Positions 1 through 64,000 of a stretch of 64,000 nt of DNA are shown here, piece after piece. The stretch is from Paracoccaceae bacterium. Its GTDB lineage: Bacteria; Pseudomonadota; Alphaproteobacteria; Rhodobacterales; Rhodobacteraceae. The stretch is taken from assembly GCA_007116575.1 (NCBI GenBank), contig SKIF01000039.1, positions 1 to 64,000 of the forward strand. Reading direction: 5' to 3'. The number at the start of each line of letters is the position of its first letter. Positions within the stretch are counted from its first letter, which is position 1. The position numbers and the translations under genes are program-made. The notes below the pieces were generated by a model that saw only the letters and a program-made list of their open reading frames with translations, did no database searches and was not told the DNA's origin.

Positions 1-684
1 AATTGTTTCGAATCAGGCGAACAGGGGCCGGTTTTCGGCCTCTTTGGCGGCGCAGCGCGAACTCTTGTCACAGATGCAAAGCGGGTCACCCGCATTGATC
101 CCGGCATGGGCGCAGCAGGCGCATTACTGGCACTGGCCGCCACTGCCCGTCACGCTGTGGCGGGCGCTCACGCCACCATGCCCGACCTTGTGGTCGGGCA
201 TGGTGTGCTGGGCCGCCTGATCGCGCGGATCGTGATTGCCAGCGGTGCCCCTGCGCCGCAGGTCTGGGAAGTGAACGCGGCCCGTCAGGGGGGCGCAGAA
301 GGCTACACGGTCTGCCACCCCGATGACGACCCGCGCCGCGATTACACCTGCATCATGGATGCCTCGGGTGCCGAGGGGCTGATCGATCAGCTTGTCGGGC
401 GGCTGGCGCGCAATGGCGAGCTTGTGCTGGCGGGGTTCTACACCAAGCCGCTGCAATTTGCTTTTGTGCCCGCCTTCATGCGCGAGGCTCGGCTGCGCAT
501 CGCTGCCGAATGGCAGCCTGACGACCTGACTGCCACGCGCGATCTGATCGACGAGGGCAAGCTCTCGCTCGACGGGCTGATTACGCATCGCGCCCGGCCC
601 TCTGATGCACAGACCGCCTACGAGACAGCCTTCAGCGACCCTGACTGCCTGAAGATGATACTGGACTGGGAGACCCCTCAATGA
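1..684 (+). CDS. bchC: BchC, bacteriochlorophyllide dehydrogenase (3' part; 5' end outside window)
   Basis: Frame is open from base 1 ([17 protein letters not shown]...). MDR-type C-terminal half; directly upstream of bchX with ATGA overlap. Confidence 0.9.
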
Positions 685-1685
685 CCCTCGATATCCCCAA
701 TCTCAAGGATTTCGACCAGCGATTGCGTGATGAGGCCTCGACCGAGCCGACATTGGAAGTGCCACAATCCGAACCGACCAAGCACACCCAGATCATCGCG
801 ATCTACGGCAAGGGCGGGATCGGCAAGAGCTTCACGCTGGCCAACCTGTCCTGCATGATGGCCGAACAGGGCAAGCGCGTGCTTCTGATCGGCTGTGACC
901 CCAAATCGGATACGACCTCGCTTTTGTTCGCAGGCAAGGCGTGCCCGACGATCATCGAGACCTCGACCCGCAAGAAGCTCGCTGGCGAAGAGGTCGCCAT
1001 CGGCGATGTCTGCTTCAAGCGCAATGGTGTTTTCGCGATGGAGCTCGGCGGCCCCGAAGTTGGCCGCGGCTGCGGCGGGCGCGGGATCATCCACGGGTTT
1101 GAACTGCTGGAGAAGCTTGGCTTCCACGACTGGGATTTCGACTATGTGCTGCTCGACTTTCTGGGCGATGTGGTCTGCGGCGGCTTTGGCCTGCCAATAG
1201 CGCGGGACATGGCGCAGAAGGTGATCCTTGTGGGGTCCAATGACCTCCAGAGCCTCTATGTCGCCAACAATGTCTGCTCGGCGGTCGAGTATTTCCGTAA
1301 GATGGGCGGCAATGTCGGTGTCGCAGGGCTGGTGATCAACAAGGATGACGGCACCGGCGAGGCGCAGGCCTTTGCCAGTGCGGTGGATATCCCGATCCTG
1401 GCCGAGATCCCGGCAGATGAAGATCTGCGCAAGAAATCCGCCAATTACCAGATCGTCGGCACCTCTCAAAGCCAGTGGGGCGCGCTGTTCGCGGGACTGG
1501 CCGAGCAGGTCTCCGACGCGCCTCCGGTCCATCCGCAACCGCTCGATCAGGACGGGTTGCTGGGGCTTTTCGACAGCAAGGATACCGGCGGCGACGTGGT
1601 GCTGGAACCGGCCACCGATGCCGATATGCGCGGCAAGAACGCCAAGCCCAAGGAAAGCCTCGAAGTGGTCTATGACGATGCCTGA
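681..1685 (+). CDS. bchX: Chlorophyllide a reductase iron protein subunit BchX
   Basis: NifH-like P-loop [14 protein letters not shown] and [12 protein letters not shown]; position in bchCXYZ. Confidence 0.96.
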
Positions 1686-3354
1686 GGATTCTGGATCTTC
1701 CAAGCCGGGGGGCGCTGCCCCCCGTAGCCAATCGGTTCTCGAACCGATGGCGAACCAATCGGCTACCCCCCGGGATATTTCTGCAAGGATGAAAGGGGAG
1801 GCGGTTTATGACGCCGCTGCCGATGTGCCGGTTGAGGCTGTGATCGAACGCGATGTTCCGGCAGGTGATGTCAAGGCCGACGGCTTTGGCTGTCATGCCC
1901 CCAGTGAACAGATGGAAGCGCAGGCGCGGGCATCCGGCAATGGCGCAGTGCTGGACAAGTTCGCCAAGGATTATCCGACCGGGCCGCATGACAAACCCGA
2001 ATCCATGTGCCCGGCCTTTGGGTCCTTGCGTGTAGGGCTGCGGATGCGGCGCGTGGCGACCGTGCTGAGCGGGTCGGCCTGTTGCGTCTATGGCCTGACT
2101 TTCGTGAGCCATTTCTACGGGGCGCGGCGCTCGGTGGGCTATGTACCGTTCAACTCCGAGACGCTGGTCACAGGCAAGCTATTCGAGGATATCCGTGACT
2201 CGGTTCACGAGATGGCCGATCCCGAACGCTATGACGCTATCGTGGTGACCAATCTGTGCGTGCCGACGGCTTCGGGTGTGCCGTTGCGGCTCTTGCCCAA
2301 GGAAATCAACGGCGTGCGGATCGTGGGTATCGACGTGCCGGGATTCGGCGTGCCGACCCATGCCGAGGCGAAGGACGTGCTGGCCGGCGCGATGTTGAAC
2401 TATGCCCGGCAGGAAGCTGCGGCGGGGCCGGTGCCTGCACCGGCGGCAGGCCGTGCGGACCGTCCGACTGTGACGCTGCTGGGCGAGATGTTCCCGGCTG
2501 ACCCGATGATGATCGGCGCGATGCTGGCGCCCATGGGGCTGGCGGCCGGGCCGGTTGTGCCCACGCGCGAATGGCGCGAGCTGTACGCGGCGCTGGATTG
2601 CTCAGTCGTCGCCGCGATCCATCCCTTCTATGCGAGCGCGGTGCGCGAGTTCGAGGCAGCGGGGCGGCCTGTTATCGGTTCGGCCCCTGTGGGTGTGGAC
2701 GGCACGCATGAATGGCTGGCCGCGATTGGCGCGGCGCATGGTGTTCCGGCGACGCAGATCGGGGCGGCGCAAAACGCCTTTGTCCCGGCGGTCAAGGATG
2801 CACTGGCCAAGGCCCCCATCAATGGGCGGATCACGCTGTCGGGTTATGAGGGCTCGGAGCTGCTGGTGGCGCGGCTCTTAATCGAGAGCGGTGCAGATGT
2901 TGCCTATGTCGGCACCGCTTGCGCGGGCTCGCGTTGGAATGCGGTGGACCGCGACTGGTTGGAAGCGCGCGGCGTGGCCGTGAAGTTCCGCGCCTCGCTG
3001 GCCGATGATCTGGCCGCTTGTGACGGGCTGGACCCTGACCTCGTGATCGGCACGACACCGGTCGTGCAGCACGCCAAGGAACGCGCCATCCCCTCGCTGT
3101 ACTTCACCAATCTGATCAGCGCACGGCCCCTGATGGGTCCGGCAGGCGCGGGGTCCTTGGGCGAGGTGGTCAATGCCGCCATCGCGGGCAAGTCGCGCAT
3201 GGACAAGATGAAGGCGTTCTTCGACGGCGTGGGCGCGGGCGACACGGCAGGGATCTGGGAAGGTGATCCCAACCTTCGCCCCGATTTCCGCGCCAGCCAT
3301 CAGAAGAAACTCGACAAGCAGGCGCGCGCCGCCAAAGCGCAGGAGATGATCTGA
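1678..3354 (+). CDS. bchY: Chlorophyllide a reductase subunit BchY (start uncertain: 1672, 1678 or 1789)
   Basis: [65 protein letters not shown] is characteristic of BchY; between bchX and bchZ. Confidence 0.94.
1701..1799 (+). repeat. REP-like palindromic element at the bchX/bchY junction
   Basis: Inverted repeats ggggggcgctgcccccc and atcggtt-ctcg-aaccgat followed by ccccccgggatatttctgcaaggatgaaagg, which resembles intergenic repeats of Rhodobacteraceae. Confidence 0.55.
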
Positions 3355-4814
3355 TGCTGGTTCAGGATCATGACAGGGCCGGGGGCTATTGGGGGGCCGT
3401 CTATGCCTTCTGTGCCGTCAAGGGCTTGCAGGTGGTGATTGACGGACCGGTCGGATGCGAAAATCTGCCAGTGACCTCGGTGCTTCACTACACTGACGCA
3501 TTGCCGCCGCATGAATTGCCCATCGTGGTAACGGGCCTGGGCGAGGAAGAGCTGGGCCGCGATGGCACCGAGGGTGCCATGAAACGGGCCTGGAAGACGC
3601 TTGATCCAGCGCTGCCCGCAGTCGTCGTCACAGGCTCGATTGCCGAGATGATCGGCGGCGGCGTGACCCCGCAAGGCACGAATATTCAACGCTTTCTGCC
3701 GCGTACGATCGACGAAGATCAATGGGAAGCCGCCGACCGGGCGATGACCTGGATCTTTACCGAATACGGCATGACCAAGGGCCGCATGCCGCCCGAGAAG
3801 AAGCGCGAGGAGGGTGCGCGCCCGCGCGTGAACATCCTCGGGCCGATGTATGGCACGTTCAACATGCCCTCGGATCTGGCCGAAATCCGGCGTCTGGTCG
3901 AAGGGATCGGGGCCGAAGTCAATATGGTCATGCCGCTTGGCGCGCATCTGGCCGAGATGCGCAATCTGGTCAATGCCGACGTGAACATCGTGATGTATCG
4001 CGAATTCGGCCGGGGCCTGGCGGAAGCCTTGCGCAAACCATACCTGCAAGCGCCCATCGGAATGGAGTCCACGACACTGTTCCTGCGCAAGCTGGGCGAG
4101 ATGCTGGGGCTGGACCCCGAGCCCTTCATCACGCGCGAGAAGCACTCGACGCTCAAGCCGATGTGGGATCTGTGGCGCTCGGTGACGCAGGACTTCTTCG
4201 CCACGGCCAGTTTCGCTGTGGTCGCGAACGAGACCTATGCGCGCGGGTTGCGGAACTATCTGGAAAACGACCTGGGCATGCCCTGCGCCTTTGCGGTCGC
4301 CCGCGTGCGCGGGGCCAAGACAGACAATGACCGCGTCCGCGCGCTGATGGGTGAAAAGCGGCCGCTGATCGTGTTCGGGTCCATCAATGAGAAGATGTAT
4401 CTGGCCGAGCAGAAAGCGGGGCACGGGCCCGCACCTGCCTTTATCCCGGCCAGTTTTCCGGGAGCGGCGATCCGGCGCCATACCGGAACGCCGATGATGG
4501 GCTATGCGGGCGCAACCTATGTGCTGCAGGAGGTCTGCAACGGGCTGTTCGACGCGCTGTTCCATATCCTGCCGCTGGGCGCGCAGATGGATGCTGCCGA
4601 GGCCACGCCCGCGTCGCTCAAACGCGACCTGCCGTGGTCCGAGGCGGCCAAGCGCGAGCTTGACCGGATTGTCGCCCAGCACCCGATCCTGACCCGCATT
4701 TCGGCCGCGCGCTCCTTGCGCGATGCGGTCGAGAAGGCCGCGCTGGAACGCGGGGCCGAGACAGTTGACACCGATCTGGTCGCTGCCCTGCGCCCCGATC
4801 TGACCCGCGCCTGA
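3354..4814 (+). CDS. bchZ: Chlorophyllide a reductase subunit BchZ
   Basis: [69 protein letters not shown] overlap with bchY. Confidence 0.96.
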
Positions 4815-4830
4815 ACCGAGGAGGACCATC

Positions 4831-5052
4831 ATGGCAGACTATACGGTCAATGCCCCCCGTCACCGCCACGAGCGTGCACGGACATGGGAATACAGGCTCT
4901 ATTTCAGCGTGATCTTTGTGCTCGCGCTCGCGACCGGTCTGCTGACCTGGTCCTGGCGAGTGTTGAGCACAGGCCGACTGCCAGCAACCGGGCCGGTCGG
5001 ACGCGCGCTGAAAGATGCGCATGTGATCGCGCCGATCATCTTCCGCAGCTGA
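4831..5052 (+). CDS. pufQ: PufQ, bacteriochlorophyll/photosystem assembly protein
   Basis: About 73-aa single-TM protein between bchZ and pufB; EYRLYFSVIFVLALATGLLTWSWRVL. Confidence 0.88.
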   Translation: MADYTVNAPRHRHERARTWEYRLYFSVIFVLALATGLLTWSWRVLSTGRLPATGPVGRALKDAHVIAPIIFRS

Positions 5053-5171
5053 GCGGCCGCGGAGACCAGTTTCCCGTGGGCATGGGCCTGCGGGAGCGGT
5101 GCGACCCATGACGGGACGCATCATCCCGGCCGCAGGGTGTGCGGCGTCAGTCTTATGATCCGGAGGATACT

Positions 5172-5321
5172 ATGGCTGAAAATACCGACCTGTCGTTTAC
5201 AGGTCTCACTGATGAGCAGGCCCAGGAACTGCACTCGGTGTACATGAGCGGTCTAACGCTCTTTGTCGCCGTGGCAGTGGTGGCGCATATCGCCACCTAT
5301 ATCTGGCGTCCGTGGTTCTGA
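5172..5321 (+). CDS. pufB: Light-harvesting LH1 beta polypeptide
   Basis: [52 protein letters not shown] ggagg upstream. Confidence 0.97.
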
Positions 5322-5334
5322 GGAGACAAGTCAC

Positions 5335-5496
5335 ATGTCAAAGTTCTACAAGATCTGGCTCATCTTCGACCCTCGCCGCGTTTTCGTGGCGCAGGGTGTC
5401 TTCCTCTTCCTGCTGGCTGCAATGATTCACCTGGTGGTGCTGTCCAACGGCATCAACTGGTTCGCTGCAGCAGCCGAACGCGCTGCGGGCGGCTGA
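5335..5496 (+). CDS. pufA: Light-harvesting LH1 alpha polypeptide
   Basis: [43 protein letters not shown]. Confidence 0.97.
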
Positions 5497-5517
5497 GCAG
5501 GGCCGAGGCTCTCAAAT

Positions 5518-5555
5518 GTCGCGGGCGGTCAGCGCACTCGCAGGTCGCCCGCGAC
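5518..5555 (+). promoter_or_regulatory. pufA-pufL intercistronic mRNA-stability hairpin
   Basis: Perfect 10-bp stem GTCGCGGGCG...CGCCCGCGAC between pufA and pufL; hairpins at this position are known to set LH1:RC mRNA ratios in Rhodobacter. Confidence 0.75.
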
Positions 5556-5629
5556 GATCCCGGAAAAGGGTATTTCCCAACGCGGCAGGCCGCCAAACGG
5601 GCCTGACGCCATAATCTGGAGAGGGAAGC

Positions 5630-6481
5630 ATGGCACTGCTCAGCTTCGAACGAAAATACCGCGTGCCAGGGGGCACGCTCGTCGGCGGGAACCTGTTCGA
5701 CTTTTGGGTTGGGCCATTCTACGTCGGCTTCTTCGGTGTGACGACGGTCTTTTTCGCCCTGCTCGGAACACTTCTGATCTTCTGGGGCGCTGTGCTGCAA
5801 GGCACATGGAACCCTTGGCTGATTTCGATTAACCCACCGCCCTTGTCCTACGGGTTGGGACCGGCCCCTCTGCTGGAAGGCGGTCTGTGGCAGATCGTGA
5901 CGATCTGCGCCATAGGGGCCTTTGTCTCATGGGCGCTGCGCGAAGTAGAGATCGCGCGCAAGCTCGGCATGGGGCTGCATGTACCTTTTGCTTTCGGGGT
6001 GGCGATCTTTGCCTATGTCACGCTGGTCGTCATTCGTCCGGTGCTGATGGGTGCCTGGGGACATGCCTTCCCTTATGGCATCTGGACCCATCTCGATTGG
6101 GTGTCCAACGTTGGCTACACCTATGGCAATTTCCACTACAACCCGGCGCATATGATCGCGGTGAGCTTCTTCTTCACCACGACACTGGCGCTGGCGTTGC
6201 ATGGCGCGCTGGTTCTTTCGGCAGCCAATCCGGCAAAGAAGGGCGACACGATGAAGACGCCCGACCATGAGGACACGTTCTTTCGCGACCTGATCGGCTA
6301 TTCGGTCGGCACGCTGGGTATTCACCGCCTCGGCCTGTTGCTGGCGCTGAATGCGGGCTTCTGGTCGGCGGTCTGTATCGTGATCTCCGGCACGATCTGG
6401 TTCGACCAGTGGGTGTTCTGGTGGGATTGGTGGCTCGATCTGCCCTGGTGGCGCGATATCGCAGGAGGCGTCAATGGCTGA
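5630..6481 (+). CDS. pufL: Photosynthetic reaction centre L subunit
   Basis: [39 protein letters not shown]; clear RC-L sequence. Confidence 0.98.
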
Positions 6482-7400
6482 GTATCAGAACATCTTTACC
6501 CAGGTTCAGGTGCGCGCCGCTCCTGAAATGGGGATGGTCGAAGGCGTCGAGATGGAGAACCGCACCAAATCCGCGAGTTTCTCCAACCTGCTCGGGTGGT
6601 TCGGCAACGCGCAACTCGGGCCGATCTATCTTGGCACCATGGGCGTTATCAGCCTCGCCACGGGAACGATCTGGTTTGTCATGGTCGGACTGTGGTTCTG
6701 GGATCAGGCGGGCTACAATCCGGCGGTGTTCCTGCGCGACCTTTTCTGGCTGTCGCTGGATCCGCCGAGTCCCGAATACGGGCTCTCGATCCCGCCGATG
6801 CGGGAGGGGGGGTACTTTCTGATTGCCTCGTTCTTCCTGCTGATCTCGGTGATGACCTGGTGGGTGCGTACATGGCTGCGCGCGGAAGCGCTGGGCATGG
6901 GCAAGCATGTTGCCTGGGCCTTCCTTTCGGCAATCTGGCTGTTCCTTGTCCTGGGCCTCTTTCGCCCGATCCTGATGGGGTCGTGGTCCGAGGCGGTGCC
7001 CTATGGCATCTTCACCCATCTGGACTGGACCAACCTGTTCAGCCTGCAATACGGAAACCTCTTCTATAATCCGTTCCACGCGCTCTCGATCGTGTTCCTT
7101 TATGGCTCGGCCCTGCTGTTTGCCATGCACGGGGCGACCATCCTTGCAGTGTCGCGCTTCGGCGGGGACCGCGAACTGGAGCAGATCGTCGATCGGGGCA
7201 CGGCCTCGGAACGCGCGGCCCTGTTCTGGCGCTGGACGATGGGATTCAACGCGACAATGGAAGGGATTCACCGTTGGGCCTGGTGGTTCGCCGTGCTGAC
7301 CACGTTGACGGGCGGTATCGGTATCCTTCTGACGGGCACGGTTGTCGATAACTGGGCTGTCTGGGCCGAGGAACGCGGCTTCCGTCCCATCTATGATTAA
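6474..7400 (+). CDS. pufM: Photosynthetic reaction centre M subunit
   Basis: [54 protein letters not shown]; overlaps pufL. Confidence 0.98.
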
Positions 7401-7413
7401 GGAGCGACCTGCC

Positions 7414-7644
7414 ATGGTTGAACACGATTACATCCAGGAGACCCGGACGCAGCGTCTGCGCAACTGGGTCTTGTCCGAGATGATGCGCGGAGCGGGCTAT
7501 GCCCTTGCCTTCCTGCTTTTCATCGGGGCGATCTTCCTGATCATCTGGGGCATCGGCCAGTTCCTGCCCGACGAGAGCAAGAACGCACCGCCACCCATGC
7601 CGTACAGCGCGCTCGAGGCGCCGCTGGTCACAGACACGGCATGA
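7414..7644 (+). CDS. pufX: PufX, LH1-RC core complex protein
   Basis: About 76-aa single-TM protein directly after pufM; RLRNWVLSEMMRGAGYALAFLLFIGAIFLIIWGIGQFLPDES. Confidence 0.88.
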   Translation: MVEHDYIQETRTQRLRNWVLSEMMRGAGYALAFLLFIGAIFLIIWGIGQFLPDESKNAPPPMPYSALEAPLVTDTA

Positions 7645-7651
7645 CGCCATC

Positions 7652-7681
7652 GGGGCAGGGCGCGTGTGCGCGCCCTGCCCC
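7652..7681 (+). terminator. Hairpin downstream of pufX
   Basis: Perfect 13-bp stem GGGGCAGGGCGCG-tgtg-CGCGCCCTGCCCC. Confidence 0.7.
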
Positions 7682-7761
7682 CACCAGGGTTCGGACCATA
7701 TAGCCGGTTCGGACACGGGCTTGTGACGCCCGGTTCCCTTTCCTGTTGGCAACAGGAAACT

Positions 7762-7796
7762 GGTGCCGTGCGGGGCAGCCCCACGGCACCTTTTTT
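7762..7796 (+). terminator. Rho-independent terminator between pufX and dxs
   Basis: GGTGCCGTG cggggcagccc CACGGCACC followed by TTTTTT; a further stem TTTCCTGTT-ggc-AACAGGAAA lies just upstream at about 7739. Confidence 0.88.
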
Positions 7797-7835
7797 CATT
7801 CCTGAGAAAAGGTTTTCAAAACGAAAGGGAACCCG

Positions 7836-9758
7836 ATGGAACCGTCACAGACCCCGATGCTAGACCGTGTTGCCGGCCCCGCCGATCTGCGCGATCTCAG
7901 CGATCCGGAACTCGATGAACTTGCCCGTGAATTACGCGCCGAGACGATCGAGACTGTCAGCCGCACTGGCGGGCATCTGGGTTCCTCGCTTGGTGTGGTG
8001 GAGCTCACCGTCGCGCTGCACGCGGTGTTCCGAACCCCGTTCGACAAGCTGATCTGGGATGTCTCGCATCAGTGCTACCCCCACAAGATCCTTACGGGAC
8101 GCCGTCACCGGATGCATACGCTGCGCCAGGAAGGTGGCCTGTCGGGCTTCACCAAGCGCACTGAGTCGGTGTTCGATCCGTTCGGCGCCGCCCATAGCTC
8201 GACCTCCATATCCGCAGCCCTCGGTTTCACCATCGGTCGCGACATGGGCCAACCCACGGGCGACGCCATCGCCGTGATCGGTGATGGCTCGATCACTGCC
8301 GGCATGGCCTATGAGGCGCTGAACAACGCCGGCTCCGAGGGGCGGCGGCTGTTTGTGATCCTGAACGACAATGACATGTCCATCGCTCCACCCGTGGGTG
8401 CAATGAACTCCTATCTCAACCGTCTCAACGCGCCCCTGGCCTCGCTGTCCGAGGTTGCACAGGGCTTCATTGCAGCCCTGCCGCAAAGCTTGCGCGAGCA
8501 GGCGCTGGCCGCACGCAGCCGCGCCTGTGGCGGCCCGCCCGATGCGACCATGTTCGAGCATCTGGGCTTCACCTATATCGGCCCTATCGACGGCCATTCC
8601 ATGCCCGATCTGCTGTCCACGTTGTGCATGGCGCGTGACCGGGCTGAAGGACCGGTGCTCATCCACCTTCGTACGGTCAAGGGCAAGGGCTATGCGCCCG
8701 CCGAGGCATCGGAATGCTGTTATCATGGCGTGTCGAAATTCGATGTCGCCTCGGGCGCGCAGTCCAAAGGCTGCGCAAATGCGCCCAGTTACACGAGTGT
8801 TTTCGGAAAGGCCCTGACCGAAGAGGCTGCGCGCGATCCGCTGATTGTGGCGGTGAACGCCGCCATGCCCAATGGGACCGGCGTCGATATCATGGCCAAG
8901 CGCTTCCCGCGCCGCGTGTTTGACGTGGGTATCGCCGAGCAGCACGCGGTCACATTCGCCGCCGGGATGTCCGCAAGCGGCCTCAAACCCTTCTGTGCGA
9001 TCTACTCGACCTTCCTGCAGCGCGGCTATGACCAGATCGTGCACGATGTGGCGCTGCAGCGGTTGCCAGTGCGCTTTGCCATAGACCGTGCGGGGCTTGT
9101 CGGCGCGGATGGAGCGACCCATGCCGGCAGCTTCGACGTCGCCTATCTTGCCAACCTGCCCGGCATGGTCGTCATGGCCGCGGGCGACGAGGCCGAACTT
9201 GTCGATATGGTCGCCACTGCGGCGGCCTATGACGCGGGCCCCATTGCCTTCCGCTATCCGCGCGGCGAGGGGGTCGGAGTCGAGATGCCCGAGCGCGGGC
9301 GCGTGCTGGAGATCGGCAGGGGTCGTATCGTTGCCGAAGGCGATACGCTGGCCTTCCTGTCCTTCGGTGCGCATCTGGCCGAGGTCCGGCTGGCGGCCGA
9401 GGCGCTGGCCGCGCGCGGCATCACCTGCACCATCGCCGATGCACGCTTCGCCAAGCCGCTGGATCTGGACCTGATCGACCAGTTGGCGCGCAACCATGCG
9501 GCGCTGATTACGGTCGAGCAGGGCGCACAGGGTGGCTTCGGGGCGCATGTGCTACATCATCTGGCCAATTCCGGCATGCTGGACCGAGGGCTTTGCCTGC
9601 GCACTGTTACTCTTCCCGACCGTTTCATAGAACAGGCGAGCCCTGCCGCCATGTATCGCGACGCCGCCATGACCGCCGATGACATCGCAGCGACGGCCTT
9701 GCAGGCGCTTGGTATCGAATCCTTGACCCGACGTGGTGTTGCCGCAACAGTTGCATGA
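7836..9758 (+). CDS. dxs: 1-deoxy-D-xylulose-5-phosphate synthase
   Basis: [47 protein letters not shown]; 640 aa; usual position after puf. Confidence 0.97.
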
Positions 9759-9809
9759 CAGCGCGACCCGATCCATCATACGCACAAATGCGCTACTAGG
9801 AGAACGTCC

Positions 9810-10637
9810 ATGTCCAGATCTGAAATGAAGAACGCTCCCCCACTCTATGGCTGGGTGATCGCGATCGCGGCGGGGGTCGTGGCTTTTGGCGTGTCACTGT
9901 TGCTGCTCGGGATCGGTGCGATCGGGTCTGTCTTTATCGGTATCGTGGTAGCGATTGTGGTCGGCATCATATTCACGATAGCTGAAAGCAGCACAGAACC
10001 TTCGAAACCGGAGCGACCATCAGCGTCCTCTGCCGAGAGCAGCGGTGCTGATACAGCGCCGGGAACCCTGGCCCCTGCAGCGTCGGCGCCTACTGCTCCG
10101 GCGCCCGAGGCCGCGCCTTCTCCGTCTGTCCCGGCCTCGGGGGCGGCAGAGCCCGCTGATATGGCACAAGCAGCAGAATCCGACGCGGCGGCAGAATCCG
10201 ACGCGGCGGCAGAGTCCGAGGCTCCCGCCGCTATGGCTGCCACCGACCCTGCAGTGTCCCCGGCGGCCCCCGGGGCGCGCGCATCGGCAGCGGCCAGCGC
10301 CTCGGTCGCGGCGGCACCAGAGGCAGCCGCGGCTGCGGCAGCGCCCCCCGAGGTTGGCGGCAGTTCGGACTCTGCCCCGGCAACTCAGCCCAAGGGGCTG
10401 GATGCGCCCGCGGGGGCCAAGGACGACCTCAAGCAGATCAACGGGGTCGGCCCGGTGCTGGAACGCAAGTTGAATGATCTGGGTATCTATCATTTCTGGC
10501 AGATCGCCCGATGGAGCCGCGACGAGGTCAACTGGGTAGACGGGTTCCTGAATTTCAAGGGCCGGATCGACCGCGACAACTGGATATCCCAAGCCGCCAA
10601 ACTGGCCGAAAGCTCTCCGTCCAAACCGCCCGCCTGA
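9810..10637 (+). CDS. Membrane-anchored Ala/Pro/Ser-rich protein with C-terminal helix-hairpin-helix-like domain
   Basis: Two N-terminal TM segments, low-complexity linker with ESDAAA repeats, C-terminal DDLKQINGVGPVLERKLNDLGIYHFWQIARWS. Confidence 0.7.
   Translation: MSRSEMKNAPPLYGWVIAIAAGVVAFGVSLLLLGIGAIGSVFIGIVVAIVVGIIFTIAESSTEPSKPERPSASSAESSGADTAPGTLAPAASAPTAPAPEAAPSPSVPASGAAEPADMAQAAESDAAAESDAAAESEAPAAMAATDPAVSPAAPGARASAAASASVAAAPEAAAAAAAPPEVGGSSDSAPATQPKGLDAPAGAKDDLKQINGVGPVLERKLNDLGIYHFWQIARWSRDEVNWVDGFLNFKGRIDRDNWISQAAKLAESSPSKPPA
10151..10225 (+). repeat. Short in-frame tandem repeat coding ESDAAA
   Basis: gcagaatccgacgcggcg / gcagaatccgacgcggcg / gcagagtccgaggct. Confidence 0.7.
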
Positions 10638-10701
10638 GAAGGCTTGGCGACAGCCCTGTGCGCGCTAAGCTGTCCTGAGCAATGTGCAGGACAGCCTTGC
10701 C

Positions 10702-11709
10702 ATGAAGCGCACCGAGACACCGCTGATCCCGAGGCCCGAGGGCCTTTATTGCCCCGAGGGCGATTTCCATATCGACCCGGTGCGCCCGGTTGCCCGCGCG
10801 CTGATCACCCATGGTCATGCCGACCACGCCCGCGCGGGCCATGGCGCAGTGCTGGCGACGCGCCAGACGCTCGATATCATGGCGCTGCGCTACGGGGCCG
10901 ATTTCGCTGGCGCGTGGCAGGTGGCCGAGGGCGTGACAGTGATTGGCGGGGTGCGGGCGCAGTTCCACCCTGCCGGACATGTTCTGGGTTCGGCGCAGAT
11001 CGCGCTGCATACGCGCGGGGGGCGGATCACCGTCACGGGCGATTACACCCGCAGCCCGAACCCCGCCTGCGCGCCCTGGGAACCCGTCCCCTGCGACATT
11101 CTCGTGACCGAGGCGACCTTTGCGCTGCCGGTCTTTCGCCACCCCGACCCGACCACGGAAATCGCCCGCCTGCTGGCCTCGCTCAAAGCCTTCCCCGAGC
11201 GCGCGCATCTGGTGGGTGCCTATGCGCTGGGCAAGGCGCAGCGGGTGATCATGTTGTTGCGCGAGGCTGGCTATGACGCGCCGATCTATATTCACGGCGC
11301 TTTGCAGAAACTGTGCGACTACCACATCGCGGAAGGTGTGGCGCTGGGCGATTTGCGGCCCGCGACCGTTGCGCGGGGTAAAAAAGGCGATTTCGCGGGC
11401 GCGATTGTGCTTGCCCCGCCATCGGCCTTCGCCGCGACTTGGGCACAGCGCTTTCCCGACCCTGTCATCTGTTTCGCCAGCGGCTGGATGATGGTGCGCG
11501 CGCGGGCACGGCAGCGCGGGGTCGAATTGCCGTTGGTGATCTCGGATCATGTCGACTGGCCGCAACTGACGCAGACCATCACCGAACTGGACCCTGCCGA
11601 GACCTGGGTGACGCATGGCCGCGAAGAAGCGATCCTGCGCTGGTGCGCGCTCGAAGGGCGCGCGGCGCGGCCCCTGCGGCTGGTCGGTTATGAGGATGAA
11701 CCCGAATGA
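10702..11709 (+). CDS. Ligase-associated MBL-fold exonuclease
   Basis: PEGLYCPEGDFHIDPVRPVARALITHGHADHARAGHG (HxHxDH); ATGA overlap with DNA ligase. ORF-track start at 10684 lies inside a hairpin, so 10702 is preferred. Confidence 0.86.
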   Translation: MKRTETPLIPRPEGLYCPEGDFHIDPVRPVARALITHGHADHARAGHGAVLATRQTLDIMALRYGADFAGAWQVAEGVTVIGGVRAQFHPAGHVLGSAQIALHTRGGRITVTGDYTRSPNPACAPWEPVPCDILVTEATFALPVFRHPDPTTEIARLLASLKAFPERAHLVGAYALGKAQRVIMLLREAGYDAPIYIHGALQKLCDYHIAEGVALGDLRPATVARGKKGDFAGAIVLAPPSAFAATWAQRFPDPVICFASGWMMVRARARQRGVELPLVISDHVDWPQLTQTITELDPAETWVTHGREEAILRWCALEGRAARPLRLVGYEDEPE

Positions 11710-13274
11710 TCAGCGCCTTCGCGCATTTGCTGGAGCGGCTGGCTTTTTCCCCGCAGCGCAATGCCAAGCGCGCGCATCTGGCGGGCTATTTCCGCGCCCG
11801 CCCTGACCCCGAGCGCGGGCTGGCGCTGGCCGCGCTGACCGGGGATCTGGATTTGCGCGCGGTTACGGCCTCGCTGTTGAAGGGGCTGGTGGCCGAACGC
11901 GTGGATGCGGAGTTGTTCGCGCTCAGTTACGACTTTGTCGGTGATCTGGCCGAAACCATCGCACTGATCTGGCCGGGGGAGGGCACAGCGCGGGAGGTAG
12001 CGCTGGCCGATCTCGTCGCCGAGTTGCAGGAGACGCGCAAGGCCGATCTGCCCGCGCGCATCGCCGCGCGGCTGGACCAGATGGACCCGTCCGAACGCTA
12101 TGCCTATCTCAAACTCGCCACCGGGGGGCTGCGTGTGGGAGTCTCGGCCCGGCTGGCGCGGCAGGCCGTGGCGGATCTCAGTGGGCTGGATCTGGCCGAG
12201 ATCGAGGAAATCTGGCACGGCCTGTCCCCGCCCTATAGCGAATTGTTCGCCTGGGCCGAAGGCGGCGCTAAGCCGGTCTCGGCGGCCCGCGCGCCTTTTC
12301 GCCCGGTCATGCTCGCGACGCTGATGGACCGCGAGGGGCTGCGCGCGCTCGCGCCGGGGGAGTTTCTCGCGGAATGGAAATGGGACGGCATCCGCGTGCA
12401 GGCCGTGGCCGAGAGTGGCACGTGCAGGCTATATTCGCGCACGGGCGATGACATCTCGGCAGCTTTCCCCGATGTCATCGCCGCGATGGAGTTCGAAGGC
12501 GCCGTGGATGGTGAATTGCTGGTCCGACGCGGGGCCGAGGTCGCGCCTTTCAACGATTTGCAGACGCGGTTGGGGCGCAAGGCGGTCAGCCGCAAGTTGC
12601 TGGACAGCCACCCGGCGGCGCTGCGGCTCTATGATGTGCTGATCTGGAACGGGAAGGATCAACGCGCGCGCCCACTTGCAGAGCGCCGCGCCGTGCTGGA
12701 GCGGTTTGTGGAACTGCTGGACCCGAACCGCGTGGATATCTCGCCACTCTTGCCCTTCGAGGATTGGGACGCATTGGCCGCGCTGCGCGCTGACCCGCCC
12801 GAGGCCGTGATCGAAGGGGTGATGATCAAGCACCGCGCCAGCCCCTATCTGGGTGGGCGGATCAAGGGGCACTGGTTCAAGTGGAAACGCGATCCGATGC
12901 TGGTCGATGCGGTGCTGCTCTATGCGCAGCGCGGGCATGGCAAGCGGTCGGGCTATTACTCGGATTTCACCTTCGGGATGTGGGACGGCGATCAGCTTGT
13001 GCCTGTGGGCAAGGCCTATTTCGGCTTTACCGATGCCGAGTTGCGTGATCTCGACCGCTTCGTGCGCAACAACACGGTCGAGCGTTTCGGCCCGGTTCGT
13101 GCGGTCGCGCCGACCCGCGTGGTGGAAGTGGCGTTCGAGGGGCTGAACCGCTCGACGCGGCATAAATCCGGCGTCGCGATGCGCTTTCCGCGCATCTCGC
13201 GGCTGCGCGATGACAAGCCCGCTGCCGAGGCGGACCATCTGAGCGCGCTGCTGGCGCTGCTGCCCGACGGGTGA
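11706..13274 (+). CDS. ATP-dependent DNA ligase
   Basis: Ligase motif I FLAEWKWDGIRVQ; DGELLV; EGVMIKHRASPYLGGRIKGHWFKWKRDP. Confidence 0.93.
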   Translation: MISAFAHLLERLAFSPQRNAKRAHLAGYFRARPDPERGLALAALTGDLDLRAVTASLLKGLVAERVDAELFALSYDFVGDLAETIALIWPGEGTAREVALADLVAELQETRKADLPARIAARLDQMDPSERYAYLKLATGGLRVGVSARLARQAVADLSGLDLAEIEEIWHGLSPPYSELFAWAEGGAKPVSAARAPFRPVMLATLMDREGLRALAPGEFLAEWKWDGIRVQAVAESGTCRLYSRTGDDISAAFPDVIAAMEFEGAVDGELLVRRGAEVAPFNDLQTRLGRKAVSRKLLDSHPAALRLYDVLIWNGKDQRARPLAERRAVLERFVELLDPNRVDISPLLPFEDWDALAALRADPPEAVIEGVMIKHRASPYLGGRIKGHWFKWKRDPMLVDAVLLYAQRGHGKRSGYYSDFTFGMWDGDQLVPVGKAYFGFTDAELRDLDRFVRNNTVERFGPVRAVAPTRVVEVAFEGLNRSTRHKSGVAMRFPRISRLRDDKPAAEADHLSALLALLPDG

Positions 13275-13313
13275 GCGCGCGCATCCGTGCTGCGATGCGC
13301 GCAGCCGTTGAAA

Positions 13314-13390
13314 AGCGCCCGCTCAGGGCGCCCGCCACCCGCCCATGGCCCTTCGCGGGCACTGCCCGGCTGTGCCGGGCGGGTGCTGTA
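13314..13390. repeat. Dispersed intergenic repeat copy 1 (homologous to 28469-28546)
   Basis: agcgcccgctcagggcgcccgccacccgcccatggcccttcgcgggcactgcc + hairpin GCCCGGC-tgt-GCCGGGC. Confidence 0.65.
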
Positions 13391-13645
13391 GCGGTGCTCC
13401 CGCGCCGCTCTGATGGCTTGTCAGGGCAGAAAACGGGGCGATCCGGCCTGATCAGGCGGAAAAAATGCGCAGGGTTTGTTTCCCTTCGCGTGAGGCGATG
13501 ATAGACGAAAGCCGAATGAGTCGTGTGAGCGCTATCAGGTTCCCGTCCCACGCCGGGAACCGCCCGCGCTCTTCCGGGCCGCGTGTCAGATACGGGGTGC
13601 GGTTGATCACGACCTGCAAGCTGCGCTGTGAGAGAGGTATCGCAG

Positions 13646-15616
13646 ATGAACGTCCAAAGCCCGACCAGTGATGAAACCCAGATGGCGAACGCGATCCGCG
13701 CGCTGGCGATGGATGCGGTGCAGGCCGCGAAATCGGGCCATCCGGGGATGCCGATGGGCATGGCAGATGTGGCGACGGTGCTGTTCAACCGTTTCATCAC
13801 GCTTGACCCGAGTGCGGACCGCTGGGCCAATCGCGACCGCTTCGTGCTTTCGGCGGGACATGGCTCGATGCTGCTTTATGCGATCAACCATCTGCTGGGC
13901 TATGACGACATGGATATGGACCAGTTGCGCAATTTCCGCCAGCTGGGCTATCGCACAGCCGGACACCCGGAATACGGTCATGCCAAGGGGATCGAGGTCA
14001 CGACCGGACCGCTGGGGCAGGGGCTGGCTGCGGCAGTCGGCATGGCTTTGTCAGAGCGACTGGGGCAGGCGCGCTTTCCCGACCTGATCGACCATTTCAC
14101 CTATGTCATTGCCGGGGATGGCTGCCTGATGGAGGGCGTGAGCCACGAGGCCATCGACATGGCAGGCCATCTGGGGCTGTCGCATCTGGTCGTGCTGTGG
14201 GATGACAACCGTATCACCATCGATGGTGACACGGATCTCGCCACCTCGACCGACCAGATGGCGCGGTTTGCCGCCGCGGGCTGGCATGTGCAGGCCTGCG
14301 ACGGACACAACCCCGAAGAGGTGGCCAAGGCCATCGCCCAGGCGCAGGCCGACCCGCGCCCTTCCATGATCGCCTGTCGTACCATCATCGGTTTTGGTGC
14401 GCCGAACAAACAGGGCGGGCATGATGTGCATGGCGCACCGCTTGGGCCCGAAGAAGTGGCTGCGGCGCGCGCGCATCTGGGCTGGGAGCACGCGCCTTTC
14501 GAGGTGCCAGAGGTTGTCTATGCCGCCTGGCGCAAGGTCGCCGCGCGCGGGGCCGAGGCGCGGGCGGAATGGGAGGCGCGGCTGGCGGCCTCGCCCGACC
14601 GCGCGGCGCTCGAGGCGCATCTGGCGCAGGACCTGGCCCCGCTGGCGCAGGCCATGGCCGATTACAAGGCGCAGCTTTTGGCCGACAAGCCGAAAGTGGC
14701 CACGCGCAAGGCGTCAGAGATGGCGCTGAATGTGGTCAATGCCGCGCTGCCCTTCACCATCGGCGGCTCGGCCGACCTGACCGGGTCGAATCTGACGCGC
14801 TCCAAGGGGCAGGCAGCGGTGACCTCGGCTGATTTCAGCGGTTCCTACATACATTACGGCGTGCGCGAATTCGGCATGGCGGCGGCAATGAACGGCATCG
14901 CGCTGTCGGGGCTGTTCCGGCCCTATGGCGGCACTTTCCTGGTCTTTGCCGATTATGCGCGCCCCGCGATCCGGCTGGCCGCACTCATGGGGCTGCCGGT
15001 GGTCTATGTGATGACGCATGACTCGATCGGGCTGGGCGAGGATGGCCCCACGCACCAGCCAGTCGAGACGCTGGCGAGCCTGCGCGCAATCCCGAACCTG
15101 ACCGTGCTGCGCCCCTGCGACGCGGTCGAGACCGCCGAAGCCTGGGAGATTGCCATGGCCGCCACAGATGGGCCGGTGCTGCTGGCTCTGTCGCGCCAGA
15201 ACCTGCCCACGCTACGTGGTGAGGCGCGCGAGAACCTTTGCGCAAAGGGGTGCTATACGCTGCGCGCCGCGCGTGACCGGCAGGTGACGCTGATCGCGAC
15301 GGGCTCAGAGGTCGAGATTGCCATGGCAGCGGCGGACAGGTTGGCGGATGAGGGCATCAATGCCTCGGTCGTCTCGGCGCCGAGTTTCGAGCTGTTTGCG
15401 GCGCAACCGGCTGAATATCGCGACGCGGTACTGGGAAAGGCGCCCCGTATCGGGCTGGAAGCGGCAATCCGTCAGGGCTGGGACACGGTGCTGCGCCCCG
15501 AGGACGGGTTTGTCGGCATGACGGGTTTCGGCGGCTCGGCCCCGGCCCCGGCACTCTATCAGCATTTCGGGATCACGGCAAAGGCTGTGGTCGCACAGGC
15601 CAAGGCATTGATCTGA
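13646..15616 (+). CDS. tkt: Transketolase
   Basis: [34 protein letters not shown]; full length. Confidence 0.97.
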
Positions 15617-15628
15617 GGAGGGTTTGAA

Positions 15629-16630
15629 ATGACCGTGAAGGTAGCGATCAACGGGTTTGGGCGGATCGGGCGATTGGTGCTGCGCGCGCTGATTGAGGAA
15701 GCGCGTGAGGATGTCGAAATCGTGGCGATCAACGATCTTGGCTCGGTCGAGTTCAACGCCCATCTGCTGGAATTCGACTCGGTGCATGGGCGGTTTCCCG
15801 GCACGGTGACGACCGGCGAGGACTGGATCGACGCCGGACGCGGGCCGATCAAGGTGACAGCCATCCGCGACCCCAAGGACCTGCCCTGGGGCGATGTCGA
15901 TATCGCGCTGGACTGCACCGGCATCTTTACTGCGCGCGACAAGGCGGCGTTGCACTTGAAGAACGGGTCGAAACGGGTTCTGGTTTCGGCCCCTTCGGCA
16001 GGGGCTGACAACACGGTGGTCTATGGCGTGAACCATGACACGCTTTCGGCCGAACAGCTTGTCGTCTCGAACGCGTCCTGCACGACGAATTGTCTTGCGC
16101 CTGTGGCCAAGGTGCTGAGTGATGCAGTGGGTATCTCACGCGGCTTCATGACCACGATCCACAGCTACACCGGCGACCAACCGACGCTGGACACAATGCA
16201 CAAGGATCTCTACCGCGCCCGCGCCGCGGCGCTGAGCATGATCCCGACCTCGACCGGGGCGGCCAAGGCAGTGGGGCTGGTGCTGCCCGAGCTTGCGGGC
16301 AAGCTCGACGGGGTGGCGATCCGTGTTCCGACGCCCAATGTCTCGGTCGTGGACCTGACCTTCGAGGCCGCGCGCGACACTTCTGTCGAAGAGATCAACG
16401 CAGCCATCCGCGCGGCGGCGGACGGGCCGATGAAGGGCATTCTGGGCTACACTGACCGCAAGCTGGTCTCGTCGGACTTCAACCACGACCCGCATTCCTC
16501 GGTGTTCCATATGGATCAGACAAAGGTGCTCGAAGGTCGCATGGTGCGGGTCCTGTCATGGTATGACAATGAATGGGGGTTCTCGTGCCGGATGCTGGAT
16601 ACGGCTGCAGCGATGGGAAAGCTCGTCTGA
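15629..16630 (+). CDS. gap: Glyceraldehyde-3-phosphate dehydrogenase
   Basis: MTVKVAINGFGRIGRLVLRA; catalytic SNASCTTNCLAPVAKVL. Confidence 0.97.
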   Translation: MTVKVAINGFGRIGRLVLRALIEEAREDVEIVAINDLGSVEFNAHLLEFDSVHGRFPGTVTTGEDWIDAGRGPIKVTAIRDPKDLPWGDVDIALDCTGIFTARDKAALHLKNGSKRVLVSAPSAGADNTVVYGVNHDTLSAEQLVVSNASCTTNCLAPVAKVLSDAVGISRGFMTTIHSYTGDQPTLDTMHKDLYRARAAALSMIPTSTGAAKAVGLVLPELAGKLDGVAIRVPTPNVSVVDLTFEAARDTSVEEINAAIRAAADGPMKGILGYTDRKLVSSDFNHDPHSSVFHMDQTKVLEGRMVRVLSWYDNEWGFSCRMLDTAAAMGKLV

Positions 16631-16756
16631 TCGGGTGATGTTGGCGCAATCAGCGCCTTGCCTGTCTGGTGCAGGCCGTCAGTTTCTGGGATGTCTTGGG
16701 GGCGCACTCGGACGCCTGCAGCCGTGATCTGCGGGCAAGATGAAAGGGACTGACCC

Positions 16757-17806
16757 ATGGCACTGATCACACTTCGCCAACTGCTCGACCATGCTGCAGA
16801 ACATGACTATGGCGTGCCCGCCTTCAACATCAACAACATGGAGCAGGGTATCGCGATCATGGAGGCCGCGAAAGCGGTCGATGCGCCGGTGATCATTCAG
16901 GCGTCACGCGGCGCACGGGCCTACGCCAATGACATCATGCTGGCCAAGATGATCGAGGCGCTGGCGGTGATCTACCCCGAGATCCCGCTCTGCATGCATC
17001 AGGACCACGGCAATAACGAGGCCACCTGCCTGTCGGCCATCAGGCACGGCTTTACCAGTGTGATGATGGATGGCTCGCTGGAAGCCGATGGCAAGACCCC
17101 TGCCGATTACGATTACAATGTCGAAATCACTGCGCGGGTCTCGGAGATGGCGCATATGGTGGGCGCTTCGGTCGAGGGGGAGCTGGGCGTGCTTGGTTCG
17201 CTGGAAACCGGCGAGGGAGAGGCCGAGGACGGGCATGGCGCGACCGGCAAGCTCGATCACAGCCAGCTTCTGACAGACCCCGATCAGGCCGTTGATTTCG
17301 TCGCCCGCACGAAGGTCGATGCGCTTGCGATTGCCTGCGGTACCAGTCACGGGGCGTACAAGTTCTCGCGCCAGCCCGACGGCGATATTCTGGCGATGGG
17401 TGTGATCGAAGAGATCCACAAGCGCCTGCCGAATACGCATCTGGTGATGCATGGCTCGTCTTCGGTGCCGCAGGATCTTCAGGATATCATCAACGAATTC
17501 GGCGGCGAAATGCCCCAGACCTTCGGGGTGCCGGTCGATGAGATCGTGCGCGGTATCAAGCATGGCGTGCGCAAGGTGAATATCGACACTGATTGCCGCA
17601 TGGCCATGACGGGCCAGATCCGGCGCGTATTGTCGGAAAACCGCGCCGAGTTCGACCCGCGTAAATACCTCAAGCCCGCGATGGAGGCGATGCGCGAGGT
17701 CTGCAAGGCGCGGCTGGAGGCCTTCGGCACGGCAGGCAATGCTGGCAAGATAAAGGTCATCCCCATGGGTGAGATGGCGAAACGCTACGCGAGTGGTGCG
17801 CTCTGA
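16757..17806 (+). CDS. fba: Fructose-bisphosphate aldolase, class II (Calvin-cycle subtype-like)
   Basis: [38 protein letters not shown]...MHQDHGNN. Confidence 0.95.
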
Positions 17807-18495
17807 TGGAGATTGACCGGCGTATCAAGATCGCGCCTTCGATCCTCTCGGCTGATTTCGCCGATTTCGGACGCGAGATTCAGGCCATAGAGGCGCAGGG
17901 CGCGGACTGGGTGCATGTCGATGTGATGGACGGGCATTTCGTGCCCAACCTGACCTTTGGCCCGCCTGCGGTCGCGGCGTTCCGGCGGCATGTCAAGACG
18001 GTCATGGATGTGCATCTGATGATCGCGCCGGTGGACCCCTATATCGACGCCTATGCGCAGGCCGGAGCCGACATCCTGACCGCGCATGTCGAGGCTGGAC
18101 CGCATATCCACCGCACGCTGCAGGCCATTCGCGGGGCTGGTATGAAAGCGGGCGTGGCGCTGAACCCCGGCACCCCGGCTGAGGCGGTGGCGCATCTGCT
18201 GGATCTGGCGGATCTGGTTTGCGTGATGACCGTGAACCCCGGCTTCGGCGGGCAGAGCTTCATCGACATGACAGACAAGATCAGGGCGCTGCGCGCGATG
18301 ATAGGGGATCGGCCCATCCATATCGAGATCGACGGCGGCGTGACGCCGCAGACCGCGCCGCTGGTGGCACGTGCCGGGGCGGATGTGCTCGTGGCGGGCT
18401 CGGCTGTGTTCAAGGGTGGCTCGGTCGAAAACCCGGCTCCCTATGGTATGAATATCCACGCGATCCGGGTGGCGGCCGAGAGCATCGAGGTCTGA
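17806..18495 (+). CDS. rpe: Ribulose-phosphate 3-epimerase
   Basis: IKIAPSILSADFADFGREI; VDVMDGHFVPNLTFGP; overlaps fba stop (TGATG). Confidence 0.96.
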   Translation: MEIDRRIKIAPSILSADFADFGREIQAIEAQGADWVHVDVMDGHFVPNLTFGPPAVAAFRRHVKTVMDVHLMIAPVDPYIDAYAQAGADILTAHVEAGPHIHRTLQAIRGAGMKAGVALNPGTPAEAVAHLLDLADLVCVMTVNPGFGGQSFIDMTDKIRALRAMIGDRPIHIEIDGGVTPQTAPLVARAGADVLVAGSAVFKGGSVENPAPYGMNIHAIRVAAESIEV

Positions 18496-18669
18496 GATTC
18501 TGGTGTCATGCGGTCCGGGAGCATGACAGGCACGGCGGCGCCATCCTTTGGCCTTGGCAGGGTGCTCGCGCAACAGACAGTTGGCAGCATCAGCGGAGTC
18601 GCGCGTGGGTCATATTCTCGCCCGATTCATCCCCTATGAGTTTCTTGCGAACTCATTGTTGGAACACAC

Positions 18670-19014
18670 ATGCAATACCCGGACAACATCGCCAGACACC
18701 GTGCTGCAGTGACGACGGGGCGGCCATCACAATTGCTGCGCGGGCTCGCGCTCCTCTGTGCCGGAGTTTCGGTCATGCTTGTCCTTGGGGCGCAAGGCCA
18801 AGGCGCCGCGCGCATGAACGGCGCAGGTTCGCCGCTCTTGCTCGGTAGCGGGGAAGCGGGTGTTTGTGTGCCAAAGGCTGTGGCATTGGCGGAACGGCAG
18901 CAGCGTATGCGGCAATGGCAGCGTGCGCTGGTCGCGATGCAGCCGACCATCCTTCCGCTGGGAATGGTGCTGTCGGTCTCTGAACCCCTCGGCTCGGGCA
19001 AAGTGGTGCGATAA
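18670..19014 (+). CDS. Hypothetical protein with N-terminal signal-like segment
   Basis: ORF with hydrophobic segment LLRGLALLCAGVSVMLVLGAQG; coding status uncertain. Confidence 0.3.
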   Translation: MQYPDNIARHRAAVTTGRPSQLLRGLALLCAGVSVMLVLGAQGQGAARMNGAGSPLLLGSGEAGVCVPKAVALAERQQRMRQWQRALVAMQPTILPLGMVLSVSEPLGSGKVVR

Positions 19015-19543
19015 TGACGCGCCATGATGTTCCAAGCGCTTCTGGTCGTCCCTTTCCCGCCCTTGGATGCCGTTCACCCCTGGACGCTGCAGATGAAAAC
19101 GGGTCCGCTGCAATGACCGGTGCCGTGTTTGCCCTGCATGCAATTCGGCCATGTCTGGCGGCGCAGTGCGAGTCCGGTTCCAGTGGGGCCATCAGGCTTA
19201 GTCACGGCGGTAGGCATTCGGACACACCCAAGGGCCTCAAGCCGGTACATGTATAGCGCAGTCCGAGCGATGGCCGCGCCGAGGGTGCATAGCGCGGCAG
19301 TCAGGTCTGCTGCGGCCACGGGTGCTGATGCTCCGCCATATGCGGCGACTCGGTAGCTCAGAATGACGGAGAGCAGGCCGGGCACCAACAGGATGCCACC
19401 ACCTTGCACCAAGGCGCGGTGTGGGGCGCTGCCGGTGATCTGAGGCAGATCTGTCATCGTGATCAGCAAAGACCGAGTTTTGTTCAGTCAAACTCTCTTT
19501 GCATGACCAAGGCGCGACGCGCGGAATATTGGTTAGTGAATAC

Positions 19544-19946
19544 CTCGAATATCCCCAAGTGACGCGGTTGCTGCATTGGGTGGTGGGCCTCGTGGTTAAG
19601 GCGACGAGTCCCATCGGGTCATCATGCATTAACAGGGACGAGCGCGCCCGATGCAGGAACCTTTGTTCATCCTGCGCAAAAAGGTGGTGTGATCATCCTG
19701 CTTCTGGTCGTGCTGCGCATCTTGTGGCGGCTGGCAACCCGCACCCGTCTTGCCGCGATTCCGGCATGGCAGCAGCGGCTTGCGCGGTCCGTGCAGGCGG
19801 TACCTTATACGCCGCTGATCCTCGACGGGCGGGACTTCGGTTCCATGGACACGGATTCGCTGGCCCGCCTGCCGCGCTTGCCGGAAACAGCGGCCATCAT
19901 GCGCAATGCAGTGCACAGGGTCGTGGGCTGGACTGTCGCGAGGTAA
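19544..19946 (+). pseudogene. Cytochrome b561 relic (frameshifted, internally deleted)
   Basis: QVTRLLHWVVGLVV in one frame, then IILLLVVLRILWRLATRTRLAAIPAWQQRLARSVQAVPYTPLIL in another; together they match the cytochrome b561 N-terminal pattern. Confidence 0.6.
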
Positions 19947-19951
19947 CGCGG

Positions 19952-20701
19952 TCAGGCGAGCAGCATCGCCAGCGCGATCAGCCCCAGAATCTCGGCGCAG
20001 ACCTGCGCCGCCCCCAGCACATCGCCGCTCTGCCCGCCCAGTCTGCGCCGCGCGAGCGTGCCGATGGCCAGCGCCGCGAATGCACTGGCCAGCAACACGG
20101 CCAGCCCGGCCAGCCCCGCCCAGACCAGAAGTGCGAGCGCGCAGGCGAGCCCCGGTAGCAGGGCGCGGGTTGAGAGGCCCGCGCCCTGCTGGCCCAGACC
20201 ATCCGCGCGCGCCGGTGGCAGCGCCCAGAGCAGCGCCAGCATCCCCAGCCTGCTCGACACACCCAGCGCAAGTGCAACCGCAAGCGGCAGCGGGCCGCCC
20301 TGCTGCGCCAGTGCGCTGGCCCCGAGCGCGAGGGCCAGAACAATGGCCAGCACACCGAAACTGCCGATCCGGCTGTCGCGCATGATCTCGAGCGCGCGGG
20401 CGCGGTCATGGCCCCCGCCCAGGCCATCGGCCATGTCGGCCAGCCCGTCCCAATGCAGCGCCCCGGTCAGCCAGATCGTGGCGGCAAGCGCGATCAGTGC
20501 AGCGGGAAGCACACCCAGCCCCAGTGTCAGGGCCAGCCAATGCGCGGCCCAGAACGCCGCTCCGACAACCAGCCCCACCAGTGGAAAGGCCCAGGCTGCG
20601 CGTGCAATCTCAGGGGCCGGATCAGGTAGCCGCCCCGCAGGTAGCCGCGTGAGCAGGATCAGCGCCAGTTGCGCCTCGCGCAGACGCGCCGCCATTCTCA
20701 C
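19952..20701 (-). CDS. cobS: Adenosylcobinamide-GDP ribazoletransferase
   Basis: LLTRLPAGRLPDPAPEIARAAWAFPLVGLVVG; ALHWDGLADMADGLGGGHDRARALEIMRDSRIGSFGV. Confidence 0.95.
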   Translation of the reverse strand: MRMAARLREAQLALILLTRLPAGRLPDPAPEIARAAWAFPLVGLVVGAAFWAAHWLALTLGLGVLPAALIALAATIWLTGALHWDGLADMADGLGGGHDRARALEIMRDSRIGSFGVLAIVLALALGASALAQQGGPLPLAVALALGVSSRLGMLALLWALPPARADGLGQQGAGLSTRALLPGLACALALLVWAGLAGLAVLLASAFAALAIGTLARRRLGGQSGDVLGAAQVCAEILGLIALAMLLA

Positions 20702-21708
20702 GCCCCGGCGATCCCGGCCTCGGCAAAGGTGGCCATGTCATTATGACAGGCCAGCGCGCCGCGCAGCACCGACAGCGCCAGTGCCGCGCCGGTGCCTTCG
20801 CCCAATGCCATGCCCAGATCGAGCAGCGGTTTCTTGTCGAGCCTTGCGCAGAGCCGGGCATGGCCCGGTTCTGCGCTGCGATGGCCGATAAGGCAGTGAT
20901 CGAGCAGATTGGCGGAGGCGACATGCAGCGGCGTCACGGCGGCCGTGCAGATATAGCCATCCAGCAGAACCGGAATCCGCGCCATACGTGCGGCCAGCAC
21001 TGCCCCGCAGAGCGCGGCCTGTTCGCGCCCGCCGAGCGCTGCCAGCAACTGCAGCGGGCCTGCGCCCCGGTGCTGTGCGACGGCCTTTGCCACCACGGCG
21101 CGCTTGCGTGCGAGCCCGCCTTCGGTGCTGCCCGTGCCGGGGCCGACCCAGGCCTCGGGGGTGGAGCCGAATAGCCCATGCGCCAGCGCCGCCGAGACGG
21201 TGGAATTGCCGATCCCCATCTCGCCCAGGATGACGATATCCGCTGTGCTGTCCACCGCGGCCGCGCCGGTATTGAGCGCGGCAAGGCACTCGTCCTCGCT
21301 CATGGCGGGGCTTTCGGTGAAATCGGCGGTCGGGCGGTCAAGATCGAGTGGCACGACGCGCAATTCGGCCCCGGCCAGATTGCAGAGCTGGTTGATGGCC
21401 GCACCACCGCCCTCGAAATTGGCGACCATCAGAGCGGTCACTTCTTGCGGGAAGGGGTTGACGCCCTGGGCGCAGACCCCGTGATTGCCAGCAAAGACAA
21501 GCGCCTGCGCGCGGTTGATCCGGGGGCGGTCATTGCCCTGCCATCCGGCCATGAATGCCGCCAGATCTTCCAGCCGCCCAAGCGAGCCGGGTGGCTTGGT
21601 CAACTGTCCCTGCCGCGCCTGTGCTGCGGCAATCGCGTCCGGGTCCGGCGTGGGAAGGTCGAGGCGCAGGATTTCGTCAAGGGCGGAAAGGGGGAAAGGG
21701 TTGGTCAT
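20698..21708 (-). CDS. cobT: Nicotinate-nucleotide--dimethylbenzimidazole phosphoribosyltransferase
   Basis: LTKPPGSLGRLEDLAAFMAGWQGN; VFAGNHGVCAQGVNPFPQEVTALM; GEMGIGNSTVSAAL. Confidence 0.95.
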   Translation of the reverse strand: MTNPFPLSALDEILRLDLPTPDPDAIAAAQARQGQLTKPPGSLGRLEDLAAFMAGWQGNDRPRINRAQALVFAGNHGVCAQGVNPFPQEVTALMVANFEGGGAAINQLCNLAGAELRVVPLDLDRPTADFTESPAMSEDECLAALNTGAAAVDSTADIVILGEMGIGNSTVSAALAHGLFGSTPEAWVGPGTGSTEGGLARKRAVVAKAVAQHRGAGPLQLLAALGGREQAALCGAVLAARMARIPVLLDGYICTAAVTPLHVASANLLDHCLIGHRSAEPGHARLCARLDKKPLLDLGMALGEGTGAALALSVLRGALACHNDMATFAEAGIAGA

Positions 21709-22217
21709 TGTGGCTTGATCCTCAGTGGTTGGCCTGCAACGCAGAGCCAGACCTCGTTGCAGACCCCGGCGAGGGTCTGGTTGCTCCATCCTGCTGCGTC
21801 GCGAAACTCGCGCGCCAGCCGGTTTTCTGGCACGATGCCGCTGCCGACTTCATTGGTCACCATCACCACCGGGGCGGAAAGCTGCGGCACAAGCTCTGCC
21901 AACTCATGCAGCGCGGCCTCCCAATCCTGCCCCGAGAGCATCAGGTTCGACAGCCATAGCGTGATGCAGTCCACCAGCCGCGGCGGGCCAGTGTCGCTGT
22001 CGCGCAAGGCTTGCGCCAGCGCCAGCGGTGCATTGACCGTCTGCCACTCGGCCCCGCGCCGCGCCTGGTGACGCGCGATGCGGGTGGCCATCTCGTCGTC
22101 ATGCGCCTCGGCAGTGGCGATGTAGATCGCGGGTTGCCCGAGGCCCAGCGCGATGCGCTCGGCCAATGCGCTCTTGCCCGAACGCGCGCCCCCCGTGATC
22201 AGAATCGACTCTCGCAT
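21705..22217 (-). CDS. cobU: Adenosylcobinamide kinase / adenosylcobinamide-phosphate guanylyltransferase
   Basis: MRESILITGGARSGKSALAERIA; VTNEVGSGIVPENRLAREFRDAAG; start reassigned within ORF 21705-22697. Confidence 0.94.
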   Translation of the reverse strand: MRESILITGGARSGKSALAERIALGLGQPAIYIATAEAHDDEMATRIARHQARRGAEWQTVNAPLALAQALRDSDTGPPRLVDCITLWLSNLMLSGQDWEAALHELAELVPQLSAPVVMVTNEVGSGIVPENRLAREFRDAAGWSNQTLAGVCNEVWLCVAGQPLRIKPQ

Positions 22218-22259
22218 GAGAACGTGACAAAGCACATCGACCTGCCAAAGAAAAGCCAG

Positions 22260-22841
22260 ATGCCCCAGCTTTCCAACTCCGAGATTATCCTGATCCGCCA
22301 TGCGCCATCGGCAGCGCAGGGGCGGCTCTGCGGGCGCAGCGATGTCGCGGCGAACCTGCCGCCCGAGACCGCGCTGCGGCCCTTGCGCGCGACCTTGGGC
22401 GCGGTCGCGCAGGTGGTTTCCAGCCCCGCGCTGCGCTGCCGCCAGACCGCAAGGGCGCTCTGGCCGCGGCGCACGCCGCGCCTTGATGACCGGCTGTGGG
22501 AGCAGGATTTCGGAGCCCATGACGGTTTGGCCTATGCTGACCTGCCGGATCTGGGCGAACTGTCGCGCGCGGATCTGGCCGCGCATACCCCGCCCGGTGG
22601 TGAAAGTTTCGCTGCCATGGTGGCGCGGGTGACGCCTGCCTTGCGCGCACTGGCTGCAGAGGCCGAGACGGCAGGGCCGGTGGCTGTGGTCGCCCATGCT
22701 GGCACGGCGCGCGCCGCACTGGCGCTCGCGCTCGACAATACCCCCGATGCGCTGGCTTTCGAGATCGCCCCTCTGTCGCTGACCCGGCTGCGCTGTCTGG
22801 GGGGCGCGTTTTCCGTGGTGCAGGTCAATGCCAGCGTCTGA
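22260..22841 (+). CDS. Histidine phosphatase family protein, probable alpha-ribazole phosphatase
   Basis: ILIRHAPSAAQGRLCGRSD; LWEQDFGAHDGL; context in cob cluster. Confidence 0.82.
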   Translation: MPQLSNSEIILIRHAPSAAQGRLCGRSDVAANLPPETALRPLRATLGAVAQVVSSPALRCRQTARALWPRRTPRLDDRLWEQDFGAHDGLAYADLPDLGELSRADLAAHTPPGGESFAAMVARVTPALRALAAEAETAGPVAVVAHAGTARAALALALDNTPDALAFEIAPLSLTRLRCLGGAFSVVQVNASV

Positions 22842-23649
22842 AAGCCGGGCCCGTGTCGCAGGCCATTTCGGCGAATGGCTGCAGGGGCGCGTCGGGCCCG
22901 CAGGCGTGGTGGCACTGGTGACACTGGCCTGCCCGTCGCGCGCGGTTCATGCCACTTGGCGCGATGCGCCCGATCTGACGCTGGACCAGAGTGCCGTACT
23001 GCTGGATCTGCCTCGCGCGCGCGCGTTCCTGCGCGCGCTCGGGATGCCCGCGCGGGGTGCCATCCACCTGCGCGCCGATCTGCCGCCGGGGGGCGGGGCA
23101 GGCATGTCCACGGCAGCGCTGGTGGCGCTTGCACGGGCGGCGGGGGCCTCAGAGGCGCGCATTGCAAGCGCCTGTCTGGCCACCGAAGGCGCGAGCGACC
23201 CGCTGATGCTGGCCGCGCCCGATCAGGTGCTCTGGGCCTCGCGCGCCGCGCGCGTGCTGGCCACGATGCCGCCGCCGCCCGAGGCCGAGATCCTCGGTGG
23301 CTTTTTCGGCCCGATGCTGCGGACCGAGGCCAGCGACATGGGGTTTCCGCTGGTCGATGATCTGGTCGCGCGCTGGGTCTCCGGCCCCGATCTGGCGCAG
23401 GCGGCCGAGATTGCCAGCCTTTCGGCGGCGCGATGCACTGCGCTGCGCGGCCCATTGGATGACCCGACACCCGGCCTGGCGCGGGCGCTGGGCGCGCTGG
23501 GCTGGGCGCGGGCGCATACGGGGCCTGCGCGCGCGCTGATCTACCCGCCCGGTGGCGTGCCCGATGGCGCGGCAGAGGCGCTGGGCCGCGCCGGGCTCGA
23601 GGGCGTGTTCCAGTTCCGGACCGGCGCGTTTGAGAGGGCAGGTACATGA
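22828..23649 (+). CDS. GHMP kinase family protein (PduX/L-threonine kinase-like)
   Basis: GHFGEWLQGRVGPAGVVALVTLACP; LPPGGGAGMSTAALVAL GHMP motif; between cob genes. Confidence 0.8.
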   Translation: MPASESRARVAGHFGEWLQGRVGPAGVVALVTLACPSRAVHATWRDAPDLTLDQSAVLLDLPRARAFLRALGMPARGAIHLRADLPPGGGAGMSTAALVALARAAGASEARIASACLATEGASDPLMLAAPDQVLWASRAARVLATMPPPPEAEILGGFFGPMLRTEASDMGFPLVDDLVARWVSGPDLAQAAEIASLSAARCTALRGPLDDPTPGLARALGALGWARAHTGPARALIYPPGGVPDGAAEALGRAGLEGVFQFRTGAFERAGT

Positions 23650-24584
23650 GTTTCGCGCTGATGATGGCGCTGGCCATGGCGATTGATGCGGGCATGGGCT
23701 GGCCCGCGCGGGTCTATGCGCGCATCGGTCATCCGGTGACATGGCTGGGCGCGCTGATCGCTGCGCTTGAGGCGGGCTGGAACCGGGGTGCGCGTCGGCG
23801 TCTGGCGGGCACGCTTGTCAGCCTTGCTGTCATCGCTGCCGCTTTGCTGCCAGCGCTGGCCGTGCAATCGCTGCTGCCCGCCGGTGTCTGGGGAGTAGTG
23901 CTTGGCGGGGTGCTGGCCTGGCCGCTTGTCGCGGGGCGCGCGCTGCATGAGCATGTCGCCGCTGTCGCGCGCCCGCTGGCCGATGGGGATCTGGACGGCG
24001 CGCGCAATGCGGTGGCGATGATCGTCGGGCGCGATCCGGCGCAACTGGACGGTGCGGCCGTGGGCCGCGCGGCGCTGGAATCGCTGGCCGAGAATGCCTC
24101 GGACGGGGTGGTGGCACCGCTCTTCTGGGGCGTGATCGGCGGGCTGCCGGGTATCGCGGCCTACAAGGCGGTCAACACGCTCGATTCGATGATCGGGCAT
24201 CGCAATGCGCGCTATGAGGAGTTCGGCGCATTCGCCGCGCGGTTGGATGATCTGCTCAACCTCGTGCCCGCGCGGTTGACCGGGTTGCTGATCGCGCTGG
24301 TCTCGTTCCGGCCCCGCACGGCCCTGCAGGTCATGCGCCGCGATGCGCGCGCGCACAGATCGCCCAACGCAGGCTGGCCCGAGGCCGCGCTTGCGGGTGC
24401 GCTGGGTATTCGCCTCTCCGGCCCGCGCATCTATGCCGACAGGGTTGCGCAGGAACCGTGGCTGAACGCAGATGCACCGGACCCGGCATCGCAGGATCTG
24501 GCGCGCGGGCTTGCGCTTTATCTGCGCGCGATGACGCTGTTCGGGGCTGCGCTGGTGGTGCTGGGGCTTGCAGCAGGGATGTGA
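23646..24584 (+). CDS. cbiB: Adenosylcobinamide-phosphate synthase
   Basis: IDAGMGWPARVYARIGHPVTWLG; SLAENASDGVVAPLFW; YKAVNTLDSMIGH. Confidence 0.95.
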   Translation: MSFALMMALAMAIDAGMGWPARVYARIGHPVTWLGALIAALEAGWNRGARRRLAGTLVSLAVIAAALLPALAVQSLLPAGVWGVVLGGVLAWPLVAGRALHEHVAAVARPLADGDLDGARNAVAMIVGRDPAQLDGAAVGRAALESLAENASDGVVAPLFWGVIGGLPGIAAYKAVNTLDSMIGHRNARYEEFGAFAARLDDLLNLVPARLTGLLIALVSFRPRTALQVMRRDARAHRSPNAGWPEAALAGALGIRLSGPRIYADRVAQEPWLNADAPDPASQDLARGLALYLRAMTLFGAALVVLGLAAGM

Positions 24585-24677
24585 TGCCTGCGCGGTGGGG
24601 ACCGTGCGCTTCGATTGAGCCGGCGGCTCGGTGAACAGGACATTGCCCCGCAAAGACCCGGCCCGTATGAGCGCGGC

Positions 24678-24701
24678 GCATAATCATCTTGATGATTATG
24701 C
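24678..24701. promoter_or_regulatory. Perfect inverted repeat upstream of split metH, candidate operator
   Basis: GCATAATCATC-TT-GATGATTATGC, 11-bp arms, about 57 bp upstream of the methyltransferase start. Confidence 0.5.
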
Positions 24702-24757
24702 ATTTCATTTATGAAGCCAGCATCCTTATGACGTACCCCAAGCGAGGGGAGCCCGCA

Positions 24758-25774
24758 ATGCTGCAATCTGTTCAAACCAACCCCGCCCTGACGGCCTTGG
24801 CCCGCGAGCGCATTCTCGTGCTTGACGGGGCGATGGGCACGCAGATACAGGCGCTGGGGCTGGCCGAGGAAGACTTCCACGGCGGCTGCGCCTGCCAATT
24901 TCACTCTGATCACCCGCAAAAGGGTAATAACGACCTGCTGATCCTGACCCAGCCCGACGCGATCGAGCAGATCCATTACGATTTCGCCATGGCCGGGGCC
25001 GATATTGTCGAGACCAACACATTTTCGGCCACAACCATCGCGCAGGCCGATTACGGCATGGAAGACGCCGTGTTCGAGTTGAACCGGGCCGGTGCGGCGC
25101 TTGCGCGCCGCGCGATGGATCGCGCCAAGGCACGGGATGGTCGACCGCGTTTCGTGGCCGGGGCCATCGGGCCGACCAACCGCACGGCCTCGATCAGCCC
25201 GGATGTCAATGATCCGGGCTTTCGCGCCGTCACTTTCGACGATCTGCGCAATGCTTATGCGACGCAGGTGAAAGGGTTGATCGCCGGGGGGTCCGACATC
25301 ATCCTGATCGAGACGATTTTCGACACGCTCAACGCCAAGGCCGCAATCTTCGCCTGCCAGCAGGTCTTTGCCGAGACCGGCACCTCGCTGCCGCTGATGA
25401 TCTCGGGCACGATCACCGATGCCTCAGGGCGCACTCTGTCAGGGCAGACGCCGACTGCGTTCTGGTATTCGGTCATGCACGCGCGGCCCTTCACCGTCGG
25501 GCTCAATTGCGCGCTGGGAGCCGAGGCGATGCGCCCGCATCTGGCCGAGCTTTCGGGGGTGGCCGAGTGTTTCACCTGCGCCTATCCCAATGCGGGCCTG
25601 CCCAACGCCTTCGGCGAATATGACGAAACGCCCGACCAGACCGCCGCACAGATCGGCGGTTTCGCACGCGATGGGCTGGTCAATGTGGTGGGGGGGTGCT
25701 GCGGCACGACGCCCGAGCATATCCGTGCGATTTCCGAGGCGGTCGCGGGCCAGCCACCGAGGGCGCTGCCATGA
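24758..25774 (+). CDS. Homocysteine S-methyltransferase domain protein (MetH N-terminal module)
   Basis: [33 protein letters not shown] zinc-binding motif. Confidence 0.92.
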
Positions 25775-28470
25775 CCCGTTACTTGCGCCTCTCGGGCCTC
25801 GAGCCCTTCACCCTGACGCCCGATATTCCTTTCGTGAATATTGGCGAACGGACCAATGTCACCGGCAGCGCCAGGTTCCGCAAACTGATCGTGAATCGCG
25901 ATTATGCAACGGCGCTGGAGGTCGCGCGCGATCAGGTCGAGAATGGCGCGCAGATCATCGATGTGAACATGGATGAGGGGCTGATCGACTCGAAGGCGGC
26001 GATGGTGGAGTTCCTGAACCTCATCGCGTCGGAGCCCGACATCGCCCGCGTGCCGGTGATGATCGACAGCTCGAAATGGGAGGTGATCGAGGCGGGCCTT
26101 CACTGCGTGCAGGGCAAGACTGTGGTCAACTCTATTTCCCTCAAGGAAGGAGAAGAGCAATTCCGCGAGCAGGCGGGGCTGTGTCTGGCCTATGGGGCCG
26201 CGGTGGTGGTCATGGCCTTTGACGAGGACGGCCAGGCCGACACTTTCGAGCGCAAGACCGAAATTTGCGCGCGGGCTTACCGCATCCTGACCGAAGACGT
26301 CGGCTTCCTGCCCGAGGATATCATCTTCGACCCCAATATTTTCGCGGTCGCCACGGGCATCGAGGAGCACAACAACTACGGCGTCGATTTCATCGAGGCC
26401 ACGCGCTGGATCAGGCAAAACCTGCCCCATGCGCATGTCTCGGGCGGGGTATCGAACCTCTCGTTCAGTTTTCGCGGCAATGATCGAGTGCGCGAGGCAA
26501 TGCACGCGGTGTTCCTGTTCCACGCCATTCGCGCGGGGATGGATATGGGGATCGTCAATGCAGGCCAGTTGGCGCTCTATGACCAGATCGACCCGGAATT
26601 GCGCGAGGCTTGCGAAGACGTGGTCCTGAACCGCCGCGCGGATGCGACCGAACGCCTGCTGGTGATTGCCGAGCGCTTCCGGGGTGGGACGCGCGAGGAA
26701 AAGGTGCGCGATCTGGCCTGGCGCGAATGGCCGGTGGAGAAGCGGCTGGAACATGCGCTGGTCAATGGAATCACCGAATTCATCGACGCTGACACCGAAG
26801 ACGCGCGCCTTGCCGCCGAAAAGCCGCTCGATGTGATCGAGGGGCCGCTGATGGCGGGCATGAACGTGGTGGGGGACCTGTTCGGCGCGGGCAAGATGTT
26901 CCTGCCGCAAGTGGTGAAATCCGCGCGGGTGATGAAGCAGGCGGTCGCCGTGCTGCTGCCTCATATGGAGGCCGAGAAGGGCACCGGGCGGCAGAGCGCA
27001 GGCAAGGTCCTGCTGGCCACTGTGAAGGGCGATGTGCATGACATCGGCAAGAACATCGTCGGTGTCGTGCTCGCCTGCAACAATTACGAGATCATCGATC
27101 TGGGCGTGATGGTGCCGCCGCAGAAGATTCTGCAGGTCGCGCGCGAGGAAAAGGTCGATGTGATCGGGCTGTCAGGGCTGATCACGCCGAGCCTCGACGA
27201 AATGGTGCATCTGGCCGCCGAGATGGAGCGCGAGGGCTACGAGCTGCCGCTGCTGATCGGGGGAGCGACGACCTCGAAAGTGCATACGGCTGTCAAGATT
27301 GCGCCCCGCTATTCGGGCGCTGCCGTGCATGTGCTGGACGCCAGCCGCGCGGTGGGTGTGGTCGGCGCGCTGCTCAGCCCCGCGCAGCAGTCAGAGTATG
27401 TAGCGGGCGTGCGCGCGGAATATGCGGAAGTGACTGCGCGGCACGAGCGTGCGGAGCGCGCGAAAGAGCGGTTGCCGCTGGCCAAGGCGCGGGCCAATGC
27501 GATGGTGATCGACTGGCAGGGCTATGCAGTGCCCGCACCGTCCTTCACGGGCGCACGAGTGATCGCGGACTGGAATTTGGCCGAGATCGCGCGCTATATC
27601 GACTGGACGCCCTTCTTCCAGACATGGGAGTTGAAGGGGGTTTATCCGAAGATTCTGGAGGATGAGAGGCAGGGCGAGGCCGCGCGCGCACTCTTTGACG
27701 ATGCTCAGGCAATGCTGGAGAAGATCATCTCCGGGAAATGGTTCAGCCCCCGCGCCGTGGTCGGGTTCTGGCCCGCGAATTCTGTGGGCGATGACATCCG
27801 GCTGTATACCGATGAGGCGCGGCGCGAGCGGCTGGCTACGCTGCACACGTTGCGCCAGCAGCACGCCAAGCGCCGGGGACGGCCCAATCTGGCGCTCGCA
27901 GATTTCGTGGCGCCCGAGGGGGTTGCGGATTATGTCGGCGGGTTTGTTGTCACGGCAGGACCGGAGGAGTCTTCGATCGCCGAAGAATTTGACCGCGCCA
28001 ATGACAATTACGCCGCGATCATGGTCAAGGCGCTGGCCGACCGCTATGCCGAGGCCATGGCCGAAATGCTGCATGAGCGGGTGCGGCGCGAGTTCTGGGC
28101 CTATGCGCCGGGTGAGGCGTTCGGACCCGAAGAGCTTATCAGTGAGCCGTATCGCGGCATCCGGCCTGCGCCGGGGTACCCTGCCCAGCCTGACCATACC
28201 GAAAAGCGCACCCTGTTCCGGCTGCTGGATGCCGAGGCGGCAACGGGGGTTACGCTGACCGAGAGCATGGCGATGTGGCCGGGCTCGTCGGTCTCGGGGC
28301 TCTATATCGGGCACCCGGAGAGCTTTTACTTCGGGGTCGCCAGGGTCGAGAGGGATCAGGTCGCCGATTATGCCGCGCGCAAGGGTTGGGAGATGACAGA
28401 GGCCGAACGCTGGCTGGCGCCGATCCTGAACTATACCCCCAACGATGCGGCGGCTGTTGCCGCGGAATAG
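25771..28470 (+). CDS. metH: Methionine synthase: pterin-binding, B12-binding and reactivation modules
   Basis: [43 protein letters not shown] (DxHxxG); activation domain [13 protein letters not shown]. Confidence 0.95.
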
Positions 28471-28546
28471 CGCCCGCTCAGCGCCCCACCCACCCTGCCC
28501 TATGGCGCTTCGCGGGCGCTGCCTGTCCCTGCGGGACAGGCGGTAG
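28469..28546. repeat. Dispersed intergenic repeat copy 2 (homologous to 13314-13390)
   Basis: agcgcccgctcagcgccccacccaccctgccctatggcgcttcgcgggcgct + hairpin GCCTGTCCC-tgc-GGGACAGGC. Confidence 0.65.
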
Positions 28547-28551
28547 TACGT

Positions 28552-29016
28552 TCAGGCCAGCCGGAAGTTCTGTTCGACCACCGCCTCCATCGAGACATGG
28601 CTCGAGGTGTTGCTGACATGGGGCAGGACCGAGATTTTCTCGGCCATGATACGGCGGTAATCGGCCATGTCGCGCGCGCGCACTTTCATCAGGTAATCGC
28701 ATCGCCCTGCAATCAGGTAGCACTCTTCGATCTCGGGGATCGCGCGAACGGCGGCATTGAATTGCTGCAACGCCTGTTCGCGGGTGTCGACCAGATTGAC
28801 CTCGACATAGGTAACATGGGTCAGGCCCAGTTGCAGCGGTGACAGAATCGCGCGGTAGCCGGTGATCAGGCCGATTTCTTCGAGATGCTTGATTCGAAGG
28901 GCGACCGGAGTCTTCGACAGGCCGACGCGGCGGGCCAGTTCCGCGATGGGCAGGCGCGCATTGTCGGTCAGCTCGGCAAGGATCTTGAAATCGAGCGCGT
29001 CCAGCTTGATCTGCAT
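28552..29016 (-). CDS. Lrp/AsnC family regulator (divergent to putA; PutR-like)
   Basis: MQIKLDALDFKILAELTDNARLPIAELARRVGLSKTPVALRIKHLEEIGLITGYRAIL. Confidence 0.9.
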   Translation of the reverse strand: MQIKLDALDFKILAELTDNARLPIAELARRVGLSKTPVALRIKHLEEIGLITGYRAILSPLQLGLTHVTYVEVNLVDTREQALQQFNAAVRAIPEIEECYLIAGRCDYLMKVRARDMADYRRIMAEKISVLPHVSNTSSHVSMEAVVEQNFRLA

Positions 29017-29124
29017 TCTGAGAATCTCACCTAATTTGGTCTTTTCGACTATCAATTTGCCTTGAGTCAGGCACACGGACCAAAGGCTTTCTGGTACTCT
29101 TGCGAAAAGAATAAGGAGGACTGC

Positions 29125-32100
29125 ATGTCTGCTGTCAACCCGACATCGCTCGAAAGCCTGTTCACGACCGAGGCGAAGTTCGCCGATGAGGCTGCCTTGC
29201 TGCAGCAACTGGTCTCGCAGGCCGGTCTGAACGCCGAAGCTCGCGCCGCCATGAGCGCGCGCGCCGCCGATCTGGTGCGCAGCATCCGTACAGACTCGCA
29301 GCCCAGCTTGATGGAGCATTTTCTGGCGGAATACGGGCTCTCGACCCGCGAGGGGATCGCGCTGATGTGCCTTGCCGAGGCGATGCTGCGCGTGCCTGAC
29401 CGTATGACCATCGACGCGCTGATCGAGGACAAGATCGCGCCCTCGGACTGGGGCAAGCATCTGGGTGCGGCCTCCTCGTCACTGGTCAATGCCTCGACCT
29501 GGGCCTTGATGCTGACGGGCAAGGTGCTGGAGGAAGACCATGCCGGTGTCGCCGGAACGCTGCGCCGCGCGGTCAAGCGGCTGGGCGAGCCGGTGATCCG
29601 CACCGCTGTGGGCCGCGCCATGCGCGAGATGGGCCGTCAGTTCGTGCTGGGCCAGACCATCGAGGCTGCATTGTCGAATGCCCGCACGCTCGAGGCAAAG
29701 GGCTATACCTACAGCTATGACATGCTGGGCGAGGCGGCGATGACCTTTGCCGATGCCGACCGCTACCGTCAGGCCTATGCGCAGGCCATCGACGCGATTG
29801 CAGGATCGTGCAAAGCCCCGAGCGTGGCCGAGAATCCGGGTATCTCTATCAAGCTTTCAGCACTGCACCCGCGCTATGAAGTGGCTCAGGAAGATCGCCT
29901 CATGGACGAGCTTGTGCCCGTGGTGCAGACGCTGGCGCGGCAGGCTGCGCGTGCCGGGATGGGGCTGAATATCGATGCCGAGGAACAGGACCGGCTGGCG
30001 CTGTCGTTGCAGGTAATCGAGGCGGTGCTGGCCGACCCGGAACTGGCAGGCTGGGACGGGTTCGGCGTGGTGGTGCAGGCTTACGGCAAGCGCGCGGGTC
30101 AGGTGATCGACTGGCTGCATGAACTGGCGACGCGGCTGGACCGGCGGATCATGGTGCGGCTGGTGAAGGGCGCCTACTGGGACACCGAAATGAAACACGC
30201 GCAAGTCGAGGGTTACCCCGATTTTCCGCTCTTCACGACCAAGCAGGCGACCGATGTGAGCTACATCGCCCATGCACGCAAGCTGATCGGCTATGCCGAC
30301 CGCATCTATCCGCAATTCGCGACGCATAACGCGCATACGGTCGCGGCGATCCTCGAGATGGCGGGCGACGCGCCGTTCGAATTCCAGCGCCTGCATGGCA
30401 TGGGTGAGCGGCTGCATGACATCGTGCTGCGCGAAACGCGCGGGCGGTGCCGGATTTACGCGCCGGTGGGGGCGCATCGCGACCTGCTGGCCTATCTTGT
30501 GCGGCGGCTGCTGGAGAATGGCGCGAATAGCAGTTTCGTACATCAGATCGTGGATGACGCTGTCGCACCTGAAGAGATCGCGCGGGACCCGTTTGAAAAC
30601 CTCTCGGAGGCCCGCGCTCCGCGCGGGCTGGTCGCGCCCGAGGCGATTTTCGGTGAGGGACGGACGAATGCGCAGGGCTACGATCTGACCGACGCGCAGA
30701 CGCTGTCAGGGATCAGCGCTGCGCGGGGCGGCGCGCTGGACGATGTGCTGCCGCTGACCGTGACCCCGGCCACGGGCGAAATGCAGGATGTGATCAACCC
30801 GACCACGGGCGCGGCCATCGCACAGGTGATGATGGCCGATGCCGAAACAGCGCGTCGCGCTGTAAAGGAGGCCGCGATCTGGGACGCCCCGCCCCGCGAG
30901 CGGGCCGAGGTGTTGCGCCGCGCCGCCGATCTCTATGAGGCGCAAAGCGGGGCGATCTTCGACATTCTGGCGCGCGAGGGGGGCAAGGCCCTGCCCGATT
31001 CGGTGGCCGAACTGCGCGAGGCAGTCGATTTCCTGCGCTACTACGCGCTGCAGGATGTGGACAGCGCGCGCGACCCGCGCGGTATCATCGGTGCGATCAG
31101 CCCGTGGAACTTTCCGCTGGCGATCTTCACAGGGCAGATTGCCGCCGCGCTGATGGCCGGAAACGCGGTTATCGCCAAACCGGCCGAGGCCACACCGTTG
31201 ATTGCGGCCTATGCGACGCGGCTGTTGCACGAGGCGGGTGTGCCGAAAACGGCGCTGCAGCTTCTGACCGGCGAGGGCGGGGTGGTCGGCGCTGCGCTGT
31301 CCTCGAACAGCGATCTGGCGGGCGTGGTCTTTACCGGCTCAACGGCCACGGCGCAGCGCATCGCGCGCAGCATGGCCGAGCATCTGCGCCCCGGCGCGCC
31401 GCTGATTGCCGAAACCGGCGGGCTGAATGCGATGATCGTGGATTCCACAGCCCTGCCCGAACAGGCCGTGCGCGATATCATCAACTCAGCGTTCCGCTCG
31501 GCGGGGCAACGCTGCTCGGCGCTGCGCTGCCTCTATATTCAGGAGGATGTGGCAAAGCCGCTGATCGAGATGATTAAGGGGGCAATGGATGCCTTGCGGC
31601 TGGGCGACCCGCGCCAGCTGTCCACCGATGTCGGCCCGGTGATCGACCCGCGCGCGCAGAAGGACATACTCGACTACATCGCGGCGCATCGGGATCGGAT
31701 CCTGCATCAGGTCGATACCCCGGCCGAGGGATATTTCGTGCCGCCGACCATACTGCGCGTCAACGGCATCGCCGATCTGGAGCGCGAGGTTTTCGGGCCG
31801 GTGCTGCATGTCGCGACCTACCGGGCCGAAACGATGGAGCAGGTCATCGCCGATATCAACGCGCGCGGTTACGGGCTGACCTTCGGGCTGCACACGCGGA
31901 TCGATGTGCGCGTGCAGGAGGTGGCCGAGGCGGTGCATGTCGGCAATATCTATGTCAACCGCAACCAGATCGGCGCGGTCGTGGGCAGCCAGCCCTTTGG
32001 TGGTGAGGGGCTGTCAGGCACCGGGCCAAAGGCCGGGGGGCCGAGCTATCTGCTGCGCTTCTTTGCGCCGGAGCTTCCCGAGATCAACGCAGGCGCGTGG

Positions 32101-32544
32101 CCGGGCGAGGCCGATGCGGGGCAGATCCGCGCCGCACTTTCGGACCACAAGGCGCAAAAGCTGGGTGAGGAACTGATGCCGGGACCGACGGGCGAGTTGA
32201 ACCGTCTGGCGCATTACAGCCGCGCACCGGTGCTCTGCCTTGGTCCCGGCCCCGAGGCCATGGCCGCGCAGGTGGCGGCGATCGAGCGGCTGGGCGGGCA
32301 GGCCGTCGGCGCAGACGGCAATGTGGCGCCCGAAACCCTGACCGGGCTGCCCGGACTGTCGGCGGTGCTCTGGTGGGGAGAGGCGACCACGGGGCGCGAG
32401 ATGGCGCGCGCGCTCGCCGCGCGCGAGGGGGCCATCGTACCGCTGATAACGGCACTGCCGGATCTGGCCCATGTCGCGCATGAGCGTCACCTCTGTGTCG
32501 ATACCACCGCAGCCGGGGGCAATGCAGCGCTGCTGGCGGGGTGA
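29125..32544 (+). CDS. putA: Bifunctional proline dehydrogenase / L-glutamate gamma-semialdehyde dehydrogenase
   Basis: RLVKGAYWDTEMKHAQVEGYPDFPLFTTKQATDVSY; GAISPWNFPLAIFTGQIAAALMAGNAVIAKPAEATPLIA; SAGQRCSALR. Confidence 0.97.
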   Translation: MSAVNPTSLESLFTTEAKFADEAALLQQLVSQAGLNAEARAAMSARAADLVRSIRTDSQPSLMEHFLAEYGLSTREGIALMCLAEAMLRVPDRMTIDALIEDKIAPSDWGKHLGAASSSLVNASTWALMLTGKVLEEDHAGVAGTLRRAVKRLGEPVIRTAVGRAMREMGRQFVLGQTIEAALSNARTLEAKGYTYSYDMLGEAAMTFADADRYRQAYAQAIDAIAGSCKAPSVAENPGISIKLSALHPRYEVAQEDRLMDELVPVVQTLARQAARAGMGLNIDAEEQDRLALSLQVIEAVLADPELAGWDGFGVVVQAYGKRAGQVIDWLHELATRLDRRIMVRLVKGAYWDTEMKHAQVEGYPDFPLFTTKQATDVSYIAHARKLIGYADRIYPQFATHNAHTVAAILEMAGDAPFEFQRLHGMGERLHDIVLRETRGRCRIYAPVGAHRDLLAYLVRRLLENGANSSFVHQIVDDAVAPEEIARDPFENLSEARAPRGLVAPEAIFGEGRTNAQGYDLTDAQTLSGISAARGGALDDVLPLTVTPATGEMQDVINPTTGAAIAQVMMADAETARRAVKEAAIWDAPPRERAEVLRRAADLYEAQSGAIFDILAREGGKALPDSVAELREAVDFLRYYALQDVDSARDPRGIIGAISPWNFPLAIFTGQIAAALMAGNAVIAKPAEATPLIAAYATRLLHEAGVPKTALQLLTGEGGVVGAALSSNSDLAGVVFTGSTATAQRIARSMAEHLRPGAPLIAETGGLNAMIVDSTALPEQAVRDIINSAFRSAGQRCSALRCLYIQEDVAKPLIEMIKGAMDALRLGDPRQLSTDVGPVIDPRAQKDILDYIAAHRDRILHQVDTPAEGYFVPPTILRVNGIADLEREVFGPVLHVATYRAETMEQVIADINARGYGLTFGLHTRIDVRVQEVAEAVHVGNIYVNRNQIGAVVGSQPFGGEGLSGTGPKAGGPSYLLRFFAPELPEINAGAWPGEADAGQIRAALSDHKAQKLGEELMPGPTGELNRLAHYSRAPVLCLGPGPEAMAAQVAAIERLGGQAVGADGNVAPETLTGLPGLSAVLWWGEATTGREMARALAAREGAIVPLITALPDLAHVAHERHLCVDTTAAGGNAALLAG

Positions 32545-32830
32545 GCGTGACTTGAAGGGGGTCGCGCGGCTGCGCCCGGCCACCAGAGTCAGCGAGATCA
32601 GTTGTTGCAGGGCCGTGCCGCCCCTCCACGTCCCGAAGCGGTGTATGCCAAGCTGCTCATCAGTGGTGGTGTCCAAGGTTCCAGCGCCGCCTGCCTGGCC
32701 AGGGCTGGACTCTGCCGACACACGAAGCTTGGGGTAGTGCTGAGCGTGGATGAAACAGTAGCCCTTGATCACTGGGGGCAGAACGCTCAGATTGCCGCTG
32801 AATAGTGCGCAAGTGAGGGGGAAGCGAAGG

Positions 32831-34318
32831 ATGGGCAATATTCTGGCTCTCGACCAAGGTACGACATCGAGCCGCGGCATCATCTTCAATACCGAGATGC
32901 AGATCACGGCTATCGCGCAGGAGGAATTCACGCAGCATTATCCGGCCTCGGGTTGGGTCGAACATGATCCCTCCGACCTGTGGTCTACCACCGCCTCGAC
33001 CGCGCGCGCGGTGATCGAGAAGGCGGGCCTCTCAACCCGCGACATCAGCGCGATCGGTATCACCAACCAGCGCGAAACGACCGTTGTCTGGGACCGCAAG
33101 ACCGGCAAGCCAATTCATAACGCGATTGTCTGGCAGGACCGGCGCACGGCTGATTTCTGCACAGAGCTGCGCGCGGCGCGCCATGAAGAAATGATCACGG
33201 CGCGCACCGGACTGCTGGCAGACCCGTATTTCTCGGCCACCAAGTTGAAATGGATCCTCGACCATGTCGACGGCGCGCGCGCGCGCGCGAAGGCGGGCGA
33301 GTTGGCCTTCGGTACGGTCGATAGCTGGCTGATCTGGAACCTGACCGGCGGCAAGGTCCATGCCACGGATGCCACCAATGCCGCCCGGACCATGCTCTAT
33401 GACATCCACAAGGGTCGCTGGAGCCAGACCATCTGCGATCTGTTCGACATTCCGCGCGAGATGCTGCCCGAGGTGCGCGATTGCGCCGCGGATTTCGGCG
33501 TTACACGGTCCGATCTTTTCGGGCGCGAGATCCCGATCCTCGGTGTGGCAGGCGATCAGCAGGCGGCGACGATCGGACAGGCCTGTTTCGCGCCGGGCAT
33601 GTTGAAATCCACCTATGGCACCGGTTGTTTCGCCGTGCTGAACACGGGCGAGACGCCAGTTGCCTCGTCGAACAAGCTTTTGACGACTATCGCTTACCAA
33701 CTCGACGGCAAGCCAACCTATGCGCTGGAAGGGTCAATCTTCATCGCGGGCGCAGTCGTGCAATGGTTGCGCGACGGGTTGAAAGTGATCCGCGCTGCGC
33801 CCGAGACGCAGGGGCTGGCCGACGCGGCTGATCCGGGTCAGGATTTGCTTCTCGTGCCTGCTTTCGTGGGGCTCGGCGCGCCCTATTGGAAGCCAGAGGC
33901 GCGCGGCGCGATATTCGGGATGACGCGCAATTCCGGCCCGGCGGAATTCGCCCGGGCGGCGCTTGAGTCAGTGGGCTATCAGACCCGCGACCTGTTAGAG
34001 GCGATGCAGGCCGACTGGGTGCGCGAAGGCACGCAGCCGACTCTGCGGGTGGATGGTGGCATGGCCGCGAATGACTACGCTATGCAGTTCCTGTCCAACA
34101 TCATCGGCGCGCCAGTGGACCGCCCGCAAGTGCTGGAAACCACCGCGTTGGGGGCGGCATGGTTGGCGGGGATGCGCGCGGGCGTCTGGCCGGGGATGGC
34201 GGATTTCGCCAAGGGCTGGGCCGTCGAGCGGCAATTCACCGCCAGTATGGATGCCGCTGCGCGCGATGCGCGTTATGCGCGCTGGAAACGCGCGGTGAAC
34301 GCAGTGCTTGCTGTATGA
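32831..34318 (+). CDS. glpK: Glycerol kinase
   Basis: [46 protein letters not shown]. Confidence 0.97.
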
Positions 34319-34382
34319 TGCCTCTGTCCGGACACATATGCCCCGATGCACCGCATGGCGTTTTGACAAGATGACCGGGAAA

Positions 34383-34408
34383 GAGGGCCGCCAGTGCTTG
34401 CGGCCCTC
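34383..34408. terminator. Hairpin downstream of glpK (1)
   Basis: GAGGGCCGC-cagtgctt-GCGGCCCTC. Confidence 0.45.
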
Positions 34409-34480
34409 GTGCGGGTGCGATCCGGTTGACCAGAACGCTTCGCGAATGAGCCTCGATTGCGAAGGCTGGTGTTTTTGAAG

Positions 34481-34516
34481 GCAGGTCACTGGCCGCGAGA
34501 GTGGCCAGTGACCTGC
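34481..34516. repeat. Long perfect inverted repeat downstream of glpK (2)
   Basis: GCAGGTCACTGGCC-gcgagagt-GGCCAGTGACCTGC, 14-bp perfect arms. Confidence 0.6.
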
Positions 34517-34894
34517 ATCGCTGCTCCGACCCGACCGGCATTCGGATGCCGTGCCGTGATCCGCCCAAATTAGATAAGCCATTGTTTGAAAAGCACGATC
34601 AACTTCCGCCGCACCAAGCGATCCTTGCTGAGCTGATCGATTTTTGACTTTGCCGGTCGATGGGGCTACGTCGCCCGCGCTGACACAAGCTCAGCCGTTT
34701 TCGTGTATCAACCAGAGAGACCCATGGACAGTTGCTCTAGTAGCGGTCTGGCCTCTGTGTTTTGCAAGATGCTGCGCAGCCGCCAGACCTTCCGGACAAA
34801 TTCAGACCACCCGGCCTGTCTGCGGCTTTGGGGCGCGCGTATGTAACGCGGCCCTTGTGCTTCCAGACCGGCGCGGCTGGACGGAGGCACAGTA

Positions 34895-35089
34895 ATGACT
34901 TTTCACTTCGCCCATATGGCCCCACCCGGCGCAACCGCGCGTCGCACCCCTGTCGCCTGCTGGCTGCGTGACGCGCGCACAGGCAGGCCCGTGCAGCATT
35001 GCCAGACCGCCACGCCCATACAGCCCGACGCATTGAACACCCCCCGTTGCGCACTTCTCGCCCAGCAAGCCGAGCTGCGCGCGGGCTGA
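34895..35089 (+). CDS. Small hypothetical protein
   Basis: MTFHFAHMAPPGATARRTPVACWLRDARTGRPVQHC...; weak, ORF only. Confidence 0.3.
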   Translation: MTFHFAHMAPPGATARRTPVACWLRDARTGRPVQHCQTATPIQPDALNTPRCALLAQQAELRAG

Positions 35090-35122
35090 GGCCTGCACGC
35101 ATCTGCGTCGGGAGTGCATGTT

Positions 35123-35551
35123 ATGCGCCTGATCATCGCCGGAGGGCGGCATCTGGATGATGTCACCCTTATCCGCCGCGCGCTTTCGCGTGCCCATGCG
35201 CTGCGCCCTGTCACTGTGCTGATCCATGGTGGCAGTGGCGCGCTTGGCATCACTGCCGAGGATTGGGCGCGCGAAATGCGGCTCCATGTCGTGTGTTACC
35301 CTGTGAATTGGCGGGAATTCGGCAAGCGCGCCGAAGCCATCCGCAATGCCTTCATGCTGTAGGATTCGCGCGCTGATATGGTGCTGGTCCTGCCAGGTGG
35401 CACTGACACCGCGGATCTGGTTGCCAACGCATTCGGCGCGCATGTGCCGGTGATTGATGGCGATGGCAGGCCCGTGACATCGACCGGAAAAGGCGCAAAG
35501 CCATCTGCCGACAGCGCGGCTTTGTGTGTCATCCCCCAGAACAAACCCTGA
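35123..35551 (+). pseudogene. DUF2493/SLOG-family gene interrupted by in-frame TAG at 35360-35362
   Basis: MRLIIAGGRHLDDVTLIRRAL...RNAFML* then in the same frame DSRADMVLVLPGGTDTADLVANAFGAHVPVIDGDGRPV. Confidence 0.72.
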
Positions 35552-35566
35552 AGCGGAGGACTGGTC

Positions 35567-35851
35567 ATGAACATGCGCCATCCCGATACCAGAACCGCCC
35601 GTCCCGCCGATCTGTTCGGCCATATGGACCATCTTCTTGCGCAGCTAGAAAAAGCTCCCACTGCGCGCACGGCGCGGCTCAAGATGGTCCTGGCCGAAAT
35701 GGGACGGTGCTTGGCCGTGCACGGGGGGTCCGAACAGCTGCCAGAGAAAGGCCCGGCGAAGACACTGCTCAGGCAGATCCGTCGGCCCTGCGCACTCTAC
35801 CGCAAAGACAGCCAGATCGGCCCGGTCGCCCTCTCTTCCGCCTTGCGCTGA
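35567..35851 (+). CDS. Hypothetical protein
   Basis: ORF with gaggac RBS-like sequence upstream; no family recognised. Confidence 0.35.
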   Translation: MNMRHPDTRTARPADLFGHMDHLLAQLEKAPTARTARLKMVLAEMGRCLAVHGGSEQLPEKGPAKTLLRQIRRPCALYRKDSQIGPVALSSALR

Positions 35852-35932
35852 CGCGCAAAGGCAGGGCTGGCCAATGCCAGCCACTGAAAATCAAACCCTG
35901 CTCAACTTTCCTCAAGCCAATGGAGAAATCAC

Positions 35933-36997
35933 ATGGCAAGCACTACTATCGAAACACTCGGCAGCGCGGTGGCCGCAACCAAAGTCAGCGGCGGCCCCAT
36001 CTCTGCCCGGATTCGCGATGCCTTTGTCTATGTCAATGACACTGTAAAAGTCAGCGAAGCGCTGGAAGCTGTCCGCCGCTCGCGTATGCCTGCAGGACAG
36101 GCCGCTGTCGTCTTTGTCGTGGACGGGCGAGGCCGCTACAAGGGATATGCGCGGCTCTCAGCGCTGCTGCGCGCCGACCCGGTCAGCACAATCATGCCTT
36201 CGGTCGAAGGCGCGGATCTGGCCGTGGCCCATGATATGGATCAGGAAGCTGCCGCCCGCCGCCTGCAACTGAAGGATGTGCCACTTCTTCCGGTCGTCAA
36301 CTCGAAGCGCGAGATGATCGGCGTGCTGACCTTTGACGATGCGATGGATATTCTCGAGGCCGAGACCTCGGATGATATCTATTTCAAGGCCGGCGTGGGG
36401 GACATGTTCCACACCGAAGACCATGTGCGCTCGGAAAAGCTGACCCAGGGGCCGATCTGGTACACAGTGCGCGTGCGTATCCTGTTCCTGATGGTGACGC
36501 TGGCAGGCGGTCTGATCGTCGGCGGGTTGATCGACCAGTTCGAGGATGTGCTGGGCGCGGTTCTGGCGCTTGCGATCTTCATCCCGCTGGTGATGGATAT
36601 GGGCGGCAATGTCGGCACGCAATCCTCGACCATCTTTGCGCGCGGCTATGCGCTGGGGCATGTCACGATCAAGGATTTCTGGCGCAAGAACTTCGCCCGC
36701 GAGGCGCTGGTTGGCCTGACCATGGCTGTCGGCATAGCGCTGGTGGCCGGGGTAGTGGCCTATTTCTGGCAAGGCGTGCCGAATGACATCCCGCAACTGG
36801 GGATTGTCGTTGGCGTGGCGCTCTTCACCTCGGTCTTTCTGGCCTCGATGCTGGGCTTCCTGCTGCCCTATATCATGATCAAGATCGGTGTGGACCATGC
36901 GCCGGGGGCTGACCCGTTCATCACAACCATCAAGGATTTTTCCGGCCTGCTGGTTTATTTCCTGATGGCGTCCTGGCTACTGGGGATTCAGATCTAA
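35933..36997 (+). CDS. MgtE-type Mg2+ transporter lacking the N-terminal MgtE_N domain
   Basis: CBS-pair region, then VRVRILFLMVTLAGGLIVGGLI, GNVGTQSSTIFARGYALGHV; starts directly before the CBS region. Confidence 0.9.
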   Translation: MASTTIETLGSAVAATKVSGGPISARIRDAFVYVNDTVKVSEALEAVRRSRMPAGQAAVVFVVDGRGRYKGYARLSALLRADPVSTIMPSVEGADLAVAHDMDQEAAARRLQLKDVPLLPVVNSKREMIGVLTFDDAMDILEAETSDDIYFKAGVGDMFHTEDHVRSEKLTQGPIWYTVRVRILFLMVTLAGGLIVGGLIDQFEDVLGAVLALAIFIPLVMDMGGNVGTQSSTIFARGYALGHVTIKDFWRKNFAREALVGLTMAVGIALVAGVVAYFWQGVPNDIPQLGIVVGVALFTSVFLASMLGFLLPYIMIKIGVDHAPGADPFITTIKDFSGLLVYFLMASWLLGIQI

Positions 36998-37169
36998 ACT
37001 ACTGACACTCTGACCGGGCAGCGCCTTTGGCGCTGCCCGGTTTCCCTCAATGTGGAGCAAACACTTCTGCCTGACGCTCACTTATCGCAACTTTCCTGCC
37101 TCTTCGCATAATGCGTTGCCCCGACACCGCGCGGGCCAATGCGCGGGGCAAAGCCAACAGGAGGCGGTC

Positions 37170-37544
37170 ATGACCTGTATGAGCCCGCACACACCCAAGA
37201 CGCAAAGCAACCTCACCACCGCCCATCTGCGCGCCTTCATCTATGGCGACAGCATGAAAGCGGAGCGTCCCGCGCTGCTTCGGCACACGCCGGATGCCAT
37301 CGCCCGCGCGCTCGTGCGCCTGCCATCCGAGGAGGCCGCGCGTTGTCTCGCGCTCTTGCCTGCGGGCGCGCAGATCGCGATTGTCACGCGGCTTGACCGG
37401 GACACCCGCGCGCGGCTTGGGCGCGACTGTCAGGACTGGGCCTGCGCGATCCCGATCCTGCGCGGCTTTCAGCTATCGGTGGCGCGACATGGCATGCTAG
37501 GTCAGATGACACCTCTGGGCCGGACTGAAAGCCAAGCAACATGA
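37170..37544 (+). CDS. Small protein resembling a free-standing MgtE N-domain
   Basis: HTPDAIARALVRLPSEEAARCLALLPAGAQIAIVTRLDRDTRARLG resembles MgtE_N helical repeats; next gene after mgtE. Confidence 0.55.
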   Translation: MTCMSPHTPKTQSNLTTAHLRAFIYGDSMKAERPALLRHTPDAIARALVRLPSEEAARCLALLPAGAQIAIVTRLDRDTRARLGRDCQDWACAIPILRGFQLSVARHGMLGQMTPLGRTESQAT

Positions 37545-38686
37545 CCCATTTGCACACGACCATCGACAGTGATGCCCTGCGCGACAAGCGCCGCGCGGCC
37601 TGGGCCGGGGTGGTACTGAACGGCCCGCTTTCGGTGGCCAAGATCATTGCCGGTTTGGTGGCCAATAGTCAGGCGCTGGTGGCGGACGGGGTGCATTCGC
37701 TCTCTGATCTGGCCTCTGACGCGGCAGTGATCTGGGCGCTGAAGCATTCGCACCGCCCGCCCGACAGCGAACATCCCTTCGGGCATGGCCGCTTTGAAAC
37801 TTTGGCCACGCTGGCCATTGCCGCCATGTTGGCGCTGGCGGCTTTCGGCATCTTGATCGATGCGGGGGCGCGGCTGATCGACCCGCCGGACACAGCGCCG
37901 GGGGCGCTGGCGCTGTGGGTCGCGGCGCTGTCCATCGCGCTGAAAGAGGGGCTGTACCATTACACCAAGGCGGTGGCGAAACGCACCGGATCGGCGATGA
38001 TGGCCGCCAATGCCTGGCATCACCGCTCGGACGCCGTGACATCGGTGGTGGCGCTGGCAGGGATTGGCGCGGCGATGCTGGGCGCGCCCTGGGCCGATGC
38101 GCTTGGGGCAGGCATCATCGCGCTGATGCTGGGGCGCGTGGCGTGGCATTACGGCCTCCCGGCGATCAGCGAGTTGGTTGATACTGCCCCGCCCGAGGAA
38201 ATGGCGCAACAGATCATGACTGCGCTGATGGCAACGCCGGGGGTGCGCGACGCCCATGAGCTGCGCCTGCGCCAGTTGGGCGGCAGCATTCAGGCCGATG
38301 TGCATATCACGCTCGACCCGGCGATGACATTGTCAGAGGCCCACCGGCTGTGCGAGGCGGCACGCGCCCATGTGCTGGAGACGCTGCCCGATATGGCCGA
38401 GATCATCATCCACCCCGAACCCGACGGCCATGCAGACGGGCCAGCCGCCCATGACGCCGCGCTGCGCCCGGAACTGGCGCAGGTGGTGCGCGAGTGCCTT
38501 GACGGGGTGGTGGCGGCGGACACGATCCGCCATTTACGGTTGGATTACCGCGATGACGGGGTGATTGCGGTGGTGGAACTGCGCGCCGCCCCGTCCGAGG
38601 GCGCGCAGCGTAGCGTGGCAAAGCGCGTGCAGAGGACGGGCAGCGATCTGGCAGAGATTCGCCTGCTCTGGGCCGCGCCGTCATGA
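37541..38686 (+). CDS. Cation diffusion facilitator family transporter
   Basis: SQALVADGVHSLSDLASDAAVIWAL; ANAWHHRSDAVTSVV; ATGA overlap with previous gene. Confidence 0.92.
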   Translation: MTHLHTTIDSDALRDKRRAAWAGVVLNGPLSVAKIIAGLVANSQALVADGVHSLSDLASDAAVIWALKHSHRPPDSEHPFGHGRFETLATLAIAAMLALAAFGILIDAGARLIDPPDTAPGALALWVAALSIALKEGLYHYTKAVAKRTGSAMMAANAWHHRSDAVTSVVALAGIGAAMLGAPWADALGAGIIALMLGRVAWHYGLPAISELVDTAPPEEMAQQIMTALMATPGVRDAHELRLRQLGGSIQADVHITLDPAMTLSEAHRLCEAARAHVLETLPDMAEIIIHPEPDGHADGPAAHDAALRPELAQVVRECLDGVVAADTIRHLRLDYRDDGVIAVVELRAAPSEGAQRSVAKRVQRTGSDLAEIRLLWAAPS

Positions 38687-38753
38687 GCGTGTTACGCGCG
38701 GGCGTCATGCCTGCCCATTATGGAAAGCCAGCCACATGCCTGATCTGATCTAA

Positions 38754-39443
38754 CTGCAACCGATCCTGAACCTCTCTGCCGCGCTTCTGTTCGGGGCAGT
38801 GATCGGCATGGAACGGCAATGGCGCCAGCGACTGGCGGGGTTGCGCACGAACACGCTGGTGTCGCTCGGTGCGGCCAGCTTCGTGCTGTTTTCCGCTGCC
38901 TTCCCCGAAGAGATCAGCCCCACCCGGGTTGCCGCGCAGATCGTATCGGGGATCGGGTTTCTGGGCGCGGGTATCATCTTTCGCGAAGGCTTCAATGTGC
39001 GCGGGTTGAACACAGCCGCAACGCTGTGGTGCGCGGCGGCCATCGGGATGCTTGCGGGCGCAGGAGAATTCATGTTGGCGGCGTCGGTCACGGGCGCAGT
39101 GGTCTTTGTCAACCTGGGCCTGCGACCGCTCGCGCGGGTGCTCGACCGCCAGCCGATCCAGACAACGGAACTGACGCGCTACTACGCGGTCGAGATTATC
39201 TGCAGGGGCGCGCAAGAGGCTCATGTTCGCGCGCTGATGTTGCAGGGCTTTTCCGAGAATGGGTTGCACCTGACCGGGCTGGAATCGGAGAATATTGAGG
39301 ATACGGACCGCGTCGAGGTCATGGCCGAGGTCAATGCCGACACCACATCCGACTCGGCGCTGGAACAGATCGTCGGTCGTCTGAGCCTCGAGCCTGCGGT
39401 GACGGCCGCGCGCTGGACGATCCGGGAAACCGGACTTTCCTGA
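38754..39443 (+). CDS. MgtC/SapB family protein; 5' end interrupted by an in-frame stop, start uncertain
   Basis: LNLSAALLFGAVIGMERQWRQRLAGLRTNTLVSLGAASFVLFSAAFPE; upstream frame reads MPDLI*LQPILNL (TAA 38751-38753). Confidence 0.75.
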   Translation: MQPILNLSAALLFGAVIGMERQWRQRLAGLRTNTLVSLGAASFVLFSAAFPEEISPTRVAAQIVSGIGFLGAGIIFREGFNVRGLNTAATLWCAAAIGMLAGAGEFMLAASVTGAVVFVNLGLRPLARVLDRQPIQTTELTRYYAVEIICRGAQEAHVRALMLQGFSENGLHLTGLESENIEDTDRVEVMAEVNADTTSDSALEQIVGRLSLEPAVTAARWTIRETGLS

Positions 39444-39502
39444 CCAGTCCAAATTTCTGCCAGTTTTCACTGATATCCACGCGTGCAAGACATGGAGATT
39501 GC

Positions 39503-40414
39503 ATGACTGATTTCAGCATCAATTTCCGATTGCCGCGCGGGTTCGGAACAATTCTGGGCATGGGCAACGACGCCTATAAGCTGATGGTGGCCATCGGGTC
39601 CCTGATCACGACCATTGTCCTTACCATCGGCAAGCTGCTTGTCGGTATCCTGTCGGGTTCGCTCGCGCTGGTTGCCGACGCGTTGCAGGGCCTGATCGAC
39701 ATCATCGTGACGGGTGTCACTGTCGCCGTGGTCAGCCTGTCGGGTCGTGGGTCAGATCCGGGCTGGACCTGCGGGCGCGAGAAACTTGAAGCCTTTGCCG
39801 CGCTGGCCGAGGCCGTGCTTTTGGGTATCATCGCGGTCTTCATCTGGCATCTGGCGGCGCTCAAGCTGTTCGAGGGCACAGCGCCGATGCAACTGGAGGC
39901 ATGGTATCTGGGTGCTGTCGCGCTTGCCGCAATGGCCGATTTCATCCGACATCTGATCGTCAAACGTGCCGCGCGCGCGACGGGCAGCATGGCGCTGGAA
40001 GCGAATGCCGCGCATTTCCTCACGGACTCGCTGGGCACGGTGTTGGTGACCCTGGGGTTCGTTGGCGCATGGTACGGAATGCCTGTTGCCGACACGATTG
40101 CGGCAATCGGAGTTGCTGGCCTTCTCAGCTATACGTCCTACACGGTCGGCCGCCGCGCGCTGGGTATGCTGCTGGACCGGGTCGATCCGCAGCTGTCACT
40201 GGCGGTCCTGGAGGTGATCGAGTCCTTCCCGGAAGTCTCCGACGTCACAAAACTGCGCATCCGCTGTTTGCCGGATCATCATACCGTAGACGTGACGATC
40301 GAGGCCAGACTGCATGATCTGCAGGATATCATACGGCTTGAATCGGACTTGCGGGACAGAATTGAACATGTGATTGGCAAGACCGATCTTTGCGCGGCTC
40401 TTCGCCCTGTGTGA
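39503..40414 (+). CDS. Cation diffusion facilitator family transporter
   Basis: LVGILSGSLALVADALQGLIDIIVTGVT; EANAAHFLTDSLGTVLVTLGF. Confidence 0.9.
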   Translation: MTDFSINFRLPRGFGTILGMGNDAYKLMVAIGSLITTIVLTIGKLLVGILSGSLALVADALQGLIDIIVTGVTVAVVSLSGRGSDPGWTCGREKLEAFAALAEAVLLGIIAVFIWHLAALKLFEGTAPMQLEAWYLGAVALAAMADFIRHLIVKRAARATGSMALEANAAHFLTDSLGTVLVTLGFVGAWYGMPVADTIAAIGVAGLLSYTSYTVGRRALGMLLDRVDPQLSLAVLEVIESFPEVSDVTKLRIRCLPDHHTVDVTIEARLHDLQDIIRLESDLRDRIEHVIGKTDLCAALRPV

Positions 40415-40736
40415 CAGTTGTTTCCCGAGCCAAGAGGCAAAGAAACACCCAGCGCCGGCTATCAGAAGGCCGCAAAGATGCCGCGGGCACATGACTTGCC
40501 TCGGGCGATAGCGACTTCAGCATCCCGCTGAGAAGAAGGGTGTTCGGGCAGGCGGTGGCCGGGAATTGCCGGATATCAGGCGCGCTGTTCCTCGACTCGG
40601 CCCTCTCCCGGTTCACAGGGGGCATGTTCAGTTGTATGGATGGTGAAACAGCCGACGTTCCATTCAGGACCAGACGGAGACCTCTGCCATACTTGAACCT
40701 GGACGCATAACGCGCAGGCTGGAAGGCGTTGCACCT

Positions 40737-41675
40737 TTGCAGGCACTGCTGGTCATCGCTGTTGCTCTGGCGCTGGGCTATGCGACCACGCTGCTGCCAT
40801 GGCGCGACATTCTGACGGCGCTGCGGTCCACCGACCCCTTGTTGCTGGGGCTTGCGGCAGCGCTTCAGTTGGGCGTGATTCCGTTCTGGGTCTGGCAGTG
40901 GGGTCTCATCGCCTCGGCTCTGACCTCAGTCCGGTGGCGCGGAATCATGGCGGCGGTTGCTTTGTCTATTGGTGCCAAGGTCTCTATGTCGGGGCTTGCA
41001 GGCGTGTCCGCAGGTGTGCTGGCGCTGAAATCGCATGGCGGGCTGACATATTCCCAGGCAGGCGCACTCATGTCGCTGGACCAGTTCTTCGCGCTGGCCA
41101 CCAAGCTTCTGGTCCTGCTACTCGCGCTGATGCTCGCGCCGCTGCCCCGCGCGATTCATCTTGTCGCGTTGTCGCTGCTCGTGCTTGGGGTTGTCATGGT
41201 GGTGGCCCTTGTCTTTGCACGGCACACGCAGGGGCATCTGGACGCTTTGGCGTCGCGCTACGCGGGGATGATGTCGCGTCTGATATCACAGGTTGCGATC
41301 TTCCTGCGGGATGCGGCCAGGGTCGGCACGGCTCGTGTCGTTCTTGGCGGGCTGGGACTTGCTGTCGTGAAGCGCGCGTTCGAGATTGCGGCGGCACTTG
41401 CCGTGCTTGTTGCCTGCGGTCTCGCGCCCGATCCGGTCGCGGCCTTGCTCGTGGTGGCGGCTGTGAGTGTGACAACGCTCGTCCCGGTCATGCCCGCAAA
41501 TCTCGGAACACACCCTGCCGGCGTTTTCGCGGCACTGGTGCTTGTCGGGGCACCCGCCGACCTCGCGCTCGCGGCCGGGTTGCTGCATCATGCGGTCGTG
41601 TTGGCAACCTCGATCGCCGTAGCTCTACTCGGGATCGTGGCAACCGGTGCGCGAAGCCGCGCGCCATCGCGATAG
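40737..41675 (+). CDS. Lysylphosphatidylglycerol synthase TM-region family protein (UPF0104-like flippase fold)
   Basis: Polytopic; KVSMSGLAGVSAGVLALKSHGGLTYSQAGALMSLDQFFALATKLLVLLLA; VMPANLGTHPAGVFAALVLVG. TTG start. Confidence 0.75.
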   Translation: MQALLVIAVALALGYATTLLPWRDILTALRSTDPLLLGLAAALQLGVIPFWVWQWGLIASALTSVRWRGIMAAVALSIGAKVSMSGLAGVSAGVLALKSHGGLTYSQAGALMSLDQFFALATKLLVLLLALMLAPLPRAIHLVALSLLVLGVVMVVALVFARHTQGHLDALASRYAGMMSRLISQVAIFLRDAARVGTARVVLGGLGLAVVKRAFEIAAALAVLVACGLAPDPVAALLVVAAVSVTTLVPVMPANLGTHPAGVFAALVLVGAPADLALAAGLLHHAVVLATSIAVALLGIVATGARSRAPSR

Positions 41676-41683
41676 GCAGGCCA

Positions 41684-42430
41684 ATGGACTCTCTCGCTTC
41701 CCGCGCAGTGACAGGTTTGCAGGTGACGGACATGTCCAAGCGTTTCGACGGGCGGGAGGCATTGAGCCGGGTGTCTTTCACCCTTGCCCGGGGCGAGATC
41801 GCGGCACTGATAGGGCCCAACGGATCAGGCAAGACGACGCTCTACAACATACTCACCGCGCTGGAGCAGCCCGACTCGGGTGTGATCGTGCTTGACGGAC
41901 AGGATATCACCCGGCTGCCTGGCTTCGGGCGGGGGCGGCTGGGACTGGGCTACCTGCCTCAGGCACCCTCGGTGTTTCGTGGCCTGAATGTGCGTGACAA
42001 TCTCGCACTGGTGCTCGAGCCCAGACTGCCTGGCCGGAGGCAGCGCGCCGCGCGACTGCGGACACTTCTGGAGCAGTTCGAGTTGACCGAGCTGTCCGAG
42101 GCCATGCCGTCGGCCCTTTCAGGGGGGCAGGTCCGGCGGTGCGAGATCGCCCGCGCGCTCGCCTCGGAGCCGCGCTATCTGTTGCTCGACGAGCCTTTCG
42201 TCGGGCTTGATCCGATAAGGATCGCGGATCTTTCTCGGATGCTTGTCAGGCTCGCGCGCAGTGGTATCGGCATTCTGTTGACCGACCATAATATCCGGGC
42301 GGCGCTTGCGATTGCGGATCGAGTCATCGTGCTTTCAAACGGGACGATCCTCGGTCATGGATCCCCCGAAAGCGTGCTTGCCGATGCCGGGTTACGCAGC
42401 GCGTTCCTCGCTCCGGATTTTGCTCTGTGA
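41684..42430 (+). CDS. ABC transporter ATP-binding protein, LptB/LivF-like
   Basis: LIGPNGSGKTTLYNILTALEQPDSG; LSGGQVRRCEIARALASEPRYLLLDEPFVGLDPI; followed by two LptF/G-like permeases. Confidence 0.9.
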   Translation: MDSLASRAVTGLQVTDMSKRFDGREALSRVSFTLARGEIAALIGPNGSGKTTLYNILTALEQPDSGVIVLDGQDITRLPGFGRGRLGLGYLPQAPSVFRGLNVRDNLALVLEPRLPGRRQRAARLRTLLEQFELTELSEAMPSALSGGQVRRCEIARALASEPRYLLLDEPFVGLDPIRIADLSRMLVRLARSGIGILLTDHNIRAALAIADRVIVLSNGTILGHGSPESVLADAGLRSAFLAPDFAL

Positions 42431-43578
42431 ACGGGGTAACGCAGATGCGGCACTGGCATTTCCCCCGGATCTACCTGCACAGTGTGCTTCGCCAGATTGG
42501 GGCGCTTCTGTTGCTGGTCGTCATCGGAATCGAAGCGCTGTTCATCTCGGACAAGATCCTGACCAACCTTTTGTTCGTCGCTCTGGAAAACGGACTTGGG
42601 CCAGGGTTTCTGGCAAGAAGTTCGCTGCTGGCGTTACCCGAGATCCTGTTTCTCGGGCTGCCGCTGGGTGTTGCGATTGCCGTCTATGTTGTGCTGCTTC
42701 AGCGGCGCGAGGCCGGTGATTTCGTGATCCTTGCACAGGTGGGGCTATCGCCGGTGCAGATTGTGACGTTATGTGTGGCTCTTGGCGCAATCAGCTTTCT
42801 GCTTGCGATGGCAAGCAGCGGTTTCATCCGCCCCCATGCCGAGCACCAGTTGCACAAGAGCTTGCACGAGGCGCGGTATGTCGCTTTTGCCACGGGTCAG
42901 ACCGGTGCCCGGAACGTCATTCAGCTCAACGAAACGACCTTTGTCTTTCACCAGACACCGGGCAAGGACACCGATGTGCGGGTGTTCATCCACCGCCCTG
43001 CTGCCGATGGAGAGGAACAGGTTGTCACTGCGCGCGATTCCCGGGTTCTGTTCCGCACGGAACAGACCGATGGCATCGTGACTCTGTCCGATGCCGAGAT
43101 TCATGATTTCTTGGTTGGCGACCAAATCGAAATGCAGCGCAAAATCCTGTCCGGAGCGGTCAACTTCAGCGCTGAGACATTAATCATTCCCGCCTTTCGC
43201 GACCGATTGTCACATCTTCCGTCCATGACCCTTACCGAGTTATTGGGCCCCCAAGGCCGCGACAGCCCTGCCGCGCGGGAAGCCGTGCTACGTATCTTGA
43301 TGGCCGCCGTGGTCGCATTTCTTGCGCCCGCCCTTGCCGCCCTCGCAATGGCTCTGACCCGTGGTGCCTTTGTCCTGCTGGCCGGGCCAGGCGCTGTCGC
43401 CGCGATTTTCGCGGCCGGTTTCTCGGTCGAACCGCTTGCCCGTCTGTTGTCCCGAATGGACATCGTTCAAGCTGTTGCGGTTGGGCTTGCAGGCGGTCTG
43501 CTGATCTGCTTTGCAGTGGTGGTCTTGACTTTGCGTGCGGGCAATTCCCTAATGATACCGGCACAGTTGCGGGTCTGA
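42427..43578 (+). CDS. LptF/LptG (YjgP/YjgQ) family permease
   Basis: RIYLHSVLRQIGALLLLVVIGIEALFISDKI...; YVVLLQRREAGDFVILAQVGLSPVQIV; ATGA overlap with the ATPase. Confidence 0.82.
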   Translation: MNGVTQMRHWHFPRIYLHSVLRQIGALLLLVVIGIEALFISDKILTNLLFVALENGLGPGFLARSSLLALPEILFLGLPLGVAIAVYVVLLQRREAGDFVILAQVGLSPVQIVTLCVALGAISFLLAMASSGFIRPHAEHQLHKSLHEARYVAFATGQTGARNVIQLNETTFVFHQTPGKDTDVRVFIHRPAADGEEQVVTARDSRVLFRTEQTDGIVTLSDAEIHDFLVGDQIEMQRKILSGAVNFSAETLIIPAFRDRLSHLPSMTLTELLGPQGRDSPAAREAVLRILMAAVVAFLAPALAALAMALTRGAFVLLAGPGAVAAIFAAGFSVEPLARLLSRMDIVQAVAVGLAGGLLICFAVVVLTLRAGNSLMIPAQLRV

Positions 43579-43656
43579 ACAGGGGAGCCGGCTCTGGCGA
43601 TACTCGGTCTCGAAACCCGCTATGTCGGGCGGCTGTATCTGATACGCAGCCTGATC

Positions 43657-44712
43657 ATGGTGTTTGTGCTGTCTGCAGGCGTTCTGGCCATCGACATCGC
43701 AGTGAATTTCGACACGGTGACGGCGGCGGCGGGGCCGGATGTCCTGGGCCAAACAGGGGGCCGGATCGCCTTTTATCTGATGCTGCGCTTCACCTACAAC
43801 CTGCCTGCGATCATCCCGCTTGCAGGCGGGATCGGCATTATCTGGTCCGAATGGACGCTGGCGCGTGGGTATGAACGCGCCATGATCACCAGTACCGGTC
43901 GTGCGACTCTGGTTTCCCTGTTTCCGGCGTTGCTTTTGGGACTGGTGCTCGGGGCGGTTCAGGTTGCTTCGCTGGCGTTCCTGCGCCCGCTCTCGGTCGA
44001 GGCGCAGTCGGTGCACAAGTTTCGGACATGGTATGGACCAAGACTGAGCGGGCTGGAGGCGCAGCAACACTGGATCGCGCTTGACGGGGCTATTGTCCGG
44101 GCGCAGGTCGATTTCGGCAGTGACCCTCCTGCCATGAGCGAGATTACGGTTTTCCGACTGGGGCGGGACAATCGGTTGAAAGAGGTATTCACTGCAGAGC
44201 GCGCGGCATTTGATGGCGCTGTTTTGCGTCTGGAAGCGCCCGAGATATGGCGTTCCGAACCCGCAAACGGTGCGCATCAAGACACGGCAATCGCGCTGCA
44301 CCCGATCTGGCTGCGCAATTTCGAGCTGGAACCACGTTTCTGGACGCAGTCTGACCTTGCACAGGTGGCGTCGGCCAACTTGGGTGTGCCGCAACAGCAT
44401 TTGTACCGGTCGATCCTGCAAAGCCGGTTTGCCGGGCTGGTGCGGCTGGTCGCGATCTGTGTGTTCATCGCGGCGCTGTGTTTCGCGCTGATCCGGCCAC
44501 GTCCGAATATCAGCGTAGGTCTGTGGCTGGGTGGGGCCCTTTACACCCTTCATTTCCTGACCCAGACCCTGACCACATTGGGAAAATATGGCCATCTTGC
44601 CCCGATCCCGGCGTTCTGGATGCTGCCCGGCATTCTGGTCTGTGGTGTCTTCATCTGGCACGCGCGGGCCTTGATCCTGGTCAACCGGATCGTCGCGTCA
44701 AAACCTGATTGA
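43657..44712 (+). CDS. LptF/LptG (YjgP/YjgQ) family permease (start may be upstream at non-ATG 43594)
   Basis: LPAIIPLAGGIGIIWSEWTLARGYERAMITSTGRATLVSLFPALLLG; in-frame upstream peptide AILGLETRYVGRLYLIRSLI suggests a longer N-terminus. Confidence 0.8.
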   Translation: MVFVLSAGVLAIDIAVNFDTVTAAAGPDVLGQTGGRIAFYLMLRFTYNLPAIIPLAGGIGIIWSEWTLARGYERAMITSTGRATLVSLFPALLLGLVLGAVQVASLAFLRPLSVEAQSVHKFRTWYGPRLSGLEAQQHWIALDGAIVRAQVDFGSDPPAMSEITVFRLGRDNRLKEVFTAERAAFDGAVLRLEAPEIWRSEPANGAHQDTAIALHPIWLRNFELEPRFWTQSDLAQVASANLGVPQQHLYRSILQSRFAGLVRLVAICVFIAALCFALIRPRPNISVGLWLGGALYTLHFLTQTLTTLGKYGHLAPIPAFWMLPGILVCGVFIWHARALILVNRIVASKPD

Positions 44713-44771
44713 CAGATTTTGCGTGGCGGCAGCGCGCGCATGTCGTTTGCTGCGATGGACAATCCGCGTGC

Positions 44772-45683
44772 TTAGTGTGCGCGGTCTCTATAGCGGGGCC
44801 AGAGGGTCCACAGGACCACATGGAAAACCGCAATCAGCAGGATCGACACCATTCCGTCGATCAGCCAGTGATGATCAAGATAGACCGAGGCCAGCACCAT
44901 CCAGCCCGACAGGGCCAGCAGCACAGCGCGCCCCGGTAGGGCGGTGCTGCTCCAGGCGGCGAAAAGCGCGGCGACCGGAAAGGCCACATGCAGCGAGGGT
45001 AGCGCCCCAAAGGCCGTTGGCGCGCGGCTGTAGAACTCGGCAAAATAGGTAATCCCGAAGCGTTCATCCAGGCGCGCCAGCCCGGCAGCCGATGGCAGCG
45101 CCTCGGGGTTGATCATGCATCCATGGTCGCGCACATACCAGGGCGGGGCAGACGGCAGGGCCAGCCATAGGACCATGGCCGCCAAGTGTATCAGCGCCAG
45201 CAGCCATAGAAAGCGCCGCATCGTCGGCAGATCGCGAAAATAGAGCAGGACGGCATAGATGACGACAACCGCCCAGAACAGTGTATAGGGCAGGGCAAAG
45301 AACAGATCCGCCGCCGGGCTGTGATGTGGACTGAGCAGATCGGGCGGAGCCAGACCTGTTCCAAAGCTGAAAAGGGTTGCGTCCAGCCGTTGCAATTCGC
45401 ATCCCCAAATCCGCCCCTCGACCACGAAGTAGGGGCGCAGCCAGGGCACAACCTCATGTGCGGCGAGCGCTGCAATCCCCGGTGCACAGGCCAGGAGCAG
45501 ATCTCGGCTGCGATTGGAATGGAGTGCAAGAAAGGTCAGGATCAGAACGATCGGGTAGTGCTCGGCTCGCACCTTGCCGATGACGATCATGGCCAGAAGG
45601 AACCATAGCGGGGCGAGGGCGACGGGCCACCAATGGCCCCAATAGCCCCTGAAATCGCGCCATAGGTTGTTCGGGGCATTCAC
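44772..45683 (-). CDS. PAP2-superfamily membrane protein, Aur1-like (candidate inositolphosphotransferase)
   Basis: LPSAPPWYVRDHG; GALPSLHVAFPVAALFAAW; VYLDHHWLIDGMVS, i.e. PAP2/Aur1-type C2 and C3 motifs. Confidence 0.8.
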   Translation of the reverse strand: MNAPNNLWRDFRGYWGHWWPVALAPLWFLLAMIVIGKVRAEHYPIVLILTFLALHSNRSRDLLLACAPGIAALAAHEVVPWLRPYFVVEGRIWGCELQRLDATLFSFGTGLAPPDLLSPHHSPAADLFFALPYTLFWAVVVIYAVLLYFRDLPTMRRFLWLLALIHLAAMVLWLALPSAPPWYVRDHGCMINPEALPSAAGLARLDERFGITYFAEFYSRAPTAFGALPSLHVAFPVAALFAAWSSTALPGRAVLLALSGWMVLASVYLDHHWLIDGMVSILLIAVFHVVLWTLWPRYRDRAH

Positions 45684-45707
45684 CGCGATAGACCCTCCGC
45701 GCCGCGA

Positions 45708-46790
45708 TCAGAGTGTGGTTCCGGCCAGATAGGCTTCAAGCGCGGCACGCGCGACGGCATCCTCACGCGGCACGGGGGGCGATTTCATGTAGTACCCGCA
45801 AGCCGGATCAATCGGCCCCGCATCGCCGCGGTCGAGTGCGAGACGCGCGCAGCGGATGGCATCGAGAACCACACCGGCAGAATTGGGCGAGTCCCAGACC
45901 TCGAGCTTCACTTCGATTGCCAGCGGGGCACCGCCGATGCCTGTCCCTTCCAACCGGATATGTGCCCATTTGCGATCTTGCAGCCAGGGCACATGGTCGC
46001 TGGGGCCGACATGGACATCGTCGGCGGGTAGTTGTGTTTCCAGCAGGCTTGTCACGGCTCGGGTCTTGGATTGCTTCTTGGTATTCAGACGCTTGCGCTC
46101 GAGCATGTTCTGAAAGTCGGCATTGCCGCCGAAATTGAGCTGATAGGTATGGGTCAATGATATGCCGCGCTCGCGCATGAGCTGTACCAGCGTCCGGTGC
46201 AGGATGGTCGCGCCAAGCTGGCTCTTGATATCATCGCCGATTATGGGCAGGCCTGCCTCGCTGAACCGCGCTGCCCAACCCGCGTCCGAGGCTGCAAAGA
46301 CGGGGATGCAATTCACTACGGCACAGCCAGCGGACAGGGCTGCTTCCAGATAGTGCGCCGTCGCCTGCCCGGACCCGACCGGCAAGAGGTTCACAAGAAT
46401 CTGCGCTCCAGTCTGTCGCAGGACCTGCTCAACATCCACGGGCGGCAGATCCGATTCGGGCACCACATCCTTCAGGTACTCGCCGATCCCGTCCAGTGTC
46501 GGGCCGCGCTCGACAATCACCCCGGTCGGGGATGGTTGGGCGAAGCGGTAGGTATTGTTCGGTGCGCAGAAGATTGCCTCAGCCAAATCGGTGCCAACTT
46601 TCTGAGCATGCACATCGAATGCGGCGACCACTTCGATATCGCCAACCCCATAGCCACAAATATCGGCATAGATCAGACCGGTTGGCAGCGGCCCTGTTAT
46701 CTCGCCCCCATAAAATGCCAAAGACTGAACCAGAGAACTGGCACAGTTTCCCACGCCAACAACAGCGATCCTGACCGGATTTGACGGCAT
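45708..46790 (-). CDS. ino1: Myo-inositol-1(3)-phosphate synthase
   Basis: VRIAVVGVGNCASSLVQSL; LPIIGDDIKSQLGATILHRTLVQLM; TYQLNFGGNADFQNMLERKRLNTKKQSKTRAV; KLEVWDSPNSAGVVLDAIR. Confidence 0.94.
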   Translation of the reverse strand: MPSNPVRIAVVGVGNCASSLVQSLAFYGGEITGPLPTGLIYADICGYGVGDIEVVAAFDVHAQKVGTDLAEAIFCAPNNTYRFAQPSPTGVIVERGPTLDGIGEYLKDVVPESDLPPVDVEQVLRQTGAQILVNLLPVGSGQATAHYLEAALSAGCAVVNCIPVFAASDAGWAARFSEAGLPIIGDDIKSQLGATILHRTLVQLMRERGISLTHTYQLNFGGNADFQNMLERKRLNTKKQSKTRAVTSLLETQLPADDVHVGPSDHVPWLQDRKWAHIRLEGTGIGGAPLAIEVKLEVWDSPNSAGVVLDAIRCARLALDRGDAGPIDPACGYYMKSPPVPREDAVARAALEAYLAGTTL

Positions 46791-47349
46791 CGCAAACCTG
46801 CCTTTATTTGTTTGTCAATTTGTTAGCACCTGGGCCAAACAAAGGCCATATGCTCTGGAATGCTGATAGCGCGGGCTGTGTGCAGGGTGGTGAACGGGCG
46901 GGCGTATGGTGACGCTGAACGCGTCGCTCCGACGTCGCTGCCAGTACCCGGTCTGGCGCTAGTGCATCAGATCCGCATGCCAAAGGGGCCGAGACAGTGG
47001 CACCCGGCAAGTTGGTTGCGATGGTTGCAGCGACAACCTGATATGATCCGCTCTGATGCAAAGCGGCGCGTCAAAACATGCATCTTGAACAGGGGTTTAT
47101 GAGAATGCACTCTTGGATTGATTTTGCATGACAACTGGCGAATAAAGGCGCCAGTTTGACACGTCAGCTTGGTACTGCCGCCGCCCGATAGTATCTTGCG
47201 CAAGGAAAGCGGGACCCTCGGTTGGGCAGATCAGCTGTATCTGAAATAACGGTTGCGACAGCGCAGCGGGCAGGAATAGCCCATGCGGTCTGGATGCGTC
47301 TGAACAACTTTGAGATCCCTGTCGCCCGAACGGACGAAAGGCTGGCGAT

Positions 47350-48549
47350 TTGGCCCTGAAAACACAACTCCGTCTAGCTGACCACTCGCCGGATGACGCC
47401 GCCAAGCCTCATGCCCGGGAGATTGCGATCGTCCCGGTCTTGGGGCGGCGCATGCTGCGGCAGTTTATTGACTTGCCCGCCATGTTGTATCGCGACATTG
47501 CGACGTATGAGCCGCCGCTTCACATTGACCGCGCGATGCTGCTGGATCCGCGACGAAATGCGTTTTGTCGGCGCGGAACTGTCCAGTACTGGCTGGCTTA
47601 TCGTGGCGCTCGGGCAGTCGGGCGCATTTCGGCCCAGATTGCGGATGACCGACCCGTTGGCGTGCCCGATGGTAGCGGCATGTTCGGCTGTCTTGATGCT
47701 ATTGATGACCGCGAGGTGGTGGCGGCGCTCGTGGATGCGGCCGAGGACTGGTTGCGTGCGAAAGGATGTACCAATGCTTACGGGCCCAATATGCTCGACA
47801 TGTATGGCGAGCCTGGCTTGCTGGTGCGTGGATACGAGCGCCCTCCCCTGACACTCATTCCGTGGCATCCGCCCTATCTTCGGGCGCATGTAGAAGCTCT
47901 CGGATACTCCAAATGGCAGGATGTCAGCTACTGGGGGCTGGATCTGGGGCAGTTCGACGGCGCGCGGGTGCGCACCGACATGCGCCTCGGAGAGCGATAT
48001 CCGAGGCTGAGCGTTCGGTCTGTGACATGGCGCAGCCTCCGCAAGGATCTGCCCGTCTTGCGAGATCTTTTCAACGATGGCTGGGAGAATAACTGGGGGC
48101 ATGTGCCCCTGACACTCGAAGATATGCGCGGTGTTGCTGCGCTCGCACCTCTTATACCGCCCGAGGCGGGCCGGATCATCGACCTGGATGGAGAGCCGGT
48201 TGCGATGCAAATCGCGATTCCAAACACTTACGAACTGACACATGGGCTTGGCCCGTATCCTTCGCCGTTGGGCTGGCTCCGGCTGATCTGGCGTGCGCTC
48301 CGCTTTCGCCCGAAAAGCGGTCTTGTCGTGCTTCTCGGCATATCGTCGCGCCTGCGCTTCAGTGCGGCCTCCGCGGCGGTGATCCTCACCTTGATTGATG
48401 AATTGATCGCCAGCCAGGAAGCCCTCGGCCTAGACTGGATTGAAGGCGGTTGGGTCCTGGAAGACAATACCGCATTGACAAAGCTATTGGCCCGTTTCAA
48501 CTTCAGGATCACACGCACATATCGTGTTTATTGCAAGGCTTTGGCCTGA
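47350..48549 (+). CDS. GNAT-fold protein resembling bacterial ceramide-synthase-like acyltransferases
   Basis: RQFIDLPAMLYRDIATYEPPLHIDRAMLLDPRRNAFCRRGTVQYWLAYRGARAVGRISAQIAD; C-terminal GNAT-like EGGWVLEDNTALTKLLARFNFRITRTYRVYCK. Confidence 0.6.
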   Translation: MALKTQLRLADHSPDDAAKPHAREIAIVPVLGRRMLRQFIDLPAMLYRDIATYEPPLHIDRAMLLDPRRNAFCRRGTVQYWLAYRGARAVGRISAQIADDRPVGVPDGSGMFGCLDAIDDREVVAALVDAAEDWLRAKGCTNAYGPNMLDMYGEPGLLVRGYERPPLTLIPWHPPYLRAHVEALGYSKWQDVSYWGLDLGQFDGARVRTDMRLGERYPRLSVRSVTWRSLRKDLPVLRDLFNDGWENNWGHVPLTLEDMRGVAALAPLIPPEAGRIIDLDGEPVAMQIAIPNTYELTHGLGPYPSPLGWLRLIWRALRFRPKSGLVVLLGISSRLRFSAASAAVILTLIDELIASQEALGLDWIEGGWVLEDNTALTKLLARFNFRITRTYRVYCKALA

Positions 48550-48568
48550 TTGCATCACAGGAGGCCTG

Positions 48569-48925
48569 ATGACAGACCCTTCCGTTTCCGATACCACCAA
48601 CCCGCCAGTTCAAGACGCGCGTGCCCCGGCCAGGACAACCTGGCCGGATCTGCCAGAGGATGGCCTGCTGGAGCAGCTGGTGCAAATCATCGCCGAGGAA
48701 GGCAAGGTCGCCCCAGAACTTGTTGTCCCCGAAGCAACGCTTGAGAGCCTCGATCTCGCCTCGATCGATGTTGTTTCGATCCTCATGGGCGTGGAGGAGA
48801 AGCTTAACGTCTACTTACCCATGAGCGACGATCTGACATCCGCGCGCAATCTCGCCGAGCTTGTCGAGGCGATCGTGACACAGATGCGTCCGGACGAGTT
48901 GCAGAGTATCGGCCCCAAACCTTGA
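48569..48925 (+). CDS. Acyl carrier protein
   Basis: VVPEATLESLDLASIDVVSILMGVEEKLNVYLPMSDDLTSARNLAELVEAI. Confidence 0.85.
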   Translation: MTDPSVSDTTNPPVQDARAPARTTWPDLPEDGLLEQLVQIIAEEGKVAPELVVPEATLESLDLASIDVVSILMGVEEKLNVYLPMSDDLTSARNLAELVEAIVTQMRPDELQSIGPKP

Positions 48926-50142
48926 GCTCTCGAGTCGCGATAACGGGCATGGGTGCCGTCAGCGCCCCGGGCATTGGCGTGGAAGCGCTCTGGTCTGCCA
49001 CCCGTGACGGCATTTCCGGAGTACGCCCGCTCAGCTTGCCGCGCGGCGAGGGTTTGCGTGTACGAATCGCGGCGCAGATTCCCGACTTCGATGCCGACCA
49101 GTTGCTTGGCGGGAAAGTGCCACGAACCACCGAGCGCTACTCGCAGTTTGCGCTTGTCGCCGCTGCCGAGGCGGTCGCGCAGGCAGGAATTGCGCCTGAT
49201 ATTCTGGCGGGCAGGCGCAGTGCGTCCGTAATTGGAACCGGGATCGGTGGCGCTGGCTCGATCGACGAGAGTTGTTATATCTTTTACAAGGGCCACGAAG
49301 CCGGGTTGCGGAATGAACCGATGTCGGTGCCCCGGATCATGCCGAGTTCTGCCGTATCGCATGTCTCTATTGCCTATGGCGTTACTGGCCCGAGTTTCGG
49401 GTTGGTCAGTGCCTGTGCATCCGGGGCGCAATCCATCGGCTGCGCTGCGCAGATGATCCGCGCCGGTCTGGTGGACCGCGCTTTGGCGGGGGGTACAGAG
49501 GCCTGCATCACACCGGCGACCATGCGGGCATGGGAACTCTTGCGCGTGCTGTCGCCGCGCGGATGCCAGCCATTCTCGGCGGGACGCAGCGGCATGGTGA
49601 TCGGCGAGGGGGCCGCTGTCTTTGTGCTGGAATCTGAAGCTGCCCTGCGCGCGCGTGGTGGCGAGGCACTGGCCTGGCTTGATGGCTACGGCACCAGTAG
49701 TGACGCGAAAGACATGATCCAGCCTGATGTGGCTGGTGCGGTTGCCGCGATGGCAGAGGCGCTCGAAGATGCAGGCGTCGCGCCCGAGCGGGTAGGCTAT
49801 GTCAACGCCCATGGTACGGGTACGGTCCTGAACGACATCAACGAGGCTCACGCCCTGCGCGAGGTGTTCGGCGTTGCGCTGGACGGCATCCCGGTTTCAT
49901 CCTCCAAGCCTGTACTCGGACATGCGCTCGGGGCGGCAGGCGCACTTGAGCTGGTCGTTGCTGTGCAGTCCTTGCGGCATCAGATCGTGCCGCCGCAAGC
50001 GAATTTTGAGCAGCCTGATCCCAGATGCAACCTGCACATACCCACAGGCGCAGCCCGTCCGGCGCGACTGGAGGCCGTGATGTCGAATTCCTTCGCTTTC
50101 GGGGGCATCAACGCGTCGCTGCTGGTACAGCGCGCCGTATGA
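48922..50142 (+). CDS. Beta-ketoacyl-[ACP] synthase (FabF/KAS II-like)
   Basis: VAITGMGAVSAPGIGVEALW; Cys in LVSACASGAQS; His in NAHGTGTVLND and KPVLGHALGAAGALE. TTG start overlapping ACP stop. Confidence 0.92.
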   Translation: MSSRVAITGMGAVSAPGIGVEALWSATRDGISGVRPLSLPRGEGLRVRIAAQIPDFDADQLLGGKVPRTTERYSQFALVAAAEAVAQAGIAPDILAGRRSASVIGTGIGGAGSIDESCYIFYKGHEAGLRNEPMSVPRIMPSSAVSHVSIAYGVTGPSFGLVSACASGAQSIGCAAQMIRAGLVDRALAGGTEACITPATMRAWELLRVLSPRGCQPFSAGRSGMVIGEGAAVFVLESEAALRARGGEALAWLDGYGTSSDAKDMIQPDVAGAVAAMAEALEDAGVAPERVGYVNAHGTGTVLNDINEAHALREVFGVALDGIPVSSSKPVLGHALGAAGALELVVAVQSLRHQIVPPQANFEQPDPRCNLHIPTGAARPARLEAVMSNSFAFGGINASLLVQRAV

Positions 50143-50582
50143 ATGCGCGCACCGAAACATCCGCCTCGCGCCCGATCGGGGCGTTTCCGGTGACTGTCGA
50201 TGCCGCGCGCGTCCGCGACTATGCCAAGGTAGCCGGGGCGAGCACCAACAGCGTTGCGCCTGTCCCTTTCGCGTTTCCGATCTGCTGGCTCTCGCCCCCG
50301 GAGATCCGCGTCGCAATCATAGCCGCCGTGCAGGAGGACTCAGGAATTGCGGGCGGCGTTCTGCCGGTGCATCTGGACCAGACCATTGCATTGTCAGAGA
50401 ATTTACGCGTTGGCGAAGACTATCTGCTTTCGCTCGCTGTCGATGGGCCGGACCCGCGCAGGATTGTGCAGATCACGGGCCAGATTACCGCGCCCGATGG
50501 ACGCGCGGTCGGATCTCTCGAGTTGCGGTTGGCACTTGTCACCTGTGAGGGTGCTCAGGCAGCCAGCAGACCTCGCTCATGA
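50139..50582 (+). CDS. MaoC/hotdog-like N-terminal dehydratase subunit
   Basis: FPVTVDAARVRDYAKVAGASTNSVAPVPFAFPICWLSPPEIRVAII; paired with the following MaoC gene, ATGA overlaps. Confidence 0.65.
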   Translation: MNARTETSASRPIGAFPVTVDAARVRDYAKVAGASTNSVAPVPFAFPICWLSPPEIRVAIIAAVQEDSGIAGGVLPVHLDQTIALSENLRVGEDYLLSLAVDGPDPRRIVQITGQITAPDGRAVGSLELRLALVTCEGAQAASRPRS

Positions 50583-50959
50583 TCGGCACGCGGTTGCCCG
50601 GTTCCGATCTGCCGCTTGCGGATCACGACGTGATCGCGGCCTATCTGGCGGCTTCGGGCGACGACAACCCGCTGCATCGCGATCGGCATGTCGCAAGGTC
50701 TGCGGGTTTCGAGGATATCCTTGTGCCCGGAATGTTGCTCATGGCGCAGATGGCCGAGTGTCTCGCGGCCTGGCCGCATTGCCGGTCAATCAAGCGGCTT
50801 CAGTGCCGGTTCGTCGAGCCGGTACGGGCAGGCACGCCGCTGCGCTGTGACGGGCGCATTGTCGCGACTGATCCGACAGGGCTGACTTTGGTCCGGCTGA
50901 CCGCCGGTCAGGACCGGCGCATTCTGGTGCTGGGAGAAGCGGCGATCACGCTTGCCTGA
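50579..50959 (+). CDS. MaoC-like (R)-hydratase/dehydratase
   Basis: ASGDDNPLHRDRHVARSAGFEDILVPGMLLMAQMAECL hydratase-2 motif. Confidence 0.85.
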   Translation: MIGTRLPGSDLPLADHDVIAAYLAASGDDNPLHRDRHVARSAGFEDILVPGMLLMAQMAECLAAWPHCRSIKRLQCRFVEPVRAGTPLRCDGRIVATDPTGLTLVRLTAGQDRRILVLGEAAITLA

Positions 50960-50983
50960 GCCGGGTTGGGTCATGGCGAGTGG

Positions 50984-51655
50984 TCATTCGTCGTGTCGCG
51001 CAGTGCGTGCAGCTGCCCGCAGGGCCACCACGCCTGCGACGCCACCAGCAAGCGCGATGGCGAGCAATGCCAGCACAAGCGGCGTCGCAGGCCATGGGTG
51101 TTGCGCCCACTCGAAAGGTGCAAGGACAAGCCCGGCAATCATCAGGCCGAAGCGGTCTTCGCGGCGCATCCATAGGCGCGGCAGTCCAAGCTGAAGCGAT
51201 TGTGCCCGCGCGCGGATATAGGGGATCCACAATCCGGACAGAAGTGCCGCGCCAGGCAGAAGGACGAGCGCACCGAAGGGGGCGTAGAAGACCATAAGAC
51301 CAAGCGGAATGCAGCCATCTGCCACCCGATCAAGCGAGGAATCCAGCAAGGCTCCGAAGCGGCTGGAGGTTCCGCCTGTCCGCGCAAGTGCACCGTCGAG
51401 AAGGTCGGCAAATCCGCTGAGTAGGAAGAAAGCGGCTGCTGCCCAGAACCAGCCTTGCGCCGCGCAGTACCCGGCAGCCAGTGCAGGCGGGATTGATGCC
51501 AAGGAAACAGTGTTGGCGCGCAGCCCCGTCGCAACAAGCCGCGCCGCCAGCACATTGAATAGCGGCTCATGGAGTCGCAAGGCCAACCTTCCCTCGTTGC
51601 TTGTGGATACTGTCGAGCATTCGTTCGCCGCGCGCAAGACGCCTTGATCTGGCAA
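50984..51655 (-). CDS. CDP-alcohol phosphatidyltransferase (candidate phosphatidylinositol-phosphate synthase)
   Basis: Complete CDP-OH-P motif DLLDGALARTGGTSSRFGALLDSSLDRVAD. Confidence 0.87.
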   Translation of the reverse strand: MPDQGVLRAANECSTVSTSNEGRLALRLHEPLFNVLAARLVATGLRANTVSLASIPPALAAGYCAAQGWFWAAAAFFLLSGFADLLDGALARTGGTSSRFGALLDSSLDRVADGCIPLGLMVFYAPFGALVLLPGAALLSGLWIPYIRARAQSLQLGLPRLWMRREDRFGLMIAGLVLAPFEWAQHPWPATPLVLALLAIALAGGVAGVVALRAAARTARHDE

Positions 51656-51710
51656 GCCCGCGTTAGGTCCGCCGTACAGATACCAGCGACACGGCGCCGC
51701 AACGGGATGG

Positions 51711-52304
51711 TCAGGGTCGCGTGATCAAGGTTGCAATTGCCCCGCTCTCCAGCCGACCGAAGGCCCTGACTTCGATTACGCGGGGGATCAACCCGTCAAT
51801 TGCTTCGACAAACGCATATTTCAATCGGATTTCTTCGCCGTCCAGATGTCCGACAAGTTCGGCGCGAAACGGCTCGGTCTGTCGCAACGTCGCCTGCGCG
51901 CGTGCCGTCGCTCTGGACCGCACTGTGAACTCGCCTGGCTGAGCGCCCGGCCTCACCCGCACCCCGAAAGCGAAATTGCGTTGCTCGAAATTCAGCGCCT
52001 GGATCTGCCCATTTTCCTCGAAGCGACGCCAGTAAACTGCCAGTGGGTTGTGCGGGTCAAGGTTGCCATCTGCATCAAATCTCGCGGCATAAACGATCGT
52101 GTTACGATTGGTCGACCGTTGTAGGTAGAATACCTGGCCCGGATCATTGGGCGCTGGCGTGTCGGGGCGCATTACCGGAAGGGTCTGGGAGAAGCTGATT
52201 GACAGGGCCCAGCCTTCGGAGGCCTGCACCGCCGAGCCAGTAATCATAGCCAGCAACAGCACTACCAACAAACGCAATCGTGCGGTCTCCCTTATGTCTG
52301 GCAC
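51711..52304 (-). CDS. Secreted DUF4833-like protein
   Basis: Signal peptide; VFYLQRSTNRNTIVYAARFDADGNLDPHNPLAVYWRRFEENGQIQALN. Confidence 0.6.
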   Translation of the reverse strand: MPDIRETARLRLLVVLLLAMITGSAVQASEGWALSISFSQTLPVMRPDTPAPNDPGQVFYLQRSTNRNTIVYAARFDADGNLDPHNPLAVYWRRFEENGQIQALNFEQRNFAFGVRVRPGAQPGEFTVRSRATARAQATLRQTEPFRAELVGHLDGEEIRLKYAFVEAIDGLIPRVIEVRAFGRLESGAIATLITRP

Positions 52305-52351
52305 CTACCGCAGGTCTTCAAGAGCCTGATCCGAAGACCCTGTTCGCTATG

Positions 52352-53269
52352 TTACCACCATGCCGACATGGCCGCTATGCCAACCTGATCGTTCCGGCCA
52401 TCGCTGTTCACGCTGAAGGTCAGGCCGAAATGGCCCGACAGCCGCCGGACAACGGAATACCCGGGGCTTGGTACAACCAGCCGCTGTACCCCGCGCCGGG
52501 CCAGATGTCCGGCAAACCAGACATCATCGACCCAGCGCAGTTCCTCTGGCCAGTCGCTGTAATCATGAACCTGCGCATCAAGGGCACCCGGCGGAATCGC
52601 GAGGCCACCATGGCCGAGAAGTATATCCACCGCCACGGGTTCGCTCAGCGTAGTGCCCCAGATTTGCCGGACATGTTTGGGGTTCACGCCCTGCTCGATA
52701 TTCCAGCCGATCCATCCCAACGCGGCATCGGGATGCGCCAGATGCGCGGCCAGCATTGTCTCGATGAAATCGCGCGCATAGATCACATCGTCATCCACGG
52801 CGATCACCAGCGCTTCAGGCTCGGCAAGAAGCGCGGGCAAGAGTTTCGTGGATGGCCCGGTATCGACGCAATCCAGAACTTCGATACCGCAAGGCAACGC
52901 GGCCGGGCTTGGATAAGGCTTGCCGCTGCGGATTGAGACCCTGGGCAGCGCAAGCAGGATACGATCAGGCTGTACGGTTTGTTCGATCAGGCTCAGCAGG
53001 GTCGGGGTAAGAGCGCTCATCCGTTCGGGGATGGTGCTGAGCGAAACCACGACACGCCGCTTCCCACCGGTCACAACGCTGGGCGAACGGTGCGGCAGTG
53101 CAACGCTGCACCCCCTCGCGAGCCTGTTTGCACGCCTGAAATCCTGCCAGAGCCGTCGCGGTGAGAGGCGCAGAAAGCGGATGATCTGGTTTCGCAGCCA
53201 GCGCAGCAGGTTTGCAGGACGGGTTCGCGATGCCGCTGGCAAATCTCCTGTCATGTTATCCACCCACAC
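52352..53269 (-). CDS. Glycosyltransferase (GT-A-like)
   Basis: VVVSLSTIPERMSALTPTLLSLIEQTVQPDRILLALP; DDDVIYARDFIETML DxD-like motif. Confidence 0.7.
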   Translation of the reverse strand: MWVDNMTGDLPAASRTRPANLLRWLRNQIIRFLRLSPRRLWQDFRRANRLARGCSVALPHRSPSVVTGGKRRVVVSLSTIPERMSALTPTLLSLIEQTVQPDRILLALPRVSIRSGKPYPSPAALPCGIEVLDCVDTGPSTKLLPALLAEPEALVIAVDDDVIYARDFIETMLAAHLAHPDAALGWIGWNIEQGVNPKHVRQIWGTTLSEPVAVDILLGHGGLAIPPGALDAQVHDYSDWPEELRWVDDVWFAGHLARRGVQRLVVPSPGYSVVRRLSGHFGLTFSVNSDGRNDQVGIAAMSAWW

Positions 53270-53544
53270 ACTTGATCATCGTGCACGCTTACCGGGCTGC
53301 AGTAGCGAGCACATGCCTGTTGCGCAAGCAGGCACTTAAGGCTGCGACGCAAGATTTCGCGAATCGGAGTCAGAGGAAAGATGCGGGTTGAAAGTGTGTT
53401 TTCCGGCGGGTTCGGGGTGAGATTCGTCGCTTCCACCTGTCCAGGCGAACACCGACCGCGCTTTACAGCCTTTTCGGATGCGCCTATCACATTTGCATCT
53501 GTGTTGGCCTTGCTTCATGGGTGACAAAGGTTGAAAGCGAAACC

Positions 53545-54390
53545 ATGAGAGCGTTGCTGGACAACCCCGAAGTCCGATCCGAGCGGAGTATCTGGGCCGC
53601 ACCCGCCCGCGTACTGATCGAGCGGCGCACGCTCTTGCGCGCGCTGATCCGCCGCGATCTGGAAACTGCGCTGAAGGGCACCATGCTGGGCTGGCTTTGG
53701 GTGTTGCTGGTGCCCTTGATCCTGCTGGCTGTCTACAGCTTTGCATTTGGCGTCGTATTTGCGGCGCAATGGCGTGACCGCGACCCGCAGCCATTCCTGT
53801 TTCCGATGCTCTATTTCACCGGCCTGCTGCTGTTCGGGTTGTTTGTCAACTCTCTGAACAGGGCACCCAATCTCATCCGCGACAACGCGACCTATATCCG
53901 TCAGATCGTGTTCCCGGTGCAGGTCTTCGTGCCGGTAGTGATCGGGGCGGAACTGGTGAAATTCTTGGTCGGGCTGGTGGTTCTCGTCCTTGCCTACCTG
54001 CTGATCATTGGTATCCCTCCCCTCGCGGCGATCAGCTATCCAATGAGTGTGGTCGGTTTGCTGATGTTCACGGCAGGCATTTGCTGGGCGATTGCCGCAC
54101 TCGGGGTCTTCCTTCGCGATCTGGGGCAAGCGATGCAGCCGGTTTCGATGATTATGCTCTTTCTCAGCCCGCTCTTTTACCCGCTCTCGACTGTGCCTGA
54201 TCGTATCCAATTGGTGTTCTACTTCAACCCTCTGACCTTTCCCCTGGAAGCGACGCGTAACGCGCTGTTTTTCGGTGAATGGCCCAGCTTCGCGGGCGCA
54301 TTCATCTACCTGCTTGCGGGCTGGGTCTGTGCCGTGGCCGGGTTCGCGTTGTTCAATCGCTTGCGACCGGGTTTCGCCGATGTCCTCTGA
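53545..54390 (+). CDS. ABC-2 type polysaccharide export permease (Wzm/KpsM-like)
   Basis: LLRALIRRDLETALKGTMLGWLWVLLVPLILLAVYSFAFGVVF; LFLSPLFYPLSTVPDRIQLVFYFNPLTFPLEATRNALFFGEWP. Confidence 0.9.
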   Translation: MRALLDNPEVRSERSIWAAPARVLIERRTLLRALIRRDLETALKGTMLGWLWVLLVPLILLAVYSFAFGVVFAAQWRDRDPQPFLFPMLYFTGLLLFGLFVNSLNRAPNLIRDNATYIRQIVFPVQVFVPVVIGAELVKFLVGLVVLVLAYLLIIGIPPLAAISYPMSVVGLLMFTAGICWAIAALGVFLRDLGQAMQPVSMIMLFLSPLFYPLSTVPDRIQLVFYFNPLTFPLEATRNALFFGEWPSFAGAFIYLLAGWVCAVAGFALFNRLRPGFADVL

Positions 54391-55669
54391 ACCGGTCATA
54401 TCGGTCCGGAACCTGACGAAATCCTTCGCCAGCGCCTCGCACGGAGTTGATGCCTTGTCGCAAGCGCTCTGGCCCCGTCCAGCGGCGAAGCCGGAAGTGG
54501 TGCTGAAGGGTGTCTCTTTCGATATCCAACGCGGCGAGGCGCTTGGAATTATCGGGCGCAACGGATCGGGCAAGTCTACCTTGCTGAAACTTATCTGCGG
54601 AGTGATGCGGCCAAGTTCCGGGTCGGTGAGCTGCTCGGGCCGGTTGGCGACCTTGCTGGAGCTGGGTGCGGCCTTTCACCCCGATTTTACTGGTCGCGAG
54701 AACGCACGCTATGTTGCCAGCATTCTGGGCTTGAAGGAGGAAGAATTCGACTCAATCGTCGGATCTATTGCGGAATTTGCCGATATCGGTCCGTTCTTCG
54801 ACCGCAAGGTGCAGGAATATTCCAGCGGCATGTATGCGCGTCTAGCCTTCGCGGTGAACATACATTGCGCGCCTGATATCCTTGTCATTGATGAGGCACT
54901 TTCGGTTGGGGACATCCTGTTTCAGGTGAAGTGTTTCAGCAGGTTGCACCGGTTCCGCGCTGAAGGCGGGACACTGGTGATTGTTTCGCATGATGACACG
55001 GCGGTGCGCGCGCTGTGTGACCGAGTGTTGTGGCTGGATCGGGGCAGGCTGGTGGCGCTGGGCGCGACTGACCATGTCTGTGGTCTCTATCAGGCGAGTA
55101 CGGCTGTCGCGCAGGCAAGCTCGGGGTCAGAGGAAGCACCGAAGGCTCCTTTGGATGAAGCGAACCTGGTGCAGGGCCGAAGCGAGGTGATTGACAACGG
55201 GCGCTTTGATCCCGATTCGCTGGCCGAACCGCTTCACGAAGGCAGTGTTTCCGGCCTTCGCTGCTGGCAGGATTCGGACAATCCGGGTCTGCTCGAGGGC
55301 GGTGGTGAGACACATGTGGTGTTTCGCTACGCCGGCCCCGCGTTGCCGGGCTTGAAGGCCTGTTTCCTGCTGCGCGACCGCCTTGCCCAGATCGTGTTCG
55401 GGGCCTGCGCTCCGCTCCGCCGCAACAGCGAAGGTGCTCATCTCGACGCGCGTTTTTGCTTCGATCTGCCCTGGCTTGTCTCGGGTGAGTATGTCGTCGA
55501 GGCGCTTGTGGTGGTCGAGACGGAGGAAGGTGCGCACAGACTTGTCGACCACGCGGCCCCAGTCCCGCTGGAGGTCAAGACCACACATATCTCGCATGGC
55601 CTTGCAAATCTGAGGATGCGGACGATCAGCATTCAACCGGTACCTGTCCGGTTCAGCGAGGTCGGATGA
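54380..55669 (+). CDS. ABC polysaccharide export ATPase (Wzt-like, first of two) with C-terminal extension
   Basis: GRNGSGKSTLLKLICGVMRPSSG; VQEYSSGMYARLAFAVNIHCAPDILVIDEALSVGD; about 180-aa C-terminal domain. Confidence 0.92.
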   Translation: MSSEPVISVRNLTKSFASASHGVDALSQALWPRPAAKPEVVLKGVSFDIQRGEALGIIGRNGSGKSTLLKLICGVMRPSSGSVSCSGRLATLLELGAAFHPDFTGRENARYVASILGLKEEEFDSIVGSIAEFADIGPFFDRKVQEYSSGMYARLAFAVNIHCAPDILVIDEALSVGDILFQVKCFSRLHRFRAEGGTLVIVSHDDTAVRALCDRVLWLDRGRLVALGATDHVCGLYQASTAVAQASSGSEEAPKAPLDEANLVQGRSEVIDNGRFDPDSLAEPLHEGSVSGLRCWQDSDNPGLLEGGGETHVVFRYAGPALPGLKACFLLRDRLAQIVFGACAPLRRNSEGAHLDARFCFDLPWLVSGEYVVEALVVVETEEGAHRLVDHAAPVPLEVKTTHISHGLANLRMRTISIQPVPVRFSEVG

Positions 55670-56958
55670 GCACGCAAGGCAATGTCATCCAGGTGTGCGG
55701 ACTGGGCAAACGCTATGCCCGTCACGCTACACCGCTTGACCGCATGCAAGCCCTATTGCAGGGGCGAGAGGACGAGCAGGGGTTCGAGGCGCTCGTGCCG
55801 CTGGATTTCTCGATCCGGCGCGGTGAGTGCTTCGGTATCATCGGGCGAAACGGGTCGGGTAAATCGACGCTGCTCAAACTCTTCTGTGGTATCATTTCAC
55901 CCAGTGCGGGCCGTGTCACACTGAGCGGGCGGGCGCTGGGTCTGATCGAGTTAGGCGCGGGGTTCCAACCCGACTTCACCGGTCGTGAGAATGCACATAT
56001 CAACGCGCTGGTTCAGGGCCTGGACGAGGATGAGGCTGCACAGCGCATGCCCCTGATCGAGGAATTTGCCGATATTGGCCCGTATTTTGACCGTCCCGTA
56101 CGGACCTATTCGAGCGGCATGTATGCCCGGCTCGGCTTCGCCATCTCGGCACATGTCGATGCCGATATACTGATCGTGGACGAGATTCTCGCGGTTGGCG
56201 ATACCTCGTTCCAGCAAAAATGTGCAAAATGGATGCGTCAGTTTCGCGAGCGGGGCGGGACAGTCGTGTTGGTGTCGCATGCTGTCCGAGATATTGCCGC
56301 GCTTTGCGACCGTGCGCTCTGGCTGGATCGGGGCGAAATGCGTAGCCTTGGCCCTGCCGATGAGGTCGCGGCTGCCTATCAGCGCGCGATGATGGCCGAA
56401 CAGGATACTGGTGACAGTGCGGCGCAGGCTGCGCCGCCTGCCGAAGGGCCGGTATCCGAATGGCAGGGACAAATGAAGTTGCATCAGGGCTGGTACGATA
56501 CGGCTGCGAAGGGCCATGGTCACGGTGGTGCTGTCGTGATTGATGCTGGGTTTTTCACCGCAGAGGGCGCGCGCGCCGAGACTCTGGAAGGCGGTGCCGA
56601 TATGATCTTGAAAATCCGGGCCCGCGCGACGCGCGATCTTCACGCACCGATCCTGGGTTTCATTTTTCGCGATTCCAACGGGCGCAATCTGTTCGGGGAC
56701 AATACCTACATGACAACCCGTGAAAAACCTGTACGTTTCGCCGCGGGGCAGGTATTCGAGGCCGAGTTCCATGGCACTCTACCATTTCTGCCCGTCGGCA
56801 ATTACACGCTGGCCCCTTCGGTCATCGAGGGGACGCAGGAGGACCATGTGCAACTGCATTGGGTCGAAAATGCCGTGACACTACAAGTCAGCGAAAGCCC
56901 GGTAGAGTTCGGGCTTGTCGGGGTTCCAATGAAAGCAATCGGCCGAGGTATGCAATGA
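55666..56958 (+). CDS. ABC polysaccharide export ATPase (Wzt-like, second) with Wzt-C-like domain
   Basis: GRNGSGKSTLLKLFCGIISPSAG; VRTYSSGMYARLGFAISAHVDADILIVDEILAVGD; HAPILGFIFRDSNGRNLFGDNTY Wzt C-terminal signature. Confidence 0.93.
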   Translation: MSTQGNVIQVCGLGKRYARHATPLDRMQALLQGREDEQGFEALVPLDFSIRRGECFGIIGRNGSGKSTLLKLFCGIISPSAGRVTLSGRALGLIELGAGFQPDFTGRENAHINALVQGLDEDEAAQRMPLIEEFADIGPYFDRPVRTYSSGMYARLGFAISAHVDADILIVDEILAVGDTSFQQKCAKWMRQFRERGGTVVLVSHAVRDIAALCDRALWLDRGEMRSLGPADEVAAAYQRAMMAEQDTGDSAAQAAPPAEGPVSEWQGQMKLHQGWYDTAAKGHGHGGAVVIDAGFFTAEGARAETLEGGADMILKIRARATRDLHAPILGFIFRDSNGRNLFGDNTYMTTREKPVRFAAGQVFEAEFHGTLPFLPVGNYTLAPSVIEGTQEDHVQLHWVENAVTLQVSESPVEFGLVGVPMKAIGRGMQ

Positions 56959-58523
56959 AGCAGGCGGACTTTCCCGCTCTTGCACAAGGACAGGTGCCGC
57001 AGCATGTCGGCACGGCGCAAGGCAGCACGGAACCCAAGCTTTTTTTCGACATTTCCAGCTTCCTGAATTATGTCCTCGTTTTTCGCAACTACTCGGGCAT
57101 CCAGCGGGTTGTGGCGATGGTGCTTTCTGAAATGGCGACGCGCGTCGATGCGGACAGGCTTTATGTCAGCTATGTTTCGCACAGGGATGGAAAGCACTAT
57201 TGCGTGCGTCTGGATGCGATCGGGGCAGAGACTTTTCTTGTACCGACCGAGTTGCGCAGAGTCTTCTTCTCCACATCAATCAATCTCCGAACTCTTCTGG
57301 ACGTAAGGCATATCTTCAGGGTGATCCGGGACGAGCTGCGATGGCTGCTGCGGGCCCGACCAATCCAGCAGCTTCCGCTATTTGCCTTGCGCAAGCTGGG
57401 CAAGGGAATGGCCAGCTTGTTTCGGCGCAACCGGCCCGCGACTCAAGCAAAGCCCGGCAAGGCCCGGATAACGCGGCGCAAATTAAGCGAAGTCGTTGCG
57501 CCCGGTGACAGGCTGATCCTGCTCGATTCCACCTGGAGCCCGATATTCACCGATGCGTTTGTCCGCGCCCATCGCGATGGGATGCGCGTCTACTCGCTTG
57601 TTCATGACCTGATCCCGCTGGTCCATCCGGCCACGACAGGAGGCGACATACCGAGGGTCTTCTATAACTGGCTGAAAAACGCACTGGACTATACGGATGT
57701 GTTTCTTGCGAACTCAAGGTCGACGCATCGCGATCTGGATGCTTTTCAGCGTCTCTACCCGTTGCGAAAGCCGATATGCGACCTGCCGCTTGCGCAGACC
57801 CGCCTGAAAATGCGCGATGATGTAGAGAATCGGCGCGCGGACGCCCCTCTTGGCGACATCCCGTCCGAATACGTGCTCGCGCGTGACATCATCCCGAGGG
57901 ACACGCATGTGCGGTCTGCGGTCAACACGCCTTTCGTGTTGTGTGTGGGTACAAACGAGCCCCGGAAGAATATCTGGCGCCTGCTGATGGCCTGGAAAAT
58001 GCTTGTCGATCAGGGTTTGGCCGATATTCCGCGACTGGTGCTCGCCGGCCGGACCGGCTGGCAATGCGATGACTTGAAAAACATGTTGCACGGCACGGGC
58101 CATGTCTATGGATATGTCACGCTCATCGAAGAACCCAGCGACGCAGATCTGGAGTTCCTGTACCGGCACTGCGTGTTCACCGCGATGCCCTCGCCCTATG
58201 AAGGCTGGGGTTTGCCGGTCGGTGAGACGTTGTCCTATGGCAAGACCGCTGTCGTATCAAACACTTCCTCATTGCCGGAGGTTGGGCAGGATATGGTCGA
58301 GTATTGCGATCCGAATTCGATCGAGAGCATTGCTGCGGCGGTTCGCCGCCTGGTGGAAGACCCTGACCGGCGCCTCGCGCTTGAAGCCCGCATTGCGACG
58401 ACCCCACTCCGGTCATGGGGCGATGTGACATCAGATCTGCTGCAGATCCTCAATGCTCCGTTGCACGACATGCGTGACGACCCCCACCGGCCCAGTCTGC
58501 GCGACGCTGTTGCCGAGACGTAA
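56955..58523 (+). CDS. Glycosyltransferase family 4 protein
   Basis: VLCVGTNEPRKNIWRLLMAW; ADLEFLYRHCVFTAMPSPYEGWGLPVGETLSYGKTAVVSNTSSLPEVG. Confidence 0.92.
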   Translation: MKQADFPALAQGQVPQHVGTAQGSTEPKLFFDISSFLNYVLVFRNYSGIQRVVAMVLSEMATRVDADRLYVSYVSHRDGKHYCVRLDAIGAETFLVPTELRRVFFSTSINLRTLLDVRHIFRVIRDELRWLLRARPIQQLPLFALRKLGKGMASLFRRNRPATQAKPGKARITRRKLSEVVAPGDRLILLDSTWSPIFTDAFVRAHRDGMRVYSLVHDLIPLVHPATTGGDIPRVFYNWLKNALDYTDVFLANSRSTHRDLDAFQRLYPLRKPICDLPLAQTRLKMRDDVENRRADAPLGDIPSEYVLARDIIPRDTHVRSAVNTPFVLCVGTNEPRKNIWRLLMAWKMLVDQGLADIPRLVLAGRTGWQCDDLKNMLHGTGHVYGYVTLIEEPSDADLEFLYRHCVFTAMPSPYEGWGLPVGETLSYGKTAVVSNTSSLPEVGQDMVEYCDPNSIESIAAAVRRLVEDPDRRLALEARIATTPLRSWGDVTSDLLQILNAPLHDMRDDPHRPSLRDAVAET

Positions 58524-58578
58524 TACCGGCGGATGGTGCTTTGCGCGCGCCGCCTCAAGTGATGCCGGATGATACCCT

Positions 58579-58645
58579 GAGCAGGGCTTCGCACACGCCC
58601 TGACGGACGTTACCCCGCAGGAGTGTGCGGGCTGGTCCATGCCTG
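58579..58645 (+). mobile_element. IS630-like transposase C-terminal remnant
   Basis: EQGFAHALTDVTPQECAGW resembles the extreme C-terminus of IS630-family transposases (…TPxECANY); no intact ORF. Confidence 0.35.
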
Positions 58646-58799
58646 CATACATGGCGCGCTTAGCCTTGACGTGCTGTTGCTGGTGGCCCCCTCGATGCTG
58701 TTGGTGATCGGCCTGCTGGTGCTGGCAGAGATCGTGCTTCACGATCATACATAGCGTGGTCGTGCTGCGCGCGCAGGCTGGCAACCGGCAGTGACCGAG

Positions 58800-59618
58800 T
58801 CACCTGGCTTCGCGCCGCACCGGTATGAACGGGCGGCTTGGTCCGATCCTGAAGCCACCGATGGCCTCCTGCCCGGCGGGTGACAGCATCCAGTCGATGA
58901 ACACCCGCCCCTCGGCAGCCCGCACATGGGGGTGGCGGTCAGGGTTCACGAGGATGATCCCATAGGGGTTGAAAAGCGCCGGGTCGCCCTCGAACAGGAT
59001 GTCGTGATCACCCCGATTGGCGAAGCTGAGCCATGTCCCGCGATCACTCAGAACATGGGCGTCCAGTTGCACGGCGATATTCAACGCCGCCCCCATGCCT
59101 GAGCCGGTGGACAGATACTGCCTGCCGACCGGCACGATGCCAGCTTCGGCCCAGAGGCGCTGCTCGGCGATATGGGTGCCGCTGTCATCACCGCGTGAAA
59201 CAAACCGCAGCCGTGCCTGTGCGATGCTCCGCATCGCCTCGGCCGCCGTGCGGGCTTCGCGCAGATTGGCCGGATCAGTGGCCGGGCCGATGATGACGAA
59301 CTCGTTCGACATCACGTCATGGCGCGCCACGCCGTAGCCTTCGGCGACGAACTGCTCTTCCAGCTCGCGGGCATGGACCAGAACGACATCTGCATCGCCG
59401 CGCCGCGCCGTCTCGAGCGCCTGACCCGTGCCCTGCGTAACAACGCGCACCTCGATGCCGGTGTCGCGCGTGAAGATGGGCAGGACATGATCGAAAAGGC
59501 CCGAATTCTCTACCGAAGTCGTGGAGGACAGCGTGATCCACTCTTGCGCGGTGAGGGTGGTCGGGGTCAGCATCGCCGCGCAAAACGCAAGAACGTGACC
59601 GAACGCGCGCATCATCAT
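58800..59618 (-). CDS. tupA: Tungstate ABC transporter substrate-binding protein
   Basis: ITLSSTTSVENSGLFDHVLPIFTRDTGIEVRVVTQGTGQALETARRGDADVVLVHAR. Confidence 0.92.
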   Translation of the reverse strand: MMMRAFGHVLAFCAAMLTPTTLTAQEWITLSSTTSVENSGLFDHVLPIFTRDTGIEVRVVTQGTGQALETARRGDADVVLVHARELEEQFVAEGYGVARHDVMSNEFVIIGPATDPANLREARTAAEAMRSIAQARLRFVSRGDDSGTHIAEQRLWAEAGIVPVGRQYLSTGSGMGAALNIAVQLDAHVLSDRGTWLSFANRGDHDILFEGDPALFNPYGIILVNPDRHPHVRAAEGRVFIDWMLSPAGQEAIGGFRIGPSRPFIPVRREAR

Positions 59619-59629
59619 GCCTTCCTCGC

Positions 59630-60343
59630 CTACCAGATCAGATCGCCGGACAGAAAGGCGCGGGCTTCGCGCGTTTGTGGGGCCTCCAGAAACTCTGCGG
59701 CAGGACGGTGTTCAAGCAACTGTCCGCGATGAAGAAAGGCCACATCCTGCGCCAGCCTGCGCGCCTGCCCCAGATCATGGGTCGACATCATGATGGTGAT
59801 TCCTTCTTCGGCGAATTGCAGGATCATTTCCTCGATCACGCGCGTGGCATAAGGGTCCAGCGCCGCCGTGGGCTCATCCAGAAACAGGATCTGCGGCGAG
59901 ACCGACCAGGCCCGCGCCAGTGCAAGGCGCTGCTGCTGGCCGCCGGAAAGTTGGCGCGCAGGCTGATCGGAGATGCGCTCGAGCCCGAAACGGGCCAGCG
60001 TCTGTTCGACTCTTGCGCGGCGCGCGGCGCGCGACAGGCCCGCCACGGCAAGCGGGTAGTCGAGATTGGCTGCCACCGAGCGGCGCAGCAGCACCGGGCG
60101 CTGAAAGACCATCGCTTGCTGTTGCGCGCGCGCCTCGCCATTGGCCCAGATGCGGCGACCGGAACTCGGGTCGAGCAGCCCGTGACACAGCCGCAAGAGC
60201 ACGCTCTTGCCTGCACCATTCGCCCCCATTACGATCAGCCGCCGCATCGGCGCGATGGTCAGCGACAGATCGGATAACAGCGCTGTGCCGCTGGCAACAA
60301 AGCTCACCTTATCTAGCGTCAAGGGCAGGCAGGACCGGCTCAT
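59630..60343 (-). CDS. tupC: Tungstate ABC transporter ATP-binding protein
   Basis: VMGANGAGKSVLLRLCHGLLDPSSG; LSGGQQQRLALARAWSVSPQILFLDEPTAALDP. Confidence 0.9.
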   Translation of the reverse strand: MSRSCLPLTLDKVSFVASGTALLSDLSLTIAPMRRLIVMGANGAGKSVLLRLCHGLLDPSSGRRIWANGEARAQQQAMVFQRPVLLRRSVAANLDYPLAVAGLSRAARRARVEQTLARFGLERISDQPARQLSGGQQQRLALARAWSVSPQILFLDEPTAALDPYATRVIEEMILQFAEEGITIMMSTHDLGQARRLAQDVAFLHRGQLLEHRPAAEFLEAPQTREARAFLSGDLIW

Positions 60344-61035
60344 CCCAGTTGCACCCGCGCCCATTGCCCGATCGACCAGGCAAGGGCATTGAGGGTCAGC
60401 GTCAAACCAAGCAGCACGATCCCCAGCGCGATGGCCAGATCCAGATTGCCGCGCGTGGTCTCCAGTGTGATGGCAGTGGTCATGGTGCGGGTATGCCCGG
60501 CGATATTGCCCCCTACGATCAGCACCGCGCCGACCTCTGCGCTGGCGCGTCCGAACCCCGCCAACACGCCGGTCAGCAGCGACACGCGACCGTCCCAAAG
60601 CAGCGTGGGCATGGCGCGCGCCCTGTCTGCGCCCAGCGAAAGCAACTGGTCGCCATACTCCGTCCAGAGATCTTCGACAACCGAACGGGTCAGCGACACC
60701 ACGATGGGCAGGATCAGCACAGTCTGGGCAAGGATCATGGCCGAGGGCGTGAACAGCAGGTCGAGCGCACCCAGTGGCCCTGAGCGCGAGAGCAACAGAT
60801 ACACCGCCAGCCCCGCCACCACCGGCGGCAGACCCATCAGCGCATTGAACAGCACGATCACCGCGCCGCGCCCCGGAAACCGCGTCAGCGCAAGCCCGGC
60901 CCCCAGTGGCAGGCCGATCAGGCAGGCGATGGCCACCGCGCTCAGCGTCACGCGCAGCGACAGGCCGATGATCTGCATCAGCACCGAATCCGCCCGCAAA
61001 ATGAGATCAAGCGCCGTGACGAATGGTCCGTCCAT
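60340..61035 (-). CDS. tupB: Tungstate ABC transporter permease
   Basis: LGADRARAMPTLLWDGRVSLLTGVLAGFGRASAEVGAVLIVGGNIAGHTRTMTTAITLETTRGN. Confidence 0.9.
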   Translation of the reverse strand: MDGPFVTALDLILRADSVLMQIIGLSLRVTLSAVAIACLIGLPLGAGLALTRFPGRGAVIVLFNALMGLPPVVAGLAVYLLLSRSGPLGALDLLFTPSAMILAQTVLILPIVVSLTRSVVEDLWTEYGDQLLSLGADRARAMPTLLWDGRVSLLTGVLAGFGRASAEVGAVLIVGGNIAGHTRTMTTAITLETTRGNLDLAIALGIVLLGLTLTLNALAWSIGQWARVQLG

Positions 61036-61328
61036 GCGCGCTCCTCCAACCGCGCCCCAACTGCAAGCGACAGGGCCTCGTCTATGTTTCAAAATTGTCT
61101 GGCGAGATCAAGCGGCGCTTCGTCACATGACGCGGGGCATTCGCGCAGAATTTCATTGCGCGATCAATGCAGCCCCTGTCGCGATTTGCGAAAAACCAAC
61201 AGCAAGTCCGCGGAATCTCTTGTCTTGTGCGGGCGCATGCAGAGAGTGGTACCAGAAGCGCTGACCCCAGACGATGATCCGCCGGATGACCCGGGTCAGG
61301 GCATGGCAGAACAGGAACGAGTGACAGC

Positions 61329-61523
61329 ATGGACGAGACCGCGAAATCCGGTCGGCCAGAGGGCACATGGTCCGATTATCTGAGCATGGCGCGGCCAGGA
61401 CATGCGTCCAAACATGTCATCATCATCGCCGGGGTTCTGATGGCGTCGATCATGTCCCTTCAGAACGTCACCCTGTTCTTCTGGGGCCATAACCGGATCC
61501 TGAGCCTGAGCCCTGTACCATAA
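61329..61523 (+). pseudogene. Truncated UbiA-like prenyltransferase N-terminal fragment
   Basis: TWSDYLSMARPGHASKHVIIIAGVLMA resembles the UbiA-family N-terminus (YLxLARPxHWxKN); ORF ends after 64 aa. Confidence 0.4.
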
Positions 61524-61613
61524 TGGCTCTTTCTATCCCTGCGAACGGAATGACCATCAAACCGCGGGATCAAACAGCTAGGATATCTGGCTGAAGGGAA
61601 TCGCGATGCGCTG

Positions 61614-62162
61614 ATGGAGCGAATCTTGGTGCAAGAATCCGGTGTCATCGCACTTGCCTGTGCCGGAGAACAGCCCGTCTCCTGTATACGCCAGGCCGAG
61701 AGGGTAGTGGGGCATGTCGGCGACTGGCAGATTCTCTCTGAACAGCCGGCGTTACACCTGCTGGAACTGGTGTTTCGCCCGTCCCAGATTTCCTATTCCG
61801 GGGCACGTTTGGCGGAGCTGCCGTCCAATGCAGGCCGCATCACGCAAAAGGGCCGGCAGACCGTGACGGATACCGGTTGCCTGTTCTACGGTCCGTACGT
61901 CCCGGTGCCACCCGGAACCTACCGCTTGCAGGTTTATGGCACGAGTGGGTCGATCAGCGACGCCCGGATCGATGTCGCTTACCAACGCGGCACGACAGTA
62001 CTGGCGGATCATCCGTTGCCCTCAAAGGCGACGGGTGTCCTTCTGCCGGAGGCCACGGTGACCGTGCCAGAGGGGGTCCACGATCTCGAAATCCGTCTGT
62101 GCGTTTCCAATGGCGACGTACTGGAAGCGCATGGTTACAGTTTTCGCAGGATTGAGCCGTAG
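61614..62162 (+). CDS. Hypothetical protein with beta-sandwich/carbohydrate-binding-like C-terminal half
   Basis: TGCLFYGPYVPVPPGTYRLQVYGTSGSISDARIDVAYQRGTTVLADHPL...GVHDLEIRLCVSNGDVLEAHGYSF. Confidence 0.5.
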   Translation: MERILVQESGVIALACAGEQPVSCIRQAERVVGHVGDWQILSEQPALHLLELVFRPSQISYSGARLAELPSNAGRITQKGRQTVTDTGCLFYGPYVPVPPGTYRLQVYGTSGSISDARIDVAYQRGTTVLADHPLPSKATGVLLPEATVTVPEGVHDLEIRLCVSNGDVLEAHGYSFRRIEP

Positions 62163-62314
62163 CACTGATCCAGCCCTGACGCAGGGCAACATGCAGCGCA
62201 GCCCGTCTACGAAAACACCAGGATTGATTGACAAACATCGCGGTCTGGTCCGATTGTCGCCATTTTTCGCTGCTATGGTTAATCAATCGGATCATTATTG
62301 GCAGGACGGGTCAC

Positions 62315-63154
62315 ATGAAAATCACGATCATTGGTTTGGGCTGTGTTGCAGTGGCAGATGCGCTCGCGCTGGCGCGCAATCATGAGGTTGTTCTGACTGG
62401 CCCGGTTCCTGACCGGGTCGAGGCAATCAATCGCGGTCAATACGGGCTGCGCGATCCGCTGCTGGCGGATTATCTGGCCGAAAACACTCTAAACCTTCGG
62501 GCCATGCTCGACACATCCGAGGCACTGGCCGGGGCCGATATGGTGCTTGTCTCGACGCCGCTGACCCGCGACCCTGTCACCGGGCGTCCCGATCTGGTCG
62601 AATTGGACACACGGGTCGAGTTCGTGGCGCGGAACCTGCCCGCCGCTCCGATTGTGGTGCGCTCTGCTGTGCCGGTCGGTTATTGCGAATCTCGCCGGGT
62701 AGAACTCAAGGGCGCGAAGATTGTTTATGCCCCGGAGTTCTGCCACGAAGGCCAGATGCTGAGCGATATCCTCTACCCAGAATTCCTGATTGTGGGCGAC
62801 CGATATGCGCTGGGCCAGCGGGTACTCGGCATGCTCAAATCAGCGGCAGTGCGTACCGATATGCCGATTCATCAGATGGACCTGACCGAGGCCGAGCGCA
62901 TTCGCCAGTTCTCGGGTCTCTATCACAGCGTTCCTCTGGGTGCTGGACGTGGTGCCGAAAAGGATGAGCGACAGCAAAGGGACGAAATGGAGCAGAGCGC
63001 TGCACCCCCAAGTTTTCCCGCCACCGACCCCGAAAACGAAATAGCCGCTGTGGGCACTGGCGTCGTCGCAATGCCGCAATCGGGGTCTGCCATGCACATC
63101 GAGATGCTTGCCCCGATCACGACCTCGCAGGCGGCTTACTCGCCCTGTTTCTGA
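62315..63154 (+). pseudogene. UDP-glucose 6-dehydrogenase, truncated after about 205 aa with an unrelated C-terminal tail
   Basis: MKITIIGLGCVAVADALALARNHEVVLTGPVPDRVEAINRGQ; VRSAVPVGYC; IVYAPEFCHEGQMLSDILYP; homology appears to stop near QFSGLYHS. Confidence 0.75.
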
Positions 63155-63219
63155 GCTGGGCAACGTGACCTCAGCCTGCCTGATCGGACATGCAGCCGAT
63201 CAGCGGGCTTGTTTAGGCA

Positions 63220-64000
63220 TCAGCGCAGTACTCCGGCCATGGCCTGTGCCAGCACGGGCACGCTGGCCTCGTTCAGTCCGGCCATATTCACCCGACCATC
63301 GCCCAGCATGTAGATGCCATGCTCGGCGCGCAGGGTCTCGATCTGCGCCGGTTCCAGCGGCAGCAGTGAAAACATGCCCTGCTGCCCGGCGATGAAGCCG
63401 AACCGGTCCGATCCGGTCGCCTCGCGCAGCGCATCGGCCAGCCCGCGCCGGTTTTCCGCCACCCGCTCGCGCATTGCGTCAAGTTCCTGCCGCCACATCA
63501 CACGCAGCCCCGGATCGCCCAGAATCGTGCTGACCACGCGGCCGCCATGGTCGGGCGGAAAAGCAAAGACCTGCCGGTTCAGCCCTGCGAGCGTGCCCGC
63601 CAGACGCCCGCGCTCGCCTTCGGGGACAATCGCCATGGCAATGCCCACGCGCTCGCGATAGAGGCCGAAATTCTTCGAGCATGACCCGCTGAGCAGCATT
63701 TCGGGCACCCGCGCGGCCAGATGGCGTAGCCCGCCTGCATCCGCGTCAAGCCCCTCGCCAAAGCCCTGATAGGCCATGTCCACAAAGGGCACCGCGCCGC
63801 GCCGTTCCAGCAGGGCCGCGATTTCGGCCCAATCCTGCAATGACAGATCCACGCCGGTCGGATTGTGACAGCAACCATGCAACAGCACCACATCGCCTGC
63901 GGCCACCTGCTCGAGATCGGCCATCATGCCCGCGCGGTCCAGTGCGCCGGCATCGCGGTCGAGGTAGCGATAGGGGCGCATATCCAGCCGTGCGGCCCGG
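63220..64000 (-). CDS. Aromatic amino acid aminotransferase (partial; 5' end outside window)
   Basis: VVLLHGCCHNPTGVDLSLQDWAEIAALLERRGAVPFVDMAYQGFGEGLDADAGGLRHLAARVPEMLLSGSCSKNFGLYRERVG; frame open to window edge. Confidence 0.93.
   Translation of the reverse strand, partial: RAARLDMRPYRYLDRDAGALDRAGMMADLEQVAAGDVVLLHGCCHNPTGVDLSLQDWAEIAALLERRGAVPFVDMAYQGFGEGLDADAGGLRHLAARVPEMLLSGSCSKNFGLYRERVGIAMAIVPEGERGRLAGTLAGLNRQVFAFPPDHGGRVVSTILGDPGLRVMWRQELDAMRERVAENRRGLADALREATGSDRFGFIAGQQGMFSLLPLEPAQIETLRAEHGIYMLGDGRVNMAGLNEASVPVLAQAMAGVLR

Follow-up and report, generated by a model that had tools for sequence, protein, structure and literature searches.

The locus and its genes

The DNA analysed here (the window) comprises positions 1-64000 of contig C61 of the alphaproteobacterial genome G000, a MAG estimated to be 87% complete. 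The gene under study spans positions 47350-48549 of the plus strand, starts with TTG and encodes a protein of 399 amino acids, which homology, tree position and predicted fold all mark as a likely tandem-GNAT acyltransferase of the bacterial ceramide synthase (bCerS) family. The peptide quoted in the earlier note is contained in this ORF. The ORF is kept, at 77% and 62% identity, in two of the 36 congeners searched, and is matched at 60% in another MAG (L099). Over 398 codons, comparison with the homologue at locus L098 revealed 70, 41 and 150 differences at codon positions 1, 2 and 3, respectively. Because it is conserved, and differences fall mainly at the third position, the ORF is a real gene and not a chance frame. 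A viral-contig scan yielded no match.

The resemblance to GNAT proteins proposed from the sequence would have been missed by Pfam alone, as Acetyltransf_1 scored below threshold (E=0.094), and the ORF had no match among NCBIfam models or PDB sequences. The AlphaFold2 model, built from a 39-row alignment (pLDDT 84.9, pTM 0.84), matched tandem GNAT enzymes in Foldseek searches (best E 4e-14). Judging from this predicted structure, the product is a tandem-GNAT protein.

Four genes follow on the same strand. The GNAT ORF stops at 48549, and the ATG of an acyl carrier protein gene (ACP, 48569-48925; 118 amino acids, PP-binding) is found 19 bp on, preceded by AGGAGG. In this ACP the serine motif ASI replaces DSL. 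A FabF-like ketoacyl synthase (KAS, 48922-50142) with intact Cys/His/Lys/His motifs, a hotdog-like protein lacking Pfam matches (HD1, 50139-50582), which may be a HadA-like partner, and a MaoC/HadB-type dehydratase featuring an intact ASGDDNPLHRD hydratase motif (HD2, 50579-50959) come next, each start codon lying within the stop of the preceding gene. Short gap, AGGAGG and overlapping starts and stops bear out the earlier view that the GNAT gene heads an ACP-KAS-hotdog operon equipped with a private ACP.

The operon is flanked on both sides by genes plausibly involved in head-group formation and export. Downstream, on the minus strand, are found a CDP-alcohol phosphatidyltransferase (50984-51655), closest to archaetidylinositol/phosphatidylinositol phosphate synthases and carrying an intact DX2DGX2AR...GX3DX3D motif, and a DUF4833 protein (51711-52304), the hydrophobic N-terminus of which looks by eye like a signal peptide. 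Upstream, again on the minus strand, lie genes for a myo-inositol-3-phosphate synthase (MIPS/Ino1, 45708-46790) identified by profile match, and a PAP2_3 membrane protein (44772-45683), with intact PSLH and HHWLID motifs, which weakly matches NF052609, the phosphoinositol dihydroceramide synthase model (94.8 of 480 bits). The MIPS, PIPS-type and PAP2 proteins all match the expected NCBIfam models below the curated cut-offs. Farther upstream, on the plus strand, profile matches identify LptG-like (43657-44712) and LptF-like (42427-43578) permeases, adjoined by an LptB-like ABC ATPase (41684-42430; the start was set at the in-frame ATG ahead of the conserved part) and an LPG_synthase_TM (AglD2-type) membrane protein (40737-41675), possibly a flippase-like partner. 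Past the cluster, at positions 53521-58523, follow genes of capsule or O-antigen type, which encode a Wzm/Wzt-like ABC exporter and a glycosyltransferase.

Homologues and tree position of the GNAT protein

Full-length homologues share 29-44% identity with the GNAT protein over about 94% of its length, and are mostly found within sphingolipid clusters. A tblastn search of plasmid records returned 43 matches. Homologues at 29-37% identity reside in SPT-type clusters of Klebsiella, E. coli (YghO), Sphingomonas, Roseomonas, Acidisoma and Streptomyces, as well as of alphaproteobacterial genomes. The Klebsiella gene is accompanied by an SPT-like aminotransferase, ACP, an epimerase and an acyl-AMP ligase, and yghO by the same set plus LptF/LptG. 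The Sphingomonas gene has SPT-like, ACP, LptF and LptG neighbours, the Roseomonas gene LptF/LptG and a nucleotidyltransferase, the Acidisoma gene an aminotransferase and an SDR. In E. coli PN43 (L039, 1-7122) LptF, LptG, SPT-like, ACP, epimerase, acyl-AMP ligase and yghO genes adjoin the glc genes; a similar sphingolipid-type cluster has been noted for BL21 (PMC9386255).

In a class-wide search, 50 of 385 genomes featured a match to the GNAT protein at E<=1e-30. Further genes of the Caulobacter-type region were recognised in 17 of the 20 neighbourhoods read, SPT itself in 9; the remaining three, which share their family with the Acetobacteraceae record KSS8, hosted an SDR only.

In a GNAT tree of 52 rows, which did not include C. 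crescentus CC_1154, the window protein falls in a subclade of seven (support 100/97), together with L098, L099, two Novosphingobium proteins, one from Hyphomicrobiales and one from another alphaproteobacterium. Members of the subclade mostly lead an ACP-KAS(-hotdog-hotdog) operon. Acetobacteraceae proteins and two G918 proteins join them in a clade of 23 rows (100/99), set apart from the canonical-type rows. Three ThiF-linked GNATs (100/100) are found far outside, on a branch of length 2.55; the window protein was thus not placed among generic, distant GNATs, the outcome that would have spoken against the proposed kinship, and tree and fold together rule out a generic GNAT. As to whether it falls inside the functional bCerS clade, the answer is divided: it groups with bCerS, but in a divergent subclade outside the rows having YghO or CC_1154 synteny.

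Given that full-length homologues, YghO included, mostly reside in sphingolipid clusters, the assignment to bCerS made in the earlier note is right, and cluster context, tree and fold agree on it. On these sequence comparisons, the product is a divergent member of the bCerS family. A second GNAT is found among the canonical rows in G912 and G913 (Novosphingobium MAGs) and G914 (a Hyphomicrobiales MAG). The window GNAT lineage is consequently seen as a paralogue lineage, and the subclade may have another substrate, since these three MAGs carry a canonical-type copy besides.

Association of the elongation genes with the GNAT

Relatives of the window KAS are found within 1.5 kb at 8 of 105 GNAT loci, which were gathered by similarity and are no random sample; 5 of these 8 fall in the subclade of seven. 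The window and the congener locus L266 represent two more KAS-linked GNAT loci. GNAT-linked KASs, that of the window included, form a clade of their own (98/96), separate from housekeeping FabF. A second KAS-like ORF of the window genome, 43% identical to the window KAS and accompanied by an ACP-like ORF, was detected at a contig end (C114, 115-1593; L258); it is the genome's one outlying relative. The ACP-KAS-hotdog genes directly follow the GNAT gene, and not SPT, at L098, L100, L101, L122, L155, L157, L172 and L266. The SPT of the L155 and L157 genomes comes with an ACP and a CerR of its own. A literature search for a link between bCerS and KAS retrieved nothing relevant. A change in the CoA loop was considered as an explanation of ACP use and discarded, as the alignment shows no clear loss and few clade-specific substitutions.

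Genes encoding DUF4833 proteins recur near this GNAT lineage (window, 51711-52304; L098, 4204-4977; L102, 5970-6557; L172, 8959-9954; L266, 16994-17683), and at L266 DUF4833 is the sole companion of the module. The protein might act in the periplasm as a partner in lipid handling.

First-step enzymes in the window genome and its relatives

Neither SPT nor CerR nor acyl-ACP synthetase (AasR) genes were found in the 64-kb window. Sequence searches of the whole 87%-complete assembly gave similar results. The alpha-oxoamine synthases (AOSs) present are only Kbl and two HemA, which account for the three SPT candidates located elsewhere in the genome; searches for CerR-like proteins retrieved generic SDRs and epimerases, and no acyl-ACP synthetase cluster was found. 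A PKS of the sgaAB type was sought in the same assembly, but matches were of the FabF/FabB type only, and the search for an adjoining SPT-like AOS turned up just Kbl and HemA. With 13% of the genome missing, SPT may only seem absent.

SPT-type AOSs were found in all 11 sibling genomes checked, and are either canonical or belong to a second clade including Acidisoma, L099, G918, G910 and G919. The L099 cluster has PAP2, ACP, KAS, HD1, HD2, LptG, LptF, ABC, MIPS, CDP-alcohol phosphatidyltransferase and glycosyltransferase genes in common with the window, and additionally encodes an SPT-like enzyme and an SDR reductase. The genome of L098 encodes an hrPKS-AOS-SDR set beside relatives of LptG/LptF/ABC (55/38-66/65% identity). 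In G910, genes for an SPT-like AOS and for an SDR come after that of a full hrPKS (KS-AT-DH-ER-KR-ACP), and LptG/LptF/ABC relatives adjoin (C3, 296-9898; L208). A similar PKS-AOS pair was observed in Gluconacetobacter diazotrophicus (L213, 1900-10355).

The earlier note had placed the GNAT gene outside a classical sphingolipid cluster. This holds in that SPT, CerR and AasR are absent from the window, but not for the surroundings as a whole, since the neighbours are inositol-lipid genes and genes resembling those for sphingolipid export, and the L099 cluster features an SPT-like gene and a reductase. That reading was right on family and operon, and incomplete on context, as neither the inositol-lipid genes nor the LptF/LptG/ABC exporter were mentioned.

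A plausible pathway and its alternatives

Taken together, the genes are best read as an inositol-phosphosphingolipid pathway in which a dedicated type II elongation module supplies acyl chains. ACP, FabF-like KAS and the two hotdog proteins, complemented by housekeeping FabG/FabI, would build or extend an acyl chain, and the divergent bCerS would add it, as second acyl chain, to a 3-oxo-sphingoid or sphingoid base, supplied by an SPT-type enzyme presumably encoded in the missing part of the MAG. Inositol phosphate would come from MIPS and PI phosphate from the PIPS-like enzyme, and phosphoinositol would be moved onto ceramide by the PAP2/Aur1-like protein. LptF/LptG/ABC could then take the finished lipid toward the outer membrane. 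The core of this reading, that the GNAT protein is the N-acyltransferase of a sphingolipid-type pathway, is held as probable, with some reserve. Because the module encoded behind it would build the acyl chain, the GNAT most likely uses acyl-ACP. By their sequence similarities, the MIPS, PAP2/IPC-synthase-like and PIPS-like genes and the LptF/LptG/ABC exporter point to a phosphosphingolipid rather than to a sugar ester. MIPS was found in 6 of the 12 genomes searched, and is absent from G910, the nearest genome with the GNAT operon; the head group hence seems to vary among operon carriers. This absence, and the below-cut-off matches of the PAP2, MIPS and PIPS-type proteins, suggest that there is no fixed link between the GNAT operon itself and an inositol head group.

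Bacterial ceramide synthases have been described as using acyl-CoA as donor. The GNAT might be an ordinary acyl-CoA-dependent bCerS, the ACP-KAS-hotdog genes feeding the SPT-type enzyme or another step, a possibility which concerns the donor only and has somewhat less than an even chance. In Caulobacter a specialised AcpR serves SPT (PMC9386255), and in the sibling G910 an iterative PKS is coupled to the AOS, as in the sgaAB system (PMC12134224). The chain made by the module is nonetheless assigned to the GNAT, because the module sits right behind the GNAT gene, and not behind SPT, at the eight loci listed above, and the first-step enzymes appear already served, the AOS of G910 by its own PKS, SPT of L155/L157 by its own ACP, besides CerR.

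Doubts may also be raised about the substrate. The module could serve an SPT-independent acyltransferase that N-acylates a different amine, as an amino acid or an amino-alcohol lipid precursor, to give a non-sphingoid amide lipid which may receive a phosphoinositol head group. The failure to find SPT, CerR or an acyl-ACP synthetase cluster in the window genome, the separate canonical-type GNAT of the two Novosphingobium and the Hyphomicrobiales MAGs, and the L266 module with DUF4833 alone beside it all fit this idea. We regard it as unlikely, as SPT-type AOSs occur in every sibling genome checked, the L099 cluster contains an SPT-like gene and an SDR, and the window genome is just 87% complete. 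Somewhat less likely still is its boldest form, a self-contained SPT-independent amide-lipid synthase derived from a bCerS lineage gone from sphingolipids, acylating another amine and giving rise to a new class of inositol-phosphate amide lipids. O-acylation of a sugar, for which the earlier note had left room, or of inositol is very improbable: MIPS and PAP2 genes do adjoin, and the GNAT family holds paralogues of unknown function, but the family contexts that can be read indicate amide formation in sphingolipid clusters, and G910 keeps the GNAT operon without MIPS.

Comparison with known systems

The N-acyltransferase denominated aca corresponds to yghO (ECD_02850) of E. coli, GOX2417 of G. 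oxydans and CC_1154 of C. crescentus (PMC9386255). The window GNAT resembles these proteins in family, length, nearby LptF/LptG-like permeases and presence of SPT in genomes or relatives. In contrast, identity ranges from 29 to 44%, the window protein falls in a separate supported subclade, and its gene leads an ACP-KAS-hotdog-hotdog operon at a locus lacking SPT, CerR and AasR. An ACP, a condensing enzyme and a dehydratase carried along by a bCerS lineage would account for the specification of the amide chain in a bacterial sphingolipid, and the private ACP offers a simple test of acyl-ACP use.

In Caulobacter, CC_1154 lies beside LptF2/LptG2 in a phosphosphingolipid region (PMC11324152). The CC_1152-CC_1168 region is similar to the window in joining bCerS to LptF2/LptG2, a flippase candidate, and CDP-alcohol and head-group genes. 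By analogy, the LptF/LptG/ABC genes (41684-44712) may fit the proposal that LptF2/LptG2 transport phosphosphingolipids. The Caulobacter region differs for the ceramide phosphoglycerate head group and the presence of AasR, AcpR, SPT and CerR, whereas the window has inositol-type genes and the KAS module. As to the SgaAB PKS sphingolipid system, judged from its published description (PMC12134224), the counterpart is the hrPKS-AOS-SDR set of G910, located beside related exporter genes; searches of the window genome turned up neither a PKS nor an AOS of this kind.

Inositol-lipid genes (BT_1522, BT_1523 and BT_1526) have been described in Bacteroides (PMC9246714). The likeness includes MIPS, the CDP-alcohol PIPS-type enzyme with its DX2DGX2AR...GX3DX3D motif, and a PAP2-type protein matching the PI-dihydroceramide synthase model. 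Unlike the Bacteroides genes, those of the window are alphaproteobacterial, encode proteins all scoring below NCBIfam cut-offs, and are joined to an LptFG exporter and bCerS; no counterpart of the PgpA-like BT_1525 (PIP phosphatase) was seen within the window cluster. The cluster suggests that inositol phosphosphingolipids, with an Lpt-like exporter, may occur in alphaproteobacteria, the known inositol-lipid genes available for comparison being those of Bacteroides. A second hint at inositol sphingolipids in the class comes from another alphaproteobacterium (L092; G551, C25, 3971-10709), in which no more than 6 kb separates a MIPS gene (47% identity to that of the window) from genes for AasR, CerR and a GNAT of the canonical type.
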